From positions 248,001-312,000 of the forward strand of contig NZ_JACHEU010000003.1 in NCBI RefSeq assembly GCF_014201615.1: a stretch of DNA of 64,000 nucleotides. The letters run 5' to 3'. How positions within the stretch are numbered: position 1 is the stretch's first letter; every line of letters starts with the position of its first letter. Source of the stretch: Aquamicrobium lusatiense. Lineage in GTDB: Bacteria > Pseudomonadota > Alphaproteobacteria > Rhizobiales > Rhizobiaceae. The notes below the pieces were generated by a model. The model had not been told where the DNA came from and did not search any database. It saw only the letters and a list, made by a program, of their open reading frames with translations. Positions 1-64,000 of this stretch are shown here, in pieces. The position numbers were made by a program, and so were the translations under genes.

Positions 1-462
1 ACCGAGACGCGCCAGTTCGGCGACTATCTGCGGCAGGCGCTGGCCGCTGTGGGCATCGACGCCACGGTGGTCAACAACGATGCCGCCGCGCACCAGAAGG
101 CGGTCTACACCGACCACGATTTCGACCTCGCCGTCGCGCCCACCGTGTTCCGCGGCGATCCGGCCATATCCACCACCATTCTGGTGCGCTCCGGCACACC
201 GGCCGGCGTGCCCTTCTCCAATCAGGGCGGCTACGAGAACAAGGAGATCGACGCGCTGATCGACAAGGCCGGCGAGACGGTCGACACCGCCGCGCGCACC
301 GCGCTTTACAAGCAGCTTCAGGTGCTGGTGGCTGAAGACCTGCCGATCATCAACGTTGCCGACTGGGGCTTCATCACCGTGGCAAGCTCACAGGTGAAGA
401 ACGTGTCCAACAATCCGCGCTGGGCGGTTTCCAGCTGGGCCGACACCGAACTGGACGCGTGA
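1..462 (+). CDS. ABC transporter substrate-binding protein, peptide/nickel type (C-terminal part)
   Basis: The reading frame is open from base 1 and ends at a TGA at 460-462, so only the last 153 residues are present and the start lies outside the window. The segment has the look of the C-terminal lobe of family 5 solute-binding proteins: a run ending in NKEIDALIDKAG followed by LYKQLQVLVAEDLPIINVAD, which matches the usual region where the protein lists minimal partial fragments and closes with a short tail. It would act in the periplasm, delivering ligand to the permeases encoded next. The ligand (oligopeptide, opine, nickel chelate or other) cannot be read from this fragment. The two permeases and two ATPases downstream on the same strand support the assignment. 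Confidence 0.85.
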   Translation, partial: TETRQFGDYLRQALAAVGIDATVVNNDAAAHQKAVYTDHDFDLAVAPTVFRGDPAISTTILVRSGTPAGVPFSNQGGYENKEIDALIDKAGETVDTAARTALYKQLQVLVAEDLPIINVADWGFITVASSQVKNVSNNPRWAVSSWADTELDA

Positions 463-474
463 CAGGTCACGGCC

Positions 475-503
475 TGCCCCGCCGGACCATTTTGGGCGGG
501 GCA
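475..503 (+). other. Stem-loop between binding protein and permease genes
   Basis: TGCCCCGCC at 475-483 is exactly complementary to GGCGGGGCA at 495-503, with an 11-base loop, starting 12 bases after the stop of the binding-protein gene. No T-run follows, so it looks more like an mRNA-stabilising or partial-termination hairpin than a strong terminator. Such a structure would let the binding protein be made in excess over the permeases; this is inferred. The rest of the 300-base gap (463-762) holds a diverged C-rich intergenic repeat near 523-610, a small GTGGCA-TTCG-TGCCAC hairpin at 702-717, and no gene. Confidence 0.55.
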
Positions 504-762
504 TGGAATTTCGATGGTCGCGCATGAAGCACCCCTGCCCTTACCCCTCCACAACGGGCCGACCTCTCGCAATTCCCTCTCTCGCGGGAAGGGATCAGTG
601 GCGGAGGGATGCTGCGGGCCGCTGCCGCCGAAACCCGAACCGATCCGGGGCAGCCGGCGTTCTGACGAACGCAGCGCCGGTGCTCCAGCTTGTTTTCCGT
701 GGTGGCATTCGTGCCACGTCAGGCGATTCCGTCTGCCTGCGAAATGCTCTAGAGTCTGACGC

Positions 763-1752
763 ATGAACCGTGCGCTTCGCCTTCTCCGGCGCAGGCTGAT
801 CAGCAGCATTCCGGTGCTGCTGATCGTCATCGTCGGGGCCTTCTTCCTGCTGGAGCTTGCGCCCGGCGATGCTGCGGACGCTTATCTTCTGTCCATCGGC
901 GGCGGCGATCCGGCGCTGGTGCAGGCGCTGCGCCAGAGCTATGGCCTCGAAGGCTCCACCCTGTCGCGGCTGTGGCTCTATCTCACTTCGCTCGCCCGGT
1001 TCGATCTCGGCTGGTCCGTCACCTTCAACCGGCCGATCGCGGGGCTGATCGCGGAGCGGTTGCCCAACACGCTGTGGCTGATGGTCGGCGCGGTCGGGCT
1101 TTCCTTCACCGCCGGCTCGCTGCTCGGCATCGTTGCCGGCTCGAAACCGGGAAGCTGGCGCGACCGGCTGCTCTCCACCGGCTCGCTGGCGCTTTATGCG
1201 GTGCCGAGCTTCTGGCTCGGCCTCGTGCTGATCGTGCTGTTTTCCGTGCAACTGCGCTGGTTCCCGACCTCAGGCATCGAGACCATCGCGTCGGGCAAGC
1301 AAGGACTGGCGCGGGCGCGCGACATCGCATGGCATCTGGCCCTGCCGGTGGCAGCGCTCGGCCTGATCTATCTCGCCCTGTTTTTGCGCATGATGCGCGC
1401 CGGCATGGCAGAGGCCTGGCGGCAGGATTATGCGCTGGCAGCCCGGGCGCGGGGCATCGGCCCGGCCCGCATCGCCGTGTTCCACATTGCCCGCAACGCG
1501 CTGTTGCCGCTCGTCACCATGCTGGGCCTGCACGCCGCCTCGATGCTGGGCGGCTCCGTCGTCATCGAAAGCGTCTTCGCCATTCCCGGCTTCGGGCGGC
1601 TGGCGCAGGAGGCCGTGGCCGGGCGCGACGCGCCGCTGCTCACCGGCATCATCCTCGTCAGCGCCGTGCTGGTCATTCTGGTGAACCTCGCCGTCGACAT
1701 GGCCTATGCCTTTCTCGACCCGCGCGTCGGCGCGAACGAGGTGGTGGCATGA
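763..1752 (+). CDS. ABC transporter permease, DppB/OppB family
   Basis: A 329-residue integral membrane protein of the dipeptide/nickel-type inner membrane permease family. The N-terminus (RRRLISSIPVLLIVIVGAFF) is the first transmembrane helix, followed by the large periplasmic loop typical of DppB and five further hydrophobic segments. The EAA cytoplasmic loop that contacts the ATPase is seen at about residues 223-245 (DYALAARARGIGPARIAVFH). Length fits the family (about 310-340). The stop overlaps the next permease start by four bases (ATGA), so the two are translationally coupled. It should pair with the DppC-type subunit to form the channel. Confidence 0.92.
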   Translation: MNRALRLLRRRLISSIPVLLIVIVGAFFLLELAPGDAADAYLLSIGGGDPALVQALRQSYGLEGSTLSRLWLYLTSLARFDLGWSVTFNRPIAGLIAERLPNTLWLMVGAVGLSFTAGSLLGIVAGSKPGSWRDRLLSTGSLALYAVPSFWLGLVLIVLFSVQLRWFPTSGIETIASGKQGLARARDIAWHLALPVAALGLIYLALFLRMMRAGMAEAWRQDYALAARARGIGPARIAVFHIARNALLPLVTMLGLHAASMLGGSVVIESVFAIPGFGRLAQEAVAGRDAPLLTGIILVSAVLVILVNLAVDMAYAFLDPRVGANEVVA

Positions 1753-2579
1753 GCGCCATAAAACGCCTCTTGCGGTCTCCCGCCGGCGTGGCCGGTCTGG
1801 TGCTGCTGGCCCTGCTGGTGCTGGCCGCACTCAGCGCGCCGCTTCTTTTCCCCGGCGATCCGCTGGCGATTGCCGGCCCGCCGCTGACGCCGCCCTTCAC
1901 CGATCCGGCCTTTCCGCTCGGCACTGACCGGCTCGGCCGCAACGTGCTGGCCGGGCTGTTCCATGGCGCGCAGGCTTCGCTGGCCGTTGGGCTGGCGGCT
2001 GCCGCCGTCTCCATCATTTTCGGCGCGCTGGTCGGCACGATAGCGGGTTTTGCCGGCGGGCTGGTGGACGAGGCGCTGATGCGCGTCGTGGACGCTTTCC
2101 AGACCGTGCCGGGCTTTCTTCTGGCGCTGGCCTTCGTCAGCGTTTCGGGCGCGTCCCTGCCCGTGGTCATCCTCGCCGTCGCGCTCGGCGCATGGACCGG
2201 TCCCGCCCGGCTGGCGCGCGCCGAGGTGCTGTCGATCCGCGAGCGCGACTATGTGGCGGCGGCCCGCGTCATCGGCATGCATCCGGCCGAAATCGCGCTG
2301 CGCGAAGTGCTGCCCAACGCTTTGCCGCCGGTGCTGGCGCTGGCGGCGGTGATCGTCGGCAACGCGGTGCTGATCGAATCCGCGCTCTCCTTCCTCGGCC
2401 TCGGCGATCCCAACATCGTCACCTGGGGCTCGATGATCGCGGAGGGGCGCAACGTGCTGCGCTCCGCGCCCTTCCTGTCCATCGTGCCGGGCGTCGGCCT
2501 CGTCGTCACCGTGCTCGGCGTCTATCTGCTGGCTGAAGGGCTTTCCGATGCGCTGGCGAGCAGAAAGGCGCGGCCATGA
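1749..2579 (+). CDS. ABC transporter permease, DppC/OppC family
   Basis: A 276-residue second permease subunit. The start chosen is the ATG at 1749, inside the ATGA overlap with the upstream permease; the frame is open further upstream but that part is antisense-like noise overlapping the first permease. It opens with the N-terminal helix typical of DppC (AGVAGLVLLALLVLAALSAP), then the conserved LGTDRLGRNVLAGLFHGA segment that precedes helix 2, and an EAA loop (RERDYVAAARVIGMHPAEI) at about residues 160-180. The stop overlaps the following ATPase start by four bases. Membrane partner of the preceding permease. Confidence 0.92.
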   Translation: MSAIKRLLRSPAGVAGLVLLALLVLAALSAPLLFPGDPLAIAGPPLTPPFTDPAFPLGTDRLGRNVLAGLFHGAQASLAVGLAAAAVSIIFGALVGTIAGFAGGLVDEALMRVVDAFQTVPGFLLALAFVSVSGASLPVVILAVALGAWTGPARLARAEVLSIRERDYVAAARVIGMHPAEIALREVLPNALPPVLALAAVIVGNAVLIESALSFLGLGDPNIVTWGSMIAEGRNVLRSAPFLSIVPGVGLVVTVLGVYLLAEGLSDALASRKARP

Positions 2580-3373
2580 TGAGCGATGTGCTGGCCAGCC
2601 TGCGCGGGCTCACCGTGACCTATGGCAGCGGGGAAAGCGCGCATGTCGCACTTCACGGCCTCGACCTCGACATTCTCAAAGGCGAGCGGCTGGCCGTCAT
2701 CGGCGAAAGCGGCTCGGGCAAGTCGACGCTGGCGCTGGCGCTGGGCGGCCTGCTGCCGCCGGAAGCGCGCATTGCGGGCCACATCGGCTGGCCGGGCTTC
2801 GCCGCGCAGCCGCGCGCCGGCCGCGACATCGGCTTCGTGTTTCAGGATGCGGGCGCCAGCCTCAACCCGGTCATCCCGGTCGGCCGTCAGATCGCCGAAG
2901 TCGCACGCCTGCATCTCGGTCTCACGCGCCATGCGGCGCGGGAGCGCGCCCGCGCCTTGCTGGAGAGGGTGCGCATTCCCGACCCCGACCGCGCGCTTGG
3001 CGCCTATCCGCACCAGCTTTCCGGTGGCCAGCGCCAGCGCGTGGCGATCGCGGCGGCCATCGCGGGCGAGCCGTCGCTGCTGATCGCCGACGAGGCGACC
3101 AGCGCGCTCGACACCATCGTGCAGGCCGAAATCGTGGCGCTGCTCGACGAGCTGGTTCGTGCCGAAGGCATGACGCTGATCTTCATCACCCACGACATCG
3201 CGCTCGCCTCCGGTTTCGCCGATCGCATCGCCGTGCTGCACGATGCGCGTCTGGTGGAAGCCGGCCCCGCCCCCACCCTGCTCGGCGCACCGAAAGAGGC
3301 CTACACGGCAAAGCTGCTCGCCAGCCATATCGGGCTCGACACGCCGCCGCTGATCACGGAGAAGCAGCCATGA
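2576..3373 (+). CDS. ABC transporter ATP-binding protein, DppD/OppD type
   Basis: A 265-residue nucleotide-binding subunit. The Walker A motif GESGSGKST lies near residues 43-51, the Q-loop near GFVFQDAGASLNP, the signature LSGGQRQRVAIAAAI near residue 145, and Walker B LLIADEATSALD just after; the H-loop is THDIAL. It is shorter than many OppD proteins (about 320) and lacks most of the C-terminal oligopeptide-transporter extension. The start ATG overlaps the permease stop, and the stop overlaps the next ATPase. It energises transport together with that second ATPase at the cytoplasmic face. Confidence 0.92.
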   Translation: MMSDVLASLRGLTVTYGSGESAHVALHGLDLDILKGERLAVIGESGSGKSTLALALGGLLPPEARIAGHIGWPGFAAQPRAGRDIGFVFQDAGASLNPVIPVGRQIAEVARLHLGLTRHAARERARALLERVRIPDPDRALGAYPHQLSGGQRQRVAIAAAIAGEPSLLIADEATSALDTIVQAEIVALLDELVRAEGMTLIFITHDIALASGFADRIAVLHDARLVEAGPAPTLLGAPKEAYTAKLLASHIGLDTPPLITEKQP

Positions 3374-4206
3374 GAGCGCCGCTGCTTGCCGTTCACAACC
3401 TCACCAAGACCTACCGCTCGGGCGGGCGCGAGGTGAAGGGGCTCGACAATGTGTCGATGTCGGTGGCGGCCGGCGAAACCATCGGACTGGTAGGGCCGTC
3501 CGGCAGCGGCAAGTCCACGCTGGCGCGGGTGGTGATGCGGCTGATCGAGCCGGATTCCGGCACCATCGCCTTCGGCGACGAAAACCTCGGCGCGCTGAGC
3601 GGCAAGGCGCTGCGCTCCATGCGCAAGCGCATCCAGATGGTGTTTCAGGATCCCTCCGCCGCCTTCAACCCGCGCGCCACCGTGGCCGACGTGCTGGCCG
3701 ATCCGCTGCGCATTCACGGGCTGGCCTCGCGCGCTGAGCGCCCGCGCCGGATCGCGGAACTGCTGGACAGCGTGGGCCTGCCGGCAAATCTCGCGGCGCG
3801 GCCCGTCCATGCCGTTTCCGGCGGCCAGCGCCAGCGCGTCGCCATTGCCCGCGCGCTGGCGACCGAGCCGGAGCTGATCGTGCTCGACGAGGCGGTGTCG
3901 GCGCTCGACGTCACCGTGCGCGGCCAGATCCTCGACCTGCTGGTTGCCCTGCAGCGAGAGCGCGGCCTCGCCTATCTGTTCGTCTCGCACGATCTGGCCG
4001 TGGTGCGCGCCGTCTCGCACCGCATCGCCATCATGGATCGCGGCCGCATCGTGGAAGCCGGCCCCGCCGCCACGGTCGTCGCCGATCCCCAATCGGAAAC
4101 CGGCCGCGCGCTGGTCGCGGCCATCCCCCGCCTTCACATCCCCCGGCTTCACACCTTACAACCCCACACCTCCCAACCTCATGGGGAAGCATCCCAAAAT
4201 GCCTGA
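3370..4206 (+). CDS. ABC transporter ATP-binding protein, DppF/OppF type
   Basis: A 278-residue second nucleotide-binding subunit, started at the ATG inside the ATGA overlap with its partner. Walker A is GPSGSGKST, the Q-loop QMVFQDPSAAFNP, the signature VSGGQRQRVAIARAL and Walker B LIVLDEAVSALD; the conserved SHDLAVV carries the H-loop histidine. The C-terminus ends in a short repetitive tail rich in His, Pro and Gln with HIPRLH-like repeats (from about 4129), not typical of the family and possibly unstructured. The stop overlaps the aminotransferase start by eight bases, so the enzyme is probably co-expressed with the transporter. Confidence 0.92.
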   Translation: MRAPLLAVHNLTKTYRSGGREVKGLDNVSMSVAAGETIGLVGPSGSGKSTLARVVMRLIEPDSGTIAFGDENLGALSGKALRSMRKRIQMVFQDPSAAFNPRATVADVLADPLRIHGLASRAERPRRIAELLDSVGLPANLAARPVHAVSGGQRQRVAIARALATEPELIVLDEAVSALDVTVRGQILDLLVALQRERGLAYLFVSHDLAVVRAVSHRIAIMDRGRIVEAGPAATVVADPQSETGRALVAAIPRLHIPRLHTLQPHTSQPHGEASQNA

Positions 4207-5299
4207 CTTCGACCGCCATTCGCTGCTCGACCTGCCGCCCTATCCGGCCGCGGGATATGCAAGGCTTGCCGACCGCATCGCGGCGCTGATCGGCACCGGC
4301 AACGACGTGGTGTTCGTGCAGGCGGAAGCTGTGGTGGCGCTGGAGGCGGCGGCGACCAGCCTCGGCCGGCCGGGCCTGCGCGCGCTCAACATCGTCACCA
4401 GCCCCTATGGCGAGCTGTTCGGCGGTTGGCTGAAGCGTGCCGGCGCAGAGGTCATCGAACTGAGGGCCGAACCCGGCCTGCCCGTCACCGTCGAAGCGGT
4501 GGCGCAGGCGCTGGCCGGCGCGGACGGCATCGATCTGGTGGCGCTGGTGCATGCGGAATCGGCGTCCGGCATCCTCAATCCGCTCCCCGAAATCGCGGAG
4601 CTGGCGCGCGAAAAGGGCGCGCTGCTGCTCGTCGATGCGGTGGCATCCGCGGGCGGGCACGAACTGGATGTGGACGCGCTGGGCATCGACATCGCCGTCA
4701 TCGGCCCGCAAAAGGGGCTGGGCGGGCCGGCCGGCATTTCAGCGCTCTCCGTCAGCCCGCGCGCATGGCAGGCCATCGACCGGACGGACACGCCGCGGCA
4801 CTCGGTGCTGTCGCTCGTGGATATAAAACGCAACTGGCTGGATGCGGGGCGCGGCGTGCTTTCCGGCATGCCGTCTGCGCTGGAGTTCCACGCACTGGAA
4901 GCTGCGCTGGACCGGGTGGAGGCGGAAGGCATCGCCGCCGCCATCGCCCGCCATCTGCGCGCCCAGCGCGCCGCCCGTGCCGGGCTGCAAGCGCTTGGCG
5001 CGCGCCTGTGGGTGAGCGATGAAAACGAGGCCTCGCGGCTCGTCACCACCATTCTGCTTCCGGAAGGGCTGGATGCGCACCGGCTGGCGCAGCATGGGGC
5101 GGCGGTTGCGGTGGGCTTGTCCGCCGGGGTCGGCGTGGTTGCTTCGAGGCTCTTGCGCCTTGATCATACCGGCCCGCGCGCCAGCCGGGACACGGTTCTG
5201 GCCGGCATCCGCGCCGTTGCCCGCGTCCTGCGCGAGGCGGGCGTGGCTGTCAGCGAAACGGCGGCCGAAGCCGCCGTCGATGCTCTCTGGACCAGTTGA
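4199..5299 (+). CDS. Class V aminotransferase (alanine-glyoxylate aminotransferase-like)
   Basis: A 366-residue PLP enzyme of fold type I, class V. The Schiff-base lysine is in GPQKGLGGPAGIS, the position seen in alanine-glyoxylate and serine-glyoxylate aminotransferases, and the PLP aspartate lies in LLLVDAVASAGG. The ATG at 4199 is preceded by GGGGAAG at a nine-base spacing and overlaps the ATPase stop; an in-frame ATG at 4181 is a weaker alternative. Being the last gene of a peptide-type transporter operon suggests it processes the imported amine or amino acid, but the substrate cannot be read from sequence. Confidence 0.85.
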   Translation: MPDFDRHSLLDLPPYPAAGYARLADRIAALIGTGNDVVFVQAEAVVALEAAATSLGRPGLRALNIVTSPYGELFGGWLKRAGAEVIELRAEPGLPVTVEAVAQALAGADGIDLVALVHAESASGILNPLPEIAELAREKGALLLVDAVASAGGHELDVDALGIDIAVIGPQKGLGGPAGISALSVSPRAWQAIDRTDTPRHSVLSLVDIKRNWLDAGRGVLSGMPSALEFHALEAALDRVEAEGIAAAIARHLRAQRAARAGLQALGARLWVSDENEASRLVTTILLPEGLDAHRLAQHGAAVAVGLSAGVGVVASRLLRLDHTGPRASRDTVLAGIRAVARVLREAGVAVSETAAEAAVDALWTS

Positions 5300-5309
5300 A
5301 GCTACCCGT

Positions 5310-8300
5310 TCAGAACTTGTAGCTCAGGCCGAAGCGCAGGTCGTGCGAGCTGTCGATCGTGACCTTGCGGTCGAGCCCGGCAGCGGAGAAGTCGGCGCTG
5401 CCATAGTCGGAGTAGCGGTATTCGGCCCTGACGATCGCCTTGTCGGTCACGGCATGCTCGATGCCGGTGCCGATGGTGAAACCGGTATGGGTCTTGGAAC
5501 CGCTGACCGGATCGCGCGGCGTGGCCAACCAGCCATTGGTGAAGGAGGCTTCGTGCTCGTATCCGGCTACAGCGACGCCCGCCGCGACGTAAGGCAGATA
5601 GCGGCCATAGGCATAGCCGATGCGGCCCCTGAGCGCTCCCGACCAGCTCTGCTTCGACTTCAGCGTCGCGTTCAGGTAGTCCGATGCGTTGGCGCGGTAG
5701 ACGCTGAACGTGTCAGGCCCGCCGGAGCTGTCGGCAATGTTGAGGTCGGCGTCGACGCCAGCCACGAAGCCGTTGCCGAAGTCGTGATTGTAGCCGGCAT
5801 AGACGCCGCCGAGGAAGCCTTCGAGGCGCTGCCTGTAGGAGCTGGTGTAGGATACGCCCGAGGCATCCAGCGCATAGTCGTTGCCGTTGCGCGACCAGTC
5901 GTGCCCGGCGCTGACGCCCGCATAGAAGCCGCTCCAGTCATAGGAAGCCGGCGCGACCATGCCGCCCTTCTGGGCCGCGATCGCCGCCATGATGCCTGCA
6001 TCCGGGTCGGCGGGCTTCGAGGACATGCCCGGAACGCCGATCTTGGTGCTGAAGCCGGCGATGAAGGTGCGGCCCTTGCCGGCAAGCTGCACGCCGTCGC
6101 CGCTCAGGGGAACGGCATAGACCTTGTTGGCCACGTTCTCGACGGAGAAGAACAGCCGGCTCGCCTCGTTGAAGTCGTAGGAGCCGTAGATGTCGAAGAG
6201 CGTGTAGGAAGGAACGTCGGTGAGGGTCGCTTCCGGAGTGGTGAAGCTGATGGTCGCGTAGGTGCCCTTGCCGACAAAGCGGGCCTTGCCGCCGAGGGCC
6301 AGCTTCTCGTCGAAGAAGCGCATGCCCACATCGACCATGCCGTAGTATTTCGGCAGGATGTCGATGTCGGCATTGCCGCCGCTGCCGACCATGCCGCCGG
6401 CGGGGGTCTTGGTCGTGGCGTTGGTGTAGGAGAAGTTGGCGTAGGCGAAGCCGGCATCGTATCCGCCCTCGATCTCGACGCCGCGCATGCGGGTGGTGCC
6501 CGGCACGTTGATCCACATCGCCGTGTCGTACCAGCATTCGGCGGCACCCGCGCAGCGCTCCATGCTGATGGTGCCGTTGGTGATGTAGTTCTTGATGCGG
6601 TTGTCGAAGTAGCCGACCTTCAGGCGCGCGGTGTCCTTTTCGAAGAACAGGTCGTTCTTGGCGATGTTGAAGCCCAGATCCCAGCCCTTGCTGGTTTCGG
6701 GCTCGAGATCCATGTTGTTGTAGATGCCGCTGCCGAGCTGGGCGCCGATGCCGACCAGACCCCAGAACGACTCCTGCGCGGTAGGCGGACGATAGGTGTG
6801 CGAATAGGTGGTGTAGAGCTGGAGCCAGTTGGTGGGGTTGGCCGCCAGCGTGAACTTCGGATTGACCTTGCCGCCATCGCGCGAAACATGCTCGGCCGGG
6901 CAGTTTTCCGGACCCACGGGACATTCGGCGGTGCCGCCGGCACCCGTGCCCTGCGTTCTTGCCTGCCGGGTGCCGGACAGGTGCCAGTGGTCGTAGCGCA
7001 GTCCGGTGATGAAATCGAACATGCCGTAGGAGAGCGTTGCGTCGGTGAAGGCGCTGGCCTTGGCGAGCTTGCCGGGCTGGTTCACGCCGCGCCGTTCCGA
7101 AACGCGGTAGTCGTCCATGTGGTAGGACACGCCATAGTCGAGCTTCAGGCCGAAGCCCTTGGTCAGGTCGAAGGTGCTGGTGTTGGTGATGTCGCCGCCG
7201 AAGGAGATGGCATCGGTTTCACGACCCGCATAGCTGCCGCCGCCGGCGCCGGGGTCGTAGAGCATGTTGGCCTTGTTGTAGTAGAGGTTGATCTTGGTGT
7301 CGAAGAGATTGCTGTCCGGCGTGAAGGCGTAGTTCAGCGAATAGGTGTTGTTCTTCACGCCCCACATATAGCCGGAATTGCGGAAGTCATTGTCGTAATA
7401 GACCCAGCCCAGCTTCAGCGCATGGGTGTCGTTCGGCTTGATCTCGATCTTGCCCAGCCCGCCGAGCGGCCGGTTGCGCTCGTAGAAGGTGGTGCCGTCG
7501 CCGTTGCGGTAGTCCTTGCTCTGGCTGTCGGCCCAGGCGCCCATGACGCTCATCTCGCCCTCGCCGCCATTGATGGCGGTGCGCATGCCGGCAGCGGTCA
7601 TGCCGCTCCAGTCATAGCCGTTCGAGCCGACTTTCCATTTGGTCATCACGCCGGCGTTGGAGCCGGGAAGCAGGATGTCGTCGATGCCGATGGAGCGGAA
7701 ATTGGCCGCGCCCGACAGCGTGCCCGAACCGGCCGCGCCGGAAACCGCACCGCGCGTGATGTCGACGCCGGCGATGAAGTCGGGCTGCAGATAGAGATAG
7801 GTGCCGCCATAGGCGCCGTGGCCGGCGCCGTTGCGGAAGGTCTGCGGCACGCCGTCGATCATGGAATTGACGCGGCCGTAGCCGCTCATGCCGCGGATGT
7901 TGACGGAAAGTCCGGGCTGGTTGCCACCGGGGCGCGAGAAGGTGCCGGGGGTGTTGCGCAGCGCCTGATTGACGTCGCCGCCATAGCGCCCCTGCAGATT
8001 GGCGGCCGTGGTGGTGCTGACCGCTGCAGGCGTGCGGAACGGCGCATCGCCCACGCCCTGCGCGGTCACGTCGATGGTGTCGAGCACCACCGAGCCCGCT
8101 GCATCGGCCGTGCCTTCGGCGGCGGGAACGGTCGAGATCGCGACCGTGTTGGCGGCGGTGAAGGAATAGCTCAGCCCCGTGCCGGACAGAAGCCGCGACA
8201 GCGCGCCTTCGCGCGTGGCGGTTCCGCTGAAGCCGGCGGTCGTCTTGCCGGCGGCCGTGGAGGCCAGGAACGTGACCTGAAGCCCAGCCTGCCTGCCATA

Positions 8301-8483
8301 GGCGGTTATGGCCTGGCTGAGCGGGCCGGCCGGAATGTTGAAGCTGATCTGCGCAGACTGCGCCGTTGCCGGCCCCGTGGTGGCGGGCAGAAGAACGGCG
8401 AAGGCCGTGGTGCCGAGCAAGGCGGCGGCAAAGGCCTTGCGGCCAACCCTGAACACAGCCCGATTGCTGAACGCGTAACCCAT
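5310..8483 (-). CDS. HasR-like TonB-dependent receptor with STN domain and fused C-terminal Omp25-like barrel
   Basis: A 1057-residue outer-membrane protein. Residues 1-42 form a signal peptide; 46-117 form a Secretin/TonB N-terminal (STN) signalling domain; DTIDVTA at 135-141 is a TonB box; a plug follows and then a large barrel to about residue 810. The plug segment GTLSGAANFRSIGIDDILLP and barrel motif SHTYRPPTAQESFW resemble hemoglobin/hemophore receptors such as HasR. After a linker, residues 846-1057 start with YDWSGFYAGVSAGHDW and end in aromatic Phe, which is the pattern of a complete 8-stranded Omp25/31 barrel. Typical relatives are 700-900 residues, so about 210 residues are extra. 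The start ATG has GGAG nine bases upstream. FecR and ECF sigma genes lie just upstream, and STN receptors signal to such pairs. Heme or a heme-protein is the likely ligand (inferred). Confidence 0.9.
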   Translation of the reverse strand: MGYAFSNRAVFRVGRKAFAAALLGTTAFAVLLPATTGPATAQSAQISFNIPAGPLSQAITAYGRQAGLQVTFLASTAAGKTTAGFSGTATREGALSRLLSGTGLSYSFTAANTVAISTVPAAEGTADAAGSVVLDTIDVTAQGVGDAPFRTPAAVSTTTAANLQGRYGGDVNQALRNTPGTFSRPGGNQPGLSVNIRGMSGYGRVNSMIDGVPQTFRNGAGHGAYGGTYLYLQPDFIAGVDITRGAVSGAAGSGTLSGAANFRSIGIDDILLPGSNAGVMTKWKVGSNGYDWSGMTAAGMRTAINGGEGEMSVMGAWADSQSKDYRNGDGTTFYERNRPLGGLGKIEIKPNDTHALKLGWVYYDNDFRNSGYMWGVKNNTYSLNYAFTPDSNLFDTKINLYYNKANMLYDPGAGGGSYAGRETDAISFGGDITNTSTFDLTKGFGLKLDYGVSYHMDDYRVSERRGVNQPGKLAKASAFTDATLSYGMFDFITGLRYDHWHLSGTRQARTQGTGAGGTAECPVGPENCPAEHVSRDGGKVNPKFTLAANPTNWLQLYTTYSHTYRPPTAQESFWGLVGIGAQLGSGIYNNMDLEPETSKGWDLGFNIAKNDLFFEKDTARLKVGYFDNRIKNYITNGTISMERCAGAAECWYDTAMWINVPGTTRMRGVEIEGGYDAGFAYANFSYTNATTKTPAGGMVGSGGNADIDILPKYYGMVDVGMRFFDEKLALGGKARFVGKGTYATISFTTPEATLTDVPSYTLFDIYGSYDFNEASRLFFSVENVANKVYAVPLSGDGVQLAGKGRTFIAGFSTKIGVPGMSSKPADPDAGIMAAIAAQKGGMVAPASYDWSGFYAGVSAGHDWSRNGNDYALDASGVSYTSSYRQRLEGFLGGVYAGYNHDFGNGFVAGVDADLNIADSSGGPDTFSVYRANASDYLNATLKSKQSWSGALRGRIGYAYGRYLPYVAAGVAVAGYEHEASFTNGWLATPRDPVSGSKTHTGFTIGTGIEHAVTDKAIVRAEYRYSDYGSADFSAAGLDRKVTIDSSHDLRFGLSYKF

Positions 8484-8647
8484 TGCAGACGACTCCGATC
8501 GATCGAGAAAGATTTGGACTCGCCTGCCTGTTTGCTGGGTAACACGGTCTCCTGAGGCTGTTACAATCGGGGGCCGGAAATATTCGGGCCTGCCTGCAAT
8601 TTTTTTTCCGGCACGCGCCGGATCGGCCCGAACAGGAAAAATGCGCG

Positions 8648-9598
8648 TCAGATCGGGGAAATCACCGTCAGCCCCGAAGAGAGGCGGCGCACGCGGGCGC
8701 CGGTCGGCTGCACCACGGCCTCCAGCGCGGCAAGCGGATCGCGCAGGTCGTAGAGACCGCTGACCCGCTGTGCGCCGATGGACGGGTGGGCGCTGACGAC
8801 GGTGCCGGGTATCCAGCGGCTGATGCGGGCGACAAGGGCGGTCACCGTTTCCCGGTCGGCGACGATCGTGCTGTCGCGCCAGCCCGCCACCTCTCCCGGC
8901 TCGCGCCTGCCTCGGGTCACCGTCGCGCTGGCGGGATCGTAGGACAGCCACTCCCCCAAGGTCAGCATCTCGTGGAGCGCCGGCGCGGTGCCGGGGGCAG
9001 CCGCTTCCACGGCCCCTTCCGCAACGGCCATGCTGACAATGTCGGCATCGCTGGAAAGCTCGAAGGCCGTGCCGAGCGCCCTTGCCTCGACGCCATCGGC
9101 CGAAGCGACGAACGGCCGGGCGCGGTCGCGCGCCACGTCGAAGAAGCACATGCCCATCAGCAGTTCGACCCGGCGCTCGGTGCGCGTCAGGGTCATGGCG
9201 AGCGCGGATTGGGGGCCGAGCGTCGCCATGCTGCCGTCGGGCAGCTCGATGCGGCGGATCTCGCCCGTGCCGGTCACATGGTCGGCCTGCGCGCGCACCA
9301 GCGCGCCGGGTATCGTCAGCGCGCCGAGGCCGGCCACGCCCGCCACGCCCAGTGCGCCGCCGATGAGGTTGCGCCGCGTGACGTTGCGCTGGCTGCGGCG
9401 CTGTTCTTCCAGAAGCTGGCCGGACGCACCATGGATGCCGCTGACACGGCTCCAGATGTCTTCGTGCCGTTCGCTGCGGGCGCGCCAGCTGCGCGCCATC
9501 TCCACCGGCACGGGATTGGCGGGGTCGTTCTGCATGCGGATGACGATATCGATGGCTTCCGAGACGAGCCGATCAAATTCGTCTGAGTTCTCGCCCAT
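8648..9598 (-). CDS. FecR-family anti-sigma factor (first pair)
   Basis: A 316-residue inner-membrane regulator. A cytoplasmic N-terminal DUF4880-type region (about 6-60) carries the conserved WRARSERHEDIWSRV; TRRNLIGGALGVAGVAGLGA at about 74-93 is the single membrane segment; a periplasmic FecR domain follows (IELPDGSMATLGPQSAL is characteristic), and the last 70 residues form the STN-like domain that contacts the receptor (VSGLYDLRDPLAALEAV). It holds the adjacent ECF sigma factor until the receptor STN domain signals ligand binding. RBS AAGG sits six bases before the ATG. It lies between the sigma gene and the receptor gene on the same strand. Confidence 0.92.
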   Translation of the reverse strand: MGENSDEFDRLVSEAIDIVIRMQNDPANPVPVEMARSWRARSERHEDIWSRVSGIHGASGQLLEEQRRSQRNVTRRNLIGGALGVAGVAGLGALTIPGALVRAQADHVTGTGEIRRIELPDGSMATLGPQSALAMTLTRTERRVELLMGMCFFDVARDRARPFVASADGVEARALGTAFELSSDADIVSMAVAEGAVEAAAPGTAPALHEMLTLGEWLSYDPASATVTRGRREPGEVAGWRDSTIVADRETVTALVARISRWIPGTVVSAHPSIGAQRVSGLYDLRDPLAALEAVVQPTGARVRRLSSGLTVISPI

Positions 9599-9740
9599 GG
9601 AAAACCTTCAAGGCCGGTCGGTTGCCCGCGACATGCGGACGCCTTCCTCATGATACAAAGCAGAGTGGAAAATATTCACCCCCATCACGCAAGAATCGGG
9701 GCGGAAGAATTACAGATCCGCCCTCAATTCCCTGCGACGC

Positions 9741-10238
9741 CTATTCCACCCGAAGCAGAAGATGCCGATAGGCGCGATGGACGAGTTCCCATGCGCGCGT
9801 GTTTGAAAGCCCCAGCCGCTCCGCCACTTCCGCAATGGTCATGCCATCGATGCGATGAAGAATGAAGGCCTCGCGCGTCTTGTCCGGCAATTCTTCGAGC
9901 GCATCGGCGATCTGCCGCAGCATCTGGCGCGAATAGACGACCATTTCCGCCGAGGGCGCGGGGTCGGCCACGCGGATCATGGCATCCTCGTCGACATAGA
10001 CGGTGGGGTCTATGGCCTGCCTGCGGTGATAGTTGATGCTGAGGTTGCGGGAGACTTCGAACAGATAGGCGCGCGGATTGTGGTTCTGCGTCGCCTCGCC
10101 CGGCGGACTGGCCATGACGCGCAGGAACGTATCCTGCGTCAGGTCGGCGGCCACGTCCTCAGCCAGCCCGCGGCGGCGCAGCGCGCGGGCTATTTCCTTC
10201 GCATGTCTGCGGAACAGTTCCTGAAAATCCCAGGCCAA
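9741..10238 (-). CDS. FecI-like ECF sigma factor (first pair)
   Basis: Extracytoplasmic-function sigma factor with region 2 (AADLTQDTFLRVM, YLFEVSRNLSINYHRR) and region 4 (LPDKTREAFILHRIDGMTIAEVAERL plus the recognition helix). The start is uncertain. The frame is open to a GTG at 10298 (185 residues), but that GTG lies inside a promoter-like element shared with the second sigma gene. A TTG at 10238, preceded by AAAAAGG at nine bases, gives 165 residues beginning MAWDFQELFRRH and leaves a 37-base leader, nearly the same as the 38 bases in the second locus. TTG is therefore preferred. It should direct transcription of the receptor gene, released by the neighbouring FecR. Confidence 0.88.
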   Translation of the reverse strand: MAWDFQELFRRHAKEIARALRRRGLAEDVAADLTQDTFLRVMASPPGEATQNHNPRAYLFEVSRNLSINYHRRQAIDPTVYVDEDAMIRVADPAPSAEMVVYSRQMLRQIADALEELPDKTREAFILHRIDGMTIAEVAERLGLSNTRAWELVHRAYRHLLLRVE

Positions 10239-10275
10239 CGCCCCGAACCTTTTTGTTTGTGCAAAACCGTTGCGC

Positions 10276-10302
10276 CTTAGCGGAAAGGTAAAAATCACGC
10301 AA
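10276..10302 (-). promoter_or_regulatory. Promoter-like element of the first ECF sigma gene
   Basis: Read on the minus strand: TTGCGTGATTTTT, seven variable bases, then CGCTAAG. The same 20 fixed bases in the same spacing occur before the second sigma gene (22048-22074). Read as a promoter this is a TTGCGT -35 hexamer, a 17-base spacer and a TAAG(G/A)-type -10. Whether housekeeping sigma or an ECF factor reads it is unknown. Confidence 0.65.
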
Positions 10303-10422
10303 TGGCAACAGCTTAGAGCGAGATGAGCGGGTCTCGTGAAGTGGCGGCCCGCTGCTTCTGAAACTTAACTAAAATTATCATGTTAATATGGGGTTTGACC
10401 AGTTCCGCAGCCGGCACGGAAT

Positions 10423-10446
10423 AAAAAAAGCCGGTATAACCAGCTT
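10423..10446 (-). terminator. Rho-independent terminator after the flavoreductase gene
   Basis: On the minus strand AAGCTGG, loop TTATA, CCGGCTT (seven pairs, one G-U) runs into a T-tract of seven. It lies 123 bases after the stop of the siderophore-interacting protein and 121 bases before the sigma promoter element, so it separates the exporter/flavoreductase transcript from the sigma/FecR/receptor unit. An AT-rich stretch with TTAAC/GTTAA arms at 10365-10386 sits between. Confidence 0.75.
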
Positions 10447-10568
10447 CTCTGGATCATCTTTTGTCCAAAACTGGATCAATGGGGGTGGCTGGCTCGCGGG
10501 TCAGGCGCTGGCTGGCCCCTTTGGCTGGCCCTTTTGGCCGGCTTTGGGGGAAACAGGTATTCTGAAAA

Positions 10569-11687
10569 TCAGTCGTCGTGGTGACCGCCGCTTTCTTCCT
10601 CGCTCCTGCCTCTGCGCCAGTAGGAAACGACGAGGTGGTCGGCCCGGGCGAGCCTGACCTCCTTGCGCAGATAGGTGCGGATGGCGCGGAAGGCATCGAA
10701 CTCGCAGGCGGCCCACGCATAGACTTCGCGGCCATCCCTGGGGAAGGACACGCCCTTCACCGCATCGGCAAGCTGCGTGGTGGTTCCGGCCTCCGCGCCG
10801 TTGCGGTGCAGCCAGCGGATTTCAAAGCCTTGCGGGGCGGCAAGCGCCTGCTCCTCGCCGGCATCGGCCACCTCGACGATGACATGGCCGCGTGCCTGCG
10901 GCGGCAGGGCTTCCAGCATGCGCCCGATTGCCGGCAGTCCGGTTTCGTCGCCGGCGAACAGATACCAGTCCGCCTCTTTCAGGCCGCCGCCGCCGGGGCC
11001 GATAATGCCCATGGGCTGGCCGATGGCGGCATGGCGCGCCCAGTCCGCCCCCGGCGCGGTTCCCGGTCCGCCCTCCGTGTGGGCATCGCCGTGGAGCACG
11101 AAGTCGAGATCCATGGTTCCCGCCGCCACATCCACGTTGCGCACCGTGTAGACCCGCAGGCGGGGCCGGTGCTCGCCATCCGGCCAGCGCACGATGCCGT
11201 TGGGGTCGAGCGTCGGCCATTGCGGCGTGGGCGCCTCGGGGTGCTGGACGAGGATGCGCAGGTGCAGCGCCTCAAGCGTATCGAAGCGGGAGAGATCGTC
11301 GCCGCGCAAGGTGATGCGGCGCATATGCGGGGTGACGTCGCGGACGGACGCCACCTCCATGACGCTGAAATTGGGCGGCACGGTCAGGTCGCTGCCATCG
11401 CCCGTCCAGGCGATGCGGAAAGCCTCGTCGCCCACGAACTGCATGACCTGCTCGGCAATGGTCATCTTGACCAGATAAAGCATGTCGAGGCTGGAGGCTT
11501 CGGCGCGGACCAGCAGGCGGTCGGTTTCGCTCTCGAAGCTGCTGGTCCACAATTCGGTCGAGGCATCGAGCGCATTGTCCCAGCGGGAAAGCTCCGCGCC
11601 ATAGAGCTTCAGATGGTCGCCGATCCTGCTGATGAAGGCCGGCGAATTGCCAAGTTCGATCCGGGCTTCGGTGAAATATCCGGTCAT
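10569..11687 (-). CDS. Siderophore-interacting FAD reductase with N-terminal DUF2218 domain
   Basis: A 372-residue protein with two parts. Residues 1-98 match the pattern of the DUF2218 family (start MTGYFTEARIEL, then LLVRAEASSLDMLYLVK). Residues about 105-372 form a siderophore-interacting protein: an FAD-binding barrel with RLRVYTVR (the RxYTxR flavin motif) and an NADPH-binding lobe with FAGDETGLPAIGRML, ending near VVSYWRRGRSEEE. Such enzymes release iron by reducing ferric siderophores in the cytoplasm. AAGGAG seven bases before the ATG at 11687 sets the start; an open frame upstream to 11828 is not needed. It follows a small gene and an MFS exporter on the same strand and ends at a terminator. 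DUF2218 function is unknown. Confidence 0.88.
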   Translation of the reverse strand: MTGYFTEARIELGNSPAFISRIGDHLKLYGAELSRWDNALDASTELWTSSFESETDRLLVRAEASSLDMLYLVKMTIAEQVMQFVGDEAFRIAWTGDGSDLTVPPNFSVMEVASVRDVTPHMRRITLRGDDLSRFDTLEALHLRILVQHPEAPTPQWPTLDPNGIVRWPDGEHRPRLRVYTVRNVDVAAGTMDLDFVLHGDAHTEGGPGTAPGADWARHAAIGQPMGIIGPGGGGLKEADWYLFAGDETGLPAIGRMLEALPPQARGHVIVEVADAGEEQALAAPQGFEIRWLHRNGAEAGTTTQLADAVKGVSFPRDGREVYAWAACEFDAFRAIRTYLRKEVRLARADHLVVSYWRRGRSEEESGGHHDD

Positions 11688-11766
11688 GTGAACTCTCCTT
11701 GTGTCTGCGTGCGTGAAACCGCAGGTAAGTCCCACGGTTCCTTCCGCATCGACCGCACTGTGCGGC

Positions 11767-12165
11767 TCAGGCCATCGCGCCCGCGGTGCCGGCCGTCTGG
11801 AGGCGCTGGCGGGCCTTGTCGAGCGCATCTGCCTCGCTTGTCGCCAGCACCATGGGATAGGGCGAGGCCTTGGCGCGGCCGGGCAGCGCCAGCTCCATGG
11901 CCTGCCGTTCCGCTTCGTCCTCGAAGATGAAAACGGTTGCCGCGACCAGTCGGCCGAGCTCGGCCTTGCGCGCCTTCATCCACAGCACCATCGGCTTGCC
12001 GGCGCCCGGCTGCGGCCGGTCGCCCTCGCGCACGATGACGACCATCGCGCGGCCACGCGCCAGCAGCGCATCATATTCCGCGACCCAGTCGCGGCCATCC
12101 TGCTCGGTTTCGAGGGCGCCGACGCCCAGATGGATGTCGGGTTCCAGTTCGCGGAAGAATTTCAT
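11767..12165 (-). CDS. Small conserved-type protein of unknown function in the iron block
   Basis: A 132-residue soluble protein with no signal peptide, no membrane segment and no domain recognised by eye. GAGGAG at seven bases before the ATG and the 21-base distance to the exporter stop support translation as the middle gene of a three-gene unit (exporter, this gene, flavoreductase). The sequence has an alternating hydrophobic beta strand AMVVIVREGD, a GKPMVLWMKARKAEL segment and a C-terminal helix. Position next to a siderophore-interacting protein suggests an iron or siderophore role, but nothing in the sequence itself shows this. Confidence 0.75.
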   Translation of the reverse strand: MKFFRELEPDIHLGVGALETEQDGRDWVAEYDALLARGRAMVVIVREGDRPQPGAGKPMVLWMKARKAELGRLVAATVFIFEDEAERQAMELALPGRAKASPYPMVLATSEADALDKARQRLQTAGTAGAMA

Positions 12166-12186
12166 GTCGCTACTCCTCGATAATGA

Positions 12187-13725
12187 TCAGGCTTCATCCA
12201 TGGCGGCAGCGGCGGGCGCCGCGCGGCGGCCACGAACGGCAATCGCCAGCGCAAGGGCTGCGATCAGGCCGCATATGCCGGCGATGGCGGTGGCGAACGA
12301 AAAGCCCTGGGCGAAGGCCGATGTCAGCAGCTCCCGGAAGGCGTCGGGCGCCATGTCGAGCCCGGCCGGCATGGCGTGGCGGCGCACGGCGCTGCCGGCA
12401 AGGGCTGCGGCGTCCGCCACGCCCGAGCCGGCCAGCGTGTCGCTCATGGAGGCGATGGCGCGGGCGCCCATCACCGTGCCCAGAAGGGCGATGCCGATGG
12501 TCATGCCGCCCTGACGCAGCGCATTCATGGTGGCCGAGGCCGTGCCGGTGCGCTCGCGTGGTGCCGCCTCCATGGCCGCCGCCCCGGTCGAGGGCACCGC
12601 CAGACCCATGCCGATGCCCAGAAGGGCAAAGAGCGGGGCGATCGCCAGATAGGAGGTGTGCGAGGTGAACAGCACCATGGCCAGCATGGATCCTCCCAGC
12701 AGCACATAGCCGAGGATCATCAGCCGCCGCAGGCCGTGCGCACGCGCCAGCCGGCCGAACAGCGAGGCGAACAAAGCCATGGCCGCAAACACCGGCGCCA
12801 TGCGCCAGCCGGCCTGCGTGGCCGACCAGCCCTGCGCCTTCTGCAGGAACAGCGAAAACAGGAACAGGCTGCTGTAGCCGGCAAATCCCAGAATGAAGGA
12901 GGCGAAATTCACCGAGGCGAAGGCGCGGTCGCGGAACAGGTCGACCGGCAGAACGGGCCTGGCAGTGCGCATCTCGGCCAGAATGAACAGCACGAGCGCA
13001 ACGACGGCGACGGCAAGTGCTGCCATCACCACCGGCGCGCCCCAGCCGGCGTTCCCGGCGCTGATCAGCGCATAGGTGAGCGCGCCCAGAAACACCACGC
13101 TCAGCAGCTGTCCGGCCGGATCGAGCGCCGCGTGATCGGGATCGGCGCTTTCCCTGATGCCGGCCATGCCCAGCACAAGCGCTGCCGCGCCGACCGGCAG
13201 GTTGATGAGGAAGATGCTCTGCCAGCCGATATTGTCGACCAGCAGCCCGCCCAGCATCGGGCCGACGATCAGGGAAATGCCGCTGAACGACGACCAGCCG
13301 CCGATAACATGGGCGCGCTCGCCCGGATCGGGGAAAGCCTGGGTAAGGATGGAAAGCGCACCGGGAATGACCAGCGCGCCCGCAATGCCCTGCAGCGCGC
13401 AGCCGGCGATCAGCACGGCGAGCGAGGGTGCGGCCGCGCAGATCGCCGAGCCGGTCACGAACAGCGCCACGCCACCGAGCCATGCGCGCTTGCGGCCATA
13501 GCGGTCGCCGATCGGACCCGCCGAAAGCATGAAGGCCGACAGGCACAGCGCGTAGGAGCCCACCACCCATTGCAGGCCGGCTAGATCGGTGGACAGCCCT
13601 GCCTGTATGGCGGGCAGCGCCACGGTCACGATGCTGATGGCGAGCGTGGCCATGAAAGTGCCGAGATAGACGGCGGCGACCGCCATTCCTTTGCGGGATC
13701 CGGGGCTTTTTGGCGAGTTGGGCAT
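12187..13725 (-). CDS. MFS drug/siderophore exporter, DHA2 (EmrB/QacA) family, 14 TM
   Basis: A 512-residue major facilitator with 14 predicted hydrophobic segments. Motif A is GPIGDRYGRKRAWLGG (about residues 70-85) and the antiporter motif C appears as GGWSSFSGISLIVGPMLGG in helix 5. Length and helix count place it in DHA2, proton-driven multidrug exporters. Being first in a unit with a flavoreductase, and opposite a TetR gene with an operator over its promoter, it could export siderophore or a toxic compound; substrate not determinable. No clear ribosome site precedes the ATG at 13725; an internal ATG at residue 14 is directly preceded by AAAGGA and is less likely. Confidence 0.9.
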   Translation of the reverse strand: MPNSPKSPGSRKGMAVAAVYLGTFMATLAISIVTVALPAIQAGLSTDLAGLQWVVGSYALCLSAFMLSAGPIGDRYGRKRAWLGGVALFVTGSAICAAAPSLAVLIAGCALQGIAGALVIPGALSILTQAFPDPGERAHVIGGWSSFSGISLIVGPMLGGLLVDNIGWQSIFLINLPVGAAALVLGMAGIRESADPDHAALDPAGQLLSVVFLGALTYALISAGNAGWGAPVVMAALAVAVVALVLFILAEMRTARPVLPVDLFRDRAFASVNFASFILGFAGYSSLFLFSLFLQKAQGWSATQAGWRMAPVFAAMALFASLFGRLARAHGLRRLMILGYVLLGGSMLAMVLFTSHTSYLAIAPLFALLGIGMGLAVPSTGAAAMEAAPRERTGTASATMNALRQGGMTIGIALLGTVMGARAIASMSDTLAGSGVADAAALAGSAVRRHAMPAGLDMAPDAFRELLTSAFAQGFSFATAIAGICGLIAALALAIAVRGRRAAPAAAAMDEA

Positions 13726-13762
13726 GCGTGTGAAACCGTAATGTTGAGTTTATTGCTCATCA

Positions 13763-13792
13763 TTTATATTATCGACCGACCGTCGGTCAATA
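13763..13792 (-). promoter_or_regulatory. Exporter promoter with TetR-type operator
   Basis: On the minus strand TTGACC (13785-13790), 16 bases, TATAAA (13763-13768) form a good -35/-10 pair 38 bases before the exporter ATG. A palindrome, GACCGAC-C-GTCGGTC (13774-13788), extended by matched TAT/ATA flanks to 13770-13792, overlays the -35 and spacer. Binding by the divergent TetR protein would block the exporter promoter; the same site is 170 bases upstream of tetR itself, so autoregulation is possible. Confidence 0.8.
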
Positions 13793-13961
13793 GCTTGATT
13801 GTTTGCCAAACCCGTCCAATATGCAATAGAGCATCGATGGAGAGGCTGGCGGGCCGCCTCTGTGAGGAAGCATGTGAAAACAACCAGATAGGATGCTTTC
13901 ACCGCATGGCCGGGACGAAAATCGTCAGGCCTGATGAAGGAAACGCAATGGAGTGGCTGGA

Positions 13962-14627
13962 ATGAGCGCAGCGACAAGCCCTCGCCAGGAGCCGTCATCT
14001 GAACCGGAATTGGAATCGGATTTGAAACCGGAAATGCCGCGCGCGCGCCGCCAGCGCCGGGTTCTGCCGGCGGAAGTGCGCACCGGGCACCTGATCGCGG
14101 CGGCGGCCGAGCTGTTCCTTTCAAAGGGTCTGGATGCCACCACCGTCGATGACATCGTGGCGAGGGCCGGTGTCGCGAAGGGCACCTTCTATCACTATTT
14201 CACGACCAAGGCGGATGTGCTGCTGGCGCTGCGGGCGCGTTTTTCGCAGGACTTCAATTCACGCGCGCAGGCCGCCATCGATGCCTGTGCGCCGGATGAC
14301 CATCATGCCCGCTTCAGGGCATGGCTGCGCGGTGCGGTCAGCGCCTATGTCGCCAATTTCCGCCTGCATGACGTGGTGTTCCACGACTTCACCCATGACC
14401 GCCGCCGCTCGCAGGAAAAGGATATGGTGATCGACCAGCTGGCTGCCCTGCTGGACGCGGGGCAGAAGGCCGGGGCATGGAACCTGCCCGACACCCGCGC
14501 GGCCGCCTTCATCCTGTTCGACGGCATGCACGGCGTCGTCGATGACGCCATCGCCTCCGCCCGGCTGGACCCCGAGCCGCTGTGCGAAATTCTGGAAGAT
14601 ATGCTGGGGCGGATGCTGATCCGCTAG
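13962..14627 (+). CDS. TetR-family transcriptional repressor
   Basis: A 221-residue regulator. The N-terminal HTH is at about residues 45-92: HLIAAAAELFLSKGLDATTV, then the recognition helix region VAKGTFYHYFTTKADVL, diagnostic for TetR/AcrR. The C-terminal ligand/dimer domain is not assignable. A GTG three codons upstream (13953) is an alternative start; neither has a strong ribosome site. It is transcribed away from the DHA2 exporter and probably represses it through the palindrome at 13770-13792, with release by an exporter substrate (inferred from family behaviour). Confidence 0.88.
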   Translation: MSAATSPRQEPSSEPELESDLKPEMPRARRQRRVLPAEVRTGHLIAAAAELFLSKGLDATTVDDIVARAGVAKGTFYHYFTTKADVLLALRARFSQDFNSRAQAAIDACAPDDHHARFRAWLRGAVSAYVANFRLHDVVFHDFTHDRRRSQEKDMVIDQLAALLDAGQKAGAWNLPDTRAAAFILFDGMHGVVDDAIASARLDPEPLCEILEDMLGRMLIR

Positions 14628-14730
14628 ATCATTTCATCGTTTCACGGCATCGATGAAACGATCTGTCCGTTTGTTCTACCGCATTGATGCGACGCCAAAT
14701 CTATCCATTTGGCTTCAAGATGCTCTGAAG
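14628..14730 (+). repeat. Rhizobial-type intergenic palindromic element (diverged)
   Basis: The stretch begins with ATCGTTTCA and TGAAACGAT as nine-base arms (14636-14662), continues with a CCAAAT/ATTTGG stem (14695-14712) and ends in GATGCTCT. The order of these pieces (a TTTCATCGTTTCA palindrome, a TTTGTTCTACCGCAT-like middle, a second stem and a terminal GCTCT) is that of short intergenic mosaic elements common in Hyphomicrobiales. It lies directly after tetR and may act as a bidirectional end of transcription. Identification rests on pattern memory, not alignment. Confidence 0.5.
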
Positions 14731-14780
14731 GTAGCTGTTGCCCGAACCGCAGGCGCTTTCGCAGTCGGGCGGGCTCACCT

Positions 14781-14850
14781 GACGGCGCACAGATGCGGTA
14801 ATCACAAAGGCTCCGGAGGCGTCCGGGTCTTTGCCGCTGTGTGATGACCG
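14781..14850. other. Long imperfect hairpin, possible structured RNA
   Basis: CACA, GCGG, AAAG and CCGGA on the left (14788-14817) pair in order with TCCGG, CTTT, CCGC and TGTG on the right (14822-14843), with a GGCG loop and small internal loops. Outer CGGGC (14770-14774) can pair with GCCCG (14865-14869), leaving an open bubble. This is rod-like, and no protein gene explains it. The strand of any transcript is unknown. Confidence 0.3.
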
Positions 14851-14921
14851 GCGCAAGGGTCGCTGCCCGGTCCGATCACGATTGCCGCGCCGCGATTGCC
14901 CCGTCTCTATCAGGAGGAACG

Positions 14922-16694
14922 TTACCGCGCAGCCGCCTGCGCGGCATGCAGCGTGCGGTAGCGTCCGTCCGGTCGTTCCAGCAGCTCGGCATGGCTGCCT
15001 TCCTCCACGATGCGGCCGTGCTCCACCACCAGAATGCGGTCGGCATTGGCGATGGTCGCCAGCCGGTGCGCGATCACCAGCGTGGTGCGGCCCTCCGACA
15101 GATCCGCCAGTGATTGCTGGATGGCCCGTTCCGTCTCGGTGTCGAGCGCCGAGGTGGCCTCGTCGAGGATCAGGATCGGCGGGTTCTTCAGGAAGATGCG
15201 GGCAATGGCCAGCCGCTGCTTCTGTCCGCCCGACAGTTTCACGCCGCGTTCGCCGATCACGGTGTCGAGGCCGGCCGGCAGCGCGGCGATGACCTGGTCG
15301 AGCCTTGCGCGGCGCGCGGCATCAGTGATCTCGGCCTCGCTGGCGTCCAGCCTGCCATAGGCGATGTTCTCGCGGATGGTGCCGGCGAACAGGAACACGT
15401 CCTGCTGCACGATGCCGATATGCGAGCGCAGCGACTTCAGCGTCATGTCGCGAATGTCTATGCCGTCGATGAGGATCGATCCGGCCTCCACCTCGTAGAA
15501 GCGCGGCAGCAGCGAGCAGATCGTGGTCTTGCCGGCACCCGACGAGCCGACGAAGGCGACCGTGTCGCCCGCCCTGACCTTCAGGTTGAGGTTCTCGAAC
15601 ACCGGCCGGTCCGAACCGTAGCCGAAGCGCACATCGCGATATTCGATGTCGCCTTTCAGCCCCCGAGCCTCGATGGCGCCCGGCCGGTCGGCGATGTCGG
15701 GCCTTGTGTCGAGGAAACGCAGGTAATGCTGGAAGCCGGCAATGCCCTTCGGATACATCTCGATGATGGTGTTGATCATCTGCAGCGGCTGGAAGAACAC
15801 GTTGACCAGCAGCAGGAAGCCGACGAAGCCACCGGGCGTCAGCTCGCCATGCACCACGAACCAGGAGCCGGCCAGCATCACCACCACCTGCACGAACCGC
15901 ATGGACAGGTAGGAGAGCGACATGGACGCCGCCATCACCTTGTAGGCTTCCAGCTTGGTGGCGAGATAGTTGCGGTTGTTCTCGGCGAACAGCCTGCGCT
16001 CGTGGTCCTCGTTGGCGAAGGCCTGCACCACGCGGATGCCGCCGACATTTTCCTCGATGCGGGCGTTGAACTCGGCCACGCGCCCATAGATGGCGCGCCA
16101 GGTGCGGGTCATGCGCCCGCCGTAATACATGGTGATGAAGGCCGACAGCGGCAGGATGATGGCCGTGATCAGCGCCAGCGGCACATGCACCCACAGCATC
16201 AGCAGGAAGGCGCCGATCAGCGTCATCACGGCGATGAACACGTCCTCGGGGCCGTGATGGGCCACCTCGCCGATCTCCTCCAGATCCTTGGTCAGCCGCG
16301 CTACCAGATGGCCGGTCTTGATGTTGTCGAAGAAGCCGAAGGAGAGCTTCTGGAGATGGTCGAAGGCCTTGCGGCGCATCTCGGTCTCGATGCGGATGCC
16401 GAGCATATGGCCCCAGTAGGTGACGATCACGTGCAGGCCGGCGCTCGCCGCATAGACGACCAGCAGGCCGAGCGCTGCAAGCGCGATCACGCCGAGATTG
16501 CCGGTCGGCAGCAGCCGGTCGATGAACACCGTCACCGCCATGGGGAAGGCCAGTTCCAGCAGGCCCGCCACCACCGCGCTGCCGAAATCGAGCGCGAACA
16601 GCTTGCGGTGCGGCCGGTAATAGGTGGCGAACCGCTTCATCACGTCGCGTTTCCGGAGCGGCTGGTCAGCAGTCCGCAATGCAGTATCGGTCAT
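14922..16694 (-). CDS. ABC exporter, fused permease and ATPase (MsbA/multidrug type)
   Basis: A 590-residue half-transporter. Residues about 25-320 hold the six-helix type I exporter membrane domain; the C-terminal 250 residues hold the ATPase with Walker A GSSGAGKTT, Q-loop GIVQQDVFLFAGT, signature KLSGGQKQRLAIARI, Walker B ILILDEATSALD and H-loop IAHRLATI. It would work as a homodimer exporting a hydrophobic compound, lipid or peptide. The ATG at 16694 has GGAAG five bases upstream; an ATG four codons earlier (16706) lacks one. It stands alone between two regulatory gaps, so its substrate has no context clue. The 352-base gap upstream (16695-17046) holds no gene and ends in the zntA promoter. 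Confidence 0.9.
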   Translation of the reverse strand: MTDTALRTADQPLRKRDVMKRFATYYRPHRKLFALDFGSAVVAGLLELAFPMAVTVFIDRLLPTGNLGVIALAALGLLVVYAASAGLHVIVTYWGHMLGIRIETEMRRKAFDHLQKLSFGFFDNIKTGHLVARLTKDLEEIGEVAHHGPEDVFIAVMTLIGAFLLMLWVHVPLALITAIILPLSAFITMYYGGRMTRTWRAIYGRVAEFNARIEENVGGIRVVQAFANEDHERRLFAENNRNYLATKLEAYKVMAASMSLSYLSMRFVQVVVMLAGSWFVVHGELTPGGFVGFLLLVNVFFQPLQMINTIIEMYPKGIAGFQHYLRFLDTRPDIADRPGAIEARGLKGDIEYRDVRFGYGSDRPVFENLNLKVRAGDTVAFVGSSGAGKTTICSLLPRFYEVEAGSILIDGIDIRDMTLKSLRSHIGIVQQDVFLFAGTIRENIAYGRLDASEAEITDAARRARLDQVIAALPAGLDTVIGERGVKLSGGQKQRLAIARIFLKNPPILILDEATSALDTETERAIQQSLADLSEGRTTLVIAHRLATIANADRILVVEHGRIVEEGSHAELLERPDGRYRTLHAAQAAAR

Positions 16695-16988
16695 CGCCGC
16701 TTCCATTCCCGCGCTGGGGTTGATTGATCCGGGTGTCGCCGGGTCCGCAGCCTGCCTCGGCGTGGCGCGGAATGGCGATGCCTGTCGGTTTTCATGGGTA
16801 CGCCGCGGGCCGGACTGCATGCGTCTTTCGCGATGCGCCGGCGCGGCCTCCCGCAATTCGCCCCTTTCGAGTCGGAGCCGCGGCACTATCGTCCGCCGGC
16901 GCGCCTTCTTCAAGCGGCTTTCCGCGCCCAGTTCGCGCAAACCGATGAGGCCAGCACCATTGCACTGAAAAAATTCGCAAAATGCCCC

Positions 16989-17019
16989 TTGAACCTCTAG
17001 CCGCTAGAGAAACTACAGT
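16989..17019 (+). promoter_or_regulatory. MerR-type metal-responsive promoter of the P-type ATPase
   Basis: TTGAAC (16989-16994) and TACAGT (17014-17019) are separated by 19 bases, the overlong spacing typical of promoters activated by MerR-family metal sensors. The spacer contains the perfect dyad CTCTAG-CCG-CTAGAG (16995-17009), placed as in CadR/PbrR/ZntR targets. The matching regulator is not in this window. Confidence 0.75.
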
Positions 17020-17046
17020 GGCCGGACTGGAAGAAGGAATTGCATC

Positions 17047-19356
17047 ATGACCCGGTCAGGACCATCAGGCGGCGGCAATGCGGAAGCGCTCGTCTTCCGC
17101 GTCGAAGGCATGGATTGCGCCAGTTGCGCGGGCACCATCACCACCGCGCTCGGCCATCTGCCGGGCGTCTCCGATGTCAATGTCTCGGTGACGCGGGAAC
17201 GGCTGGCGCTGTCGCTGGATGTGGCGCAGACCCCGGTGGGCTCCATCGAAAAGGCCGTGCGCAGCCTCGGTTTCGAGCCGACCCTGTTGGATGGCAAGGC
17301 CGGTTCCCCGCTGCCGTCGGCCGGAAACCATGAGCATGAGCACGGGCACGCTCACACCCATGCACACGACCACGCCCATGGCGCGGCCTGCGATCATGAC
17401 CATGGCCATGACCACGCCGATGACCACGCGACTGCTGCCCCTGCCTCCCCTGCCGCTTCGGCTCCCCCTTCCGCCCGCAGCGAAAAGCGGTGGTGGCAAA
17501 GCGTGAAGTCGCGCCATGCGGCGCTCGGCGTGGTGCTGGTGGCGCTGGCCTTCGCGGTCGAGTTCATCTGGCCGGCAAGCAGCCGCTATGTGTTTTCCAT
17601 GGCGACGCTGGTGCTGGTGGCGCCGATCGCCAAACGTGCCTTCGCGGCTGCCCGCATGGGCGCGCCCTTTACCATCCAGATGCTGATGAGCATCGCCTCC
17701 ATCGGCGCGCTGATCATCGGCGCGGTCGAGGAAGCGGCGGTCGTGGTGCTCTTGTTCCTCATCGGCGAGGTGCTGGAAGGCTTGGCGGCGGCAAGGGCGC
17801 GCTCGGGCATCAAGGCGCTGGGCTCGCTCATTCCGCGCACCGCCATGGTGGCGGAAGGCAACAGCCTGCGCGAGGTCGCCACCGATGCGCTGGCCATCGG
17901 CCAGACCGTGGTGTGCCGCCCCGGCGACCGCATCCCGGCCGACGGCGTGGTGATCGCCGGCGTCTCGAGCGTCGACGAATCGCCGATGACCGGCGAGAGC
18001 ATTCCCGTCGCCAAGCAGGAGGGCAGCAACGTCTTTGCCGGCTCCATCAACCATGACGCCTCGCTGCGCATCCGCGTCGAGCGCGCCCCGTCCGACAACA
18101 CCATCGCCCGCATCATCGCGCTGGTGGAGGACGCGCAGGAAGCAAAAGCCCCGACCGAGCGCTTCATCGACCGGTTCTCGCGCGTCTACATGCCGGCCAT
18201 CGTGGCGCTGTCGGCGCTGGTGGCCATCGTGCCGCCGCTGGCCGGCTTCGGCACATGGGACGAGTGGATCTATCGGGGCCTTGCCCTGCTGCTGATCGGC
18301 TGCCCCTGCGCGCTGGTCATCTCGGTGCCGGCTGCCATCGCCTCCGGCCTGTCCACCGGGGCAAGGCAGGGCATGCTGATCAAGGGCGGCGCCGTCATCG
18401 AGACGCTCGCCCAGACGAAGACCATCGCCTTCGACAAGACCGGCACGCTGACGCTCGGCAAGCCGAGGGTGACGGACGTGGTCGCCACCGATGGCGACGC
18501 CGCGCGGCTGATCGCCGTTGCGGCGGCGATAGAGCGCGAATCGAGCCATCCGCTGGCCACGGCAATCGTCGATCATGCGGCGGAGCTCGCAGCCCCCTTC
18601 ATCGCCGGCGAGGACATCCGCGCCATAGCCGGCCGCGGCATGGAAGGCCGCGCCGGCGGAAAGGCCATCTTCATCGGCGCGCCGCGCTTTGCCGGCGAGG
18701 CGGGCAGCGTGTCGAAGGAACTGGCAGAGGCCGCCGCCGCGCTGGAAAGCGACGGCAAGACCGTGGCGGTGATCGTAGCCGACGGCGTGGCCGCCGGCCT
18801 CATCGCCATGCGCGACGAGCCGCGCCCGGATGCCGCCGCGGGCATCGCCGAACTGTCGCGCCTCGGCATCGACAGCGTGATGTTGACAGGTGACAACGCC
18901 CGCACCGGCAACGCCATCGGCAAAAAGCTCGGCATGCAGGTGCGGGCCGAATTGCTGCCGCAGAACAAGGTGGAGGAAATCCGCAAGCTCGCCGCCAATG
19001 GCAAGGTCGTCATGGTCGGCGACGGCATCAACGACGCCCCGGCCCTTGCCGCTGCCAGTGCCGGCGTCGCCATCGGCTCCGGCACGGACGTGGCCATGGA
19101 AACGGCGGACGCCGCGCTGATGGGCAGCCGCATCGGAGACGTCGCCGGCATGATCCGCCTGTCGCGCGCCACCATGCGCAATATTCACCAGAACGTCGCC
19201 ATCGCGCTTGGGCTGAAGGCGGTGTTCCTCATCACCACCGTCACTGGCCTGTCGGGCCTGTGGATCGCGGTGCTGGCCGACACCGGCGCCACCGTTCTGG
19301 TGACGATGAACGCCATGCGCCTGCTGGCCTTCAGGCCGTCGAAACCGGCCCGCTGA
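17047..19356 (+). CDS. zntA: Zn/Cd/Pb-exporting P1B-type ATPase
   Basis: A 769-residue heavy-metal pump of the inner membrane. The N-terminal metal-binding domain has GMDCASC with Cys24 and Cys27; a long His/Asp-rich linker follows (about residues 96-140). The transmembrane metal site is CPC at 419-421 in GCPCALVISVPAA, the form found in divalent-cation (P1B-2) rather than copper pumps. The phosphorylation site is Asp463 in FDKTGTLT, the HP motif is ESSHPLA, the hinge is MVGDGINDAPALA, and a C-terminal WIAVLADTGAT carries the conserved membrane Asp. GAAGGA precedes the ATG. Regulation by a MerR-type sensor is implied by the promoter at 16989-17019. Zn, Cd or Pb cannot be separated by sequence. 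Confidence 0.93.
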   Translation: MTRSGPSGGGNAEALVFRVEGMDCASCAGTITTALGHLPGVSDVNVSVTRERLALSLDVAQTPVGSIEKAVRSLGFEPTLLDGKAGSPLPSAGNHEHEHGHAHTHAHDHAHGAACDHDHGHDHADDHATAAPASPAASAPPSARSEKRWWQSVKSRHAALGVVLVALAFAVEFIWPASSRYVFSMATLVLVAPIAKRAFAAARMGAPFTIQMLMSIASIGALIIGAVEEAAVVVLLFLIGEVLEGLAAARARSGIKALGSLIPRTAMVAEGNSLREVATDALAIGQTVVCRPGDRIPADGVVIAGVSSVDESPMTGESIPVAKQEGSNVFAGSINHDASLRIRVERAPSDNTIARIIALVEDAQEAKAPTERFIDRFSRVYMPAIVALSALVAIVPPLAGFGTWDEWIYRGLALLLIGCPCALVISVPAAIASGLSTGARQGMLIKGGAVIETLAQTKTIAFDKTGTLTLGKPRVTDVVATDGDAARLIAVAAAIERESSHPLATAIVDHAAELAAPFIAGEDIRAIAGRGMEGRAGGKAIFIGAPRFAGEAGSVSKELAEAAAALESDGKTVAVIVADGVAAGLIAMRDEPRPDAAAGIAELSRLGIDSVMLTGDNARTGNAIGKKLGMQVRAELLPQNKVEEIRKLAANGKVVMVGDGINDAPALAAASAGVAIGSGTDVAMETADAALMGSRIGDVAGMIRLSRATMRNIHQNVAIALGLKAVFLITTVTGLSGLWIAVLADTGATVLVTMNAMRLLAFRPSKPAR

Positions 19357-19374
19357 CTGCGGCGCTTCAAACGG

Positions 19375-19411
19375 AAAAGGCGGCTCCGTCGAAAAACGGA
19401 GCCGCCTTTTT
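19375..19411 (+). terminator. Bidirectional rho-independent terminator
   Basis: AAAA, GGCGGCTCCGT (19379-19389), a six-base loop, ACGGAGCCGCC (19396-19406) and TTTTT. The A-run on one side and T-run on the other make it work in both directions, ending zntA (+) and the convergent heme oxygenase gene (-). Confidence 0.9.
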
Positions 19412-19448
19412 CATGGGTGATCCCGGAGGCGGGACCGGAGGCTGAAAA

Positions 19449-20057
19449 TCAGCCGAATACGCTGCGCACCTGCGAGTGGACGCGATTGAAGGCCGCCTCG
19501 GCACCGGCGATGACGCGGGCTTCTTCTTCCGAAGAGAGGTCGACGGCGTCGAGCGCTGCCGTGAAGGTGCGCCAGTGCAGGCCCCGGCCTTCCGGCGCGC
19601 CGGCCAGATGGCGGGCGCCGAACTCTTCCGAGAGGCCGAGCTTCAGCGCGTCCTTGAGCAGGAAGGCAGCGCCCAGATTGGAGCCTTCGGCGACATAGAG
19701 CCAACCCATGGCGGTCGCCACATCGGCCTTCTCGCCGGCTTTGAACGCCGGTTCGCTCTCATAGGCGGGAATGTCGAAGCCGAGGTCGGTCAGGTCCTGC
19801 TCGATCTGCTTCAGGCGGCGGCGGCCCTGAAGGTCGGGCAGCAGGCCGTCGAGCGCCGCATCGTCGTAAAGCGCATCGATCTCGCGGTGGAAGGCATGCT
19901 GGACCTTCACGAACAGCGCATAGCGCTCGCGGCTGGCGAAGGGCTCGCCCGCCATGATCGATTTGTCGAGGCGCTCATGGGTGTCGCCCGTGGCCGCTTT
20001 CAGCCGCTTGGAGCGGGAAAGCTCGGTGGGTCGGTCCAGAACGGCGGCTTCGGTCAT
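19449..20057 (-). CDS. Biliverdin-forming heme oxygenase
   Basis: A 202-residue all-helical protein. The proximal heme ligand is His27 in GDTHERLDKS, and the distal helix with flexible glycines is GWLYVAEGSNLGAAFLL, both characteristic of bacterial heme oxygenases (HmuO/BphO/PigA group). It would cleave heme in the cytoplasm to biliverdin, CO and free iron. The ATG at 20057 has GAGGGA eight bases upstream. No phytochrome gene is adjacent, so an iron-acquisition role is more likely than chromophore synthesis. It lies last in a unit with an ECF sigma factor and a FecR protein, which implies control by iron or heme signalling. Confidence 0.85.
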   Translation of the reverse strand: MTEAAVLDRPTELSRSKRLKAATGDTHERLDKSIMAGEPFASRERYALFVKVQHAFHREIDALYDDAALDGLLPDLQGRRRLKQIEQDLTDLGFDIPAYESEPAFKAGEKADVATAMGWLYVAEGSNLGAAFLLKDALKLGLSEEFGARHLAGAPEGRGLHWRTFTAALDAVDLSSEEEARVIAGAEAAFNRVHSQVRSVFG

Positions 20058-20121
20058 GATCAAAATCCCTCGATTGCTGGTGGCTCGCGCCCGCTGCCGG
20101 GCACGCGTCGGAGTTTTACCG

Positions 20122-20325
20122 TCAGGCTGGAGCTCCTTGAGCGGCCGGGCGCGGCATCAATAAGACATTCATGTAGTCATGGCTGGCGCCGTTGTCTATC
20201 GCAAGATTGGCGCAGCCCGCATCGTCTTTGGCGCAGCCGTTCCAAACCGCGGGCGACATGCGAAACGCTTCCCGACGCAGGCTGCGCTCAACGGAAAAAT
20301 GCATCTTCCCAGGCTCCCCATTCAT
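20122..20325 (-). CDS. Possible small protein between FecR and heme oxygenase
   Basis: A 67-codon frame beginning MNGEPGKMHFS with GGAAG eight bases before its ATG, on the same strand as its neighbours. It contains two cysteines in a CAKDDAGC segment and no signal or membrane segment. No family is recognised, and it does not resemble HemP. The 358-base gap between the FecR gene and heme oxygenase (20058-20415) holds nothing else. Support is limited to position, ribosome site and length, so it may be spurious. Confidence 0.3.
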   Translation of the reverse strand: MNGEPGKMHFSVERSLRREAFRMSPAVWNGCAKDDAGCANLAIDNGASHDYMNVLLMPRPAAQGAPA

Positions 20326-20415
20326 GGTTTTTTCTTCCATATTGCGGCGCAGGTGGTGGCGATGGAGATCCGGCTCCACGGTGGAAACCCGCAAAAACCC
20401 GGCGCGCTGCCATGC

Positions 20416-21360
20416 TCAGCGGATGATCGTCAGGAAGGGCAGCCGGGTGATGCGGATCGGCAATGTCTGCTCCATGACCTCAAGCACCGCATCCGGGTCG
20501 CGCAGATCGAACACGCCGGTCACTTCCAGCGCGCTGAGGCTTGCGCCCGCGACAAGGATGGAGCCGCTGCGATAGCGGCCGATTTCCGCCACCACGTCGC
20601 CCAGCGGCTGGCGGTTGAAGATCAGCTTGCCGCGCCGCCACGCGGTTTCGATCTCGGCATCGACGCTTTCCGCCGGCGCGAAAATGCCATCGTCGCCATA
20701 GCGCACCCGCTGATCGGCATGGGCGGTGAGCGGCGAGGCCTCCTGTCCCGGTCCCGATATCGCGACCACGCCTTCCAGCACGGTCACGGCGACCTCGCGC
20801 GGCCGGATATCGACATCGAAGACGGTGCCGACGGCACGCGCATGGCCGCCCTGCGCATCGACGACAAAGGGGCGCGCCGGATCGTGGGCGACCGTAAAGG
20901 TCGCCTGTCCCCTGAACAGGCGCAGCCCTCGCCGGGCTTGCGTGAAATCGACGGACAATGCCGTGTCGGCATTGAGGAAAGCGGTGGAGCCGTCCGGCAG
21001 GGCAATGCTGCGCTGCCCGGCAATGCCGGTCGTGTGATCGGCGAACAGATGCGGTCCTGCGATCCCGCTGCCGTAGAGGGCTGCCCCCGACACCGCGACC
21101 GCTGCGCCGCCCAGCACGGCGCGGCGGGTGACGCGCTGCCGGTGGGCGTCGCGCAGGCCGCTGCCGGCGATGCCCAGCCCGTTCCAGATGGCTTCGGCCT
21201 CAAGTGCCGCTTCCTCATGTCCGGGGCTGCGGTTGCGCCATCGGGTGAAGGCGGCATGGTCCGCCTCGGAAGCCCGGCCGGAATGAAGCTTCACCAGCCA
21301 TTCGAGCGCTTCGTCGCTCAGCGCCGTATCGGCATGCCTTTGCCTGCCCTCCGCTTTCAT
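20416..21360 (-). CDS. FecR-family anti-sigma factor (second pair)
   Basis: A 314-residue membrane regulator. The cytoplasmic N-terminus carries DEALEWLVKLHSG and FTRWRNRSPGHEEAALEAE, the DUF4880 pattern; VTRRAVLGGAAVAVSGAALY at about 77-96 is the membrane segment; the FecR domain has IALPDGSTAFLNADTALSVD; the C-terminal 70 residues (FNRQPLGDVVAEIGRY ... VTGVFDLRDPDAVLEVM) form the receptor-contact domain. GGAGG lies ten bases before the ATG. It follows the second sigma gene by 121 bases. No TonB receptor adjoins this pair. Confidence 0.92.
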   Translation of the reverse strand: MKAEGRQRHADTALSDEALEWLVKLHSGRASEADHAAFTRWRNRSPGHEEAALEAEAIWNGLGIAGSGLRDAHRQRVTRRAVLGGAAVAVSGAALYGSGIAGPHLFADHTTGIAGQRSIALPDGSTAFLNADTALSVDFTQARRGLRLFRGQATFTVAHDPARPFVVDAQGGHARAVGTVFDVDIRPREVAVTVLEGVVAISGPGQEASPLTAHADQRVRYGDDGIFAPAESVDAEIETAWRRGKLIFNRQPLGDVVAEIGRYRSGSILVAGASLSALEVTGVFDLRDPDAVLEVMEQTLPIRITRLPFLTIIR

Positions 21361-21481
21361 GAGCCGGCCGCCTCCACCTCACTGGTGATGCTTTGCTCCG
21401 CACCGGGAGGGAGCCCTGCACGAGCCCCTACAGCAAGGACGAAACGGAGCGGGGAATATTGCACTTCGGCCTGCGAAAAAA

Positions 21482-22009
21482 TCAGTGCTGGTCGCGGAAG
21501 TGATCGCGGCAATGCCGCAGCGCCTGCACCAGATAGCGCGCCACCATGCTTTCGGAAACGCCGAGCCGCGCCGCGATCTCGCGATGGGTGAGGCCGTCGC
21601 AGCGGTTCATCAGCAGCGCCCTGCGTGGCCTGGCGGGCAGTTGCGACAAGGCCAGAACCAGCAGCCGCAACTGGTCGCGGTCGATGACCACGCGCTCCGG
21701 CGAGGGGCAGGCATCCTCGATGGCCGCCAGCACCGCCTCGTCGCTGATGCAGCGTCCGCCATGGCGGTTTTCCCTGCGGGCCAGATCGATGGCGATGTTG
21801 CTGGCCACCCGCAGAATGAAGGCATGCTGGTCGCGGATGTCGATCGGCCCGCCCTTCATGCGCGAAAGCCTGAGCCAGGTTTCCTGCAGGGCGTCCTCGG
21901 CGAGTTCGTGCGAGCCGGTCTGCCGCTTCAGCCGCGACCGCAGCACGCTCCACTGGCGCAGGTAGAGGGAGATCAGTTCGTGATACGCGTCCGGGACAGT
22001 CGCATTCAT
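21482..22009 (-). CDS. FecI-like ECF sigma factor (second pair)
   Basis: A 175-residue ECF sigma factor. Region 2 is seen in ELAEDALQETWLRLSRM and FILRVASNIAIDLARR, region 4 in LSQLPARPRRALLMNRCDGL followed by the HTH HREIAARLGVSESMVARYL. The ATG at 22009 is 38 bases downstream of the shared promoter-like element at 22048-22074. Partner of the FecR protein encoded next. Its targets are unknown; the heme oxygenase downstream and, by the shared element, the other sigma gene are candidates (inferred). Confidence 0.92.
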   Translation of the reverse strand: MNATVPDAYHELISLYLRQWSVLRSRLKRQTGSHELAEDALQETWLRLSRMKGGPIDIRDQHAFILRVASNIAIDLARRENRHGGRCISDEAVLAAIEDACPSPERVVIDRDQLRLLVLALSQLPARPRRALLMNRCDGLTHREIAARLGVSESMVARYLVQALRHCRDHFRDQH

Positions 22010-22047
22010 CGCTTTCGCTGCTTTGCAGGAACGGGAATGACAACCCT

Positions 22048-22074
22048 CTTAGCGACATTGAAAAAATCACGCAA
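22048..22074 (-). promoter_or_regulatory. Promoter-like element of the second ECF sigma gene
   Basis: On the minus strand TTGCGTGATTTTT, seven bases, CGCTAAG, identical at all fixed positions to the element before the first sigma gene (10276-10302), while the flanks differ. A GCTTAGAA half-site just upstream (about 22094-22101) recalls half of an Irr-type iron control element, but only half is present. Confidence 0.65.
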
Positions 22075-22184
22075 CGTCAATGATTTGGAGGCGTTCTAAG
22101 CTTTCCTCCTGCAACGCGCTGCAGGATTCTGTCCTTCGCATGCCGCCCGCAGCCGGTTTCCGCTCGGGCGACGTGCATGTGTGT

Positions 22185-22220
22185 TGAAGCGCCATGCGCG
22201 CGGCAGCACATGGCGCTTCA
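22185..22220 (-). terminator. Hairpin at the end of the acetone carboxylase operon
   Basis: TGAAGCGCCATG (22185-22196) and CATGGCGCTTCA (22209-22220) are perfect 12-base arms around a 12-base loop, seven bases after the gamma-subunit stop on the minus strand. No T-run follows, so the structure may protect the 3' end or need Rho. Confidence 0.65.
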
Positions 22221-22226
22221 CGGGCC

Positions 22227-22736
22227 TCAGGCGGCTTCGGCCCGCTCGGGCAGCGGCAGCCCGAGCCACTCCTCGTAGAAGGCGTCGATATCCGGCTCGA
22301 AATCGTGGATCACCGGATACCACGGGGTCGGCGCCTCGACGTCGAGCAGGTCGCCTGAAATGGGGCAGTAATATTCGCGGATGACCTGCCACGTGCTGGT
22401 GGGCGCCATCAGCTTCGGATAAAGCTCCTCCATCTCCTGCGGCGTCTCGCGCACCCGCATCACCGCATGCAGCTTCCAGTTCTCGCGCCAGTCGCAGAAC
22501 TCATGCCCGGCATGGCTCTTGACGACCCAGCGCTTGTCGCCGGCGCGCTGCACAATGTAGAGCTTGGGGCCGAGCGGCAGGATGATGCGGTCATCCCACG
22601 GCACCTGCTCCTGCAGGATTTCCAGATACATCTGGAAGCGTTCGCGGTCCTTGGGCGTGGACAGCATGGTGTGCAGCGTGTCGCGGTCGATCTTGCCGTC
22701 GACAAGGTCTTTGATCTTCGCTTTTGTGTAGGCCAT
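22227..22736 (-). CDS. acxC: Acetone carboxylase gamma subunit
   Basis: A 169-residue protein matching acetone carboxylase gamma: start MAYTKAKIKDLVDGKID, centre KSHAGHEFCDWRENWKLHA, and a C-terminal IREYYCPISGDLLDVEAP that carries the zinc-binding cysteine region. The enzyme is an alpha2-beta2-gamma2 complex converting acetone, bicarbonate and ATP to acetoacetate in the cytoplasm. It lies 54 bases downstream of the alpha gene on the same strand, in the beta-alpha-gamma order known from Xanthobacter acxABC. Length agrees with the family (about 165-170). Confidence 0.95.
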   Translation of the reverse strand: MAYTKAKIKDLVDGKIDRDTLHTMLSTPKDRERFQMYLEILQEQVPWDDRIILPLGPKLYIVQRAGDKRWVVKSHAGHEFCDWRENWKLHAVMRVRETPQEMEELYPKLMAPTSTWQVIREYYCPISGDLLDVEAPTPWYPVIHDFEPDIDAFYEEWLGLPLPERAEAA

Positions 22737-22790
22737 TTTTTCCTCCTCATTGGGGTGACGGGCGCTCCGGTGCGGAGCGCCCGCGGTGCA

Positions 22791-25100
22791 TCATTCGTCG
22801 ACGAACTGAACGGTCTTCACGTCCGGAAGCTCGGAAATATCCATCGAATATTCGCGGCCATAGGACGGGATCGGCAGATCCGCTTCCAGAAGCTGCCAGT
22901 CGTCCGGCAGATCCCAGAACTTGCGGAAGCCCTTCGCCCAGTCCGGCCCGAGCTTGAAGGAGGCTGCGAACATTTGCTGGACATGCACGCCCGCATCCTT
23001 GGCCAGAATGCGCTTGCGCTCCTTCGCCATCCACTCCTTCGTCGGCACGGCTTTCGCCAGACGCTCCCTGCGGATTTCCGCGCGCCTTGCCTCGGTGCGG
23101 GCCTCATCGACCCCCACCAGCCCGTCGGCCGTCTTCACCAGCACCACGCCGTAGACCGTGTCGGCGAAACGGTCGAGCAGGTAGCCGCCATTGACGTCGT
23201 CGGCCACCTTCTGCGGCTCGCGCTCCAGCGGATCGCCGAAGCCGGGACCGCCGCGCATGTAGTTCAGATAGAGGTCGTAGTCCTTGAACATCGCCTCGGT
23301 GGTGATGGCCTGCTTGTCGCGCTTGATCTTCGCGTCAGGCAGCATGGCGTCCCATGTCGGGTTCTGCGGGTCGGTGTCGCCGCCGGAGGGGATTTCGCCG
23401 CCATCGGCGATGATCTTCTCCAGATTGGTGTCATGCGCGCAGAAGCGGTAGCCGGAGGCTGCCGGGTAGCCGCCCATCAGGCCCCAGTCGGAGCTGATAT
23501 GGCCGTTGCCCATGAAGAACATGGTCCAGTCCTTGGCGTTCCAGACCATGCGCAGCGACTGGAACCCGCAGCCGCCGCGATACTTGCCGGCGCCACCCGA
23601 CGAGGCCTTGATCTCGCGGCCGAGATAGATGAGCGGCTCGGCCAGCTCCCAGATCTCCATGTCGCCCATGTCGCCTTCCGGGTTCCAGATGGCGGCGGCA
23701 TGGCTGATGCCGTCGGCGATGGCGGAAGCGCCGACGCCGTTGGCCGCGCATTCGAACGAGTTGACGGCGTGGATCTCGTCATACTGGTTGAACCCGCCGC
23801 CCTGCAGCCAGTTGGAGGTGTTGGCGTTGCCGGAATTGACCTCTTCCAGATAGCCGCGCCCGAAATAGGCCCGGCTGAGGCCGCGCCACAGCGAGGTCCA
23901 CGACGAAACCAGGAAGTGCCACGAGTAGCTGAAGGCCACGCGCCGGTCGTCCGGGTTCATCCACGTGCCCTTCGGCAGTCGGAATTCCGTGCCGTAGGCC
24001 GCCCCGTCGTTGATCATTTCGGTCGGGATCAGCGTCTGCGTCATCATCACCCAGATGCCCGAGGTGAAGGAGACGGCGTGGGCGTTGTAGGTGTGCCAGC
24101 CCCAGCGCGACGAGCCCTCGAAGTCCAGCCGCCATGTGCCGTCCTTGCGGATCGTCATTTCCGAAGGCGTGTGCATGATGGTGTCGACCTTGGCGAAGTC
24201 GGACGGCACCCGCACGTCCTCATGTTCGTAAGGCACGTCGACAAAGCCGACCTGGCGATACTTGCCGGGAATGGTCATCGCCTTGATGCGGGCCTGAAGG
24301 CCGACACGGCCATGCTCGACCGCCTCATAGGCAAACTTCCAGTAGGCTTCGATGCCTTCGTCGGCGATCACCTGCTCGACCAGATCGCGGATCATGTGGC
24401 AGCCGGCGACGCGGGTGCGTTCGTCCAGCATCCAGTAGCGCGTGGTGCGCACCATGCGCTGCGATTCATGCAGCCAGTCGCGGAACAGCGTGTCGTCGGC
24501 ACCGATCTTGCGGCAGGTGATGGAATAGCCGTCGCCGAAGCGCTGCACCTGTCCGGTCGACATCGAGCCCGGACCCACCGAACCCGTATCGATGACGTGG
24601 GTGACGCCGCCCACCCAGCCGATCAGCTTCTCTTCGTGGAAGATCGGCACGATGGTGTGGATGTCGCAGGGGTGCACGTTCCCGATCAGGGAGTCGTTGT
24701 TGCAGAAGATGTCCTTGTCGTTGATGCCGGGGTTATGCTCCCAGCCGTTCTCGATCATGTACTTGATCGCCGCACCCATGGTGCCGACATGGATGATGAT
24801 GCCGGTCGAGGTGAGGATGGCGTCGCCGGCGGCATTGTAGAGGGTGAAGCAAAGTTCGCCTTCCTGCTCGACGATCGGCGAAGCCGCGATTTTCTTGGCC
24901 GTCTCGCGGGCGTCGACGACGCCGGCGCGGAGCCGCGAAAACAGCTTGTTGTAGAGAATGGGCTGGCTGTCGCGCAGCTCCATCTTGCTGATGCCGCCAT
25001 AGTGACCGGTCTTCTTCGTGGCATCCATCAGGCGGTCGCGGTGCTCTTTCAGAGTCTCGCCGCCCCGCACGATGCCGTCCAGTTTCGTGTGCATGTTCAT
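22791..25100 (-). CDS. acxB: Acetone carboxylase alpha subunit
   Basis: A 769-residue HyuB-type subunit. Full length and recognisable throughout: N-terminal GETLKEHRDRLMDATKKTGH, the metal-site region NDSLIGNVHPCDIHTIVP (His-Asp-His set that binds Mn in the structure), and ANTSNWLQGGGFNQYDEIH. This subunit carboxylates the enolate formed from phosphorylated acetone. GGAGG lies eight to nine bases before the ATG at 25100; a second in-frame ATG two codons on is possible. Fourteen bases separate it from the beta gene, so the two are co-transcribed. Confidence 0.95.
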   Translation of the reverse strand: MNMHTKLDGIVRGGETLKEHRDRLMDATKKTGHYGGISKMELRDSQPILYNKLFSRLRAGVVDARETAKKIAASPIVEQEGELCFTLYNAAGDAILTSTGIIIHVGTMGAAIKYMIENGWEHNPGINDKDIFCNNDSLIGNVHPCDIHTIVPIFHEEKLIGWVGGVTHVIDTGSVGPGSMSTGQVQRFGDGYSITCRKIGADDTLFRDWLHESQRMVRTTRYWMLDERTRVAGCHMIRDLVEQVIADEGIEAYWKFAYEAVEHGRVGLQARIKAMTIPGKYRQVGFVDVPYEHEDVRVPSDFAKVDTIMHTPSEMTIRKDGTWRLDFEGSSRWGWHTYNAHAVSFTSGIWVMMTQTLIPTEMINDGAAYGTEFRLPKGTWMNPDDRRVAFSYSWHFLVSSWTSLWRGLSRAYFGRGYLEEVNSGNANTSNWLQGGGFNQYDEIHAVNSFECAANGVGASAIADGISHAAAIWNPEGDMGDMEIWELAEPLIYLGREIKASSGGAGKYRGGCGFQSLRMVWNAKDWTMFFMGNGHISSDWGLMGGYPAASGYRFCAHDTNLEKIIADGGEIPSGGDTDPQNPTWDAMLPDAKIKRDKQAITTEAMFKDYDLYLNYMRGGPGFGDPLEREPQKVADDVNGGYLLDRFADTVYGVVLVKTADGLVGVDEARTEARRAEIRRERLAKAVPTKEWMAKERKRILAKDAGVHVQQMFAASFKLGPDWAKGFRKFWDLPDDWQLLEADLPIPSYGREYSMDISELPDVKTVQFVDE

Positions 25101-25114
25101 CTTGGTCTTCCTCC

Positions 25115-27268
25115 CTAGATTTCCTTCAGGTGGAACAGGCGGTGGCCGTCCAGATAGGTTTCAAAGCCGCCCGGCACGACGAAGGTGGTGGCGTCGGATT
25201 CGATGATCGCAGGCCCCTTGATGCGGTTGCCGGGACGCAGCGTCTCCATCTGGTAGAGCTGGGCATCCACCCACTTCCCGTGCCGGTAGAACTTGCGGGT
25301 GCCGAGCTTTGCTTCCTCCGGCGGTGTTTCGCCGCCCTCTTCCTCGAAGGGTATCTTCGGCTTCGGGATCGGAACCGTGCCGCGCATGATGGCGCCGGTG
25401 ACGGAATAGCCAAGCTCAGGCGAGCGGGCGGACGCGGCATAGACGCGGCCATAGGTGTCGTTGAAGGCTTCGACGAGGCTGTCCCAGTCGCCGGCGGTCA
25501 CGGCGGTGTCGATCGGGCTTTCGATTTCCAGATCGTTGAGCTGGCCGCGATACTGCATGCGGAAGCCCGGCTGGAGCGTGACCTGATCGGCGCTGTAGCC
25601 GTTGAGCGCGAACTCTTCCAGAACGCGGTGGGCGAGTTCCTGCCACGCATCGTTGAGCTGGGCGACCTGCTCCTGCTTGTGCGTGTCGGCTGCTTCCTGC
25701 GGAAGGTTGATGTCGAGCGACTTGTCGTAGCGATACTCGAAATCCGCGGCCGCGCAGCCGAAGGCCGAGAAGCCCGCCGCCCATGCCGGAACGATGACGT
25801 CCTCGAAGCCCAGACCCTCGGTATAGCCATAGGTGTGGACCGGCCCCGCCCCGCCATAGGAGAAGCAGGTGAAGGAGCTCGGGCTGTAGCCCTTGGAGGA
25901 AATCATCGAGCGCACATAGTCGCGCAACTCGCTGTCCAGAAGCTCGATGACGCCGGCCGCTGCTTCCTCCACGGTGAGGCCGAGCGGATCTGCCACCTGC
26001 TCCTTCATCGCGTTCCAGGCGCGTTCGCGGTCGAGCTTCACCTGCCCGCCCAGGAAGTTGTCCGGGTTGAGATAGCCGAGGATGACGTGGCAGTCGGAGA
26101 TGGTGACGGTCTCGACACCGGATTCCGCCCAGCACACGCCGACGCGATAACCGGCGCTGTCCGGTCCGAGCTTGATTGCCTTGGTGTAGGGGTCGAGGCG
26201 GATGTAGCTGCCAGCGCCGGAGCCGACCGAGTCCATCGCCACCAGCGGCAGCGACAGCACGAGGCGCGCCATGTCCGGATCGTTGCGGATCGACAGTTCG
26301 CCCTGCGTGATCAGCGCCACGTCGAACGAGGTGCCGCCGATATCGGAGCAGGCGATGTTCTTGTAGCCCAGAACCTCGCCCAGATATTTGGCGCCGATGA
26401 CGCCGCCGATCGGCCCGGAAACGATGGTGCGGGCCAGTTCCTTGGCCTTCCAGGAAATGGTGCCGCCATGGGTGGCCATCACCCGCATGTCGAATTTCGA
26501 GCCATGTTCCTTGAACGACCCCGAGATCTTCTGGAGCGTCTTTCTGGAAGGCTCGGCGGCGAAGGCTTCGAGGATGGTGGTGTTGGTGCGGTGGGTTTCC
26601 TTGCGCACCGGATAGTAGTCGGTCGAGGCAAACACCGGGATCGACTTGCCGGACCTGTCGACTTCCTCCTGCACGATGTCGCGCACGCGGCGCTCATGGG
26701 CGGGGTTCTTGTAGCTGTGCAGGAGCGAGATGACGATGCCTTCGACATCCTGCTCGATCAGCTCGCGGGCGGCCGTGCGCGCCATTTCCTCGCGCAGCGG
26801 GATCACGACCTTGCCGAACATATCGACGCGCTCCATCACGCCGCGCGTGAGGTGACGCGGCACCAGCGGATCGTCGAAATAGTGGGTGTTGAGGTGGATG
26901 CGGTCTTCATAGGCGAAGCCGAGATAGGCCTGGATGGCGCGGCCCATGCGGTGGAAGTCTTCCATGCCGGCATTGACGATGAGGCCCGTGCGCAGGCCCT
27001 TGCGCTGCACGACGCGGTTGAGCATCGCCGTGCCGGAATAAACGCCGGTCTGAATGGTGGAAACCGCCTCGTCGAGGGTCATTCCCCATTGTCCAAGTCC
27101 TTCGCGCGAGCTTTCGATCAGCCCGAGCGCTTCGTTTTCAGGCGTCGATTGCGCCTTGCCGACAACGAACTCTCCGTCGGAATCGACGAAGAACGTGTCG
27201 GTCATGGTGCCGCCGGCATCGATGCCGAGCACCTGGACCGTGCGACTGTTCTGTTTGTCCAATTGCAT
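25115..27268 (-). CDS. acxA: Acetone carboxylase beta subunit
   Basis: A 717-residue HyuA/hydantoinase-A type subunit of the ASKHA fold. The phosphate-binding loop is GIDAGGTMTDTFFVD; further landmarks are CSDIGGTSFDVALI and SYGGAGPVHTYGYTEGLGF. This subunit uses ATP to activate acetone and bicarbonate. GGGAGG seven bases before the ATG at 27268 fixes the start; the frame is open a further eight codons upstream. First gene of the acxABC unit. The 365-base gap upstream (27269-27633) holds CGGACA repeats and no gene. Confidence 0.95.
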   Translation of the reverse strand: MQLDKQNSRTVQVLGIDAGGTMTDTFFVDSDGEFVVGKAQSTPENEALGLIESSREGLGQWGMTLDEAVSTIQTGVYSGTAMLNRVVQRKGLRTGLIVNAGMEDFHRMGRAIQAYLGFAYEDRIHLNTHYFDDPLVPRHLTRGVMERVDMFGKVVIPLREEMARTAARELIEQDVEGIVISLLHSYKNPAHERRVRDIVQEEVDRSGKSIPVFASTDYYPVRKETHRTNTTILEAFAAEPSRKTLQKISGSFKEHGSKFDMRVMATHGGTISWKAKELARTIVSGPIGGVIGAKYLGEVLGYKNIACSDIGGTSFDVALITQGELSIRNDPDMARLVLSLPLVAMDSVGSGAGSYIRLDPYTKAIKLGPDSAGYRVGVCWAESGVETVTISDCHVILGYLNPDNFLGGQVKLDRERAWNAMKEQVADPLGLTVEEAAAGVIELLDSELRDYVRSMISSKGYSPSSFTCFSYGGAGPVHTYGYTEGLGFEDVIVPAWAAGFSAFGCAAADFEYRYDKSLDINLPQEAADTHKQEQVAQLNDAWQELAHRVLEEFALNGYSADQVTLQPGFRMQYRGQLNDLEIESPIDTAVTAGDWDSLVEAFNDTYGRVYAASARSPELGYSVTGAIMRGTVPIPKPKIPFEEEGGETPPEEAKLGTRKFYRHGKWVDAQLYQMETLRPGNRIKGPAIIESDATTFVVPGGFETYLDGHRLFHLKEI

Positions 27269-27338
27269 TGAATATCCTCCCTTCGAGACCACGTCCGCAA
27301 TGTCGGGACAGGTCGCAGGGGGGACTGTGAAGGCAGAA

Positions 27339-27380
27339 CGGACAGGCCGGGTGTCCGATTTTCGGACATCCTGACGGACA
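27339..27380. promoter_or_regulatory. CGGACA/TGTCCG repeat cluster upstream of acxABC
   Basis: CGGACA (27339-27344), TGTCCGA-TTT-TCGGACA (27352-27368, seven-base arms) and CGGACA (27375-27380) crowd the acxA upstream region, 70-110 bases before its ATG; TGTCGGGACA lies at 27301-27310. Regular dyads at this distance look like an upstream activator site for the acetone regulator. I found no convincing -24/-12 (GG-N10-GC) promoter between them and acxA. Confidence 0.5.
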
Positions 27381-27633
27381 TGTTGCGGACGCGAAGAAAC
27401 AGGGCGGAGCCGAACCCGCCACGGCGTTTTTCATCGCTGCCGGATGCTTTGAGGCGAACCGAAAATGCAGTGAAAACAGGCACAAGGCGCGGGAAGCTGA
27501 CATTCTTCGCAACGGCCGCGCTTCCGGAAGCATTGCGGAAGATGTGCGCTGCGGTCGTGCGTCAGCACAAGAGGCCGGGCTGTTTCAGCATCTGGCGAAA
27601 AGGCGACGCCATCCGCAAGCCGGCGCAATTCCT

Positions 27634-29459
27634 TCAGTCTTTGCGCCGGCGGTCAATGCCGTAGGAATCGAGCTTCAGATAGAGGGTGGAACGGGCGATG
27701 CCGAGCCGTCTTGCCGCTTCCGTGAGGTTGCCGCCGGAACGATCGATGGCTTCCAGAATGTCGGCCTTTTCCGAGCCGCGCAGGGTGAAATCCTCCCGTT
27801 CCGCAGACTGGCGGCGCATCTCGGCCGGCAGGTCCTTGTCGTCGATGAGGCCGCTGTGCGACAGGGCATCCAGCGTCGCGACGAGGTTGGACATTTCCAG
27901 CAGATTGCCCGGCCAGTGATAGGCCTCCAGCGTGGCGAGCGCGGCTGCCGTGAAGCGCAGGCTGCGGTTGCCGCCGGTGCGCGCGTGGCGCTCGGCCACC
28001 ATGTTCAGCGAGGGATGATCTCCTGCCGGCGCGTGCGCAGGGGCGGAATGACCAGCCGCGCGCCGGCCAACCGGTAATAGAGGTCGCCGCGGAACCTGCC
28101 TTCCTCCATGGCCTCGTAAAGCGGCGTCGACGACAGCGACAGGAGCTTGATGCCGGTGCGCGCGCGGGCGCTGACCTGCTCCAGCAGGCTGAGCAGCAGC
28201 TTCTGCGCTTCCGACGGCGTGGCGCCGGGCCGGTCGAGGCACAGCGCGCCGCCGCTTTCGGCCAGTTGCTCCAGCATGGCCGAGCGGCGCGTTTCGCGGG
28301 CAAGGTCCTCGCGCAGCCCCTCATGGGTCAGGGTGGAGCAGTTCAGCATCTCGAAGCGGCCGGATGCCTGCGGGCTGGCGCGGTGGATCGCCTGTGCGAG
28401 AAAGGTCTTGCCGGTGCCGGTCTCCCCCTCGATGAGGATCGGGATATGCGCGCCGGCAAGGCGCTGGGCCTGACTGCACAGCTCGAACGTCACCGGGCCG
28501 ATGCGGGCGATCCTGTCGAGCTCTGCGCCCGGGTTGACCGGCACCGGCCGCGTACGGCGCAGGGAAAGCATGACGCCAACCGCATCCTCGCCCTCGGCGA
28601 TGACCTCCAGATCGGCCCCCGGCAGCGCGCCGGACAATTCCTCGGCGATCACTTCCGGCACCTGCTCCATCAGGTCGGGAATGCGGGCGCGCAGCGAATT
28701 GAGAGCCTCGGGATCGGCGCACAGGCGCCGGAAATCCTCGGTGGCGAAGAGATCGCGGCCGGCCCGGTCGAGAACCAGAACGGGATCGGAACTCAGCCTT
28801 GGGCGCTGCATGTGCAGGCGCTCCACCAGCCTTGCCCGCTCCATGGCGTAGTGGCGGCCGAGATCGGACTCGATCTGCAAGGCCAGCGTCGCCGACAGCG
28901 CTGCCGCGTTCATCTGCTCCACATCGTTCGGCCATGAGATATCGACGACGCCGAGCAGTCTGCCATCGGCCGGATCGGTGATCGGCGTGGCGGCGCAGTT
29001 CCAGCGGTGGATTTCCTCGCAATAATGCTCGACGCTGCTGATCTGCGTGGGCCGCCGCAGGTGAATGGCGGTGCCGATGGCATTGGTGCCGATGGCGGAT
29101 TCGCACCAGCGCCCGCCGACATGCAGGTGGTTTTCGCGGCCCCGCGCCTGCGTGGCCTCGTCGCCGGCCACGTCGAGCACCACGCCCTTGTCGTTGCACA
29201 GGAGCAGCATGTTGCCGCTGTGGTTCAGGAGATAGCCGGCTTTCTGAAGGGCTGCGCGGGCGCCGAGCCGCAGCCTGCGGGCATCGCGCCTTCCTGCGAG
29301 CAGCTCGCTTTCGCCCACCTTGGGCGCGCTCTTGAGACTGGTGACGCCACTGCGGGCGCTGCGCTGCCAGCTTTGCAGCACAAGCTCTCTGACACTGAGA
29401 GGTACACGCCCAACGGCCATGAACGCTTCCCAGTCACTTTTGGTAATGCTGGTGACCAT
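27634..29459 (-). pseudogene. acxR: Acetone carboxylase regulator AcxR, frameshifted
   Basis: AcoR/AcxR-type activator split over two frames. Frame one runs from the ATG at 29459 (GGAGG five bases upstream) to a TGA at 28005 and holds a GAF-type sensor half (GRWCESAIGTNAIGTAIHLR) and an AAA+ domain with Walker A IEGETGTGKT, ending PPLRTRRQEIIPR. The rest of the AAA+ domain and the Fis helix-turn-helix (GNLTEAARRLGIARSTLYLK) continue in another frame down to 27634. One base missing near 28011-28019 (a short C-run on the minus strand) would restore QEIIPSLNMVAERHAR and about 608 residues. Also odd: the GAFTGA loop is absent and Walker B reads CLDRPG, not LDEIG. Either a true mutation or a sequencing error. 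Confidence 0.8.
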
Positions 29460-29581
29460 CTGTTCCTCCCGAGCAAATGGCGAAGACGGATCATAGTGCA
29501 GCATGCTTCGCGATGTAAGCGCGATTATTCTGGTGCTTGCGTAAAAGTGCATGCACCCAGGCCGGCAACTTTCGTTGCCGC

Positions 29582-30430
29582 TTATGCGGCGGCGCGGCCC
29601 TCCTGCGCGCCATCGCCGGTATCCTCGCCGTCCAGCCTGACAAACGCCTTGATCGGCAGGTGGTCGGAAGCGATCCGCGCCAGCGGCGTGTCGTGCACGA
29701 TCACCGGCGAGACGATGTCGGTGCGGTTGGCGATGATGCGGTCGAGCGCCAGCAGCGGCAGGCGCGAGGGAAAGCTCGGCACCGCGCGCGGCATCGGTCC
29801 GAAGGCCGCCTCGAACATCGACAACGCCGATCGGTCATTGAGACGCCATTCGTTGAGATCGCCCATGAGCACGGTCGGCGTGGCATCGCGGGCGTTCATG
29901 ATGTCGAGGATCATGCGGGCCTGAAGCGTGCGCGAATGGCGCAGAAGGCCGAAATGAGCGGCAACCACGCGCAGACTGCCGCCGGCTTCCAGATCGATCT
30001 CGGTCATGATGGCGCCGCGCGGCTCCAGTCCGGGCAGCGTGAACTGGTGCACGTCGCGCACCGCGCCGCGCCGGAACAGTACCACATTGCCGTGCCAGCC
30101 ATGCGATTTCGCCCGTCCGAAGACGGGCACCGGCGTCAGACCGGCCTCGCGTTCGAGCCTCGCAAGGTCGAGAAGACCCTGCCGGTCGCCGAAGCGCTTG
30201 TCCACCTCCTGAAGGGCGATGACATCGGCGCCGATTTCATGGATCACCCGGCCGATACGCTCGGGGTCGAACCTGCCGTCCGTGCCCACGCATTTGTGAA
30301 CGTTGTAGGACGCCACCACCATGCCGTGCCGGCCGCCATGTTCGACTGCGGGGACTTCGCCCGCATGGTCGCGCCGCACGCGAAGCCGCTCCAGTATGCT
30401 GGCGGGAAGGCCAGCCCCAAGCTTCTGCAT
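29582..30430 (-). CDS. Endonuclease/exonuclease/phosphatase-family hydrolase
   Basis: A 282-residue EEP-superfamily enzyme. The signature residues are present in order: SYNVHKCVG (catalytic Asn), ADVIALQEVD (metal Glu), TVLMGDLNEW (Asp/Asn) and ASDHLPI (Asp-His). Metal-dependent phosphodiester cleavage is expected; members act on nucleic acids or phospholipid headgroups. The next gene, a phospholipase D-type cardiolipin synthase 105 bases upstream on the same strand, hints at membrane lipid metabolism, which is inference. No signal peptide is apparent. Confidence 0.87.
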   Translation of the reverse strand: MQKLGAGLPASILERLRVRRDHAGEVPAVEHGGRHGMVVASYNVHKCVGTDGRFDPERIGRVIHEIGADVIALQEVDKRFGDRQGLLDLARLEREAGLTPVPVFGRAKSHGWHGNVVLFRRGAVRDVHQFTLPGLEPRGAIMTEIDLEAGGSLRVVAAHFGLLRHSRTLQARMILDIMNARDATPTVLMGDLNEWRLNDRSALSMFEAAFGPMPRAVPSFPSRLPLLALDRIIANRTDIVSPVIVHDTPLARIASDHLPIKAFVRLDGEDTGDGAQEGRAAA

Positions 30431-30535
30431 GATGTCTTCGTCTCCCCTGACTGCGCATGAATCGGGATTCGGTTCCTTAAGGTAGGCAAGCGCACAAGCC
30501 CATGCAATGCCTGCGTAAGGCTAAGCACCTTCCTG

Positions 30536-31993
30536 TCAAAGATAAGGCGAACCCAGCCACAGAATGCGGTCCACCAGCCGGCGGGCGAACGGGCGGGCGC
30601 GCAGTTCGGCAAGTTTCACCGGGCGGGCATGGGCCACGATGGCCGCAATGCGGGCGTCGATCTGGCCGGCGAAATCCCGGTCGAGGACTTCCAGATCGAT
30701 CTCGAAATTCAGCCTCAGCGAACGCGGATCGATGTTGGAGGAGCCGACGAAAGCCCAGGTGCCGTCGATCACCAGCAGCTTGGAATGATCGAACGGGCCT
30801 TCGTCGCGCCACACCCGGCAATGGCCTTTCAGGACCTGATCGAACTGGGCCGTCATCGCCCGGTCGACGAGCAGCAGATTGTTGGCGGCCGGCACCACGA
30901 TGTCGATGGTCACGCCCCGGCGGGCGGCGGTGTTCAGCGCGCTGATCAGTTCCCGGTCCGGCAGGAAATAGGGCGACATGATGCGGATGGTGCTGTTGGC
31001 CACCGAAAACGCGCCCATCAGCATCTTGTGGTTGCTTTCGAGGCTGGCGTCGGGGCCGGAGGGAAGCGCCCGCATCAGAAGCGGCGCACCGGGCTCCACC
31101 TCGGCGGGCTGGATTTCCCATGCCTCGCCCTCCAGCCTTTCGTCGGTGGCAAACAGCCAGTCCTCGGCGGCAATTGCGAATATGTCGGCCACGACGGCGC
31201 CCCGGATGCGGAAATGGGTGTCGCGGGCGCTGGCGTCGCCGGCGAATTCGGACGTGAAGCCCTGCCGGATGTTCATGCCGCCGGCGAAGGCGACGGCCCC
31301 GTCGACCACGAGGATCTTGCGGTGGGTGCGCAGATTGGCATAGGGCAGCCGCAGGCCGACGATGATACGCCCGTTGAAGACGCGCGCCTGCACCCCGCCT
31401 TCGCGCAGATAGCCGACGATGCTGGGCACCGAATAGCGCGCGCCGACCGCGTCGATCAGCACCCGCACGGTGACGCCGCGTTTCACCGCCGCAATCAGCG
31501 CATCGGCAAAGCGCAGGCCGATCGCATCGCGGTCGAAAATATAGGTTTCCAGAAGAATGCTGCGTTGCGCGCCCGCTATCGCTTCGATCATCGCCCCGTA
31601 GGCCTGATCGCCGCTCTTCAGCATCCCGATGGAATTGCCGCAGACCATGTGATGATGGGTGAGCCTGTCGCCGACCCGCTTGAGGGCCGCGAACCGCCCC
31701 CCGAAGCGCTGCGCCACCAGCTCGTCGGTAACGTCAGCGCCCGGATGCGAGGATTTGCCGTGGCCGGCGGCAGAGCGCTCGGCGGCGATGTTATCGCGGC
31801 GCATGCGGTTGACGCCCGCCACGGCATAGATCAGCGCGCCGACGATGGGCGACAGCATGATCACGCCCACCCAGCCGATGGCCGAGCGCACTTCCTCCTT
31901 GGTCATGGCGGCATGAATGCCGGCGATGGCGGCAATCACGAAGGAAATGACCGCCAGTATATGCGGCCAGTATTCCTGCAACACAGTCCACAC
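30536..31993 (-). CDS. cls: Cardiolipin synthase, phospholipase D type
   Basis: A 485-residue inner-membrane enzyme. Two N-terminal transmembrane helices (PHILAVISFVIAAIAGIHAA and GWVGVIMLSPIVGALIYAV) precede two PLD domains with HKD motifs THRKILVVDG and DHSKLLVIDG. It condenses two phosphatidylglycerol molecules to cardiolipin. The GTG at 31993 is taken as the start because GGAG lies ten bases upstream and it gives the usual short N-terminus before helix 1; the frame is open 46 codons further up. The 282 bases upstream to the DUF779 gene hold no recognised feature. Confidence 0.9.
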   Translation of the reverse strand: MWTVLQEYWPHILAVISFVIAAIAGIHAAMTKEEVRSAIGWVGVIMLSPIVGALIYAVAGVNRMRRDNIAAERSAAGHGKSSHPGADVTDELVAQRFGGRFAALKRVGDRLTHHHMVCGNSIGMLKSGDQAYGAMIEAIAGAQRSILLETYIFDRDAIGLRFADALIAAVKRGVTVRVLIDAVGARYSVPSIVGYLREGGVQARVFNGRIIVGLRLPYANLRTHRKILVVDGAVAFAGGMNIRQGFTSEFAGDASARDTHFRIRGAVVADIFAIAAEDWLFATDERLEGEAWEIQPAEVEPGAPLLMRALPSGPDASLESNHKMLMGAFSVANSTIRIMSPYFLPDRELISALNTAARRGVTIDIVVPAANNLLLVDRAMTAQFDQVLKGHCRVWRDEGPFDHSKLLVIDGTWAFVGSSNIDPRSLRLNFEIDLEVLDRDFAGQIDARIAAIVAHARPVKLAELRARPFARRLVDRILWLGSPYL

Positions 31994-32275
31994 GCGCGCA
32001 ACGCTCCAAAAAATCCGCAGGCCGGGGGACGGTCGGTGGCCGAAATCTGACCCCCGTGTCCTGAGTCCGGGCGCTTGATGAATGGAGCGAGTATGAAGCG
32101 ATGCCGTTGCGAAGTCCATCGCCCGCACCACCCGTTCCCCCGGTGCCGGCGGGGTTTCACGCGCGGGCGAGCATCGGCCTTATGCCGGCGATGACGTGGA
32201 TCGCCGGGGCCGGAAAGAAGCCGCGGCAGGGATCACGCGCCGGGATGCCGGATACGCGCCGGTCAGATCGCCGGC

Positions 32276-32653
32276 TCAGGGATCGGGAGCGACGGCGCAG
32301 ACATTGGAGCGGGTGAGGAAGCGCTTTTCGCGGCCATTGTCGAGCGAGAACATGCCACCGCGCCCTGCCACCACATCGATGGTGAGGTCGGTGTGCTTCC
32401 ACGCCTCATATTGGGATTCGCTGATATAGACGGGCGTGTCGCCGATCGTGCCCAGAAGCACGTCGCGGTCGCCGACGATGAAGTCGCCGCGCGGATAGCA
32501 CATGGGCGAGGAGCCGTCGCAGCAGCCGCCGGACTGGTGGAACAGAACCGGGCCGTGATCGGCGATGATCTCGTCCAGCAGCCTGATCGCCTCCGGCGTG
32601 GCCGAGACTTTTCCGAGGGAAGTCGTGTCTCGCGAAGAAGCTTTGTCGGACAT
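32276..32653 (-). CDS. DUF779 protein, aldehyde dehydrogenase partner
   Basis: A 125-residue protein of the DUF779 family. Conserved features are FHQSGGCCDGSSPMCYP (three cysteines, redox or metal-binding in appearance) and ISESQYEAWKHTDLTIDVV. Members are regularly encoded beside acetaldehyde-type aldehyde dehydrogenases, as here, where such a gene lies 173 bases upstream on the same strand; the gap contains a palindromic element. The molecular role is unknown; help with enzyme maturation or cofactor redox state has been suggested only by association. Confidence 0.88.
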   Translation of the reverse strand: MSDKASSRDTTSLGKVSATPEAIRLLDEIIADHGPVLFHQSGGCCDGSSPMCYPRGDFIVGDRDVLLGTIGDTPVYISESQYEAWKHTDLTIDVVAGRGGMFSLDNGREKRFLTRSNVCAVAPDP

Positions 32654-32710
32654 CAGAACCTCCTGCCGTCGCGTGAGCGGCGGCGCGGCCGCAGGGGCCG
32701 CACCGCCATG

Positions 32711-32815
32711 GCTTAAAGCGTGTCGCGATCTTTCAGATTCGCTCCTTACGCTTTAAGCTGTTGTATGTAAGCATGTCGTTATCCCGAAACCGGTTCCCAC
32801 TTTCGGGCGACGTGC
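32711..32815 (-). repeat. Rhizobial-type intergenic palindromic element
   Basis: GCTTAAAGCGT (32711-32721) and ACGCTTTAAGC (32748-32758) are perfect 11-base arms around CGATCTTTCAGATTCG; a second hairpin follows, GCATGTCG-ttat-CCCGAAA with TTTCGGG-CGACGTGC (32771-32815). I recognise this two-palindrome arrangement from many Hyphomicrobiales genomes. It sits between the aldehyde dehydrogenase and the DUF779 gene, inside the likely transcript. Confidence 0.7.
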
Positions 32816-32826
32816 TTGAGTGCGTA

Positions 32827-34344
<1,518 letters not shown>

Positions 34345-34556
34345 GTCTTCCTCCCAGAAAACAGCACCGCCTCATGCGGCGCGTCGAAGTGAAGTGTTTC
34401 CTTACCTGTGCTCCGTGTCAGCCCTTCGATGGCAGATGCTTCAGGCCAACTGTCTCAGCCTTGCGACACTTGTCCGTGGAAAAATGCCGTGGCTGTCCAA
34501 AAAATGGGCCGTCCAAAAATCGGCCGACCAAAATGCCGGCGGCGGAAAACCGCCTG

Positions 34557-35525
34557 TCAGTTCGCACCGCGCAGGCCGAACCTGCCGAGCTTGCGGTGCA
34601 GCGTGGCGCGTGACATGCCAAGCGCGCGCGCCGCCGCCGTCACATTGCCGTTGGAGCGGATCAGCGCGCGTTCCAGCACCATGCGCTCCGCCTGCCGCAG
34701 GTCCTCCGAGAAGCTGGTGTCGCCGCCGAGCAGATCGGCTGCGGGCAGCGGACGGGCCAGCACTTCCGGGGTCAGGCCGAGGGCGATGCGGGCCGAGCGG
34801 GTCGCACCCACCACCAGATCGTCCCGGTCGACAGCCAGAAACGCGCCCGGCGCCTGATCGGGCGTCGGCGCCATCACGATGCGCGCGTCCGGATAGGCGA
34901 GCCGGAAGTTTTCCGCCTCGATGCGGCGCACCGCATCGCCAAGCGCCATGGCGATCAGGTGAATGAAGCTCTCGGTCAGGTCCGCCCGGCAGGACGAAAC
35001 GTCGAGCGCGGCGGCGAGATTGCCTTCGTGGTCGTAGATCGGCGCGGTGGTGCACGACAAAAGCGTGTTCTTTGAATAGAAATGCTGGTCGCGGTGGATG
35101 GTCAGCGCACGCCCTTCCACGAGGCAAGTTCCGATGCCGTTGGTGCCTTCGCTCTCCTCGCTCCAGACGGTGCCCGTCCACAGCCCCCAGTGCTCGAACG
35201 TCTCGTCGTCGGCGGCAGCGCCGCGCCGCTCGATGGGCACGCCGTCGCGGTCGGCCAGCAGCACGCAGCAGCCGATGCCGCCCACCGCCAGATAAAGCCG
35301 GTCGAGGCTCGCCTGCGAGGCGCGCAGCAAACGCTCGACACGCTGGCGGGCGTGATTGAGCTCATGATCGGTAACCCGGAGCGGCGCCCTGCGCTCAGCC
35401 GGGTCGAGCTTGTGCAGCGCCGACGAGCGCCGCCATGAAGCGACCAGCGCCGATTTCGCGGCGGCGTCGGATTCGATGGCAGCGTGAATTCTGCTGGCAT
35501 GCTGCGCAACTACGGATGCACCCAT
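34557..35525 (-). CDS. GAF-domain/Fis-type transcriptional regulator without AAA+ domain
   Basis: A 322-residue regulator shaped like an AcoR protein with its AAA+ module missing. The N-terminal half has the AcoR-type helix (SWRRSSALHKLDPAERRAPL) and a GAF domain with WSEESEGTNGIGTCLVEGRA; the C-terminus is a Fis HTH (ALIRSNGNVTAAARALGMSR). Without AAA+ it cannot remodel sigma-54 polymerase, so it probably acts as a simple activator or repressor. GGAGG lies five bases before the ATG. It is encoded 212 bases upstream of the aldehyde dehydrogenase on the same strand and is its likely regulator, perhaps sensing an aldehyde or alcohol. Confidence 0.87.
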   Translation of the reverse strand: MGASVVAQHASRIHAAIESDAAAKSALVASWRRSSALHKLDPAERRAPLRVTDHELNHARQRVERLLRASQASLDRLYLAVGGIGCCVLLADRDGVPIERRGAAADDETFEHWGLWTGTVWSEESEGTNGIGTCLVEGRALTIHRDQHFYSKNTLLSCTTAPIYDHEGNLAAALDVSSCRADLTESFIHLIAMALGDAVRRIEAENFRLAYPDARIVMAPTPDQAPGAFLAVDRDDLVVGATRSARIALGLTPEVLARPLPAADLLGGDTSFSEDLRQAERMVLERALIRSNGNVTAAARALGMSRATLHRKLGRFGLRGAN

Positions 35526-35750
35526 CGGCTCCTCCCGGGCGGCTTCCTTTGCCTCACAAAACGCCGTGCGTTGCTTCAGGAGTTACGCATCAGCGCATTG
35601 TTCCGAGGCCTGTTCCTGTCCGGGCATCCTCCACCCTGCCCGGCATTGCCTCAGGGGCCGTCACAGGCCCTTCCTTCGAGTGTAGCCTCCGGTCCGGTTA
35701 CTTGCAAATCCGACCAAGGGAGCATGCCGGGCGCACACGCAGAATTGAAG

Positions 35751-37835
35751 TCAGTCCGCCTCGGGCAGCCAGATCATGAACGCGGTGCCTTTGCCGGGTT
35801 CGCTTTCGACCATGATCTTGCCGCCCTGACGGTCGATCAGCTTCCGGGTGATCGACAGGCCAAGGCCGGTGCCTTCGCGGCGCTTGGTGGTGAAGAAGGG
35901 ATCGAAGGCCTTGCGCAGCGTTTCCGCCGACATGCCGATGCCGGTGTCGGCCACGGTGATGGTGAGGCCGCTGCGCCCCTCCATTTCAGTGTCCCGGGTC
36001 GCCAGCGTCAGCCTGCCGCCGTCAGGCATGGCGTGGAGCGCGTTGACGATGAGATTGACGAGCACCTGCTGCAGCTCGGTGCGGTTCATCAGCACCATGC
36101 GCTGCGCCTGCTGCCGGCGTTCGACGGAAACGCGGCTGCGGTTGAGAAGGTGCTGCACCAGCGGCAGGCAATCGGTGATCACGTCGTCGGGCGCATGGCG
36201 CTCCACATAGCCGGCATATTCCTCCGGCTTGGCGAACTGAAGCAGGCGGGTGACGATCTGGCTGATGCGGTGGATCTGCTCGTCCAGCAGCCTGAACTCT
36301 GTGCCGGCCTCGCGCGCCTTGTCGCCCATCACCGCGCGGATGACTTCCAGATTGCCCTGCATGACGGCGATGGGATTGTTGATTTCATGCGCCACGCCGG
36401 CGGTGATCTCGCCGATGGCGGCCAGCTTCTCCGACATGATGAGCTGGCGCGTTGTGGCCTCAAGCTGGCGGTTGGCGAGTTCCAGTTCACGCGTGCGCTC
36501 CTCCACGCGGATGTTGAGCTCATCGTTCCAGGCGCGCAGCTTGGCGTCGCGCGCCTGTAACTGGTCGAGCAGATTGTCGAGGTGGATGGCGACGCGGCCG
36601 ATCTCGTCGCGCGCCTGGCGAACGCCGGTGCGCGCGCCGAGGTCGCCGCTTTCCACCCGCGCAATGGTGCCGGTCATGCGCTCCAGCGGCAGGAACACGG
36701 AGCCCGCCCAGCGCAGGAAAACCGGAACGCTGACGGCGGTGATGGCAAGGAAGGCCAGAAGGATGGTGATCAGCGTCTCGTGCTTGGCCTGCGTGAAGGG
36801 CGCTTCCAGAAAACCGACATAGAGCATGCCGACGCGGTTGCCGTAGCTGTCGGTCACCGGCTCATAGGCGGAAATGTACCAGTCGTTGACGACGAAGGCG
36901 CTGTCGAGCCAGGTGCGGCCCTTGTCCAGCACCGCCGCGCGCACGATGGCCGAAACGCGGGTGCCGAGCGCGCGCCGCCCCTCGAACAGGCGCACATTGG
37001 TGCTCACCCGCACATCGTCCACGAACAGCGTGGCCGTGCCCTGACTGCCTTCGGGCAGGCTGGCTTCGCGGTAGACGAGATCGTTGATCGTGTCGATGAA
37101 TTCCAGATTCTGGTTGAGCAGCAATCCGCCCACCAGCGCGCCCTGCCGCCCGTCGGCAAGCCGGGCCGGGCCGGCGGAATGGATCACCATGCCGCGCGTT
37201 TCCTCGTCGCGGTCGGTCGGCACGGCATTGGGCGTCGGCACCAGCTCCACGCGCGCCCGTTCCACAAGTGCCGGCGAGAACACGGCCAGATCGGCACTTT
37301 CAAAGATGTCGATGGCGGTGGAAGGCCGCCCTTCCAGCGCGCCCTGAATGATCGGCCAGTCGGCGCGGGGCACACCTGAGGCCATGTCGCGGGCGGTCGC
37401 TGCGATCCTGCCCTGCTCGTCGACGAGATAAAGGAAGTCGAAGCCCAGCGCCTGCCGCTGCTCTTCCAGCAGATCGCGCAGCACGGCGGGCGTCCGGGCC
37501 TGCGGTTCAACGGCGTCCCGGTAGCGCGCCGATCCGCTGAGGGCTGCCATGCGCTCGCCGGTGTTTTCCAGCAGCCGCTCCAGATACTGATGCGCGATGG
37601 TGAGATCGCCATTGACCTTCGAGATCAGCGCGGCATCGAACTTGGAATTCCAGCGCAGGATGGTGACGCCCAGAAGCAGCGGCAAAAGCACCAGCGTCGG
37701 CAGAAGCGCGATGGCCAGAAGGCGGACGCGAACCGAGCGCGCTGCACTCATGCGGCCGGGTTGCGGCCCTCTTCGGTTCGGCCCGTTCTGGTCCGGCTTG
37801 CTCTGGTCCGGTGAAGGCCCTTGCGTGTCAGACAT
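35751..37835 (-). CDS. Cache-domain sensor histidine kinase
   Basis: A 694-residue membrane kinase. After a polar Pro/Gln-rich N-terminus comes helix 1 (VRLLAIALLPTLVLLPLLLG), a periplasmic Cache-like sensor of about 280 residues, helix 2 (ITILLAFLAITAVSVPVFLR), a HAMP domain, a coiled coil, and the kinase core with His483 in GVAHEINNPIA, N-box VLVNLIVNALHAM, G1 VADTGIGMS, F-box and G2 GTGLGLSITRKL. The ligand is extracellular but unknown. Its start overlaps the stop of the response-regulator gene by eight bases, so the two form a system. Confidence 0.92.
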   Translation of the reverse strand: MSDTQGPSPDQSKPDQNGPNRRGPQPGRMSAARSVRVRLLAIALLPTLVLLPLLLGVTILRWNSKFDAALISKVNGDLTIAHQYLERLLENTGERMAALSGSARYRDAVEPQARTPAVLRDLLEEQRQALGFDFLYLVDEQGRIAATARDMASGVPRADWPIIQGALEGRPSTAIDIFESADLAVFSPALVERARVELVPTPNAVPTDRDEETRGMVIHSAGPARLADGRQGALVGGLLLNQNLEFIDTINDLVYREASLPEGSQGTATLFVDDVRVSTNVRLFEGRRALGTRVSAIVRAAVLDKGRTWLDSAFVVNDWYISAYEPVTDSYGNRVGMLYVGFLEAPFTQAKHETLITILLAFLAITAVSVPVFLRWAGSVFLPLERMTGTIARVESGDLGARTGVRQARDEIGRVAIHLDNLLDQLQARDAKLRAWNDELNIRVEERTRELELANRQLEATTRQLIMSEKLAAIGEITAGVAHEINNPIAVMQGNLEVIRAVMGDKAREAGTEFRLLDEQIHRISQIVTRLLQFAKPEEYAGYVERHAPDDVITDCLPLVQHLLNRSRVSVERRQQAQRMVLMNRTELQQVLVNLIVNALHAMPDGGRLTLATRDTEMEGRSGLTITVADTGIGMSAETLRKAFDPFFTTKRREGTGLGLSITRKLIDRQGGKIMVESEPGKGTAFMIWLPEAD

Positions 37836-39237
37836 TCCACGCCGCGCATTTGCGGTCGATGGTCTTGCGCGAAACGCCGAGCCTGCGCGCCGCCTCGTCG
37901 CGATTGCCGCCGGTTTCGCGCAGCATGCCGAGAATATGCCGGCGCTCCATATCCGCCAGGCTGTCGGCTGCGGCGTCGGCTGCGTCGACGGGCGTCTGGC
38001 GCGTGTTCACAAGATGCTCGACCGGGAACCGGCCGAGGATCAGCGTGCGCTCAATCAGATTGTGCAACTCGCGCACATTGCCCGGCCAGTCGTAGCGGCC
38101 GAGTGCTGCGCGGGCGGCGGCATCCACCGGCACCGGCGGCATGCCGAGCTGGCGCGACAGCTTCTGCATGAACAGTTCGGCCAGATCGTACACATCGTTG
38201 CCGCGATCGTTCAGCGGCGGCATGTGGATCTGCATGACGTTGATGCGGAAATAGAGGTCGGCCCGGAACTGCCCCTGCTGCACCAGCCGCTCAAGGTCGG
38301 CATTGGTGGCGAAGACGAAGCGCAGATCGACCGGCACCTCGCGCTCCGAGCCGACAGGCCGCACGCGCCGGTCCTCCAGCACGCGCAGCAGCTTGCTCTG
38401 CATGGGCAGCGGCAGGTCGCCGATCTCGTCGAGAAACAGCGTGCCCTCCTGCGCATGCATGAAGATGCCCTCGCGCGCCCGCTCCGCGCCGGTGAAGGCG
38501 CCTTTCAGGTGGCCGAACAGTTCGCTTTCGATCATGTCGGGCGGAATGGCGGCGCAATTGACCGGCACGAAGGGCTTGTCGGCCCGGTCCGACAGCGAGT
38601 GCAGCGAGCGGGCGGCGACCTCCTTGCCGGTGCCGGAAGCGCCGGTCAAAAGCACCGATGTCGGCAGCGGGGCGACGCGCGTGATCGTCTCGCGCACCCG
38701 CATGATCGCTTCGGACTCGCCGATCAGCCGGTCGCGCAGCAGCATCTGGTCGGCGGCGGCGCGCAACTGGTAGCGCAGCACCTGATTTTCGCGCTGCAGC
38801 CGCACCCGGTCGAGGCAGCGCGCCACGGCGTTCAGGATCTGGTTGGAGCGGAACGGTTTCAGCACGAAATCGGCGGCACCAGCCCGCAGCGCCTGAATGG
38901 CGGTTTCGAGATCGGCGAAGGCCGTCATCAGGATGGTGTCGGCGAAGAAGCCGATGGCGCGCTGCTCGGCCAGCCATTCGACGCCGCTCTTGCCGGGCAT
39001 GATGTTGTCGAGGATGACGATGTCGAAATGGTGCTTGTCGAGTTTGCGGGTGGCTTCCTGCGTATCGGCCGCCTCTTCCAGCCGCTTGCAGCGCGGACCC
39101 AGCGTGCGCACAAGGAAATTGCGCATGCCGGGTTCGTCGTCCACGACCAGTATCGACGCCTGTGCAAGCCAGGGACCGAATTCGGGATCGCCATCGGGTT
39201 CGCTTAGCCGGTGCACGGAATGTGCGGGCACTGTCAT
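37828..39237 (-). CDS. NtrC-family sigma-54-dependent response regulator
   Basis: A 469-residue regulator: receiver domain with Asp77 in VILDNIMPGKSG, an AAA+ domain with Walker A GASGTGKE, the GAFTGA loop in ELFGHLKGAFTGAERAREG and Walker B LFLDEIGDLP, then a Fis HTH (GNRDEAARRLGVSRKTIDRK). All residues for sigma-54 activation are intact. The ATG at 39237 touches a GGGAGG, too close for ideal initiation; GTG at 39231 (spacing six) or TTG at 39270 are alternatives. First gene of the two-component pair; target promoters unknown. Confidence 0.92.
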   Translation of the reverse strand: MTVPAHSVHRLSEPDGDPEFGPWLAQASILVVDDEPGMRNFLVRTLGPRCKRLEEAADTQEATRKLDKHHFDIVILDNIMPGKSGVEWLAEQRAIGFFADTILMTAFADLETAIQALRAGAADFVLKPFRSNQILNAVARCLDRVRLQRENQVLRYQLRAAADQMLLRDRLIGESEAIMRVRETITRVAPLPTSVLLTGASGTGKEVAARSLHSLSDRADKPFVPVNCAAIPPDMIESELFGHLKGAFTGAERAREGIFMHAQEGTLFLDEIGDLPLPMQSKLLRVLEDRRVRPVGSEREVPVDLRFVFATNADLERLVQQGQFRADLYFRINVMQIHMPPLNDRGNDVYDLAELFMQKLSRQLGMPPVPVDAAARAALGRYDWPGNVRELHNLIERTLILGRFPVEHLVNTRQTPVDAADAAADSLADMERRHILGMLRETGGNRDEAARRLGVSRKTIDRKCAAWNV

Positions 39238-39372
39238 CCTCCCAATGCCGCTGTGAATGTCCGATTCCAACCTAGCGGTTCGGCAACGAAAAGACAGCCC
39301 CTGTTCGGATTTGGAATAGCGCTTCAGGGAAGCGCGGCCCGGTTGCCGCGCTGTCCTGTGCGGCGCGGCCCG

Positions 39373-40227
39373 TCAGGCGTGCGCCCAGTCCCAGTAGAGC
39401 TGGCGCGCCTTGCGGGCGAAGGGCCCGTATTCCAGCTTGCGATCGTCGAAGCCCAGAACCGGCATCACCTTGGTGATGTTGCCGCTGGAGAAGATCTCGT
39501 CGGCCTTGCGGAAGTCGTCAACGCTCAGCGTCTTTTCATGGACCGTGACGCCGGCATCGCGCAGCAGGCGGATGACGCGCTGGCGGGTGATGCCGTCGAG
39601 GAAAGTTCCGTTCGGAACCGGGGTGAACACCTCGCCGCCGCGGGCCATGAACACGTTGGAGGTGGCAAGCTCCGCCACATTGCCCAGCGTGTCGCACACC
39701 AGCGCATTGCCGAAGCCGGCGGCGCGGGCCTGCGCCAGCATGCGGGCGTTGTTGGGATAGAGGCAGGCCGCCTTGGCGTTCACCGGCATGGTTTCCATCG
39801 TCGGGCGGCGGAAGGTGGTGGTTGTGATGGTGAAGCCGCCGGGCTCGACCATCGGCCGCTCTTCCAGACAGAGCGCGAAGGTGGTGGAAGCGGGGTCGAG
39901 CGCCACCACGCTTGCGTCGCCCTCTTCGGCCCAATACATCGGGCGGATGTAGATGGCGGCATCGGCGGCAAAATGCTTCAGCCCCTCATGCACCAGCTCC
40001 ATGATCCGTTCGGCGCTGAGCGTCGGCTGGAGGCCGAGCGCCCGGGCGGAGGTGTTGACCCGTTCGGAGTGCAGGTCGAGGTCGGGCATGACGCCTTCGA
40101 AGCGGCGCGCGCCATCGAACACCAGCGAGCCCAGCCATGTCGCGTGCGAGCCGGCACCGAGAATGCGCACATCCCCTTCGTGCCATTTATTATTGTACCA
40201 CGTCCATTGGTTGGAAACCTGCGCCAT
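39373..40227 (-). CDS. Class IV aminotransferase, branched-chain type
   Basis: A 284-residue fold-type IV PLP enzyme. The cofactor lysine is in MPVNAKAACLYPNN, and phosphate-binding residues are in FLDGITRQRVIRLL; ATSNVFMARGGEVFTP is typical of IlvE/D-amino-acid transaminase proteins. The protein is annotated in relatives as branched-chain amino acid aminotransferase, but short members of this family include D-amino acid and other amine transaminases, so substrate is uncertain. A hairpin with AGCGCGGC/GCCGCGCT arms (39331-39352) follows its stop on the same strand. Confidence 0.85.
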   Translation of the reverse strand: MAQVSNQWTWYNNKWHEGDVRILGAGSHATWLGSLVFDGARRFEGVMPDLDLHSERVNTSARALGLQPTLSAERIMELVHEGLKHFAADAAIYIRPMYWAEEGDASVVALDPASTTFALCLEERPMVEPGGFTITTTTFRRPTMETMPVNAKAACLYPNNARMLAQARAAGFGNALVCDTLGNVAELATSNVFMARGGEVFTPVPNGTFLDGITRQRVIRLLRDAGVTVHEKTLSVDDFRKADEIFSSGNITKVMPVLGFDDRKLEYGPFARKARQLYWDWAHA

Positions 40228-40266
40228 CGGAAACCCCGGTTCTTAGAAAATTTTGCGAAATCTATC

Positions 40267-40284
40267 CGCAGCCGGCCGGCTGCG
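40267..40284. other. Perfect 18-base GC palindrome
   Basis: CGCAGCCGGCCGGCTGCG reads the same on both strands with no spacer. It lies 40 bases before the aminotransferase start and 72 bases after the oxyR stop. It could be a protein-binding dyad for the aminotransferase promoter; nothing more can be said. Confidence 0.5.
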
Positions 40285-40355
40285 TCCAATGCAAATGTCG
40301 CTTTTTCGACAGACATATGCGGGCAACCGGATCGTCAGGAGGGCTGTCGGCATCA

Positions 40356-41273
40356 TCATGCGGCTTCTGCGCCGCCCTGACCGATCAGCTGGCCGGCGAC
40401 CGTGGTGATGGTGGCCGCCAGCTGTTCCATCAGGTCGGTGGCGCCGCTGGTCTTGCGCCAGAACAGGCCGATGTCGCGCCGGAAGTCGCCCGATTCCAGA
40501 GGCAGCAGCGCCATGTCCTTCGACGTGGCATGGCCGGTGCAGGCAAGCTGCGGCAGCAGCGTCACGCCCATGCCGGCGATCACCATCTGGCGCAGGGTTT
40601 CGAGGCTGGTGCCGCGGAAATCGTCATATTCGCGCGCGCCGTAGCGGCGGCACAGGCTCAGCGCCTGGTCGCGCAGGCAATGGCCCTCTTCCAGCAGCAT
40701 CAGGTTCTGGCTGGCAAGTGCATCGACGGGCGCGGGGCTGCGCCCTGCAAGGGCATGGGAGGCCGGAACGGCCAGCCTGAACGGTTCGCTGAACAGCTTG
40801 CGCCCGGTCACATGCGCATCCTCGACCGGCATCGCCAGCAGCACCGCGTCGATCTGGCCGTCGATCAGGCGGCGCAGCAGAATGCTGCTCTTTTCCTCGG
40901 TCAGCAGGATTTCGGTGGCGGGAAAGGCGCGCATGAAGCGCGGCACCACATGCGGCAGAAGATAAGGCCCGAGTGTGGGAAATACGCCCAGATGCAGGCG
41001 CCGCGTGGCGCCCGCGGAATGGCGCGCCGCCTCGTCGCGCAACTGCGCCACCTCGTCGAGCACGGTGCGGGCGCGGCGCACGGCGGCTTCGCCGGCCTGC
41101 GTGAGGATCAGCCGGCGTGGCGCGCGCTCGAACAGCGCCACGCCCAGTTCCTGCTCCAGCTTGCGGATTTGCGCCGACAGCGTCGGCTGGCTGACGCCGC
41201 AGGCTGCGGCGGCGCGGTGGAAGTTGCGCTGGTCGGCCAGCGCAACGAGATATTCCAGCTCGCGCAGGTTCAT
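40356..41273 (-). CDS. oxyR: Hydrogen-peroxide sensor OxyR
   Basis: A 305-residue LysR-family regulator. The N-terminal HTH (HRAAAACGVSQPTLSAQIRK) is typical, and EEGHCLRDQALSLC places cysteines at 199 and 208, the same positions as the redox disulfide of E. coli OxyR. It should switch between reduced and oxidised forms and activate ahpC and related genes. It is the last gene of an ahpC-ahpF-oxyR series on one strand, 28 bases after ahpF, so the sensor may be made together with its targets. A site fitting OxyR lies upstream of ahpC. Confidence 0.93.
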   Translation of the reverse strand: MNLRELEYLVALADQRNFHRAAAACGVSQPTLSAQIRKLEQELGVALFERAPRRLILTQAGEAAVRRARTVLDEVAQLRDEAARHSAGATRRLHLGVFPTLGPYLLPHVVPRFMRAFPATEILLTEEKSSILLRRLIDGQIDAVLLAMPVEDAHVTGRKLFSEPFRLAVPASHALAGRSPAPVDALASQNLMLLEEGHCLRDQALSLCRRYGAREYDDFRGTSLETLRQMVIAGMGVTLLPQLACTGHATSKDMALLPLESGDFRRDIGLFWRKTSGATDLMEQLAATITTVAGQLIGQGGAEAA

Positions 41274-41301
41274 CGCATGTCGGACCCCGAGTCGTAAGCC
41301 C

Positions 41302-42870
41302 TCAGGCAGCCTGTTCTTCGGCCGGCAGGCGGATCAGGTAGTCGAAGGCGGCGAGCGATGCCCGCGCCCCCTCGCCCATGGCGATGACGATCTGCTTGTA
41401 GGGCGCGGTCGTGCAGTCGCCGGCAGCGAACACGCCGGGGATCGAGGTCTGGCCGTGCCTGTCGACGACGATCTCGCCGCGCGCGTCGAGCGCGAGCGTG
41501 CCCTTCAGCCATTCGGTGTTGGGCACGAGGCCGATCTGCACGAACACGCCTTCCAGCGCGATGTCGCGGATTTCGCCACTGGTGCGGTCCTCGTAGGCAA
41601 TGGCGGTGACGCGCTTGCCGTCGCCCTTCACTTCCGTCGTGCGGGCGGAGGTGATGATGGTGACGTTGGGCAGGCTTTTGAGCTTGCGCTGCAACACCTC
41701 GTCGGCGCGCAGCATCTTGTCGAACTCGACCAGCGTGACATGGCCGACCAGACCGGCAAGGTCGATCGCGGCCTCGACGCCGGAGTTGCCGCCGCCGATC
41801 ACCGCCACGCGCTTGCCCTTGAACAGCGGACCGTCGCAATGCGGGCAGAAAGCCACGCCCTTGTTGACGTAATCCTGCTCGCCCGGAACCCCCATGCGCC
41901 GCCAGCGCGCGCCGGTGGACAGCACCACCGAAGCGCCGGTCAGCGAAGCGCCCGAGGCCAGCGTGACCCTGAAGCCGTCCGCCACCTGCTCCAGCTTGGT
42001 CGCCTGCTGGCCGTTGATGATCTCGGCATCATATTCGCGCACATGGGTTTCCAGCGCGCGGGCAAGCTTCGGCCCTTCGGTGTGGGGCACGGAAATGAGG
42101 TTCTCGATCGACATGGTGTCCAGCACCTGCCCGCCGAAGCGCTCGGCCACCACGCCGGTGCGGATGCCCTTGCGCGCGGCATAGACGGCTGCCGCCGCAC
42201 CCGCCGGGCCGCCGCCGACGATCAGGACCTCGAAGGGTTCCTGCGCGTTGATGGTCTCGACGGCGCGGTCGGCCGCCCCGGTGTCGATCTTCGCCAGGAT
42301 CTCCTCGGCGCCCATGCGGCCCGCGCCGAAGGTCTCGCCATTGAGGAACACGGTCGGAACCGACATCACCTGCCGCTCGGACACTTCCGACTGGAACAGC
42401 GCGCCATCGATGGCGACATGCTCGATGCCCGGATTGAGAACGGCCATGAGGTTGAGCGCCTGCACCACGTCGGGGCAGTTCTGGCACGACAGCGAGAAAT
42501 AGGTCTCGAAGCGGAAATTGCCCTTCAGCGCGCGGATCTGGTCGATCAGCGCCTGCTCGACCTTGGGCGGATAGCCGCCGACCTGCAACAGCGCCAGCAC
42601 CAGCGAGGTGAATTCATGGCCGAGCGGAATGCCGGCGAAGGTGAGGTGAATGTCTTCGCCCGGCGTGGTGAGTGCGAAGGAGGGCACGCGCTGGCCGGCC
42701 ACGTCGCCGCGCCGCACGGTGATCCTGTCCGACTGCTCGCGGATCTGTTCCAGAAGCTGCAGCAGGTCGCGCGACTTCGCATCCTCACCCGCATAGGCGA
42801 CGATTTCGACCGGGCGCACCAGACGTTCGAGATAGCCCTTGAGCTGGGTTTTCAGGTTTGCGTCGAGCAT
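41302..42870 (-). CDS. ahpF: Alkyl hydroperoxide reductase flavoprotein subunit
   Basis: A 522-residue NADH-peroxiredoxin reductase. The N-terminal double-thioredoxin region has Cys129 and Cys132 in LSCQNCPD; the C-terminal thioredoxin-reductase part has an FAD site ([20 protein letters not shown]), the disulfide CPHC in [10 protein letters not shown], an NADH site ([14 protein letters not shown]) and the closing [16 protein letters not shown]. It passes electrons from NADH to AhpC. Separated from ahpC by 120 bases that contain a strong hairpin, which may lower ahpF relative to ahpC. Confidence 0.96.
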
Positions 42871-42938
42871 GGCTGCACTCCTTGGAACTTGGGAGGAATT
42901 TGGGGCCGGGGTAGCGGGCCGGCCTTCCCTGTATGATC

Positions 42939-42970
42939 GCCGGGCCGCTTCATGAGACGGGCAGCCCGGC
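42939..42970 (-). other. Attenuating stem-loop between ahpC and ahpF
   Basis: GCCGGGC (42939-42945) and GCCCGGC (42964-42970) pair across an 18-base loop, beginning 20 bases after the ahpC stop on the minus strand. There is no T-run downstream on that strand, so partial termination or 3' protection of ahpC mRNA is more likely than a full stop. Confidence 0.5.
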
Positions 42971-42990
42971 TTTTCATCATCGCGAAGCGG

Positions 42991-43554
42991 TCAGATCTTG
43001 CCGACGAGGTCGAGCGAAGGAGCGAGAGTCGCCTCGCCTTCCTGCCACTTGGCGGGGCAGACCTCGCCCGGATGGGCGCGCACATACTGGGCGGCCTTGA
43101 TCTTGCGCACGAGGTCGGACGCATCGCGGCCAATGCCCTCGGCGGTGATTTCCATGGCCTGGATCACGCCATCGGGATCGACGATGAAGGTGGCGCGGTC
43201 GGCGAGGCCCTGGCCTTCACGCATCACGCCGAAATTGTTGGTCACGACGCCGCTCGGGTCGCCGATCATGGTGTAGTTGATCTTGCCGATGGTGTCGGAA
43301 GAATCGTGCCATGCCTTGTGCGTGAAGTGGGTGTCGGTCGACACCGAGTAGACCTCGACGCCCATCTTCTGCAGCTCGTCATAGTGGTCGGCCACGTCGC
43401 CAAGCTCGGTCGGGCACACGAAGGTGAAATCGGCGGGGTAGAAGAAGAAGACCGCCCACTTGCCCAGCACATCCTCTTCGCTGACGGAAATGAACTTACC
43501 CTGACGGTAGGCCTGCGCCATGAAGGGTTTGATCTTCGAATTGATGATAGCCAC
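42991..43554 (-). CDS. ahpC: Alkyl hydroperoxide reductase peroxiredoxin subunit
   Basis: A 187-residue typical 2-Cys peroxiredoxin. The peroxidatic cysteine is Cys47 in [11 protein letters not shown], the resolving cysteine is in [11 protein letters not shown] near the C-terminus, as in enteric AhpC. It reduces hydrogen and organic peroxides in the cytoplasm with AhpF. GTG at 43554 is the start: AAGGAG lies six bases upstream and the length equals the family norm; the open frame continues well upstream but is not coding in character. First gene of the ahpC-ahpF-oxyR series. Confidence 0.96.
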
Positions 43555-43633
43555 TGTGCACTCCTTTGGAACGGTTCGGAACCGGTATAGATGTTGCACC
43601 GCAGCACGTAAAATCGATTGATCCCGCAAGATT

Positions 43634-43650
43634 GATAGATTTCGTCTATC
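43634..43650. promoter_or_regulatory. OxyR-type operator upstream of ahpC
   Basis: GATAG-N7-CTATC matches one half of the OxyR contact pattern (ATAG-N7-CTAT), 80 bases upstream of the ahpC GTG. The second half-site is not clear. The rest of the 470-base gap between ahpC and the formylglutathione hydrolase gene (43555-44024) shows no gene; its sequence is less GC-rich near ahpC. Confidence 0.7.
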
Positions 43651-44024
43651 GGAAAGGGGAAAGCCGCCGCAATCCATTGAAAAGCCATGGAATCGGTCGG
43701 ATTTTGCACGAATTTCAGAGGCTTGCGATTTTGCATAGCTGCCATGCCGCGACATTCTGGCTCGTGTTTTCAACAGAATGGCAGGCCCCGGCGTGGGTTT
43801 GCAGGTCGGACATGACACGAGCCCGCAAGAATCGGAATTCTCGCAGTTGCGAGATTGTCTGCCGGAAAATTTCTTTCCTTCTTCGCTGCCCCCGGCGGCT
43901 TGACCTTTGCGGGCCGGTAGGGTCAGTTGCCGCGCAAGCCCATCACCCCAAAGCCTGATGGCGCGACAGGCGAACGCACGGGTTCGCGCCGCGCCATGGC
44001 CGTCAACGCGGAGGAGTTCCGGCC

Positions 44025-44861
44025 ATGATGAAGACTGTTTCCACCTCGAAGTCGCACGGCGGCGTTCAGGGGGTCTATTCGCACGCTTCCGAGGTGTGCG
44101 CCTGCGACATGACCTTTGCCGTGTTCGTGCCGCCGCAGGCCGCAAAGGGGCCGGTTCCGGTCCTGTGGTATCTGTCGGGGCTGACCTGCACCCATGCCAA
44201 TGTGATGGACAAGGGCGAGTACCGCCGGCTTGCCGCGGAGCTTGGGCTGATCGTGGTGTGCCCCGACACCAGCCCGCGCGGCGAGAGCGTTCCGGACGAA
44301 AAGGACAACTGGCAGTTCGGCTCGGGCGCCGGCTTCTATCTGGACGCCACCGAAGCGCCCTACGCGAAGAACTACCGCATGTATTCCTATATCACGGAAG
44401 AGCTGCCGGCGCTGATCGCCGCCAATTTCCCCGCAGACATGGAAAGGCAGGGCATTTTCGGCCATTCGATGGGCGGGCATGGCGCGATCACCATCGCGCT
44501 GAAAAATCCCGGCCGCTATCGCAGTTGCACCGCTTTCGCCCCGATCGCGCAGCCCTCGACGGCGGGCTGGTCACGGCCGGCGCTGGAGAAGTATCTTGGC
44601 GCCGACGAGGCCGCATGGCGCACTTACGACGCCACGCTGCTGATCGCCGACGGCCGCCGGTTCCCCGAATTGCTGGTCGATCAGGGCACGGCCGACTCCT
44701 TCCTTGAGGAAGGCCTGCGCCCGCAGCTTCTGGAAAAGGCCTGCCGGGATGCCGGAATGGAGCTGACGCTGCGCATGCAGGACGGCTACGACCATTCCTA
44801 CAATTTCATCTCCACCTTCATGGACGATCATCTGCGCTGGCACGCCGACCGGCTTCGCTGA
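44025..44861 (+). CDS. fghA: S-formylglutathione hydrolase
   Basis: A 278-residue alpha/beta hydrolase of the esterase D family. The nucleophile is Ser148 in GHSMGGHGA; the oxyanion region is [14 protein letters not shown] and the catalytic His lies in GYDHSYNFI, all conserved in FghA/FrmB. It hydrolyses S-formylglutathione to formate and glutathione, the second step of glutathione-linked formaldehyde removal. GGAGGAG eight bases upstream supports the first of two adjacent ATGs. The matching dehydrogenase (AdhC/FrmA) is not in the window. It diverges from ahpC across a 470-base gap. Confidence 0.93.
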
Positions 44862-45029
44862 GTTTCAGCCCCGGAGACAGGACCCGGAGACAGGCAAGTC
44901 GCCCGCAACCGGAAGCAGTGGCGGGCAACATGTGCGACGCAACAGCTGAAGCGGTTGCGCCGGCGCTCAGGGGAGCGCGATCCGTTGCGTTCATCTGTAT
45001 GGATGCGTCACGGATCAGGCCCGCGCAGT

Positions 45030-45404
45030 TCAGGCCCGCAGGGCAGCAGTGCTCCACATGGAGAGCGGGGCGGTGAACGTTTTGGCTTTCGGCTGCTGCC
45101 GCTGGGGCTCGCACAGCGAACTGTAGAGCGATTCCAGAACCCCGCGCGCCGGGCTGCTTTCGACGCGATACCAGATCATCTGGCCATCGCGGCGGCCGCT
45201 GATCAGCCCGCAGCGGCGCAGCGTGGCAAGGTTCTGCGAGACGGTCGAATCGCGCACGCCGAGCAACTCCACCAGCTGGCCGACGGATTTTTCGCCCTCC
45301 ATCAGCATGCACAGGATCATCAGGCGATGCCGGTTGGCGAGCACCTTCAGCAACTCGCTGGCATAGTCTGCCGCCGCCTGCATGGAATCGAGATCAATCT
45401 TCAT
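45030..45404 (-). CDS. ArsR-family repressor (BigR-like)
   Basis: A 124-residue winged-helix regulator: LLKVLANRHRLMILCMLMEGE, the HTH VRDSTVSQNLATLRRCGLIS and the wing GRRDGQMIWYRV. Relatives beside rhodanese genes (BigR, SqrR type) sense reactive sulfur with cysteines; Cys49-like LMILCML and a second cysteine in the recognition region are present. The family start is near the ATG at 45404; an ATG at 45443 has a better ribosome site (AAGGA) but that site lies in a palindrome likely to be the operator. It follows the rhodanese gene on the same strand. The 168 bases after its stop hold a direct repeat of CCCGGAGACAGG. Confidence 0.85.
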   Translation of the reverse strand: MKIDLDSMQAAADYASELLKVLANRHRLMILCMLMEGEKSVGQLVELLGVRDSTVSQNLATLRRCGLISGRRDGQMIWYRVESSPARGVLESLYSSLCEPQRQQPKAKTFTAPLSMWSTAALRA

Positions 45405-45447
45405 GGTCCGGTCCTGCGCGAAAGCGTTCCGTCGAGGTAACATGCAA

Positions 45448-45479
45448 CCATCCTTATATCTGAATGAATATAAGGATGG
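45448..45479. promoter_or_regulatory. Perfect inverted repeat, likely ArsR operator
   Basis: CCATCCTTATAT (45448-45459) and ATATAAGGATGG (45468-45479) are perfect 12-base arms around an eight-base spacer, 44 bases upstream of the preferred ArsR start and just behind the rhodanese gene. AT-rich dyads of this form are bound by BigR-type repressors. Confidence 0.7.
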
Positions 45480-45491
45480 AAGCGACAAGGC

Positions 45492-46076
45492 CTATTGCAG
45501 GCCGTACATCTTTTCGCGGTCGAGCTTGTAGGACCATGGCAGGCCGGCATTCTTCCAGCCGTTCACGCTGCGGGTGCCGGCAGTGGGGCCTTCCTTGGCC
45601 ATGTCGCCCTCGAAGCCTTCGACGATGCTGTAGACATTGGTGAAGCCGGCCTCGGCCAAAAGGTTGGCGGAAGCTGCGCTGCGGTCGCCGGAGCGGCACA
45701 TGACGATGACCTTCGCGTTCTGGTCGAGCCCCTTCTTTTCCAGGCGCTCACGGACGGCGGGCACGAAATCAGGGTTCAGTTCCAGCTTGAAGCTGGACTT
45801 TTCCGCGTCCCAGACCGGGAAATCGGGCATCAGCATGTAAGGAACATTGGCGTCGGCATCGGTCGGCATGCCGATGAAATTCATCTCTGCGGGCGTGCGC
45901 ACATCGATGAACAGCACCTTTGCCGGGTCCTGCCCGATCATCTCATGGGCTTCGGAAGGGGTGAGGTAGAGACCAAGCTTCGTGTGCTTGGACTTCGGAA
46001 GATCGGCCTCCGTCACGGCAAGCGCCTGCGTGGAGAAAAAGGCGAATATGGACAGAGCGAAGGCAAGCAGGCGCAC
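45492..46076 (-). CDS. Periplasmic rhodanese-domain protein
   Basis: A 194-residue exported protein. With the GTG at 46076 (GGGAG seven bases upstream) the N-terminus is MRLLAFALSIFAFFSTQALA, a complete signal peptide; the ATG at 46115 would add 13 residues and place the start inside the operator. The single rhodanese domain has the active-site loop VMCRSGDRSAASANLLAEAG with the persulfide cysteine, and CDC25-like IDVRTPAEMNFIG near the N-terminal side. It probably handles periplasmic sulfide or persulfide, and is controlled by the ArsR protein encoded downstream. Confidence 0.87.
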   Translation of the reverse strand: MRLLAFALSIFAFFSTQALAVTEADLPKSKHTKLGLYLTPSEAHEMIGQDPAKVLFIDVRTPAEMNFIGMPTDADANVPYMLMPDFPVWDAEKSSFKLELNPDFVPAVRERLEKKGLDQNAKVIVMCRSGDRSAASANLLAEAGFTNVYSIVEGFEGDMAKEGPTAGTRSVNGWKNAGLPWSYKLDREKMYGLQ

Positions 46077-46091
46077 GGAGGGTCTCCCTTG

Positions 46092-46109
46092 ATAGATAGA
46101 ATTATCTAT
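46092..46109. promoter_or_regulatory. Inverted repeat upstream of the rhodanese gene
   Basis: ATAGATA-GAAT-TATCTAT, seven-base perfect arms, 16 bases before the GTG start and directly before its ribosome site. With the 45448-45479 dyad it gives one AT-rich palindrome before each gene of the pair, consistent with control of both by the ArsR protein. Confidence 0.6.
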
Positions 46110-46342
46110 ATTCATACATATATAACGCTTCTTGCCAAGGAAGATTTGCGCGCAGGCCGCGAAAGCCGGGGAATGTGCCGGGCCCGATGAGGCTGCGCCC
46201 CGGATCGCCCCCCGGATCGCCCCCGGGTCGCCCACGCATTGCGAACGGGATCGTCATCGGATCGTCGCGATTGTGAAACGTGACCGTCACAGCCGCGCGC
46301 TAGGCGCAAGGGGCATCTTCCTGCAATTCGAGGACCCCTTCC

Positions 46343-47719
46343 ATGCTCAAGAAGACCCTTCTGGCCACGGCCGCGCTTCTGGCTTTTCACCTGCCGGCCT
46401 CCGCCGCCGAAACCTTCCCCGCCAAACTTGCCGGCCATGCCTATCTGCCGGCGTTCACGCTCATTCCCCCGCCTGCCGATGCGCCCGAGGACGCGTGGAT
46501 CTCGGGCAAGTTCACGGGCAGGACGCGCAACCATGACGTGATGTCGGTGCCGGGCGATGTCGGCCCCGCCTATGGCAGCCACCCGACCGGCATTTCGCTG
46601 CCCTTCATCGGCCAGCCCGTGCAGGGCCTGTCCGGTTTCGCCATGAACCGCGCCGAAGACGGCAGCATCTACACGCTGACCGACAACGGCTTCGGCACCA
46701 AGGCCAACAGCCCCGATGCGCTCCTGTTCTTCCACCGCGTGAAACCCGATTTCGAGACCGGCAAGGTGGAGCGCATCGAATCGGTGTTCCTGCGCGATCC
46801 CGACCGCAAGGTGCCGTTCCGCATCGCCTATGAAGGCACGGACAGCCGCTATCTCACCGGCGCGGATTTCGATCCGGAAAGCATTCAGGTCCTCGACGGC
46901 GAGGTCTGGATCGGCGACGAGTTCGGCCCCTATATCATCCATGCCACGGCCGACGGCCGGGTGCTGAACGTTCACCAGACCATGCTGGACGGCAAGGCGC
47001 TGACCGGTCCCGACACGCCCGGCACCGTGGTTCCTGCCCAGCCCGGCAAGGATTTTCAGGTGCAGCGCTCCGGCGGCTATGAGGGCATGGCGCTCCAGCC
47101 GAAGACCAATCTCTTGTGGGCCATGCTGGAAAAGCCGATCCTCGGTGAAGACGGCAAGCCGGAAGGCGATTTCCTGCGCGTTCTGACCTTCGATACGGGC
47201 AAGGGCGACACGGGCAAGAGCGGCTGGACCGGCGACAGCTACAAGTTCCGCCTCGCCGAGGGCGCTACGGCGATCGGTGATTTCAACTTCATCGACGACA
47301 GCCGCGCGTTGGTCATCGAGCGCGACAATGGCGAGGGCGATCCGAGCCTTGCCTGCGCCGAGGGTGCCGGGGACAAGTCCGCCTGCTATCCGGTTCCGGC
47401 AAAGGTGAAGAACATCGTGCTGGTCGACACCGCCCGCACCGATGCCGACGGCTTCATCCACCGCATCGGCCACATCGACCTGATGGACATTCAGGACCCG
47501 GACGGCAAGGCCATTCTGGAAACCGATGCCGCGCGCGACCTGAAGGGCAAGTTCACCTTCCCCTTCTTCACCATCGAGGATGTGATGCTCTACGACGACA
47601 CCCACATTCTGGTCGCCAACGACAACAACCTGCCCTTCTCGGCAGGCCGCCGCATCGGTCAGGCCGCCAACAACGAGTTCATCCTGCTCGACGTTGCGGA
47701 TTTCCTCGCGGCGAAATAG
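46343..47719 (+). CDS. Secreted phytase-like/esterase-like protein
   Basis: A 458-residue exported protein. MLKKTLLATAALLAFHLPASAA is a signal peptide, with cleavage after ASA. The mature part matches the 'esterase-like activity of phytase' family: GLSGFAMNRAEDGSIYTLTD, GGYEGMALQPKTNLLWAMLE and IGHIDLMDIQDPDGKA are typical. A beta-propeller hydrolase of phosphate esters is the expected fold; phytate hydrolysis is not shown. The 266 bases upstream hold repeated GGATCGCCCC segments and a GTGAC-C-GTCAC dyad at 46280-46290, but no clear PhoB box. It stands alone. Confidence 0.85.
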   Translation: MLKKTLLATAALLAFHLPASAAETFPAKLAGHAYLPAFTLIPPPADAPEDAWISGKFTGRTRNHDVMSVPGDVGPAYGSHPTGISLPFIGQPVQGLSGFAMNRAEDGSIYTLTDNGFGTKANSPDALLFFHRVKPDFETGKVERIESVFLRDPDRKVPFRIAYEGTDSRYLTGADFDPESIQVLDGEVWIGDEFGPYIIHATADGRVLNVHQTMLDGKALTGPDTPGTVVPAQPGKDFQVQRSGGYEGMALQPKTNLLWAMLEKPILGEDGKPEGDFLRVLTFDTGKGDTGKSGWTGDSYKFRLAEGATAIGDFNFIDDSRALVIERDNGEGDPSLACAEGAGDKSACYPVPAKVKNIVLVDTARTDADGFIHRIGHIDLMDIQDPDGKAILETDAARDLKGKFTFPFFTIEDVMLYDDTHILVANDNNLPFSAGRRIGQAANNEFILLDVADFLAAK

Positions 47720-47773
47720 CTGAAACCGGGCGGCGGGGCTTTGTCCCGTCGCCCGCCTTCTTCCCGGCTTTGC

Positions 47774-49267
47774 CTATGCCGCAGCCTGATCCTGCATGAT
47801 CGCCGCGATGCGGGCGGCGGTGCGGGCCACGCCTTCCTCGATGCGGCCGGCGGGGATCGAGGAATAGCCCATGCGGAAGAAGCGGCACGGGCCGTCCATG
47901 TCGGGGAAGAAGGGCGAGCCGGTTTCGATCAGCACGCCGTCCTGCCGCAACTCGTTCATCAGCCGGTCGGCGTCCAGCCCCTGCGGTCCCTCGACCCAGA
48001 AGGAGGTGCCGCCGAAATCGGAAGCGCCGGCGATCTTCAGCCGGTGCCGCTCCAGCGCCGCCGCCATCACCTCATGGCGCTTGCGGTATTCGAGCCGCAT
48101 CCGGCGGATCACCGCATCATAATGGCCGAGCGCCAGGAAGTAGGACACCGTGCGCTGAAGATGACCGGGCGGATGGCGCAGCATCAGTGCGCGCAAAGCC
48201 CGCGCCTCGCGGATCACCGGCGCGGGCGCGGCCAGATAGCCGAGCCTCAGCCCCGGAAACAGCGACTTCGAGAAGGAGCCGACATAGAGCACGCGCCCGT
48301 TGCGGTCGAGCGACTTGAGCGCCGGCGACGGCGGTTTCAAAAAGCTCATCTCGAATTCGTAATCGTCTTCCACGATGATGAAGTCGCGCTTTTCCGCTTC
48401 GGCCAGAAGGTCGAGCCGGCGCTCCATCGGCATGGTGGCGGCGGTCGGCGAATGGTGGCTCGGCGTGACGAACACCACGTCCGGCTTTGCCGGCAAAAGA
48501 TCCAGCCGCAGCCCGCCCTCGTCGACGTCGACAGCGGTGACGTCGGCGCCGCTCAGATGCAGCGCCGCACTCAGATCGGGATGGCAGGGATTTTCGCACA
48601 CCGCCACCGATCCCGGCTTGAGCATGAGCTGGATGGTCAGCCACAGCGCATTCTGGGCGCCCACCGTCACCAGTATCTCGTCGGGGCTGGCCTTGATGCC
48701 GCGGTTCGGCAGCGAGCGGCTGCATATGTAGTTGACGAGCTGCACATCGTCGGCGGCGGCGAAATCGCCGGCCATCAGCTCGAAATCCTCGCGCGCCAGC
48801 GCGCGCCGCGCGCAATCGCGCCATGCCGAGAGGTCGAACAGCGTCGGGTCCATCTGGCCATAGAGGAAGGGGAAGGGAAAGCGGTGCCAGTCCAGCGGCT
48901 TGCGGATGGGCTTGGCGATCGAGAAGCTGGCCTTGATCTTGGCCGGCCAGTTCACGGAGCTTTCGGCGGCCGCGCTCTCGCCGGAACCGGGGCCTGCCTG
49001 CGGCGAGGTGTCGGCAACGAAATAGGCGCTGCGGCCCCTCGCCTCCAGATAGCCCTGCGAGGCCAGCTCCTGATAGGCCAGCGTCACCGTGATGCGCGAT
49101 ATGTTGAGGTAGTCGGCCAGCTTGCGCGTCGAGGGCAGGCGCGCGCCCGGCACCAGCCGGCCTGACAGCACGGCCGAAACCAGCGTCTCGCGGATCTGGT
49201 TCTGCAACCCGGACCGCGACTTGCGGTCGATGAAGAAAATCGTCTCGGATACGATCTGCTGGCTCAA
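47774..49267 (-). CDS. tauR: MocR-family regulator of taurine genes (TauR)
   Basis: A 497-residue GntR/aminotransferase chimera. The N-terminal wHTH has GARLPSTRKLADYLNISRIT and YQELASQGYLEARGRSAYFV; the rest is a fold-type I aminotransferase domain with the PLP lysine in SFSKSLFPGLRLGYL. In taurine loci such a protein (TauR) activates tauXY-xsc in response to taurine-PLP. TTG at 49267 is preferred because GGGGGAG sits seven bases upstream and gives the family N-terminus SQQIVSETIFFID. It diverges from tauX across 237 bases holding direct repeats. Confidence 0.88.
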   Translation of the reverse strand: MSQQIVSETIFFIDRKSRSGLQNQIRETLVSAVLSGRLVPGARLPSTRKLADYLNISRITVTLAYQELASQGYLEARGRSAYFVADTSPQAGPGSGESAAAESSVNWPAKIKASFSIAKPIRKPLDWHRFPFPFLYGQMDPTLFDLSAWRDCARRALAREDFELMAGDFAAADDVQLVNYICSRSLPNRGIKASPDEILVTVGAQNALWLTIQLMLKPGSVAVCENPCHPDLSAALHLSGADVTAVDVDEGGLRLDLLPAKPDVVFVTPSHHSPTAATMPMERRLDLLAEAEKRDFIIVEDDYEFEMSFLKPPSPALKSLDRNGRVLYVGSFSKSLFPGLRLGYLAAPAPVIREARALRALMLRHPPGHLQRTVSYFLALGHYDAVIRRMRLEYRKRHEVMAAALERHRLKIAGASDFGGTSFWVEGPQGLDADRLMNELRQDGVLIETGSPFFPDMDGPCRFFRMGYSSIPAGRIEEGVARTAARIAAIMQDQAAA

Positions 49268-49281
49268 TGCTTGTCTCCCCC

Positions 49282-49315
49282 AATTGGACTCATTGAAGTT
49301 CCCATTTGGATATAA
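49282..49315. promoter_or_regulatory. Direct repeats, likely TauR binding site
   Basis: TTGGACTCA (from 49284) and TTGGATATAA (from 49306) share TTGGA and lie 22 bases apart, two helical turns on the same face. MocR regulators bind such spaced direct repeats, and TauR sites of the TGGACTTAA kind are known. The site lies between tauR and tauX and could serve both promoters. Confidence 0.6.
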
Positions 49316-49504
49316 GGCAAGGGCCATTCCTCCCGTAGCATCACCTCATTCGCAAAAGTGAACACGGGAAGCGGCTGCGATCATTTCCGTCCCGGACGGA
49401 TGGTTCCGGCAGCTTCCGCCAACAGCAATGACGGGCGTTCCGCGCCCGCACGATGACGCATGGGCTCAGGCAGGAAAAGCACTGCCCGGCCGGGAGGAAC
49501 CGAC

Positions 49505-49894
49505 ATGACCACCCCGCAACTCACCGCAGCCGATCTCGCGGCGCTGTTCGATGCCTTCAACCGGCACGACATCGACGGGATCATGGCCTGGTTCGCGCCC
49601 GACTGCGTGTTCGACACCATCGGCGGCGCCGAGGCCTGGGGCACGCGCATCGAGGGCGCGCCGGCCATCGCGGCGGCGTTTTCGGGCGTATGGGCGGCGA
49701 TGAAGGATGCGCGCTGGGACCATCACAGCCACTTCGTCCATGGCGACCGCGCCGTTTCGGAATGGACCTTCACCGGCACCAATGAAGACGGCAGCCGCGT
49801 CGAGGCCGAAGGCTGCGACCTGTTCACGCTGCGCGACGGCAGGATCGTGAGGAAGCAGGCCTTCCGCAAGCAGCGGCCGCTCATCGCCGCGTGA
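49505..49894 (+). CDS. tauX: Taurine dehydrogenase small subunit, SnoaL-like
   Basis: A 129-residue NTF2/SnoaL-fold protein (LAALFDAFNRHDIDGIMAWF, FTLRDGRIVRKQAFRKQRP). GGGAGGA lies seven bases before the ATG. In Rhodobacter and Paracoccus taurine loci the gene before the large FAD subunit is the small taurine dehydrogenase subunit, and the position, size and fold agree. It would assist oxidative deamination of taurine to sulfoacetaldehyde. Its stop overlaps an alternative GTG start of the large subunit. Confidence 0.82.
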   Translation: MTTPQLTAADLAALFDAFNRHDIDGIMAWFAPDCVFDTIGGAEAWGTRIEGAPAIAAAFSGVWAAMKDARWDHHSHFVHGDRAVSEWTFTGTNEDGSRVEAEGCDLFTLRDGRIVRKQAFRKQRPLIAA

Positions 49895-49929
49895 ACGCAA
49901 GGGTCCGTACGGGCGCAGGATTTTCAGCC

Positions 49930-51330
49930 ATGCAGCATCAGGCAATCGAAGGCGGGCAAGCCCGCAGGCCCTATGATCCCACCTACGATCCGGTGGTGGC
50001 GCCCGATCCCGGCCACGGCCGAGACTATGCGCCGACCTACTGGATCGGCACGGCGGGCGCGCCGCCGGCCGATGACGGGCCGGTGCGGGCCGACATGGAC
50101 GTCGATGTCGTGGTGGTGGGCTCGGGCTATACGGGGCTTTCCTGCGCCATTCATCTGGCCCGCGAGCACGGCATAAAGGCAGCCGTTCTGGAAGCGAACG
50201 GGGTGGCGTGGGGCTGCTCCACCCGCAATGGCGGACAGGCGCAGATTTCGGCCGGCCGCCTCAAGCGCTCGCAGTGGATCGAGCGCTGGGGCGTGGATGT
50301 CGCGAAGAAGCTGCATCGGGAGATCGCCGAGGGCTTCGACCTGTTCCGCGCCCTGATTGCCGAGCCGGAGATCGACTGCCTGCCGCAGGATGGCGGCCAT
50401 CTCTACATCGCCCATCGCGACAAGATGATGCCGGGGCTGGAGAAGGAATCGAGCCTGCTCAACGAGGTGTTCGGCTATCCCACCCGCATTCTCGGCCGCG
50501 ACGAGGTCCACCGCGATTTCGTGCGCGACGCGGAAGCGCGGGGCGCGATGTACGAGCCGGACGGCATGGGCGTTCATGCCGGCAAGCTCGCCTTCGGCTA
50601 CCTGAAGCTGGCGCGCAGGCTGGGCGCGAAGGTTCACACCGACAGCCCGGTCATCGGCTACAGCCGCCGAAACGGCTTTCATTATCTGGCAACGCCCGGC
50701 GGCACGGTGCGCGCCCGCGCGGTGGCCTTCGCCACCGCCGGCTACACCTCGCCCGGCCTCCACCCGCTGACGAAGCACCGGCTGATGCCCGTGCTGTCCA
50801 ACTCCATCGTCACAAGGCCGCTCAGCGAGCAGGAAGTCGCCGCGCTGAATTTCCGCACGAAGATCCCGCTCACCGACACGCGCACGCTGCGCCACTATTA
50901 CCGGCTGATGCCCGACAACCGCTTCCAGATCGGCTCGCGCAGCGCCATCACCGGGGCGGATGCGACGAATGCCAAGCACCTCGACCTGCTTTTGGTGGGC
51001 ATGGCGCGGAAATTCCCGTCGCTGAAGGGAATCGAGGTCGACTATTCATGGTGGGGCTGGGTCGATGTCAGCCACGACATGATGCCGCGCATCGCGCAGC
51101 CCGATCCGGCGCAAAGCGTCTTCTACGCCATGGGCTATGGCGGCAACGGGGTGATGTATTCGGCGCAGGCCGGCCGCCGGCTGGCGCAGATGGTTGCCGG
51201 CAGGGGGGAAGGGCTCGACCTGCCGATCTTCACCTCGGCCCTGCCCCATCACGGGTTGCTGACGCCGTTCCGGCGCATGGGCCAGCGCGCCCTCTACCAC
51301 TGGTATCACCTGCGCGACGAATTGCTGTGA
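49930..51330 (+). CDS. tauY: Taurine dehydrogenase large subunit, FAD-dependent
   Basis: A 466-residue DAO-family flavoprotein. The FAD dinucleotide fold is VVVVGSGYTGLSCAIHLARE, followed by STRNGGQAQISAG; near the C-terminus FYAMGYGGNGVMYSAQAGRR is the second FAD contact. It oxidises taurine to sulfoacetaldehyde and ammonia, passing electrons probably to the respiratory chain. The ATG at 49930 has AGGA nine bases upstream; GTG at 49891, overlapping the tauX stop, would add 13 residues. Assignment to taurine rests on tauR and xsc on either side. Confidence 0.88.
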   Translation: MQHQAIEGGQARRPYDPTYDPVVAPDPGHGRDYAPTYWIGTAGAPPADDGPVRADMDVDVVVVGSGYTGLSCAIHLAREHGIKAAVLEANGVAWGCSTRNGGQAQISAGRLKRSQWIERWGVDVAKKLHREIAEGFDLFRALIAEPEIDCLPQDGGHLYIAHRDKMMPGLEKESSLLNEVFGYPTRILGRDEVHRDFVRDAEARGAMYEPDGMGVHAGKLAFGYLKLARRLGAKVHTDSPVIGYSRRNGFHYLATPGGTVRARAVAFATAGYTSPGLHPLTKHRLMPVLSNSIVTRPLSEQEVAALNFRTKIPLTDTRTLRHYYRLMPDNRFQIGSRSAITGADATNAKHLDLLLVGMARKFPSLKGIEVDYSWWGWVDVSHDMMPRIAQPDPAQSVFYAMGYGGNGVMYSAQAGRRLAQMVAGRGEGLDLPIFTSALPHHGLLTPFRRMGQRALYHWYHLRDELL

Positions 51331-51390
51331 GCGTTGCTTCAGCCAGCGGCGCCTTCCGCGCCCAACAATGACATGAAAGGGAACACGACA

Positions 51391-53166
51391 ATGAAGATGA
51401 CGACCGAAGAAGCCTTCGTGAAGGTTTTGCAGATGCATGGGATCGAACATGCGTTCGGCATCATCGGCTCCGCCATGATGCCGGTTTCGGACCTGTTTCC
51501 GAAGGCCGGCATCAGCTTCTGGGATTGCGCGCACGAGACCAATGCGGGCCTGATCGCGGACGGCTATGCGCGCGCCACGGGCAAGATGGCGATGGCGATC
51601 GCCCAGAACGGGCCGGGCGTCACCGGCTTCGTCACGGCGGTAAAGACCGCCTACTGGAACCACACGCCGATGGTTCTGGTCACGCCGCAGGCGGCCAACC
51701 GCACCATGGGTCAGGGCGGCTTTCAGGAAGTGCCGCAGATGGCGCTGTTCGAGGACATGGTGTGCTATCAGGAAGAGGTGCGTGATCCATCCCGCATTCC
51801 CGAAGTGCTCAACCGGGTGATCGAGAAGGCATGGCGCGGCTCCGCGCCCGCCCAGATCAACATTCCGCGCGATTACTGGACCCATGTCATCGACGTGGAC
51901 CTGCCGCAGATCGTGCGGCTGGAACGGCCGGCGGGCGGCCGGGAGGCGATCGCCGAGGCGGCGAAGCTTCTGTCTGAGGCGAAATTCCCGGTCATCCTCA
52001 ACGGGGCTGGCGTGGTCATCGGCGGGGCGATCGCGGATTCGGCGGCCCTTGCCGAGCGCCTCGACGCGCCGGTGTGCTGCGGCTACCAGCACAACGACGC
52101 CTTCCCGGGCGACCACCGCCTTGCCGTCGGCCCGCTTGGCTACAACGGCTCGAAGGCGGCGATGGAGCTGATCTCGAAGGCCGACGTGGTGCTGGCGCTC
52201 GGCACCCGCCTCAACCCGTTCTCGACCCTGCCCGGCTACGGCATCGACTACTGGCCCAAGGACGCGAAGATCATTCAGGTCGACATCAACCCCGACCGCA
52301 TCGGCCTGACCAAGAAGATCAGCGTCGGCATCTGCGGCGATGCGAAACAGGTGGCGCGCCAGATCCTCGACCAGCTTTCCTCCACGGCCGGCGACGAGGG
52401 CCGCGAGGCGCGCAAGGCGGCCATCCACCAGACCCGCTCGGCATGGCTCCAGCTCCTGTCCTCCATGGACCATGAGGACGACGATCCGGGCACCAGCTGG
52501 AACGAGGAGGCGCGGCTTCGCGATGCGGGGCTGATGTCGCCGCGTCAGGCATGGCGGGCCATTCAGGCGGGCATGCCGGCAAATGCGATCATGTCCACCG
52601 ACATCGGCAACAACTGCGCCATCGGCAATGCCTATCCCTCCTTCGGCGAGGGGCGCAAATATCTGGCGCCGGGCATGTTCGGCCCCTGCGGCTATGCCTT
52701 CCCGTCGATCATCGGCGCCAAGATCGGCTGCCCGGACGTGCCGGTGGTGGGCTTTGCCGGCGACGGCGCCTTCGGCATCTCCATGAACGAGATGACCTCG
52801 ATCGGGCGCGACGAGTGGCCGGCGATCACCATGGTGGTGTTCCGCAACTACCAGTGGGGTGCTGAAAAGCGCAACACCACGCTGTGGTACGACAACAACT
52901 TCGTCGGCACCGAGCTGAACCGCAACTTCAGCTACGCCAAGGTGGCGGAGGCCTGCGGCTTCAAAGGCGTGATGGCCGATACGCCGCAGAAGGTGACGGA
53001 AGCCATACGCGCTGCCTGCGAGGCGCAGGCAAAAGGCGTCACCACCTTCATCGAGGTGGTGCTCAATCAGGAGCTGGGCGAGCCCTTCCGCCGCGACGCC
53101 ATGAAGAAGCCTGTGCCGGTGGCCGGCATCGACAAGGCCGACATGCAGGCCCAGCAGCCCGTCTGA
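51391..53166 (+). CDS. xsc: Sulfoacetaldehyde acetyltransferase
   Basis: A 591-residue ThDP enzyme. N-terminal Pyr domain with the catalytic Glu in FWDCAHETNAGLIADGYARA, and C-terminal PP domain with GFAGDGAFGISMNEM as the Mg-ThDP motif. Length and sequence (WGAEKRNTTLWYDNNFVGTE) are those of Xsc, not acetolactate synthase. It converts sulfoacetaldehyde and phosphate to acetyl phosphate and sulfite. The ATG at 51391 follows AAAGGG at nine bases; an ATG six codons earlier has no ribosome site. Central enzyme of the taurine block. Confidence 0.96.
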   Translation: MKMTTEEAFVKVLQMHGIEHAFGIIGSAMMPVSDLFPKAGISFWDCAHETNAGLIADGYARATGKMAMAIAQNGPGVTGFVTAVKTAYWNHTPMVLVTPQAANRTMGQGGFQEVPQMALFEDMVCYQEEVRDPSRIPEVLNRVIEKAWRGSAPAQINIPRDYWTHVIDVDLPQIVRLERPAGGREAIAEAAKLLSEAKFPVILNGAGVVIGGAIADSAALAERLDAPVCCGYQHNDAFPGDHRLAVGPLGYNGSKAAMELISKADVVLALGTRLNPFSTLPGYGIDYWPKDAKIIQVDINPDRIGLTKKISVGICGDAKQVARQILDQLSSTAGDEGREARKAAIHQTRSAWLQLLSSMDHEDDDPGTSWNEEARLRDAGLMSPRQAWRAIQAGMPANAIMSTDIGNNCAIGNAYPSFGEGRKYLAPGMFGPCGYAFPSIIGAKIGCPDVPVVGFAGDGAFGISMNEMTSIGRDEWPAITMVVFRNYQWGAEKRNTTLWYDNNFVGTELNRNFSYAKVAEACGFKGVMADTPQKVTEAIRAACEAQAKGVTTFIEVVLNQELGEPFRRDAMKKPVPVAGIDKADMQAQQPV

Positions 53167-53246
53167 GGCAATGCGGCCAGCGCCTCCGCCCGCACGGGCG
53201 GAGGCCGGCCATGATCGGTGATGCGGATCGGGGAGGAGGCAGGAGC

Positions 53247-54302
53247 ATGAGCATCGCGCCGGCGCAAGGACGCCTACGAAGCCTGCCTTCGGCGTTCGGC
53301 AGAGTGTGGCCCGGCGTGGCCGTGGTCGTGGCCGTCGCCATCGCCGCCCAGTTCCTGTCGGACCACTACGGCGCGCCGGCCATGCTGATGGCGCTGCTTC
53401 TCGGCATCGCCTTCCACTTCTTGTCGGAAGAGGGGCGCTGCGGACCGGGCATCGAGCTGTGCGCGCGCACCGTGCTGCGGCTCGGCGTGGCGCTGCTCGG
53501 CATGCGCATCAGCGTCGAGCTTCTGCTGGGGCTCGGAGCCGGCACCATCCTGCTTCTGGTGCTGGCGATCGCGGCGACGGTCGGCTTCGGGCTCGCCACG
53601 GCCCGGCTTCTCGGCCGCGGCTGGCGGCTGGCGCTGCTGACCAGCGGCGCGGTGGCGATCTGCGGCGCGTCCGCCGCCATGGCCATTGCCGCCGTGCTGC
53701 CGAAGAACGAGTTCTCCGAGCGCAACCTGATCTTCACCGTGCTGTCGGTGACGGTGCTGTCCACGGTCGCCATGATCTTCTATCCGATCCTGGCCCAGTC
53801 GCTCGGCCTCGACGCGCGCGCCACCGGCATCTTCTTCGGCGGCACCATCCACGATGTGGCGCAGGTGGTGGGCGCGGGCTTCTCCGTATCGCCGGAAGCC
53901 GGCGAGACGGCGACGCTGGTCAAGCTCATCCGCGTCACCATGCTGGCCCCGGTGGTGATCGTGTTCGCGCTTGCCACCCGCAATGTCGGGCAAGGGGTGG
54001 ACATGGCCACGGGAGCCGCTGCCGGCAAGCCCGCCCGCCCGCCGCTGCTGCCCGGCTTCGTGCTGGCCTTTCTGGCGCTGGCGGCGCTCAACTCTTTCGG
54101 CTTCGTTCCCGAAGCCGTTTCCGGGCCCGCTTCCGATCTGTCGCGCTGGGCCCTGCTGGCCGGAATCGTCGCTGTGGGCATGAAGACCTCGCTCGGCCGC
54201 GTGCTTGAGGTGGGCGGCGACGCGGTGGTGCTGATCGTCGCCGAGACCCTGTTCATCGGCCTCTTCATCCTCACCGGCATCTATTATCTGGGACATGTGT
54301 GA
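53247..54302 (+). CDS. YeiH/UPF0324-family membrane protein, probable sulfite exporter
   Basis: A 351-residue polytopic membrane protein with about ten hydrophobic segments, matching the UPF0324 (YeiH, PF03601) family: LLLGIAFHFLSEEGRCGPGI, TSGAVAICGASAAMAIAAVL and GIFFGGTIHDVAQVVGAGFS are diagnostic. Members next to sulfonate-degrading genes (CuyZ/TauZ type) are thought to export sulfite. GGGAGGAGGCAGGAG precedes the ATG. It lies between xsc, which frees sulfite, and pta, whose start overlaps its stop, which fits that role. The transport activity itself is inferred. Confidence 0.87.
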   Translation: MSIAPAQGRLRSLPSAFGRVWPGVAVVVAVAIAAQFLSDHYGAPAMLMALLLGIAFHFLSEEGRCGPGIELCARTVLRLGVALLGMRISVELLLGLGAGTILLLVLAIAATVGFGLATARLLGRGWRLALLTSGAVAICGASAAMAIAAVLPKNEFSERNLIFTVLSVTVLSTVAMIFYPILAQSLGLDARATGIFFGGTIHDVAQVVGAGFSVSPEAGETATLVKLIRVTMLAPVVIVFALATRNVGQGVDMATGAAAGKPARPPLLPGFVLAFLALAALNSFGFVPEAVSGPASDLSRWALLAGIVAVGMKTSLGRVLEVGGDAVVLIVAETLFIGLFILTGIYYLGHV

Positions 54303-55312
54303 TGAAGCCGCTTGAACGCATCGTCGAGGCCGCGAAACGGGCGCGAAAGCGCATCGTGCTCTCCGAGGGCGAGGACCCGCGCATCGCCGCGGCCGCCGTT
54401 CGCGCCGTGAATGACGGCATCGCCGACATCGTGCTCGTCGGCGGACGGGCGCAGGTCGAGGCGCAGCTTGCCGCCTGCGGGGCCGACCCTGCCCGCTTCC
54501 GCATCGAGGACCCCGAAACCTCCGCGCTGACACAGCCCCTCGCCGCAGCCTGGCACGAATTGCGCAAAGACAAGGGCGTTGATGCGCAGGCGGCCCTGCA
54601 GGCGCTGCGCTCGCCGCTGCTCTTCGCCGCCATGATGGTGCGCGAGGGCGAGGCCGACGGCACGGTGGGCGGGGCCGTTGCCACCACGGCCGATACGGTG
54701 CGCGCCGCCTTGCAGGCCATCGGCCGCGCGCCGGGCGTCGCCATCGTCTCCTCCTTCTTCCTGATGATGCTGTGCCAGCCGCACCATCAGAAGAAGGGCG
54801 CCTTCGTGTTTGCCGATTGCGGGCTGGTCGTCGACCCGGACGCCGCAGCACTCGCCGACATCGCGCTTGCCTCCGCCCGCTCCTGCGCAGCGCTGACCGG
54901 CGAGACGGCGCGCGTCGCCATGCTGTCCTTCTCGACCGGCGGCAGTGCCGCGCATGAGCGGGTGTCGAAGGTGGTGGAGGCGACGCGGCTTGCCCGCGCT
55001 GCCGCACCCGATCTTCTCATCGACGGCGAATTGCAGTTCGACGCTGCCTTCGTGGAAGCGGTCAGCGCCGCCAAGGCCCCAAACTCCGCCCTGCACGGGC
55101 AGGCCAACGTCTTCGTGTTTCCCAATCTGGACGCCGCCAATATCGGCTACAAGATCGCCCAGCGCATCGGCGGGGCCGAAGCCATCGGTCCCGTTCTTCA
55201 GGGGCTGGCCAAACCCGCCAACGACCTCTCAAGGGGATGCAGCGCCGACGACGCCTACAACATGATCGCCGTCACCGGCGTGCAGGCTTCGCAGGCGGAA
55301 ATGAGGACGTAG
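54302..55312 (+). CDS. pta: Phosphate acetyltransferase
   Basis: A 336-residue short-form phosphotransacetylase with the family cores IVLSEGEDPRIAAAAVRAVN, VREGEADGTVGGAVATTADT, MLSFSTGGSAAHERV and FPNLDAANIGYKIAQRIGG. It converts acetyl phosphate from Xsc to acetyl-CoA. The ATG at 54302 shares one base with the upstream stop (TGATG); a GTG directly before it is an alternative. Last gene of the taurine unit. Confidence 0.95.
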   Translation: MKPLERIVEAAKRARKRIVLSEGEDPRIAAAAVRAVNDGIADIVLVGGRAQVEAQLAACGADPARFRIEDPETSALTQPLAAAWHELRKDKGVDAQAALQALRSPLLFAAMMVREGEADGTVGGAVATTADTVRAALQAIGRAPGVAIVSSFFLMMLCQPHHQKKGAFVFADCGLVVDPDAAALADIALASARSCAALTGETARVAMLSFSTGGSAAHERVSKVVEATRLARAAAPDLLIDGELQFDAAFVEAVSAAKAPNSALHGQANVFVFPNLDAANIGYKIAQRIGGAEAIGPVLQGLAKPANDLSRGCSADDAYNMIAVTGVQASQAEMRT

Positions 55313-55324
55313 CGCTACCTCTGA

Positions 55325-55430
55325 CAGACCCCCACCCTTACCCTCCCAACGAGGGCCACAAGGGGGGAGTGGACCGCCGGCCTCCCGCAATCCCCCTCTC
55401 CCATGTGGAGAGGGGTGCGGGTGCTTCAGG
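55325..55430. repeat. C-rich intergenic repeat with terminator-like hairpin
   Basis: The gap between convergent pta and glk begins with a CCCCCACCCTTACCCTCC-type stretch and contains CCCCTCTCC (55393-55401) and GGAGAGGGG (55407-55415) around a five-base loop. A diverged copy with the same leading words lies at about 523-610. This is a common short repeat class in Mesorhizobium-like genomes (recognised by eye) and probably ends transcription of both genes. Confidence 0.5.
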
Positions 55431-55475
55431 CGCAGACGTGAACGATCCGATCCCGGCGGGAAATGTGCTGACCGC

Positions 55476-56468
55476 TCAGGCGGCGGAAGACAGCCGCACC
55501 CATTCGGCGCAGCCATGCAGGGCGCTGGCGTCGTCGCTGAGCAGATGGATGGAAAACTGCTCCATCAGCTCGGCCATGCGGCCCTTGGCGGTGAAGGCGC
55601 GCAAAAATGCCGGCTCGCTTTCGAGCAGGGGGCCGAGCGCTCGCGTCACGCCGCCGGAAAGATAGATGCCGTCATAGGGCAGATAGGCCAGCGCCAGATC
55701 GCCGGCGACGCGGCCAAGCAGATGCATGAACATCTCCGCCGCTTCCCCGCAGAGCGCATCGCTGCGCTCCACGGCGCGGCTGGAAATCTCGGCACCATGG
55801 CTGAAGCGCGCCTCGGCGCCGTGGCGCGCGCACACCCAGTTGTAGATCGCCACCAGCCCGTTGCCGGAAAGGGCGCGCTCCACCGAGGCGCGGCCATTGA
55901 TGCGCGACAGGGCCTGTTGCAGCGAGAACTCGTCTTCGCCGGCCAGCGCCAGCGTCATGTGCCCGCATTCGGCCGCCACCACATGCGGCGCGCCGCCGAA
56001 GCGCGACGGGCACCATGCGGCGGCGTTGAAGCCGGTGCCGGCCCCCATCACCAGACGCGGCGCGCCCTCGTTCGCGCCTGCCCCTTTCGTCAGGCCCCCG
56101 GTCAGGCCCCCGGTCAGGCAGGTCGTCTCCAGTCGTGCTGCCTGACCGAGTGAAAAGCCGAGCGCCTCGAAATCGTTGATGAAGCCCACACGCGCCGCGC
56201 CGCAGGTGGCGAGTACCTGGCTGCGGGAAATGGTCCAGTCGCGATTGGTCAGTGTCGCGCCTTCGGCTGTCGCCACCGAGGCCAGCGCGATGCACACCGT
56301 GTCCACCGCAGCAAGGCCGGTGCGCGCCAGATAGGCCGTCGCGACCGCATAGAAATCGGGAAAATCGTCGTTCCGGTAGATGGCCACGCTGTCGGCCAGA
56401 AGCAGGCCGTCGCGCACCAGTCCCATGCGCGTGTTGGTGCCGCCGACGTCACAGGCAAGTGCGTTCAT
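55476..56468 (-). CDS. glk: Glucokinase
   Basis: A 330-residue hexokinase-fold enzyme of the bacterial Glk family (not ROK: no ROK zinc motif is seen). The ATP loop is CDVGGTNTRMGLV, sugar contacts are in GFINDFEALGFSL and ECGHMTLAL, and the second phosphate loop is YLSGGVTRAL. It phosphorylates glucose to glucose 6-phosphate. An in-frame 12-base tandem repeat (56089-56112, with a partial third copy) encodes TGG-L units in a surface loop. It diverges from a GntR-type regulator across a 256-base AT-rich gap with repeated elements. Confidence 0.88.
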   Translation of the reverse strand: MNALACDVGGTNTRMGLVRDGLLLADSVAIYRNDDFPDFYAVATAYLARTGLAAVDTVCIALASVATAEGATLTNRDWTISRSQVLATCGAARVGFINDFEALGFSLGQAARLETTCLTGGLTGGLTKGAGANEGAPRLVMGAGTGFNAAAWCPSRFGGAPHVVAAECGHMTLALAGEDEFSLQQALSRINGRASVERALSGNGLVAIYNWVCARHGAEARFSHGAEISSRAVERSDALCGEAAEMFMHLLGRVAGDLALAYLPYDGIYLSGGVTRALGPLLESEPAFLRAFTAKGRMAELMEQFSIHLLSDDASALHGCAEWVRLSSAA

Positions 56469-56542
56469 GATGCGTCGGTTACCCTGTTTTTGTGAAAATG
56501 GACCGGATGAAGCTGATTTTGGCGGGAAGATAACTTCCGCGT

Positions 56543-56663
56543 ATAAATTGTAAAGTTCAATTTGTATTTTTATATGCTAAGGCTCGCTCAGCTGGAATGT
56601 TCGTGGTGGCGCGGTCTTTGGTGAAATCTGGCCGGATTGCACAGCGCGAATTCAAATTGTATT
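56543..56663. promoter_or_regulatory. Repeated TTCAAWTTGTATT sites between glk and its divergent regulator
   Basis: TTCAATTTGTATT (56556-56568) and TTCAAATTGTATT (56651-56663) agree at 12 of 13 bases, and ATAAATTGTAA (from 56543) is a shorter third copy. They lie in an AT-rich stretch unlike the surrounding GC-rich DNA, one near each start, as expected for sites through which the regulator controls glk and itself. Confidence 0.5.
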
Positions 56664-56724
56664 CCGCCTTGAGCCGCCCTTATCGGCGAATCGACGGCGC
56701 AATCGACAGGTCGAGGCACGAGCA

Positions 56725-57837
56725 TTGCGAGCCGCATCCGGAAATGTAGTCCTGAATGAACTGCGCGAGCTGATCGCGCGCCTCGATGACGGCGCGCGGC
56801 TGCCGACGGTGCGCGAGCTGATGCGCACCCACCGCGTCAGCCAGGCCACGGTGCAGGAAGCGCTCGGGCAGTTGCGCGAGGCGGGCCTGCTCACCTCGCA
56901 GGTCGGCCGCGGCACCTATGTGGTGAAGAACGGCGCCCATGCGGTCGGGGACGACGGCCCGCGTGGCGACCGGCTGGAAAGCCTGCTGATCCTGTCCAAC
57001 GCCAGCCTCAACGAGCGCTGCATGCTGGTGCAGAACCATATCGTGGAAGAGCTGTCGCGCTCCGGCAGCAAGGTGGTGCAGATCTCCTACCACAATACGG
57101 GGCATCTGCTGGAGATCCTCACCTCGATCCCCAATTTCGACGCGGCCATCCTGCAATCGCATTATGAAAGCATTCCGATCCGGCTGCTGAGCCTTCTGCA
57201 GGGCAAGGCGCGCGCGCTGGTGGTCGACGGCCACACCGTCTCAGGCGTCGACATCGATCGTGTCGGCACCGACTGGGAGGATGCGCTGGACATGGCGATG
57301 GCGCATCTGGCCGGCCTCGGGCATCGCTCGGTGGCGCTGGTGTCGCTGGATTCGATGGCCCAGCCGATCCTCACCGTGCGCCGCGCCTTCGACCGCGCGG
57401 GGCGCGAGAACGGCCAGTGGCGGGATATGCGCACGATCATGCTGGGCGGCGTCCACAATCCAACCCATTCGGTGGGCGAGGCGCTGCGCCGGGCGCTGTC
57501 GGAGCTGATGGATGGCGAAGGCCGCCTGCCCTTCAGCGCCATGATCACGCTCGGCCTCTCCGATTCCTTCGGTATCCGGCATTGTCTGGATGGTCTGGGC
57601 ATCGACTGGCCGCGCGATCTGGCCGTCTTCATCCTCGGCCACCATGATGTGCCGACCGAGCATTTCGGCACCATGAGCATCGCCGGCAGCTCCTATCTCG
57701 AAGGCGCCCGCCGCCTCGTGGAAGTCATCCGCCGCCGCCTCGAAACCCCCGAAACGCCCCCGCAGATCGTCTATCTCGAATGCGCCCAGACGATCCGCGA
57801 GAGCACGGGAGAGCGGGTGGCCGAGCGGGTTTCGTGA
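56725..57837 (+). CDS. GntR HTH / LacI-type sensor-domain transcriptional regulator
   Basis: A 370-residue regulator. Residues 1-70 are a GntR winged helix (ARLPTVRELMRTHRVSQATV, LLTSQVGRGTYVV); the rest is a periplasmic-binding-protein fold of the LacI effector type (LAGLGHRSVALVSLDS, LAVFILGHHD). The TTG at 56725 has GAGG eight bases upstream and is the natural start. A sugar or sugar phosphate is the likely effector given the divergent glucokinase gene. The 265 bases after its stop (57838-58102) show no gene and mark the drop to lower GC. Confidence 0.85.
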   Translation: MRAASGNVVLNELRELIARLDDGARLPTVRELMRTHRVSQATVQEALGQLREAGLLTSQVGRGTYVVKNGAHAVGDDGPRGDRLESLLILSNASLNERCMLVQNHIVEELSRSGSKVVQISYHNTGHLLEILTSIPNFDAAILQSHYESIPIRLLSLLQGKARALVVDGHTVSGVDIDRVGTDWEDALDMAMAHLAGLGHRSVALVSLDSMAQPILTVRRAFDRAGRENGQWRDMRTIMLGGVHNPTHSVGEALRRALSELMDGEGRLPFSAMITLGLSDSFGIRHCLDGLGIDWPRDLAVFILGHHDVPTEHFGTMSIAGSSYLEGARRLVEVIRRRLETPETPPQIVYLECAQTIRESTGERVAERVS

Positions 57838-58102
57838 AAGGCGCTATGCATGTAGTGAGTTGCGTACGGTGCCGATCACTTTCCATGACGCCACACCGCT
57901 GCTACTCAGCACAGGTCCCGATTATTCTATATTGTTGAAAATCCGCCACGGCTTCTGTCCACCCTCGTAACAGTCGAAACGACGGCGCTGCAGCTTGATC
58001 GAAAGCGGACGCCCGAACCGCCACGGATGATGGCGGCATCGCAACCAGCAGGAGATGTTGCGGCATTGGAAGTTCAGTCAGATTTCGCGCCCTTTGGATG
58101 AC

Positions 58103-58999
58103 CTACTCCCTCTCCGCCGTGAACAAATTTTCAGCCATGAAGTCCACAAACACGCGAATTTTTGGCGATAGATAACGGCTCGTAGGCCAAAGAACACGGA
58201 AGACACCCGCTTCTGCCGTGAAGCCTTCGAGTATCGAGACCAGTTTGCCCTCTGCCATTTGTTGAGCCACCGCAAAATGCGGCAAGCATGTTATGCCAAA
58301 ACCGTTTTCGGCAAGGTGGATGAGCGGTTCGAGCGTGCTGGCCACCGTCGTCGTTGGTAGCGTGATACGCAGGTCTTTGCCGTCTCTTGCCAGCGGCCAC
58401 GGCTCCAGTTTGCCCGAGTTGGCATATCGGTGATGCATGCAGCGATGACTCGGCAGGTCTTCTGGCACCAGCGGCATACCCTCTACCTTCAGATAATCAG
58501 GCGAGGCAACTATCCGGTGCCTGAAGGAGCCAAGTTTGCGGCTCATTAGCCGGGTGTCACGCAAGTCACCGGTGCGGACAACGGCATCGAAACCTTCTTC
58601 GATCACGTCAACAAGGCGGTCGGTAAAATCAAGGTCCAGCGTGATTTCGGGATAAGCTTTCATGAACGCCGATATCGCTGGCATCAGCAGCATTCCCGTC
58701 AGCGGAAAACTCACGCGCAACAGGCCATGAGGCTTGCTGTGGGATCTTGAAAGCTGTGCCTGTGCTGCATCCAGTTCAGCCAGAATGCGCCGACACGTAT
58801 CGAGAAAGAAGCTGCCTTCCTCCGTCAGCGTCATACTGCGAGTCGAGCGATGGAAAAGACGTACTCCCATCTCCTGCTCAAGACGCGCAATTGCCTTACC
58901 AACCGCCGAGCTGGAGAGGCCCAATCGTTGAGAGGCTGCGACAAAGCTGCCGCCTTCTGCAGCCTGAACGAAAATACCCAGCGTACCAAGCTTGTCCAT
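58103..58999 (-). CDS. LysR-family transcriptional regulator
   Basis: A 298-residue LysR protein: HTH GGSFVAASQRLGLSSSAVGK and RLFHRSTRSMTLTEEG, then the effector domain (ASPDYLKVEGMP, HLAENGFGITCLP) of the subgroup that often controls divergent oxidoreductase or efflux genes. Codon and base use are visibly less GC-rich than in neighbouring blocks, matching the two genes that diverge from it. The start ATG is 125 bases from the monooxygenase start; a dyad lies between. Confidence 0.9.
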   Translation of the reverse strand: MDKLGTLGIFVQAAEGGSFVAASQRLGLSSSAVGKAIARLEQEMGVRLFHRSTRSMTLTEEGSFFLDTCRRILAELDAAQAQLSRSHSKPHGLLRVSFPLTGMLLMPAISAFMKAYPEITLDLDFTDRLVDVIEEGFDAVVRTGDLRDTRLMSRKLGSFRHRIVASPDYLKVEGMPLVPEDLPSHRCMHHRYANSGKLEPWPLARDGKDLRITLPTTTVASTLEPLIHLAENGFGITCLPHFAVAQQMAEGKLVSILEGFTAEAGVFRVLWPTSRYLSPKIRVFVDFMAENLFTAERE

Positions 59000-59015
59000 G
59001 TCGATCTCTATTAAG

Positions 59016-59028
59016 GAATAAAATTCCG
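59016..59028. promoter_or_regulatory. LysR-type dyad between divergent genes
   Basis: GGAAT-AAA-ATTCC is a perfect five-base-arm palindrome 16 bases before the LysR start, with a further TTGGAAT about 20 bases on. Position and AT-rich context fit a LysR recognition site serving the divergent promoter. Confidence 0.5.
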
Positions 59029-59123
59029 TACTTATTGGAATACAAGACTATTTATCGCTTATCTCGCAGTCCATATCCAGTCTGACACGGCAGCCAATGC
59101 CGATTTTGATCAGAGGAAGAAAC

Positions 59124-59480
59124 ATGGATACGAAGTTCTCCGCCGGATTTGCCGCTTCTCCGGAGCCGACCATTTTTATTGTGAACGTCATTCATGCCCA
59201 TCCGGGCAAGCAGGACGAAGCGTTTCAAATCATTCAGGACGTGGTCCATTACGTGGCGGAGAGAAAGCCGGGGTTTCTCTGGAGCAATCTCGCCAAGAGC
59301 ACCGACGGGCTGACCGTGGTCAACATTGAAGCAATTCAGGATGCGGGCAACGTAGACGAATTCTTCTCCGACCCGGTTTTTGTTGAAAAATTCCGCAAGC
59401 TGGACAGTGTCTCAACCAGCGAATTCCATACATATGGCGTCGGCGATCTGATTCTGCCCAAACTCGGACAGACGGGTTGA
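59124..59480 (+). CDS. Antibiotic biosynthesis monooxygenase (ABM) domain protein
   Basis: A 118-residue ferredoxin-like fold protein of the ABM family: FIVNVIHAHPGKQDEAFQII followed by VAERKPGFLWSNLAKSTDG. AGAGGAAG lies a few bases before the ATG. Members are cofactor-free oxygenases of quinol-like substrates or small accessory proteins. Its stop is five bases before the MFS start, and the LysR gene diverges, so all three form one cassette, perhaps for a quinone or aromatic compound (inferred). Confidence 0.82.
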   Translation: MDTKFSAGFAASPEPTIFIVNVIHAHPGKQDEAFQIIQDVVHYVAERKPGFLWSNLAKSTDGLTVVNIEAIQDAGNVDEFFSDPVFVEKFRKLDSVSTSEFHTYGVGDLILPKLGQTG

Positions 59481-59485
59481 ACACT

Positions 59486-60697
59486 ATGTCCTGTTCGATC
59501 CCGGACAACTGCAAAGCGGGCGAAAAGCCGGACGATGCCCGACTGCCGATGTCGGCCCTGCTTGCCCTTGCCATGGCTGGTTTCATCACCATCCTGACAG
59601 AAGCCCTGCCGGCAGGGCTTCTCCCGCAAATGAGCACGGAGCTGGGCGTCAGCCCCTCCGTTATCGGCCAGCTCGTTACGGTTTACGCCATCGGCTCACT
59701 GGTGGCGGCCATTCCGCTGACCGCTGCTACTCAGCATTTTCCCCGCAAGCCGCTTCTCCTTTGCGCCATCGCGGGTTTCGCGGTGGTCAACACGATAACG
59801 GCGATCACTGAGAGCTTCGGTATCATGCTTTTGGCACGTTTCTTTGCCGGGGTTTGCGCGGGGCTTCTGTGGGCGATGATCGCCGGATATGCAGCTCGAA
59901 TGGTCCCGGATCAGCAAAGAGGGCGCGCCATCGCGGTTGCGATGGTAGGTACACCGCTGGCGCTGTCGCTGGGTATTCCCGCAGGAACGCTGACAGGGTC
60001 CATCATCGGGTGGCGAAGTACATTTTTGATGATGACCGCGCTCACTATGGTCCTGATAGTTTGGGTAAGGGCAGAGGTGCCCGGCTATCCGGGCACGACG
60101 ATCAGGGGTCGGTCTTCCATCAGGGGCACTTTGGCAATCCGTGGAATCAAATCGGTGCTGATGGTTACCCTGCTATTCGTGCTGGCCCACAACATCCTTT
60201 ATACCTATATCGCTCCACTTGTGGTTCCTGCGGGGTTAGACCGAAAACTCGACTTCGTTTTGCTGATGTTCGGCCTGACGGCAATCGCAGGGATCGGTGT
60301 CGTCGGTTATCTGGTCGGCCGAAGGCTGCGAGCGCTGGTGCTCACAAATATCATGCTGTTCGCAGCGGCCGCGTTCATTCTTGGCATCGGGGGCAAGGTG
60401 CCGGAGCTGTTCTGGCTGGCAACAGGCATGTGGGGAATGGCATTCGGAGGCGCTGCCACCCTGTTTCAGACAGCAGCCGCGAACACCTCTGGGCAAGCTT
60501 CGGATGTAGCGCAGTCCATGATCGTTACAGTCTGGAACTTGGCGATTGCAGGTGGGGGCATCGTCGGTGGCCTGTTGCTCGAACACGCCGGTATCGGCTG
60601 GCTCCCCTGGTCTGTTCTGGTACTGTTGTTGCTCGCCTATGGGATCGCTTTCTCGGCAAAAGACAGTGCGTTCCCGCCAAACCACCAAGCTTCGTGA
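59486..60697 (+). CDS. MFS efflux transporter, DHA1-like
   Basis: A 403-residue transporter with 12 hydrophobic segments: LTEALPAGLLPQMSTELGVS is the helix 1 region seen in AraJ/YdhP-type sugar/drug efflux proteins, and motif A-like QHFPRKPLLLCAIAGF follows. The ATG at 59486 is taken, with GACGGG nine bases upstream; TTG at 59477 overlaps the preceding stop and is an alternative. Base composition is lower in GC than flanking blocks. A terminator follows at 60754. Likely exports the substrate or product of the ABM protein. Confidence 0.87.
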   Translation: MSCSIPDNCKAGEKPDDARLPMSALLALAMAGFITILTEALPAGLLPQMSTELGVSPSVIGQLVTVYAIGSLVAAIPLTAATQHFPRKPLLLCAIAGFAVVNTITAITESFGIMLLARFFAGVCAGLLWAMIAGYAARMVPDQQRGRAIAVAMVGTPLALSLGIPAGTLTGSIIGWRSTFLMMTALTMVLIVWVRAEVPGYPGTTIRGRSSIRGTLAIRGIKSVLMVTLLFVLAHNILYTYIAPLVVPAGLDRKLDFVLLMFGLTAIAGIGVVGYLVGRRLRALVLTNIMLFAAAAFILGIGGKVPELFWLATGMWGMAFGGAATLFQTAAANTSGQASDVAQSMIVTVWNLAIAGGGIVGGLLLEHAGIGWLPWSVLVLLLLAYGIAFSAKDSAFPPNHQAS

Positions 60698-60753
60698 TAT
60701 CTGCTTCGGGCCGGAGTCAGCTACAGCCATCGGCCAGTTGAGGCCCGCTCTGG

Positions 60754-60780
60754 AAGGCTGCTCTCCAAAAGCAGCCTTTT
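60754..60780 (+). terminator. Rho-independent terminator after the MFS gene
   Basis: AAGGCTGCT (60754-60762), a seven-base loop, AGCAGCCTT (60770-60778), then TT; a nine-pair stem 56 bases after the MFS stop. The T-run is short. Confidence 0.7.
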
Positions 60781-60847
60781 GGCTTCCCACCGATTGTCGA
60801 CATCGGTTTCGCCACGGCGTGGCAGACATTGAGCGGTAAGCTCAGCC

Positions 60848-60868
60848 CGGATGCCTTTTGGGCATCCG
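60848..60868 (+). other. Perfect 8-bp hairpin in the gap before the metallohydrolase gene
   Basis: CGGATGCC (60848-60855), loop TTTTG, GGCATCCG (60861-60868). No T-run follows. It shares the 358-base gap 60698-61055 with the MFS terminator and a long inverted repeat; no gene is seen there. Confidence 0.5.
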
Positions 60869-60947
60869 AAATACCCTCTCCGATACAACTTCTTCCCTTC
60901 CCCTCTGTGCACAAACGCCGCTCCCTGCGATTCCATGCTTGCGCTCG

Positions 60948-60980
60948 TCAATATGTATGATACGCTACAATACATATTGA
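60948..60980. promoter_or_regulatory. Long inverted repeat, probable operator of the metallohydrolase/transporter unit
   Basis: TCAATATGTAT (60948-60958) and ATACATATTGA (60970-60980) are perfect 11-base arms around an 11-base spacer; the left arm also completes the short dyad GTAT-G-ATAC with the spacer. AT-rich and isolated in GC-rich DNA, 76 bases before the metallohydrolase ATG. GntR/FadR-type regulators bind GTAT-N-ATAC-like sites, but no regulator is adjacent in the window. Confidence 0.65.
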
Positions 60981-61055
60981 ACTTCATCCGGTCGGGCATT
61001 GCCCGGGCCGGGCCTGACAGCCGGGGGAGGCTTCGGGGTGAAGGCGGAGGAATGC

Positions 61056-62606
61056 ATGATCGGTGAACGCCTGCCGGAAAGACTGTCGCCGCTGGCCACG
61101 CGGTTCGGCTTGCGGCCGTGGTATGGCGACATCCATAATCATTGCGGCATTTCCTATGGTCACGGCTCGCTGGATGAGGCGCTGCGCCGGGCGCGCCGGC
61201 AGCTCGATTTCGTTTCCGTCACCGGCCACGCCTACTGGCCCGACATGCCGGTCGATGATCCGCGCGTCGCCCATATCGTCGATTTCCACGTCAAAGGGTT
61301 CGCGCGGTTGCAAACCTTGTGGGCCGGTCACTTCGACCAGCTCGCGGCGGCTGACGAGCCGGGCGTATTCACTGTATTTCCCGGCTACGAGATACATTCC
61401 TTCGCCCATGGCGATTACACCATCGTCTATCGCGACATTGCCGGCCAGCCGCTGATCGAGGCCGAGACGCCGGCCGAGCTGCACGCAAAGCTGCGCGCCG
61501 AGGTGGGCGACGGGGCTTTCGCCTTCCCCCATCACATCGGCTATCGGCTCGGCGCACGCGGCGTGAACTGGGATACGGTTGTGGCGGAGCTGTCGCCGGT
61601 CATGGAGATCGTCTCCATGCATGGCTGCTCCGAAACCTCGATGATGGACCGTCCCTTCCTGCACTCCATGGGCCCGAGCGACGGGTTCTCGACCGCGCGC
61701 CACGGCCTGTCGCTTGGCCATCGCTTCGGTTTCCTCGGCAATACCGATCATCACAGCGGCTATCCTGGTTCCTACGGCCATGGCCGCTCGGCCGTCTATG
61801 CAGCCGAAAACACCCATGCAAGCCTGTGGGAAGGCATTCACCAGCGGCGCACCAATGCGCTGACCGGCGATTGCAGTCATCTGTTCTTCGCCATCGGCGA
61901 CACGGTGCAGGGCGGGCAGATCGCCGCCGGCGGGCCGGCGGAACTGGAGCTGGAAGCCGTCGGCGGCAGTTTTATCGACAGCATCGATATTATCCGCAAT
62001 GGCGATCTGGTCTCGCGCATCACGCCCGAGCTTTCTCCCTCCCCTATCGAGGCGGAGGGTGACGACATGGAAACGCTGCTGGTTCTGGAGCTTGGCTGGG
62101 GCGCGCGCGGCTCCTTCCATGACTGGACCGGCACGCTGGAGCTGAGCGGCGGCGAGATCCTGTCGGTCGAGCCGCGGCTGCGCGGTTCGGAAGTGGTGTC
62201 GCCGCTGGAAGGCGATGGCGACGAAGAGGACCGCACCCACATCGGGCTGGAGGGCAACCGCATCGCGTTTTCGCTGCGCTCCATGGGCAATCCCAACAAT
62301 TTCACCTCCGCCACGCAGGCGATCGCCGCGCGCATCCGCATCCGGCCGGAGGCGAAGGTGCGGCTCACGCTTGACGGGCAGGTTTTTGAAGCGAGCGCGG
62401 AGCGTCTTTTGCAGGGCGCGCTGTCGAGAAATCTGGGGCCGATCGACAGCCCCGCCTTCCGGCTGCACCCGCTTCCGCGCCCGCATCAGTGGCAGTGGCG
62501 CGGCACGGTCGCCATCGAGCCGCTCAGGCGCGGCGAATGGATTTATGCCCGCATGCGGCAGGCAAACGGACAGTGGAACTGGGCAAGCCCTATTTTCTGC
62601 GAATGA
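61056..62606 (+). CDS. PHP-domain metallohydrolase, CehA/McbA or DUF3604 type
   Basis: A 516-residue metal-dependent hydrolase. Histidine/aspartate clusters appear in the PHP order: YGDIHNHCGISYGHGS near the start, FVSVTGHAYWPD, PGYEIHSFAHGDYTIVY, MEIVSMHGCSE and GNTDHHSGYPGSYGHG; the last third is beta-rich. Relatives CehA and McbA hydrolyse carbamate esters, but many are uncharacterised. GGAGG lies five bases before the ATG at 61056; GTG at 61038 with GGGAGG nine bases upstream is nearly as good. No signal peptide. The binding-protein gene follows 110 bases downstream, so the enzyme probably acts on the imported compound. Confidence 0.78.
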   Translation: MIGERLPERLSPLATRFGLRPWYGDIHNHCGISYGHGSLDEALRRARRQLDFVSVTGHAYWPDMPVDDPRVAHIVDFHVKGFARLQTLWAGHFDQLAAADEPGVFTVFPGYEIHSFAHGDYTIVYRDIAGQPLIEAETPAELHAKLRAEVGDGAFAFPHHIGYRLGARGVNWDTVVAELSPVMEIVSMHGCSETSMMDRPFLHSMGPSDGFSTARHGLSLGHRFGFLGNTDHHSGYPGSYGHGRSAVYAAENTHASLWEGIHQRRTNALTGDCSHLFFAIGDTVQGGQIAAGGPAELELEAVGGSFIDSIDIIRNGDLVSRITPELSPSPIEAEGDDMETLLVLELGWGARGSFHDWTGTLELSGGEILSVEPRLRGSEVVSPLEGDGDEEDRTHIGLEGNRIAFSLRSMGNPNNFTSATQAIAARIRIRPEAKVRLTLDGQVFEASAERLLQGALSRNLGPIDSPAFRLHPLPRPHQWQWRGTVAIEPLRRGEWIYARMRQANGQWNWASPIFCE

Positions 62607-62715
62607 GGGCGATAGAGGCAAAGACATCCAATAAAGAGAGGTCAGCCAGATCGCCCTTTGCATGACGACCCGGAAACCGGGTCATAAATTGGTGGCGCAA
62701 ACCGGGAGTATTAAA

Positions 62716-64000
62716 GTGACCACGAACATCCGCATTCCAAGACGCACATTGCTCAAGGGAATAGGCGCGGCCGGCCTCGGCAGCGTTCTGGCCCCGCTGT
62801 CGTCACGCCCGCTCTATGCCGCGAGCGTGGCGCCGATCACCATCGTCATCAACCAGTCGCCGTGGTTCGATTCATTCCGCAGGACGGTCGAGGCCTATGA
62901 GGCCGAAACCGGCAACAAGGTGGAGCTGGACGTCAATCCCTTCGCCGGTTCGCTGGAGAAGCAGCGCAATTCCGTGCGCGCCAGCCAGGGCCAGTACGAC
63001 ATTCTGATCATGAATTCGGGCTGGTTCACGGAAATGTATGGCGGCGGCTTTGTCGATTCCATCACCGACATCGATCCGGGTTTCCAGCTCGATCCCGATC
63101 TCTACACGCTCAACGACACCATCTATTACAACGCCGAGAAGAAATCGCTGACCAGCGACGGCAAGCTGATGTCGATCCCGGTGTCGCCGCTGATCCCGAT
63201 GCTCTATTATCGCGGCGACCTCTACAAGGAGGCCGGCCTCGAAGTGCCGAAGACCTTCGACGCGCTGGAAGCCAACGCGAAGAAGCTGCACAATCCGCCG
63301 TCCATGTATGGCATCGTCCAGCGCGGCGCGCGCGGCCCGGCAACCGTGTCCTACGATTTCTATCCCTATCTCTACGGCTTCGGCGGCAACATCTTCCGCA
63401 ACCAGTCGGAAGGCGACTTCACCGTCACGCTGAACTCGGAGGAAGGCCGCACGGCGCTGGATTACTATATCCGCCTCGCCAAGGAAGCCGGCCATCCCAA
63501 GACCGCCGCCAACGATCAGGCCAACGTCATCCAGGCGATGGTCACCGGCACGGCGGGCCATGTGATGATGGTCATTTCGGCCGCCTCGCAGATGGACGAT
63601 CCCGACAAGTCGGCCGTGGTCGACAAGGTCGAATATGCGGTGCCGCCCTCGGCGCCCGGCCTGCCCACCGCACCCGCGCTCGGCCACTGGCTGGCCGGCA
63701 TTTCGCGCAACGTTCCCGACGACCGCAAGCGCGCCGCCGTCGAGTTCCTGCGCTGGTTCCAGACCAAGGCAGCCCAGCTTGAGACCGCAAAGGCCGGTGG
63801 CATTCCCGTCAACGCGGCCGTCTACAAGGAGCCGATCGCCGAGGAGCGGCAGTATCGCTGGATGAAGCCGCTTGCCGAGGCCCTGCCGCATGCGGTCAAC
63901 TCCTACCAGTTCCCGCAGGCCAGCGAGGTGATCGCGGTTCTGGAGCTTGGCCTCAACCGCGCGGTCGCGGGCGAGATCGGCAGCGTCGAGGCGCTCAACG
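62716..64000 (+). CDS. ABC transporter substrate-binding protein, sugar type (family 1), 3' end outside window
   Basis: 428 residues are present and the frame is open at the window end. GTG at 62716 with GGGAG seven bases upstream starts a twin-arginine signal (IPRRTLLKGIGAAGLGS). The mature part follows the extracellular family 1 binding-protein pattern: ITIVINQSPWFDSFRRTVEA, YDILIMNSGWFTEMY, then SIPVSPLIPMLYYRGDLYKE and AVEFLRWFQTKAAQLE. Such proteins bind sugars, glycerol phosphates or similar; Tat export suggests folding before secretion. Permease and ATPase genes should follow beyond the window. Paired with the metallohydrolase upstream. Confidence 0.9.
   Translation, partial: MTTNIRIPRRTLLKGIGAAGLGSVLAPLSSRPLYAASVAPITIVINQSPWFDSFRRTVEAYEAETGNKVELDVNPFAGSLEKQRNSVRASQGQYDILIMNSGWFTEMYGGGFVDSITDIDPGFQLDPDLYTLNDTIYYNAEKKSLTSDGKLMSIPVSPLIPMLYYRGDLYKEAGLEVPKTFDALEANAKKLHNPPSMYGIVQRGARGPATVSYDFYPYLYGFGGNIFRNQSEGDFTVTLNSEEGRTALDYYIRLAKEAGHPKTAANDQANVIQAMVTGTAGHVMMVISAASQMDDPDKSAVVDKVEYAVPPSAPGLPTAPALGHWLAGISRNVPDDRKRAAVEFLRWFQTKAAQLETAKAGGIPVNAAVYKEPIAEERQYRWMKPLAEALPHAVNSYQFPQASEVIAVLELGLNRAVAGEIGSVEALN

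Follow-up and report, generated by a model that had tools for sequence, protein, structure and literature searches.

A TonB-dependent transducer with a second, eight-stranded barrel at its C-terminus in Aquamicrobium lusatiense and its counterparts in other Alphaproteobacteria

Is the additional C-terminal part of a TonB receptor a barrel of its own, and what would such a second barrel do on the same chain? The question is raised by P0001, a TonB-dependent transducer of 1057 amino acids (identified by its open reading frame, Pfam and NCBIfam) that is encoded on the minus strand (5310..8483) of the window, i.e., of the whole stretch of 64,000 nucleotides analysed here from the soil bacterium Aquamicrobium lusatiense. 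Its open reading frame comprises 1057 codons without an internal stop, and a mass of about 108 kDa is calculated for the mature protein.

P0001 begins with a signal peptide judged by eye (residues 1-42; 8358..8483, on the minus strand like all parts of the gene), followed by an STN signalling domain (residues 44-118, Pfam match at 70-117; 8130..8354) that was delimited by Pfam, AlphaFold2 and its match to the HasR domain. The Pfam hit (PF07660, E=3e-7) reaches 30.5 bits at a cut-off of 28.4, a PDB sequence search retrieves the HasR signalling domain 2m5j (E=8e-9), and AlphaFold2 models the domain with a pLDDT of mostly 59-79. A putative TonB box (about residues 131-139; 8067..8093), recognized by eye and in the alignment to HasR, precedes the plug domain (residues 150-259; 7707..8036; Pfam and HasR alignment), which contains H222. 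The receptor barrel is matched by the Pfam family TonB_dep_Rec_b-barrel at 348-784, and the NCBIfam heme/hemoglobin receptor profile TIGR01785 (TonB-hemin) extends over residues 134-811 (6051..8084; including Q582) with 366.9 bits at a cut-off of 316.85. As positions 1-673 of the 677 in this profile are covered, the receptor is complete ahead of the additional part, and its own barrel closes at about residue 817. The order of STN domain, plug and full receptor barrel given in the initial annotation is thus borne out by Pfam and TIGR01785.

The second barrel (residues 848-1057; 5313..5942; Pfam and AlphaFold2), which is of the Omp25/31 type and has eight strands, follows after a linker of about 30 residues (818-847; 5943..6032; alignment and AlphaFold2), in which a short helix is predicted with low confidence at 830-840. 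PF13505 (OMP_b-brl) matches residues 842-1057 with profile positions 11-175 of 175 (E=1.2e-14; 55.4 bits, cut-off 28.7). The expected beginning and end are also present, since YDWSGFYAGVSAGHDW starts at residue 848 and GLSYKF closes the chain at 1057; the name Omp25/31 is based on PF13505 and on this motif. In the full-length AlphaFold2 model the second barrel is modelled well, with eight strands inside 852-1056, whereas the receptor barrel is poorly predicted; residues 818-1057 are modelled with a pLDDT of 79.2, a pTM of 0.71 and eight strands, one of them broken by a residue. This part matches the small barrels Ail, OmpA, NspA, OprG and OmpW over about 207-239 columns, whereas the second barrel on its own retrieved by sequence a single, uninformative PDB match (E 0.25). 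It had been claimed that a second complete barrel is present on the same chain with no stop in between, in a family whose members normally end with their own last strand; both parts of this claim hold, the unfused relatives indeed stopping there. The idea that the C-terminal part is a piece of one enlarged receptor barrel has next to no probability, as TIGR01785 is already complete by residue 811, the unfused rows of the receptor tree finish at or beside the same alignment column, and residues 852-1056 form their eight strands separately. With two complete profiles (TIGR01785 and PF13505) on one chain, P0001 belongs to the multi-barrel proteins, the receptor barrel being counted by its profile.

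Three other loci of the A. lusatiense genome encode the same architecture, as do a locus of Hyphomicrobium sp. D-2 and plasmids of five other alphaproteobacterial genera, namely Pseudochrobactrum, Ancylobacter (two loci), Ketogulonicigenium, Novosphingobium and Shinella. An artefact of assembly or reading frame that fused two genes is therefore practically excluded: the junction is repeated within the genome and on complete plasmids of other genera, and a 90 percent identical copy of P0001 (L030) exists in a separate assembly, a Mesorhizobium MAG. The four fused copies account for 4 of the 9 OMP_b-brl domains of the own genome. Within the order, fusions occur in 3 of 387 genomes, the own one included (junction model, E<=1e-40), and modules of this kind occur there on other barrels as well, namely on a TpsB-like transporter, an OprB porin and another TonB receptor. 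A receptor of Methylocystis carries three extra barrels, and in Pseudochrobactrum an unfused relative is situated directly in tandem with the fused receptor on one plasmid.

The fusion was initially regarded as unusual in kind. In 2021, Solan et al. reportedly described a class of outer-membrane proteins with several barrels. The introduction of PMC11494523 terms multi-barrel outer-membrane proteins a new class. With this class on record since 2021, the view of a novel kind has to be given up; P0001 is a variant of an already known multi-barrel kind. According to PMC8592465, GfcD likewise possesses more than one complete barrel per chain; there, two larger barrels are arranged around a periplasmic domain, whereas P0001 combines a TonB transducer with an eight-stranded barrel. 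To the Omp25/Omp31 family, P0001 is similar in PF13505 and in the eight strands of its C-terminal 210 residues, but the proteins of this family are separate and each possesses its own signal peptide. For relatives of Omp25/31, heme binding is described in PMC12279742 (Bartonella Hbps, Brucella Omp31b). A literature search, mostly of records without full texts, yielded no description of the present fusion, and the accessible part of the OMPdb paper contains nothing on fusions.

Directly upstream of P0001 and on the same strand, a FecR-type anti-sigma factor (8648..9598; PF04773, E=2e-17) and an ECF sigma factor of the FecI type (9741..10298; Sigma70_r2, Sigma70_r4_2) are encoded. By its STN domain and these adjoining genes, P0001 is a predicted FecA-type transducer of cell-surface signalling, and it shares this arrangement with the FecA/FecIR systems; for these, the accessible part of PMC9249621 mentions no second barrel, whereas P0001 has one. 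ECF sigma and FecR-type genes lie directly upstream in 12/12 complete STN-type fused receptors compared, by Pfam at 8 loci and by record annotation at 4 (one of these four FecR-type genes being labelled DUF4880, a domain that the other FecRs possess as well). Surface signalling is not linked to every such fusion, however, since next to the Methylocystis receptor, with its three extra barrels, a two-component pair takes the place of the sigma and FecR genes.

Concerning the origin of the fusion, the receptor tree contains 43 rows (12 fused, 31 unfused) chosen from 111 receptor-like frames after removal of fragments truncated at the edges of loci, of duplicates of a locus and of numerous distant rows. 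The barrel tree contains the 12 fused barrels and 42 of 48 standalone rows, without the copies or near-copies L028, L029, L112, L114 and L115 and the weak L118. Outside the 12 fused receptors stand L030 (cut by a contig end), L176 (cut locus), L177 (near-copy of L101) and two members of other receptor subfamilies, L107 and L164. The receptor tree needs nine changes between the fused and the unfused state, eight of them forced by starred branches, and one clade of fused receptors is rejected (AU p about 7e-77). In the barrel tree, a grouping of all 12 fused barrels into a single clade apart from the 42 standalone ones is rejected as well (AU p 0.009). A single origin of the fusion is thus rejected by both trees. 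Since neither the fused receptors nor their barrels form one clade, the joining of such barrels to such receptors happened repeatedly, and barrels were lost or exchanged. The nearest standalone relatives of the window barrel belong to genomes of the same genus (support 93/73). The extra barrel is kept under purifying selection, with dN/dS values of 0.157 and 0.145 in two independent pairs. The fusions, rare but repeated in related bacteria, allow one to test what the added barrel is for, and they suggest that two abundant outer-membrane families, usually studied apart, are functionally connected.

We favour, with a probability of roughly 55%, the explanation that the Omp25/31-type barrel of P0001, a HasR-like transducer, is a tethered surface accessory, perhaps with a role in ligand capture. 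Its more specific part, that the second barrel gathers or positions an iron or heme ligand, or the carrier of such a ligand, for the receptor, is proposed tentatively and at somewhat less than even odds. By the rules of barrel architecture, even strand numbers would put both ends of each barrel in the periplasm, and the linker would therefore run on the periplasmic side. Each barrel would close separately, and the eight-stranded one would lie beside the receptor in the outer membrane, its loops close to the mouth of the receptor, where an accessory surface module could capture substrate. Covalent fusion would fix a 1:1 ratio of barrel and receptor and would subject the barrel to the same control by surface signalling as the receptor. 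Unfused relatives occur beside fused ones, once in tandem, so the barrel is not required for such receptors as such. These natural sets, in which some receptors have a second barrel and others lack it, make its cost and gain directly testable, as well as the folding of two barrels on one chain by the BAM machinery. That Omp25/31-type barrels are ligand-capturing partners of TonB transducers, normally separate and here locked together, is a wider idea that we consider quite doubtful; if true, the repeated independent fusions would be the mark of this general partnership, and the fused set, up to the three extra barrels of Methylocystis, would preserve in permanent form an outer-membrane complex that has so far escaped observation.

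Concerning the ligand, HasR (3csl) is the best solved relative of P0001 by sequence (E=7e-79). Foldseek with the complete model also ranks it first, but the poor modelling of the receptor barrel keeps the TM-score down at 0.22. HasR of Serratia marcescens resembles P0001 in its STN domain, plug, barrel and adjoining sigma and anti-sigma genes; its match stops at HasR's own barrel, to which P0001 adds the second one. Of H189 and H603, which we take to be the heme ligands of HasR, the former aligns with H222, whereas Q582 stands in place of the latter, between the FRAP and NPNL motifs. The designation as HasR-like can thus be retained with respect to the best solved relative and the histidine of the plug, but not with respect to the counterpart of H603. 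A histidine at this position is present in 7/7 unfused and 1/3 fused rows of the window's clade, and a paralog in the own genome (L025, on C4) combines both heme ligands with a fused barrel. Neither histidine occurs in 9/12 fused receptors, and one of the two in the window and Hyphomicrobium proteins; with the ligands missing in most fused receptors, a heme role is not general, and heme as their general substrate is weakened. A search for a HasA hemophore gene in the own genome gave no match, its control being likewise silent, and histidine enrichment in the fused barrels is not clear (permutation p 0.058). The ABC genes that adjoin the C8 paralog were rejected as heme genes, their best NCBIfam matches being of the EitABC siderophore and F420-0 types and all below cut-off.

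Phages and bacteriocins commonly exploit such receptors, and the added barrel might instead protect the receptor by covering its outer face or by presenting a variable surface, which we regard as rather unlikely. At residue 814, where the barrel of the receptor itself ends, third-position divergence between the window and L030 rises from 0.153 to 0.381 (0/2000 permutations); it drops again in the blocks after 1002, as if the surface module had been exchanged separately; moreover, group B barrels possess a long insertion ahead of the last strand, with a Cys pair 7-8 residues apart in 5/9 rows of A5. In the Pseudochrobactrum pair, however, residue 166 rather than the junction is the best breakpoint, and a breakpoint is also present in the unfused neighbour, so that module exchange at the junction is clear in the window/L030 pair and is not generalized beyond it. 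The dN/dS values, well under 1, give no sign of diversifying selection.

It is unlikely that the barrel is a nearly neutral passenger, acquired by chance fusion of abundant eight-stranded barrels and tolerated since the parts fold alone. The rarity of the fusions within the order and the other partners of the module there would fit such an origin, but dN/dS of 0.15 in both pairs, the four fused copies in one genome and the presence of sigma and FecR-type genes beside each of the 12 complete STN-type fused receptors speak against it. Improbable, too, is a role as anchor or assembly aid, by which the barrel would fix the receptor in the membrane, drive the formation of oligomers or provide BAM with a strong last-strand signal. 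The last strand of the receptor barrel of P0001 ends in FIAGFSTKI, without the terminal F found in 30/31 unfused rows, and the second barrel ends in GLSYKF, as this role would lead one to expect; yet in the fused receptors L026, L027, L102, L103 and L104 the last strand of the receptor barrel still terminates in F, and no interface is predicted in the full model with its poorly modelled receptor barrel.

Scans of viral_contigs with A1, the window barrel and the Hyphomicrobium barrel gave no relatives. With A2 as the query ten were retrieved, and apart from one match that begins at query residue 59, none of them is listed with a receptor part. Further upstream of P0001, the minus strand encodes a siderophore-interacting protein of the flavin reductase type (10569..11828; PF04954, E=4e-39; PF08021, E=3e-30) and a DHA2-family MFS exporter (12187..13725; TIGR00711, above cut-off). 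On the plus strand, peptide/nickel-type ABC transporter genes occupy 1..4206, the gene of the binding protein beginning upstream of the window.

The frame at 5310-8483 on the minus strand of the window encodes 1057 residues without internal stops. Pfam places an OMP_b-brl domain at residues 842-1057 (profile positions 11-175 of 175), following STN, plug and TonB receptor barrel, and residues 134-811 match NCBIfam TIGR01785 above cut-off and over nearly the full model length. Since TIGR01785 is nearly complete by residue 811 and the OMP_b-brl profile runs to its end, the receptor is complete before the extra part, which forms a complete domain of its own. Two barrels on one uninterrupted chain, as the initial annotation had described, are thus borne out as an observation, its interpretation being supported only in part: the two-part architecture is nearly certain, and the function of the protein we infer.

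Concerning predicted structure, a whole-chain AlphaFold2 model (13 rows) represents the receptor poorly (mean pLDDT 45) and shows eight strands in residues 851-1057, with pLDDT between 54 and 86 per ten-residue block and at least 70 in 16 of 21 blocks. Residues 818-1057 modelled separately (8 rows; pLDDT 79.2, pTM 0.71) likewise give eight strands, one of them interrupted by a single residue, and a linker with a short low-confidence helix. In Foldseek searches of the PDB, HasR is the top match of the whole model, with a TM-score of only 0.22. The top matches of the second barrel include the small barrels Ail, OmpA, NspA, OprG, OmpX and OmpW (around 196-239 columns, query-normalised TM-scores 0.31-0.50), interspersed with larger barrels, e.g., FadL and OmpT. 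By the general rules of barrel topology, an even strand count would place both the last residues of the first barrel and the first residues of the second in the periplasm.

In three further receptors of the same genome (contigs C4, C8 and C9), the match to the window protein runs on into an extra barrel. Of the nine OMP_b-brl domains detected at E<=1e-5 in this genome, four belong to fused receptors, the window's included, and the other five are standalone. A repC gene marks C3, the contig of the window, as a probable RepABC replicon; the 2.9 Mb contig C1 holds none of the four fused genes. Elsewhere, Hyphomicrobium sp. D-2 possesses a full-length copy (best segment 51 percent), a Mesorhizobium MAG possesses a 90 percent copy interrupted by a contig end, and plasmids of Pseudochrobactrum, Ancylobacter (two loci), Ketogulonicigenium, Novosphingobium and Shinella carry the fused architecture. 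PF13505 is found in 9 of 10 scanned fused relatives, Methylocystis not counted; in the Hyphomicrobium extra barrel, Pfam does not find it at E 0.01 and reports just a sub-threshold OmpA_membrane match, but this region does align with the window barrel. An artefactual origin, i.e., an assembly error joining two genes, is ruled out by this recurrence across own loci, the Hyphomicrobium and Mesorhizobium copies and plasmids of other genera.

The architecture is rarely matched in the survey of the order that had been proposed: a model of nine fused junctions, which fits best the type of eight fused barrels termed group B, matches at E<=1e-40 in at least 3 of 387 genomes, the own genome counted. 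These counts are lower bounds, as scoring covered the best 5-6 candidates in each genome; on that basis, none of the eight same-genus genomes matched, and among 318 genomes of the class a junction-spanning match at E<=1e-30 occurred only in the own genome, three others matching just the last strands of the receptor. With the earlier model of the first five junctions, run against 297 genomes of the order, the matches listed include fused frames from two genomes, the own one and G190, and a receptor of another subfamily with an extra barrel (G035).

Unfused relatives in the receptor tree stop at their own last strand, with a terminal F in 30 of 31. Pseudochrobactrum sp. XF203 carries an unfused and a fused receptor in tandem, each with sigma and FecR genes, and an Ensifer adhaerens receptor that shares 80 percent identity with the C8 paralog over its last strands ends after these. 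On the tree of receptor parts (12 fused and 31 unfused rows, hand-picked from search matches), the fused/unfused label requires nine changes, at least eight of these forced by starred branches. A single clade is rejected for all fused receptors (AU p 7e-77), for the eight group B receptors (p 6e-67) and, on a tree of extra barrels with 42 standalone barrels and three Methylocystis domains, for the 12 fused barrels (p 0.009), the tested groups having been named after trees and alignments had been seen, of which the AU test warns. On the barrel tree, the eight group B barrels form one clade (support 98/100), and those of the window, Hyphomicrobium and the own C4 paralog make up a separate one (99/90) that adjoins standalone barrels from three same-genus genomes (93/73). 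From the rejections on both trees it follows that there were at least two captures of a barrel. Loss of the module, or its transfer from one receptor to another, has occurred as well, given that the group B barrels form one clade and their carriers do not; gain and loss are not distinguished by the trees. In group B barrels a long insertion precedes the last strand, with two cysteines 7-8 residues apart in five rows (L026, L027, L101, L103, L104), a pair that perhaps closes a surface hairpin by a disulfide.

The second barrel is constrained in both pairs compared, more weakly than the receptor, as follows from the dN/dS values. Between window and Mesorhizobium copy, dN/dS is 0.097 (dS 0.25) for receptor residues 403-817 and 0.157 (dS 0.73) for the second barrel; the Pseudochrobactrum pair gives 0.049 and 0.145. 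Third-position divergence in the former pair has its best breakpoint at residue 814 (0 of 2000 permutations) and drops again in blocks past residue 1002, whereas that of the Pseudochrobactrum pair lies at residue 166. The downstream flank of the Mesorhizobium copy has no match anywhere in the window.

Each of the 12 complete STN-type fused receptor genes is immediately preceded by a sigma70 and a FecR-type gene (identified by Pfam in eight, by record annotation in four), an association that is not unbiased because the query itself has an STN domain; the STN columns are filled in all 12 fused rows. The second upstream gene of Ketogulonicigenium is annotated just as DUF4880, which Pfam finds over cut-off in 7 of 8 FecRs. 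The Methylocystis receptor has a two-component pair alongside instead. The surface-signalling scheme is outlined in passages of PMC9249621.

The second barrel might act as a ligand-capture module, gathering or positioning an iron or heme ligand for the receptor. The basis for this reading is indirect: among Omp25/31 relatives, Bartonella Hbps and Brucella Omp31b are heme binders (passages of PMC12279742). The gene neighbourhood (siderophore-interacting protein, DHA2 exporter, peptide/nickel-type ABC transporter) is compatible with heme as well as with other iron chelates as the substrate. H222 and Q582 align with HasR H189 and H603, respectively, the heme ligands of HasR. In the window's clade (10 rows), the plug His is present in 6 of 7 unfused and all three fused rows, the second His in 7 of 7 and 1 of 3; the fused C4 paralog keeps both, and 9 of 12 fused rows have neither. 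Passages of PMC3792355 place the FRAP/NPNL His in most heme receptors, some, e.g., PhuR, being without part of these elements. The C8 paralog (L026, 1847-4793) is followed by iron/siderophore-type ABC transporter genes, the best models (EitABC and F420-0 type) being below cut-off.

The abstract of a 2021 paper on multi-barrel proteins reportedly states that combinations with eight-stranded barrels prevail. As passages of PMC11494523 and PMC8592465 describe multi-barrel outer-membrane proteins as a new class in 2021, the receptor with its extra barrel is a variant within this class. What sets it apart is that the carrier is a TonB transducer, that barrels were captured repeatedly and that fused and unfused receptors occur naturally as pairs. 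On plasmid p1 of Methylocystis bryophila (NZ_CP019949.1; L107, 3787-8670), a 1627-aa frame encodes a TonB-dependent siderophore-type receptor and, after it, three OMP_b-brl domains, apparently four barrels in a single chain. Further genomes of the order hold a TonB receptor of another subfamily with one C-terminal OMP_b-brl and no Pfam STN match (L164, 996-4235), a 1187-aa TpsB-like transporter with POTRA_2, ShlB and two extra OMP_b-brl barrels (L165, 3172-6732), a 720-aa frame of three tandem OMP_b-brl domains (L166, 1368-3527), and a single frame with OMP_b-brl preceding an OprB carbohydrate porin (L167, 1012-3087).
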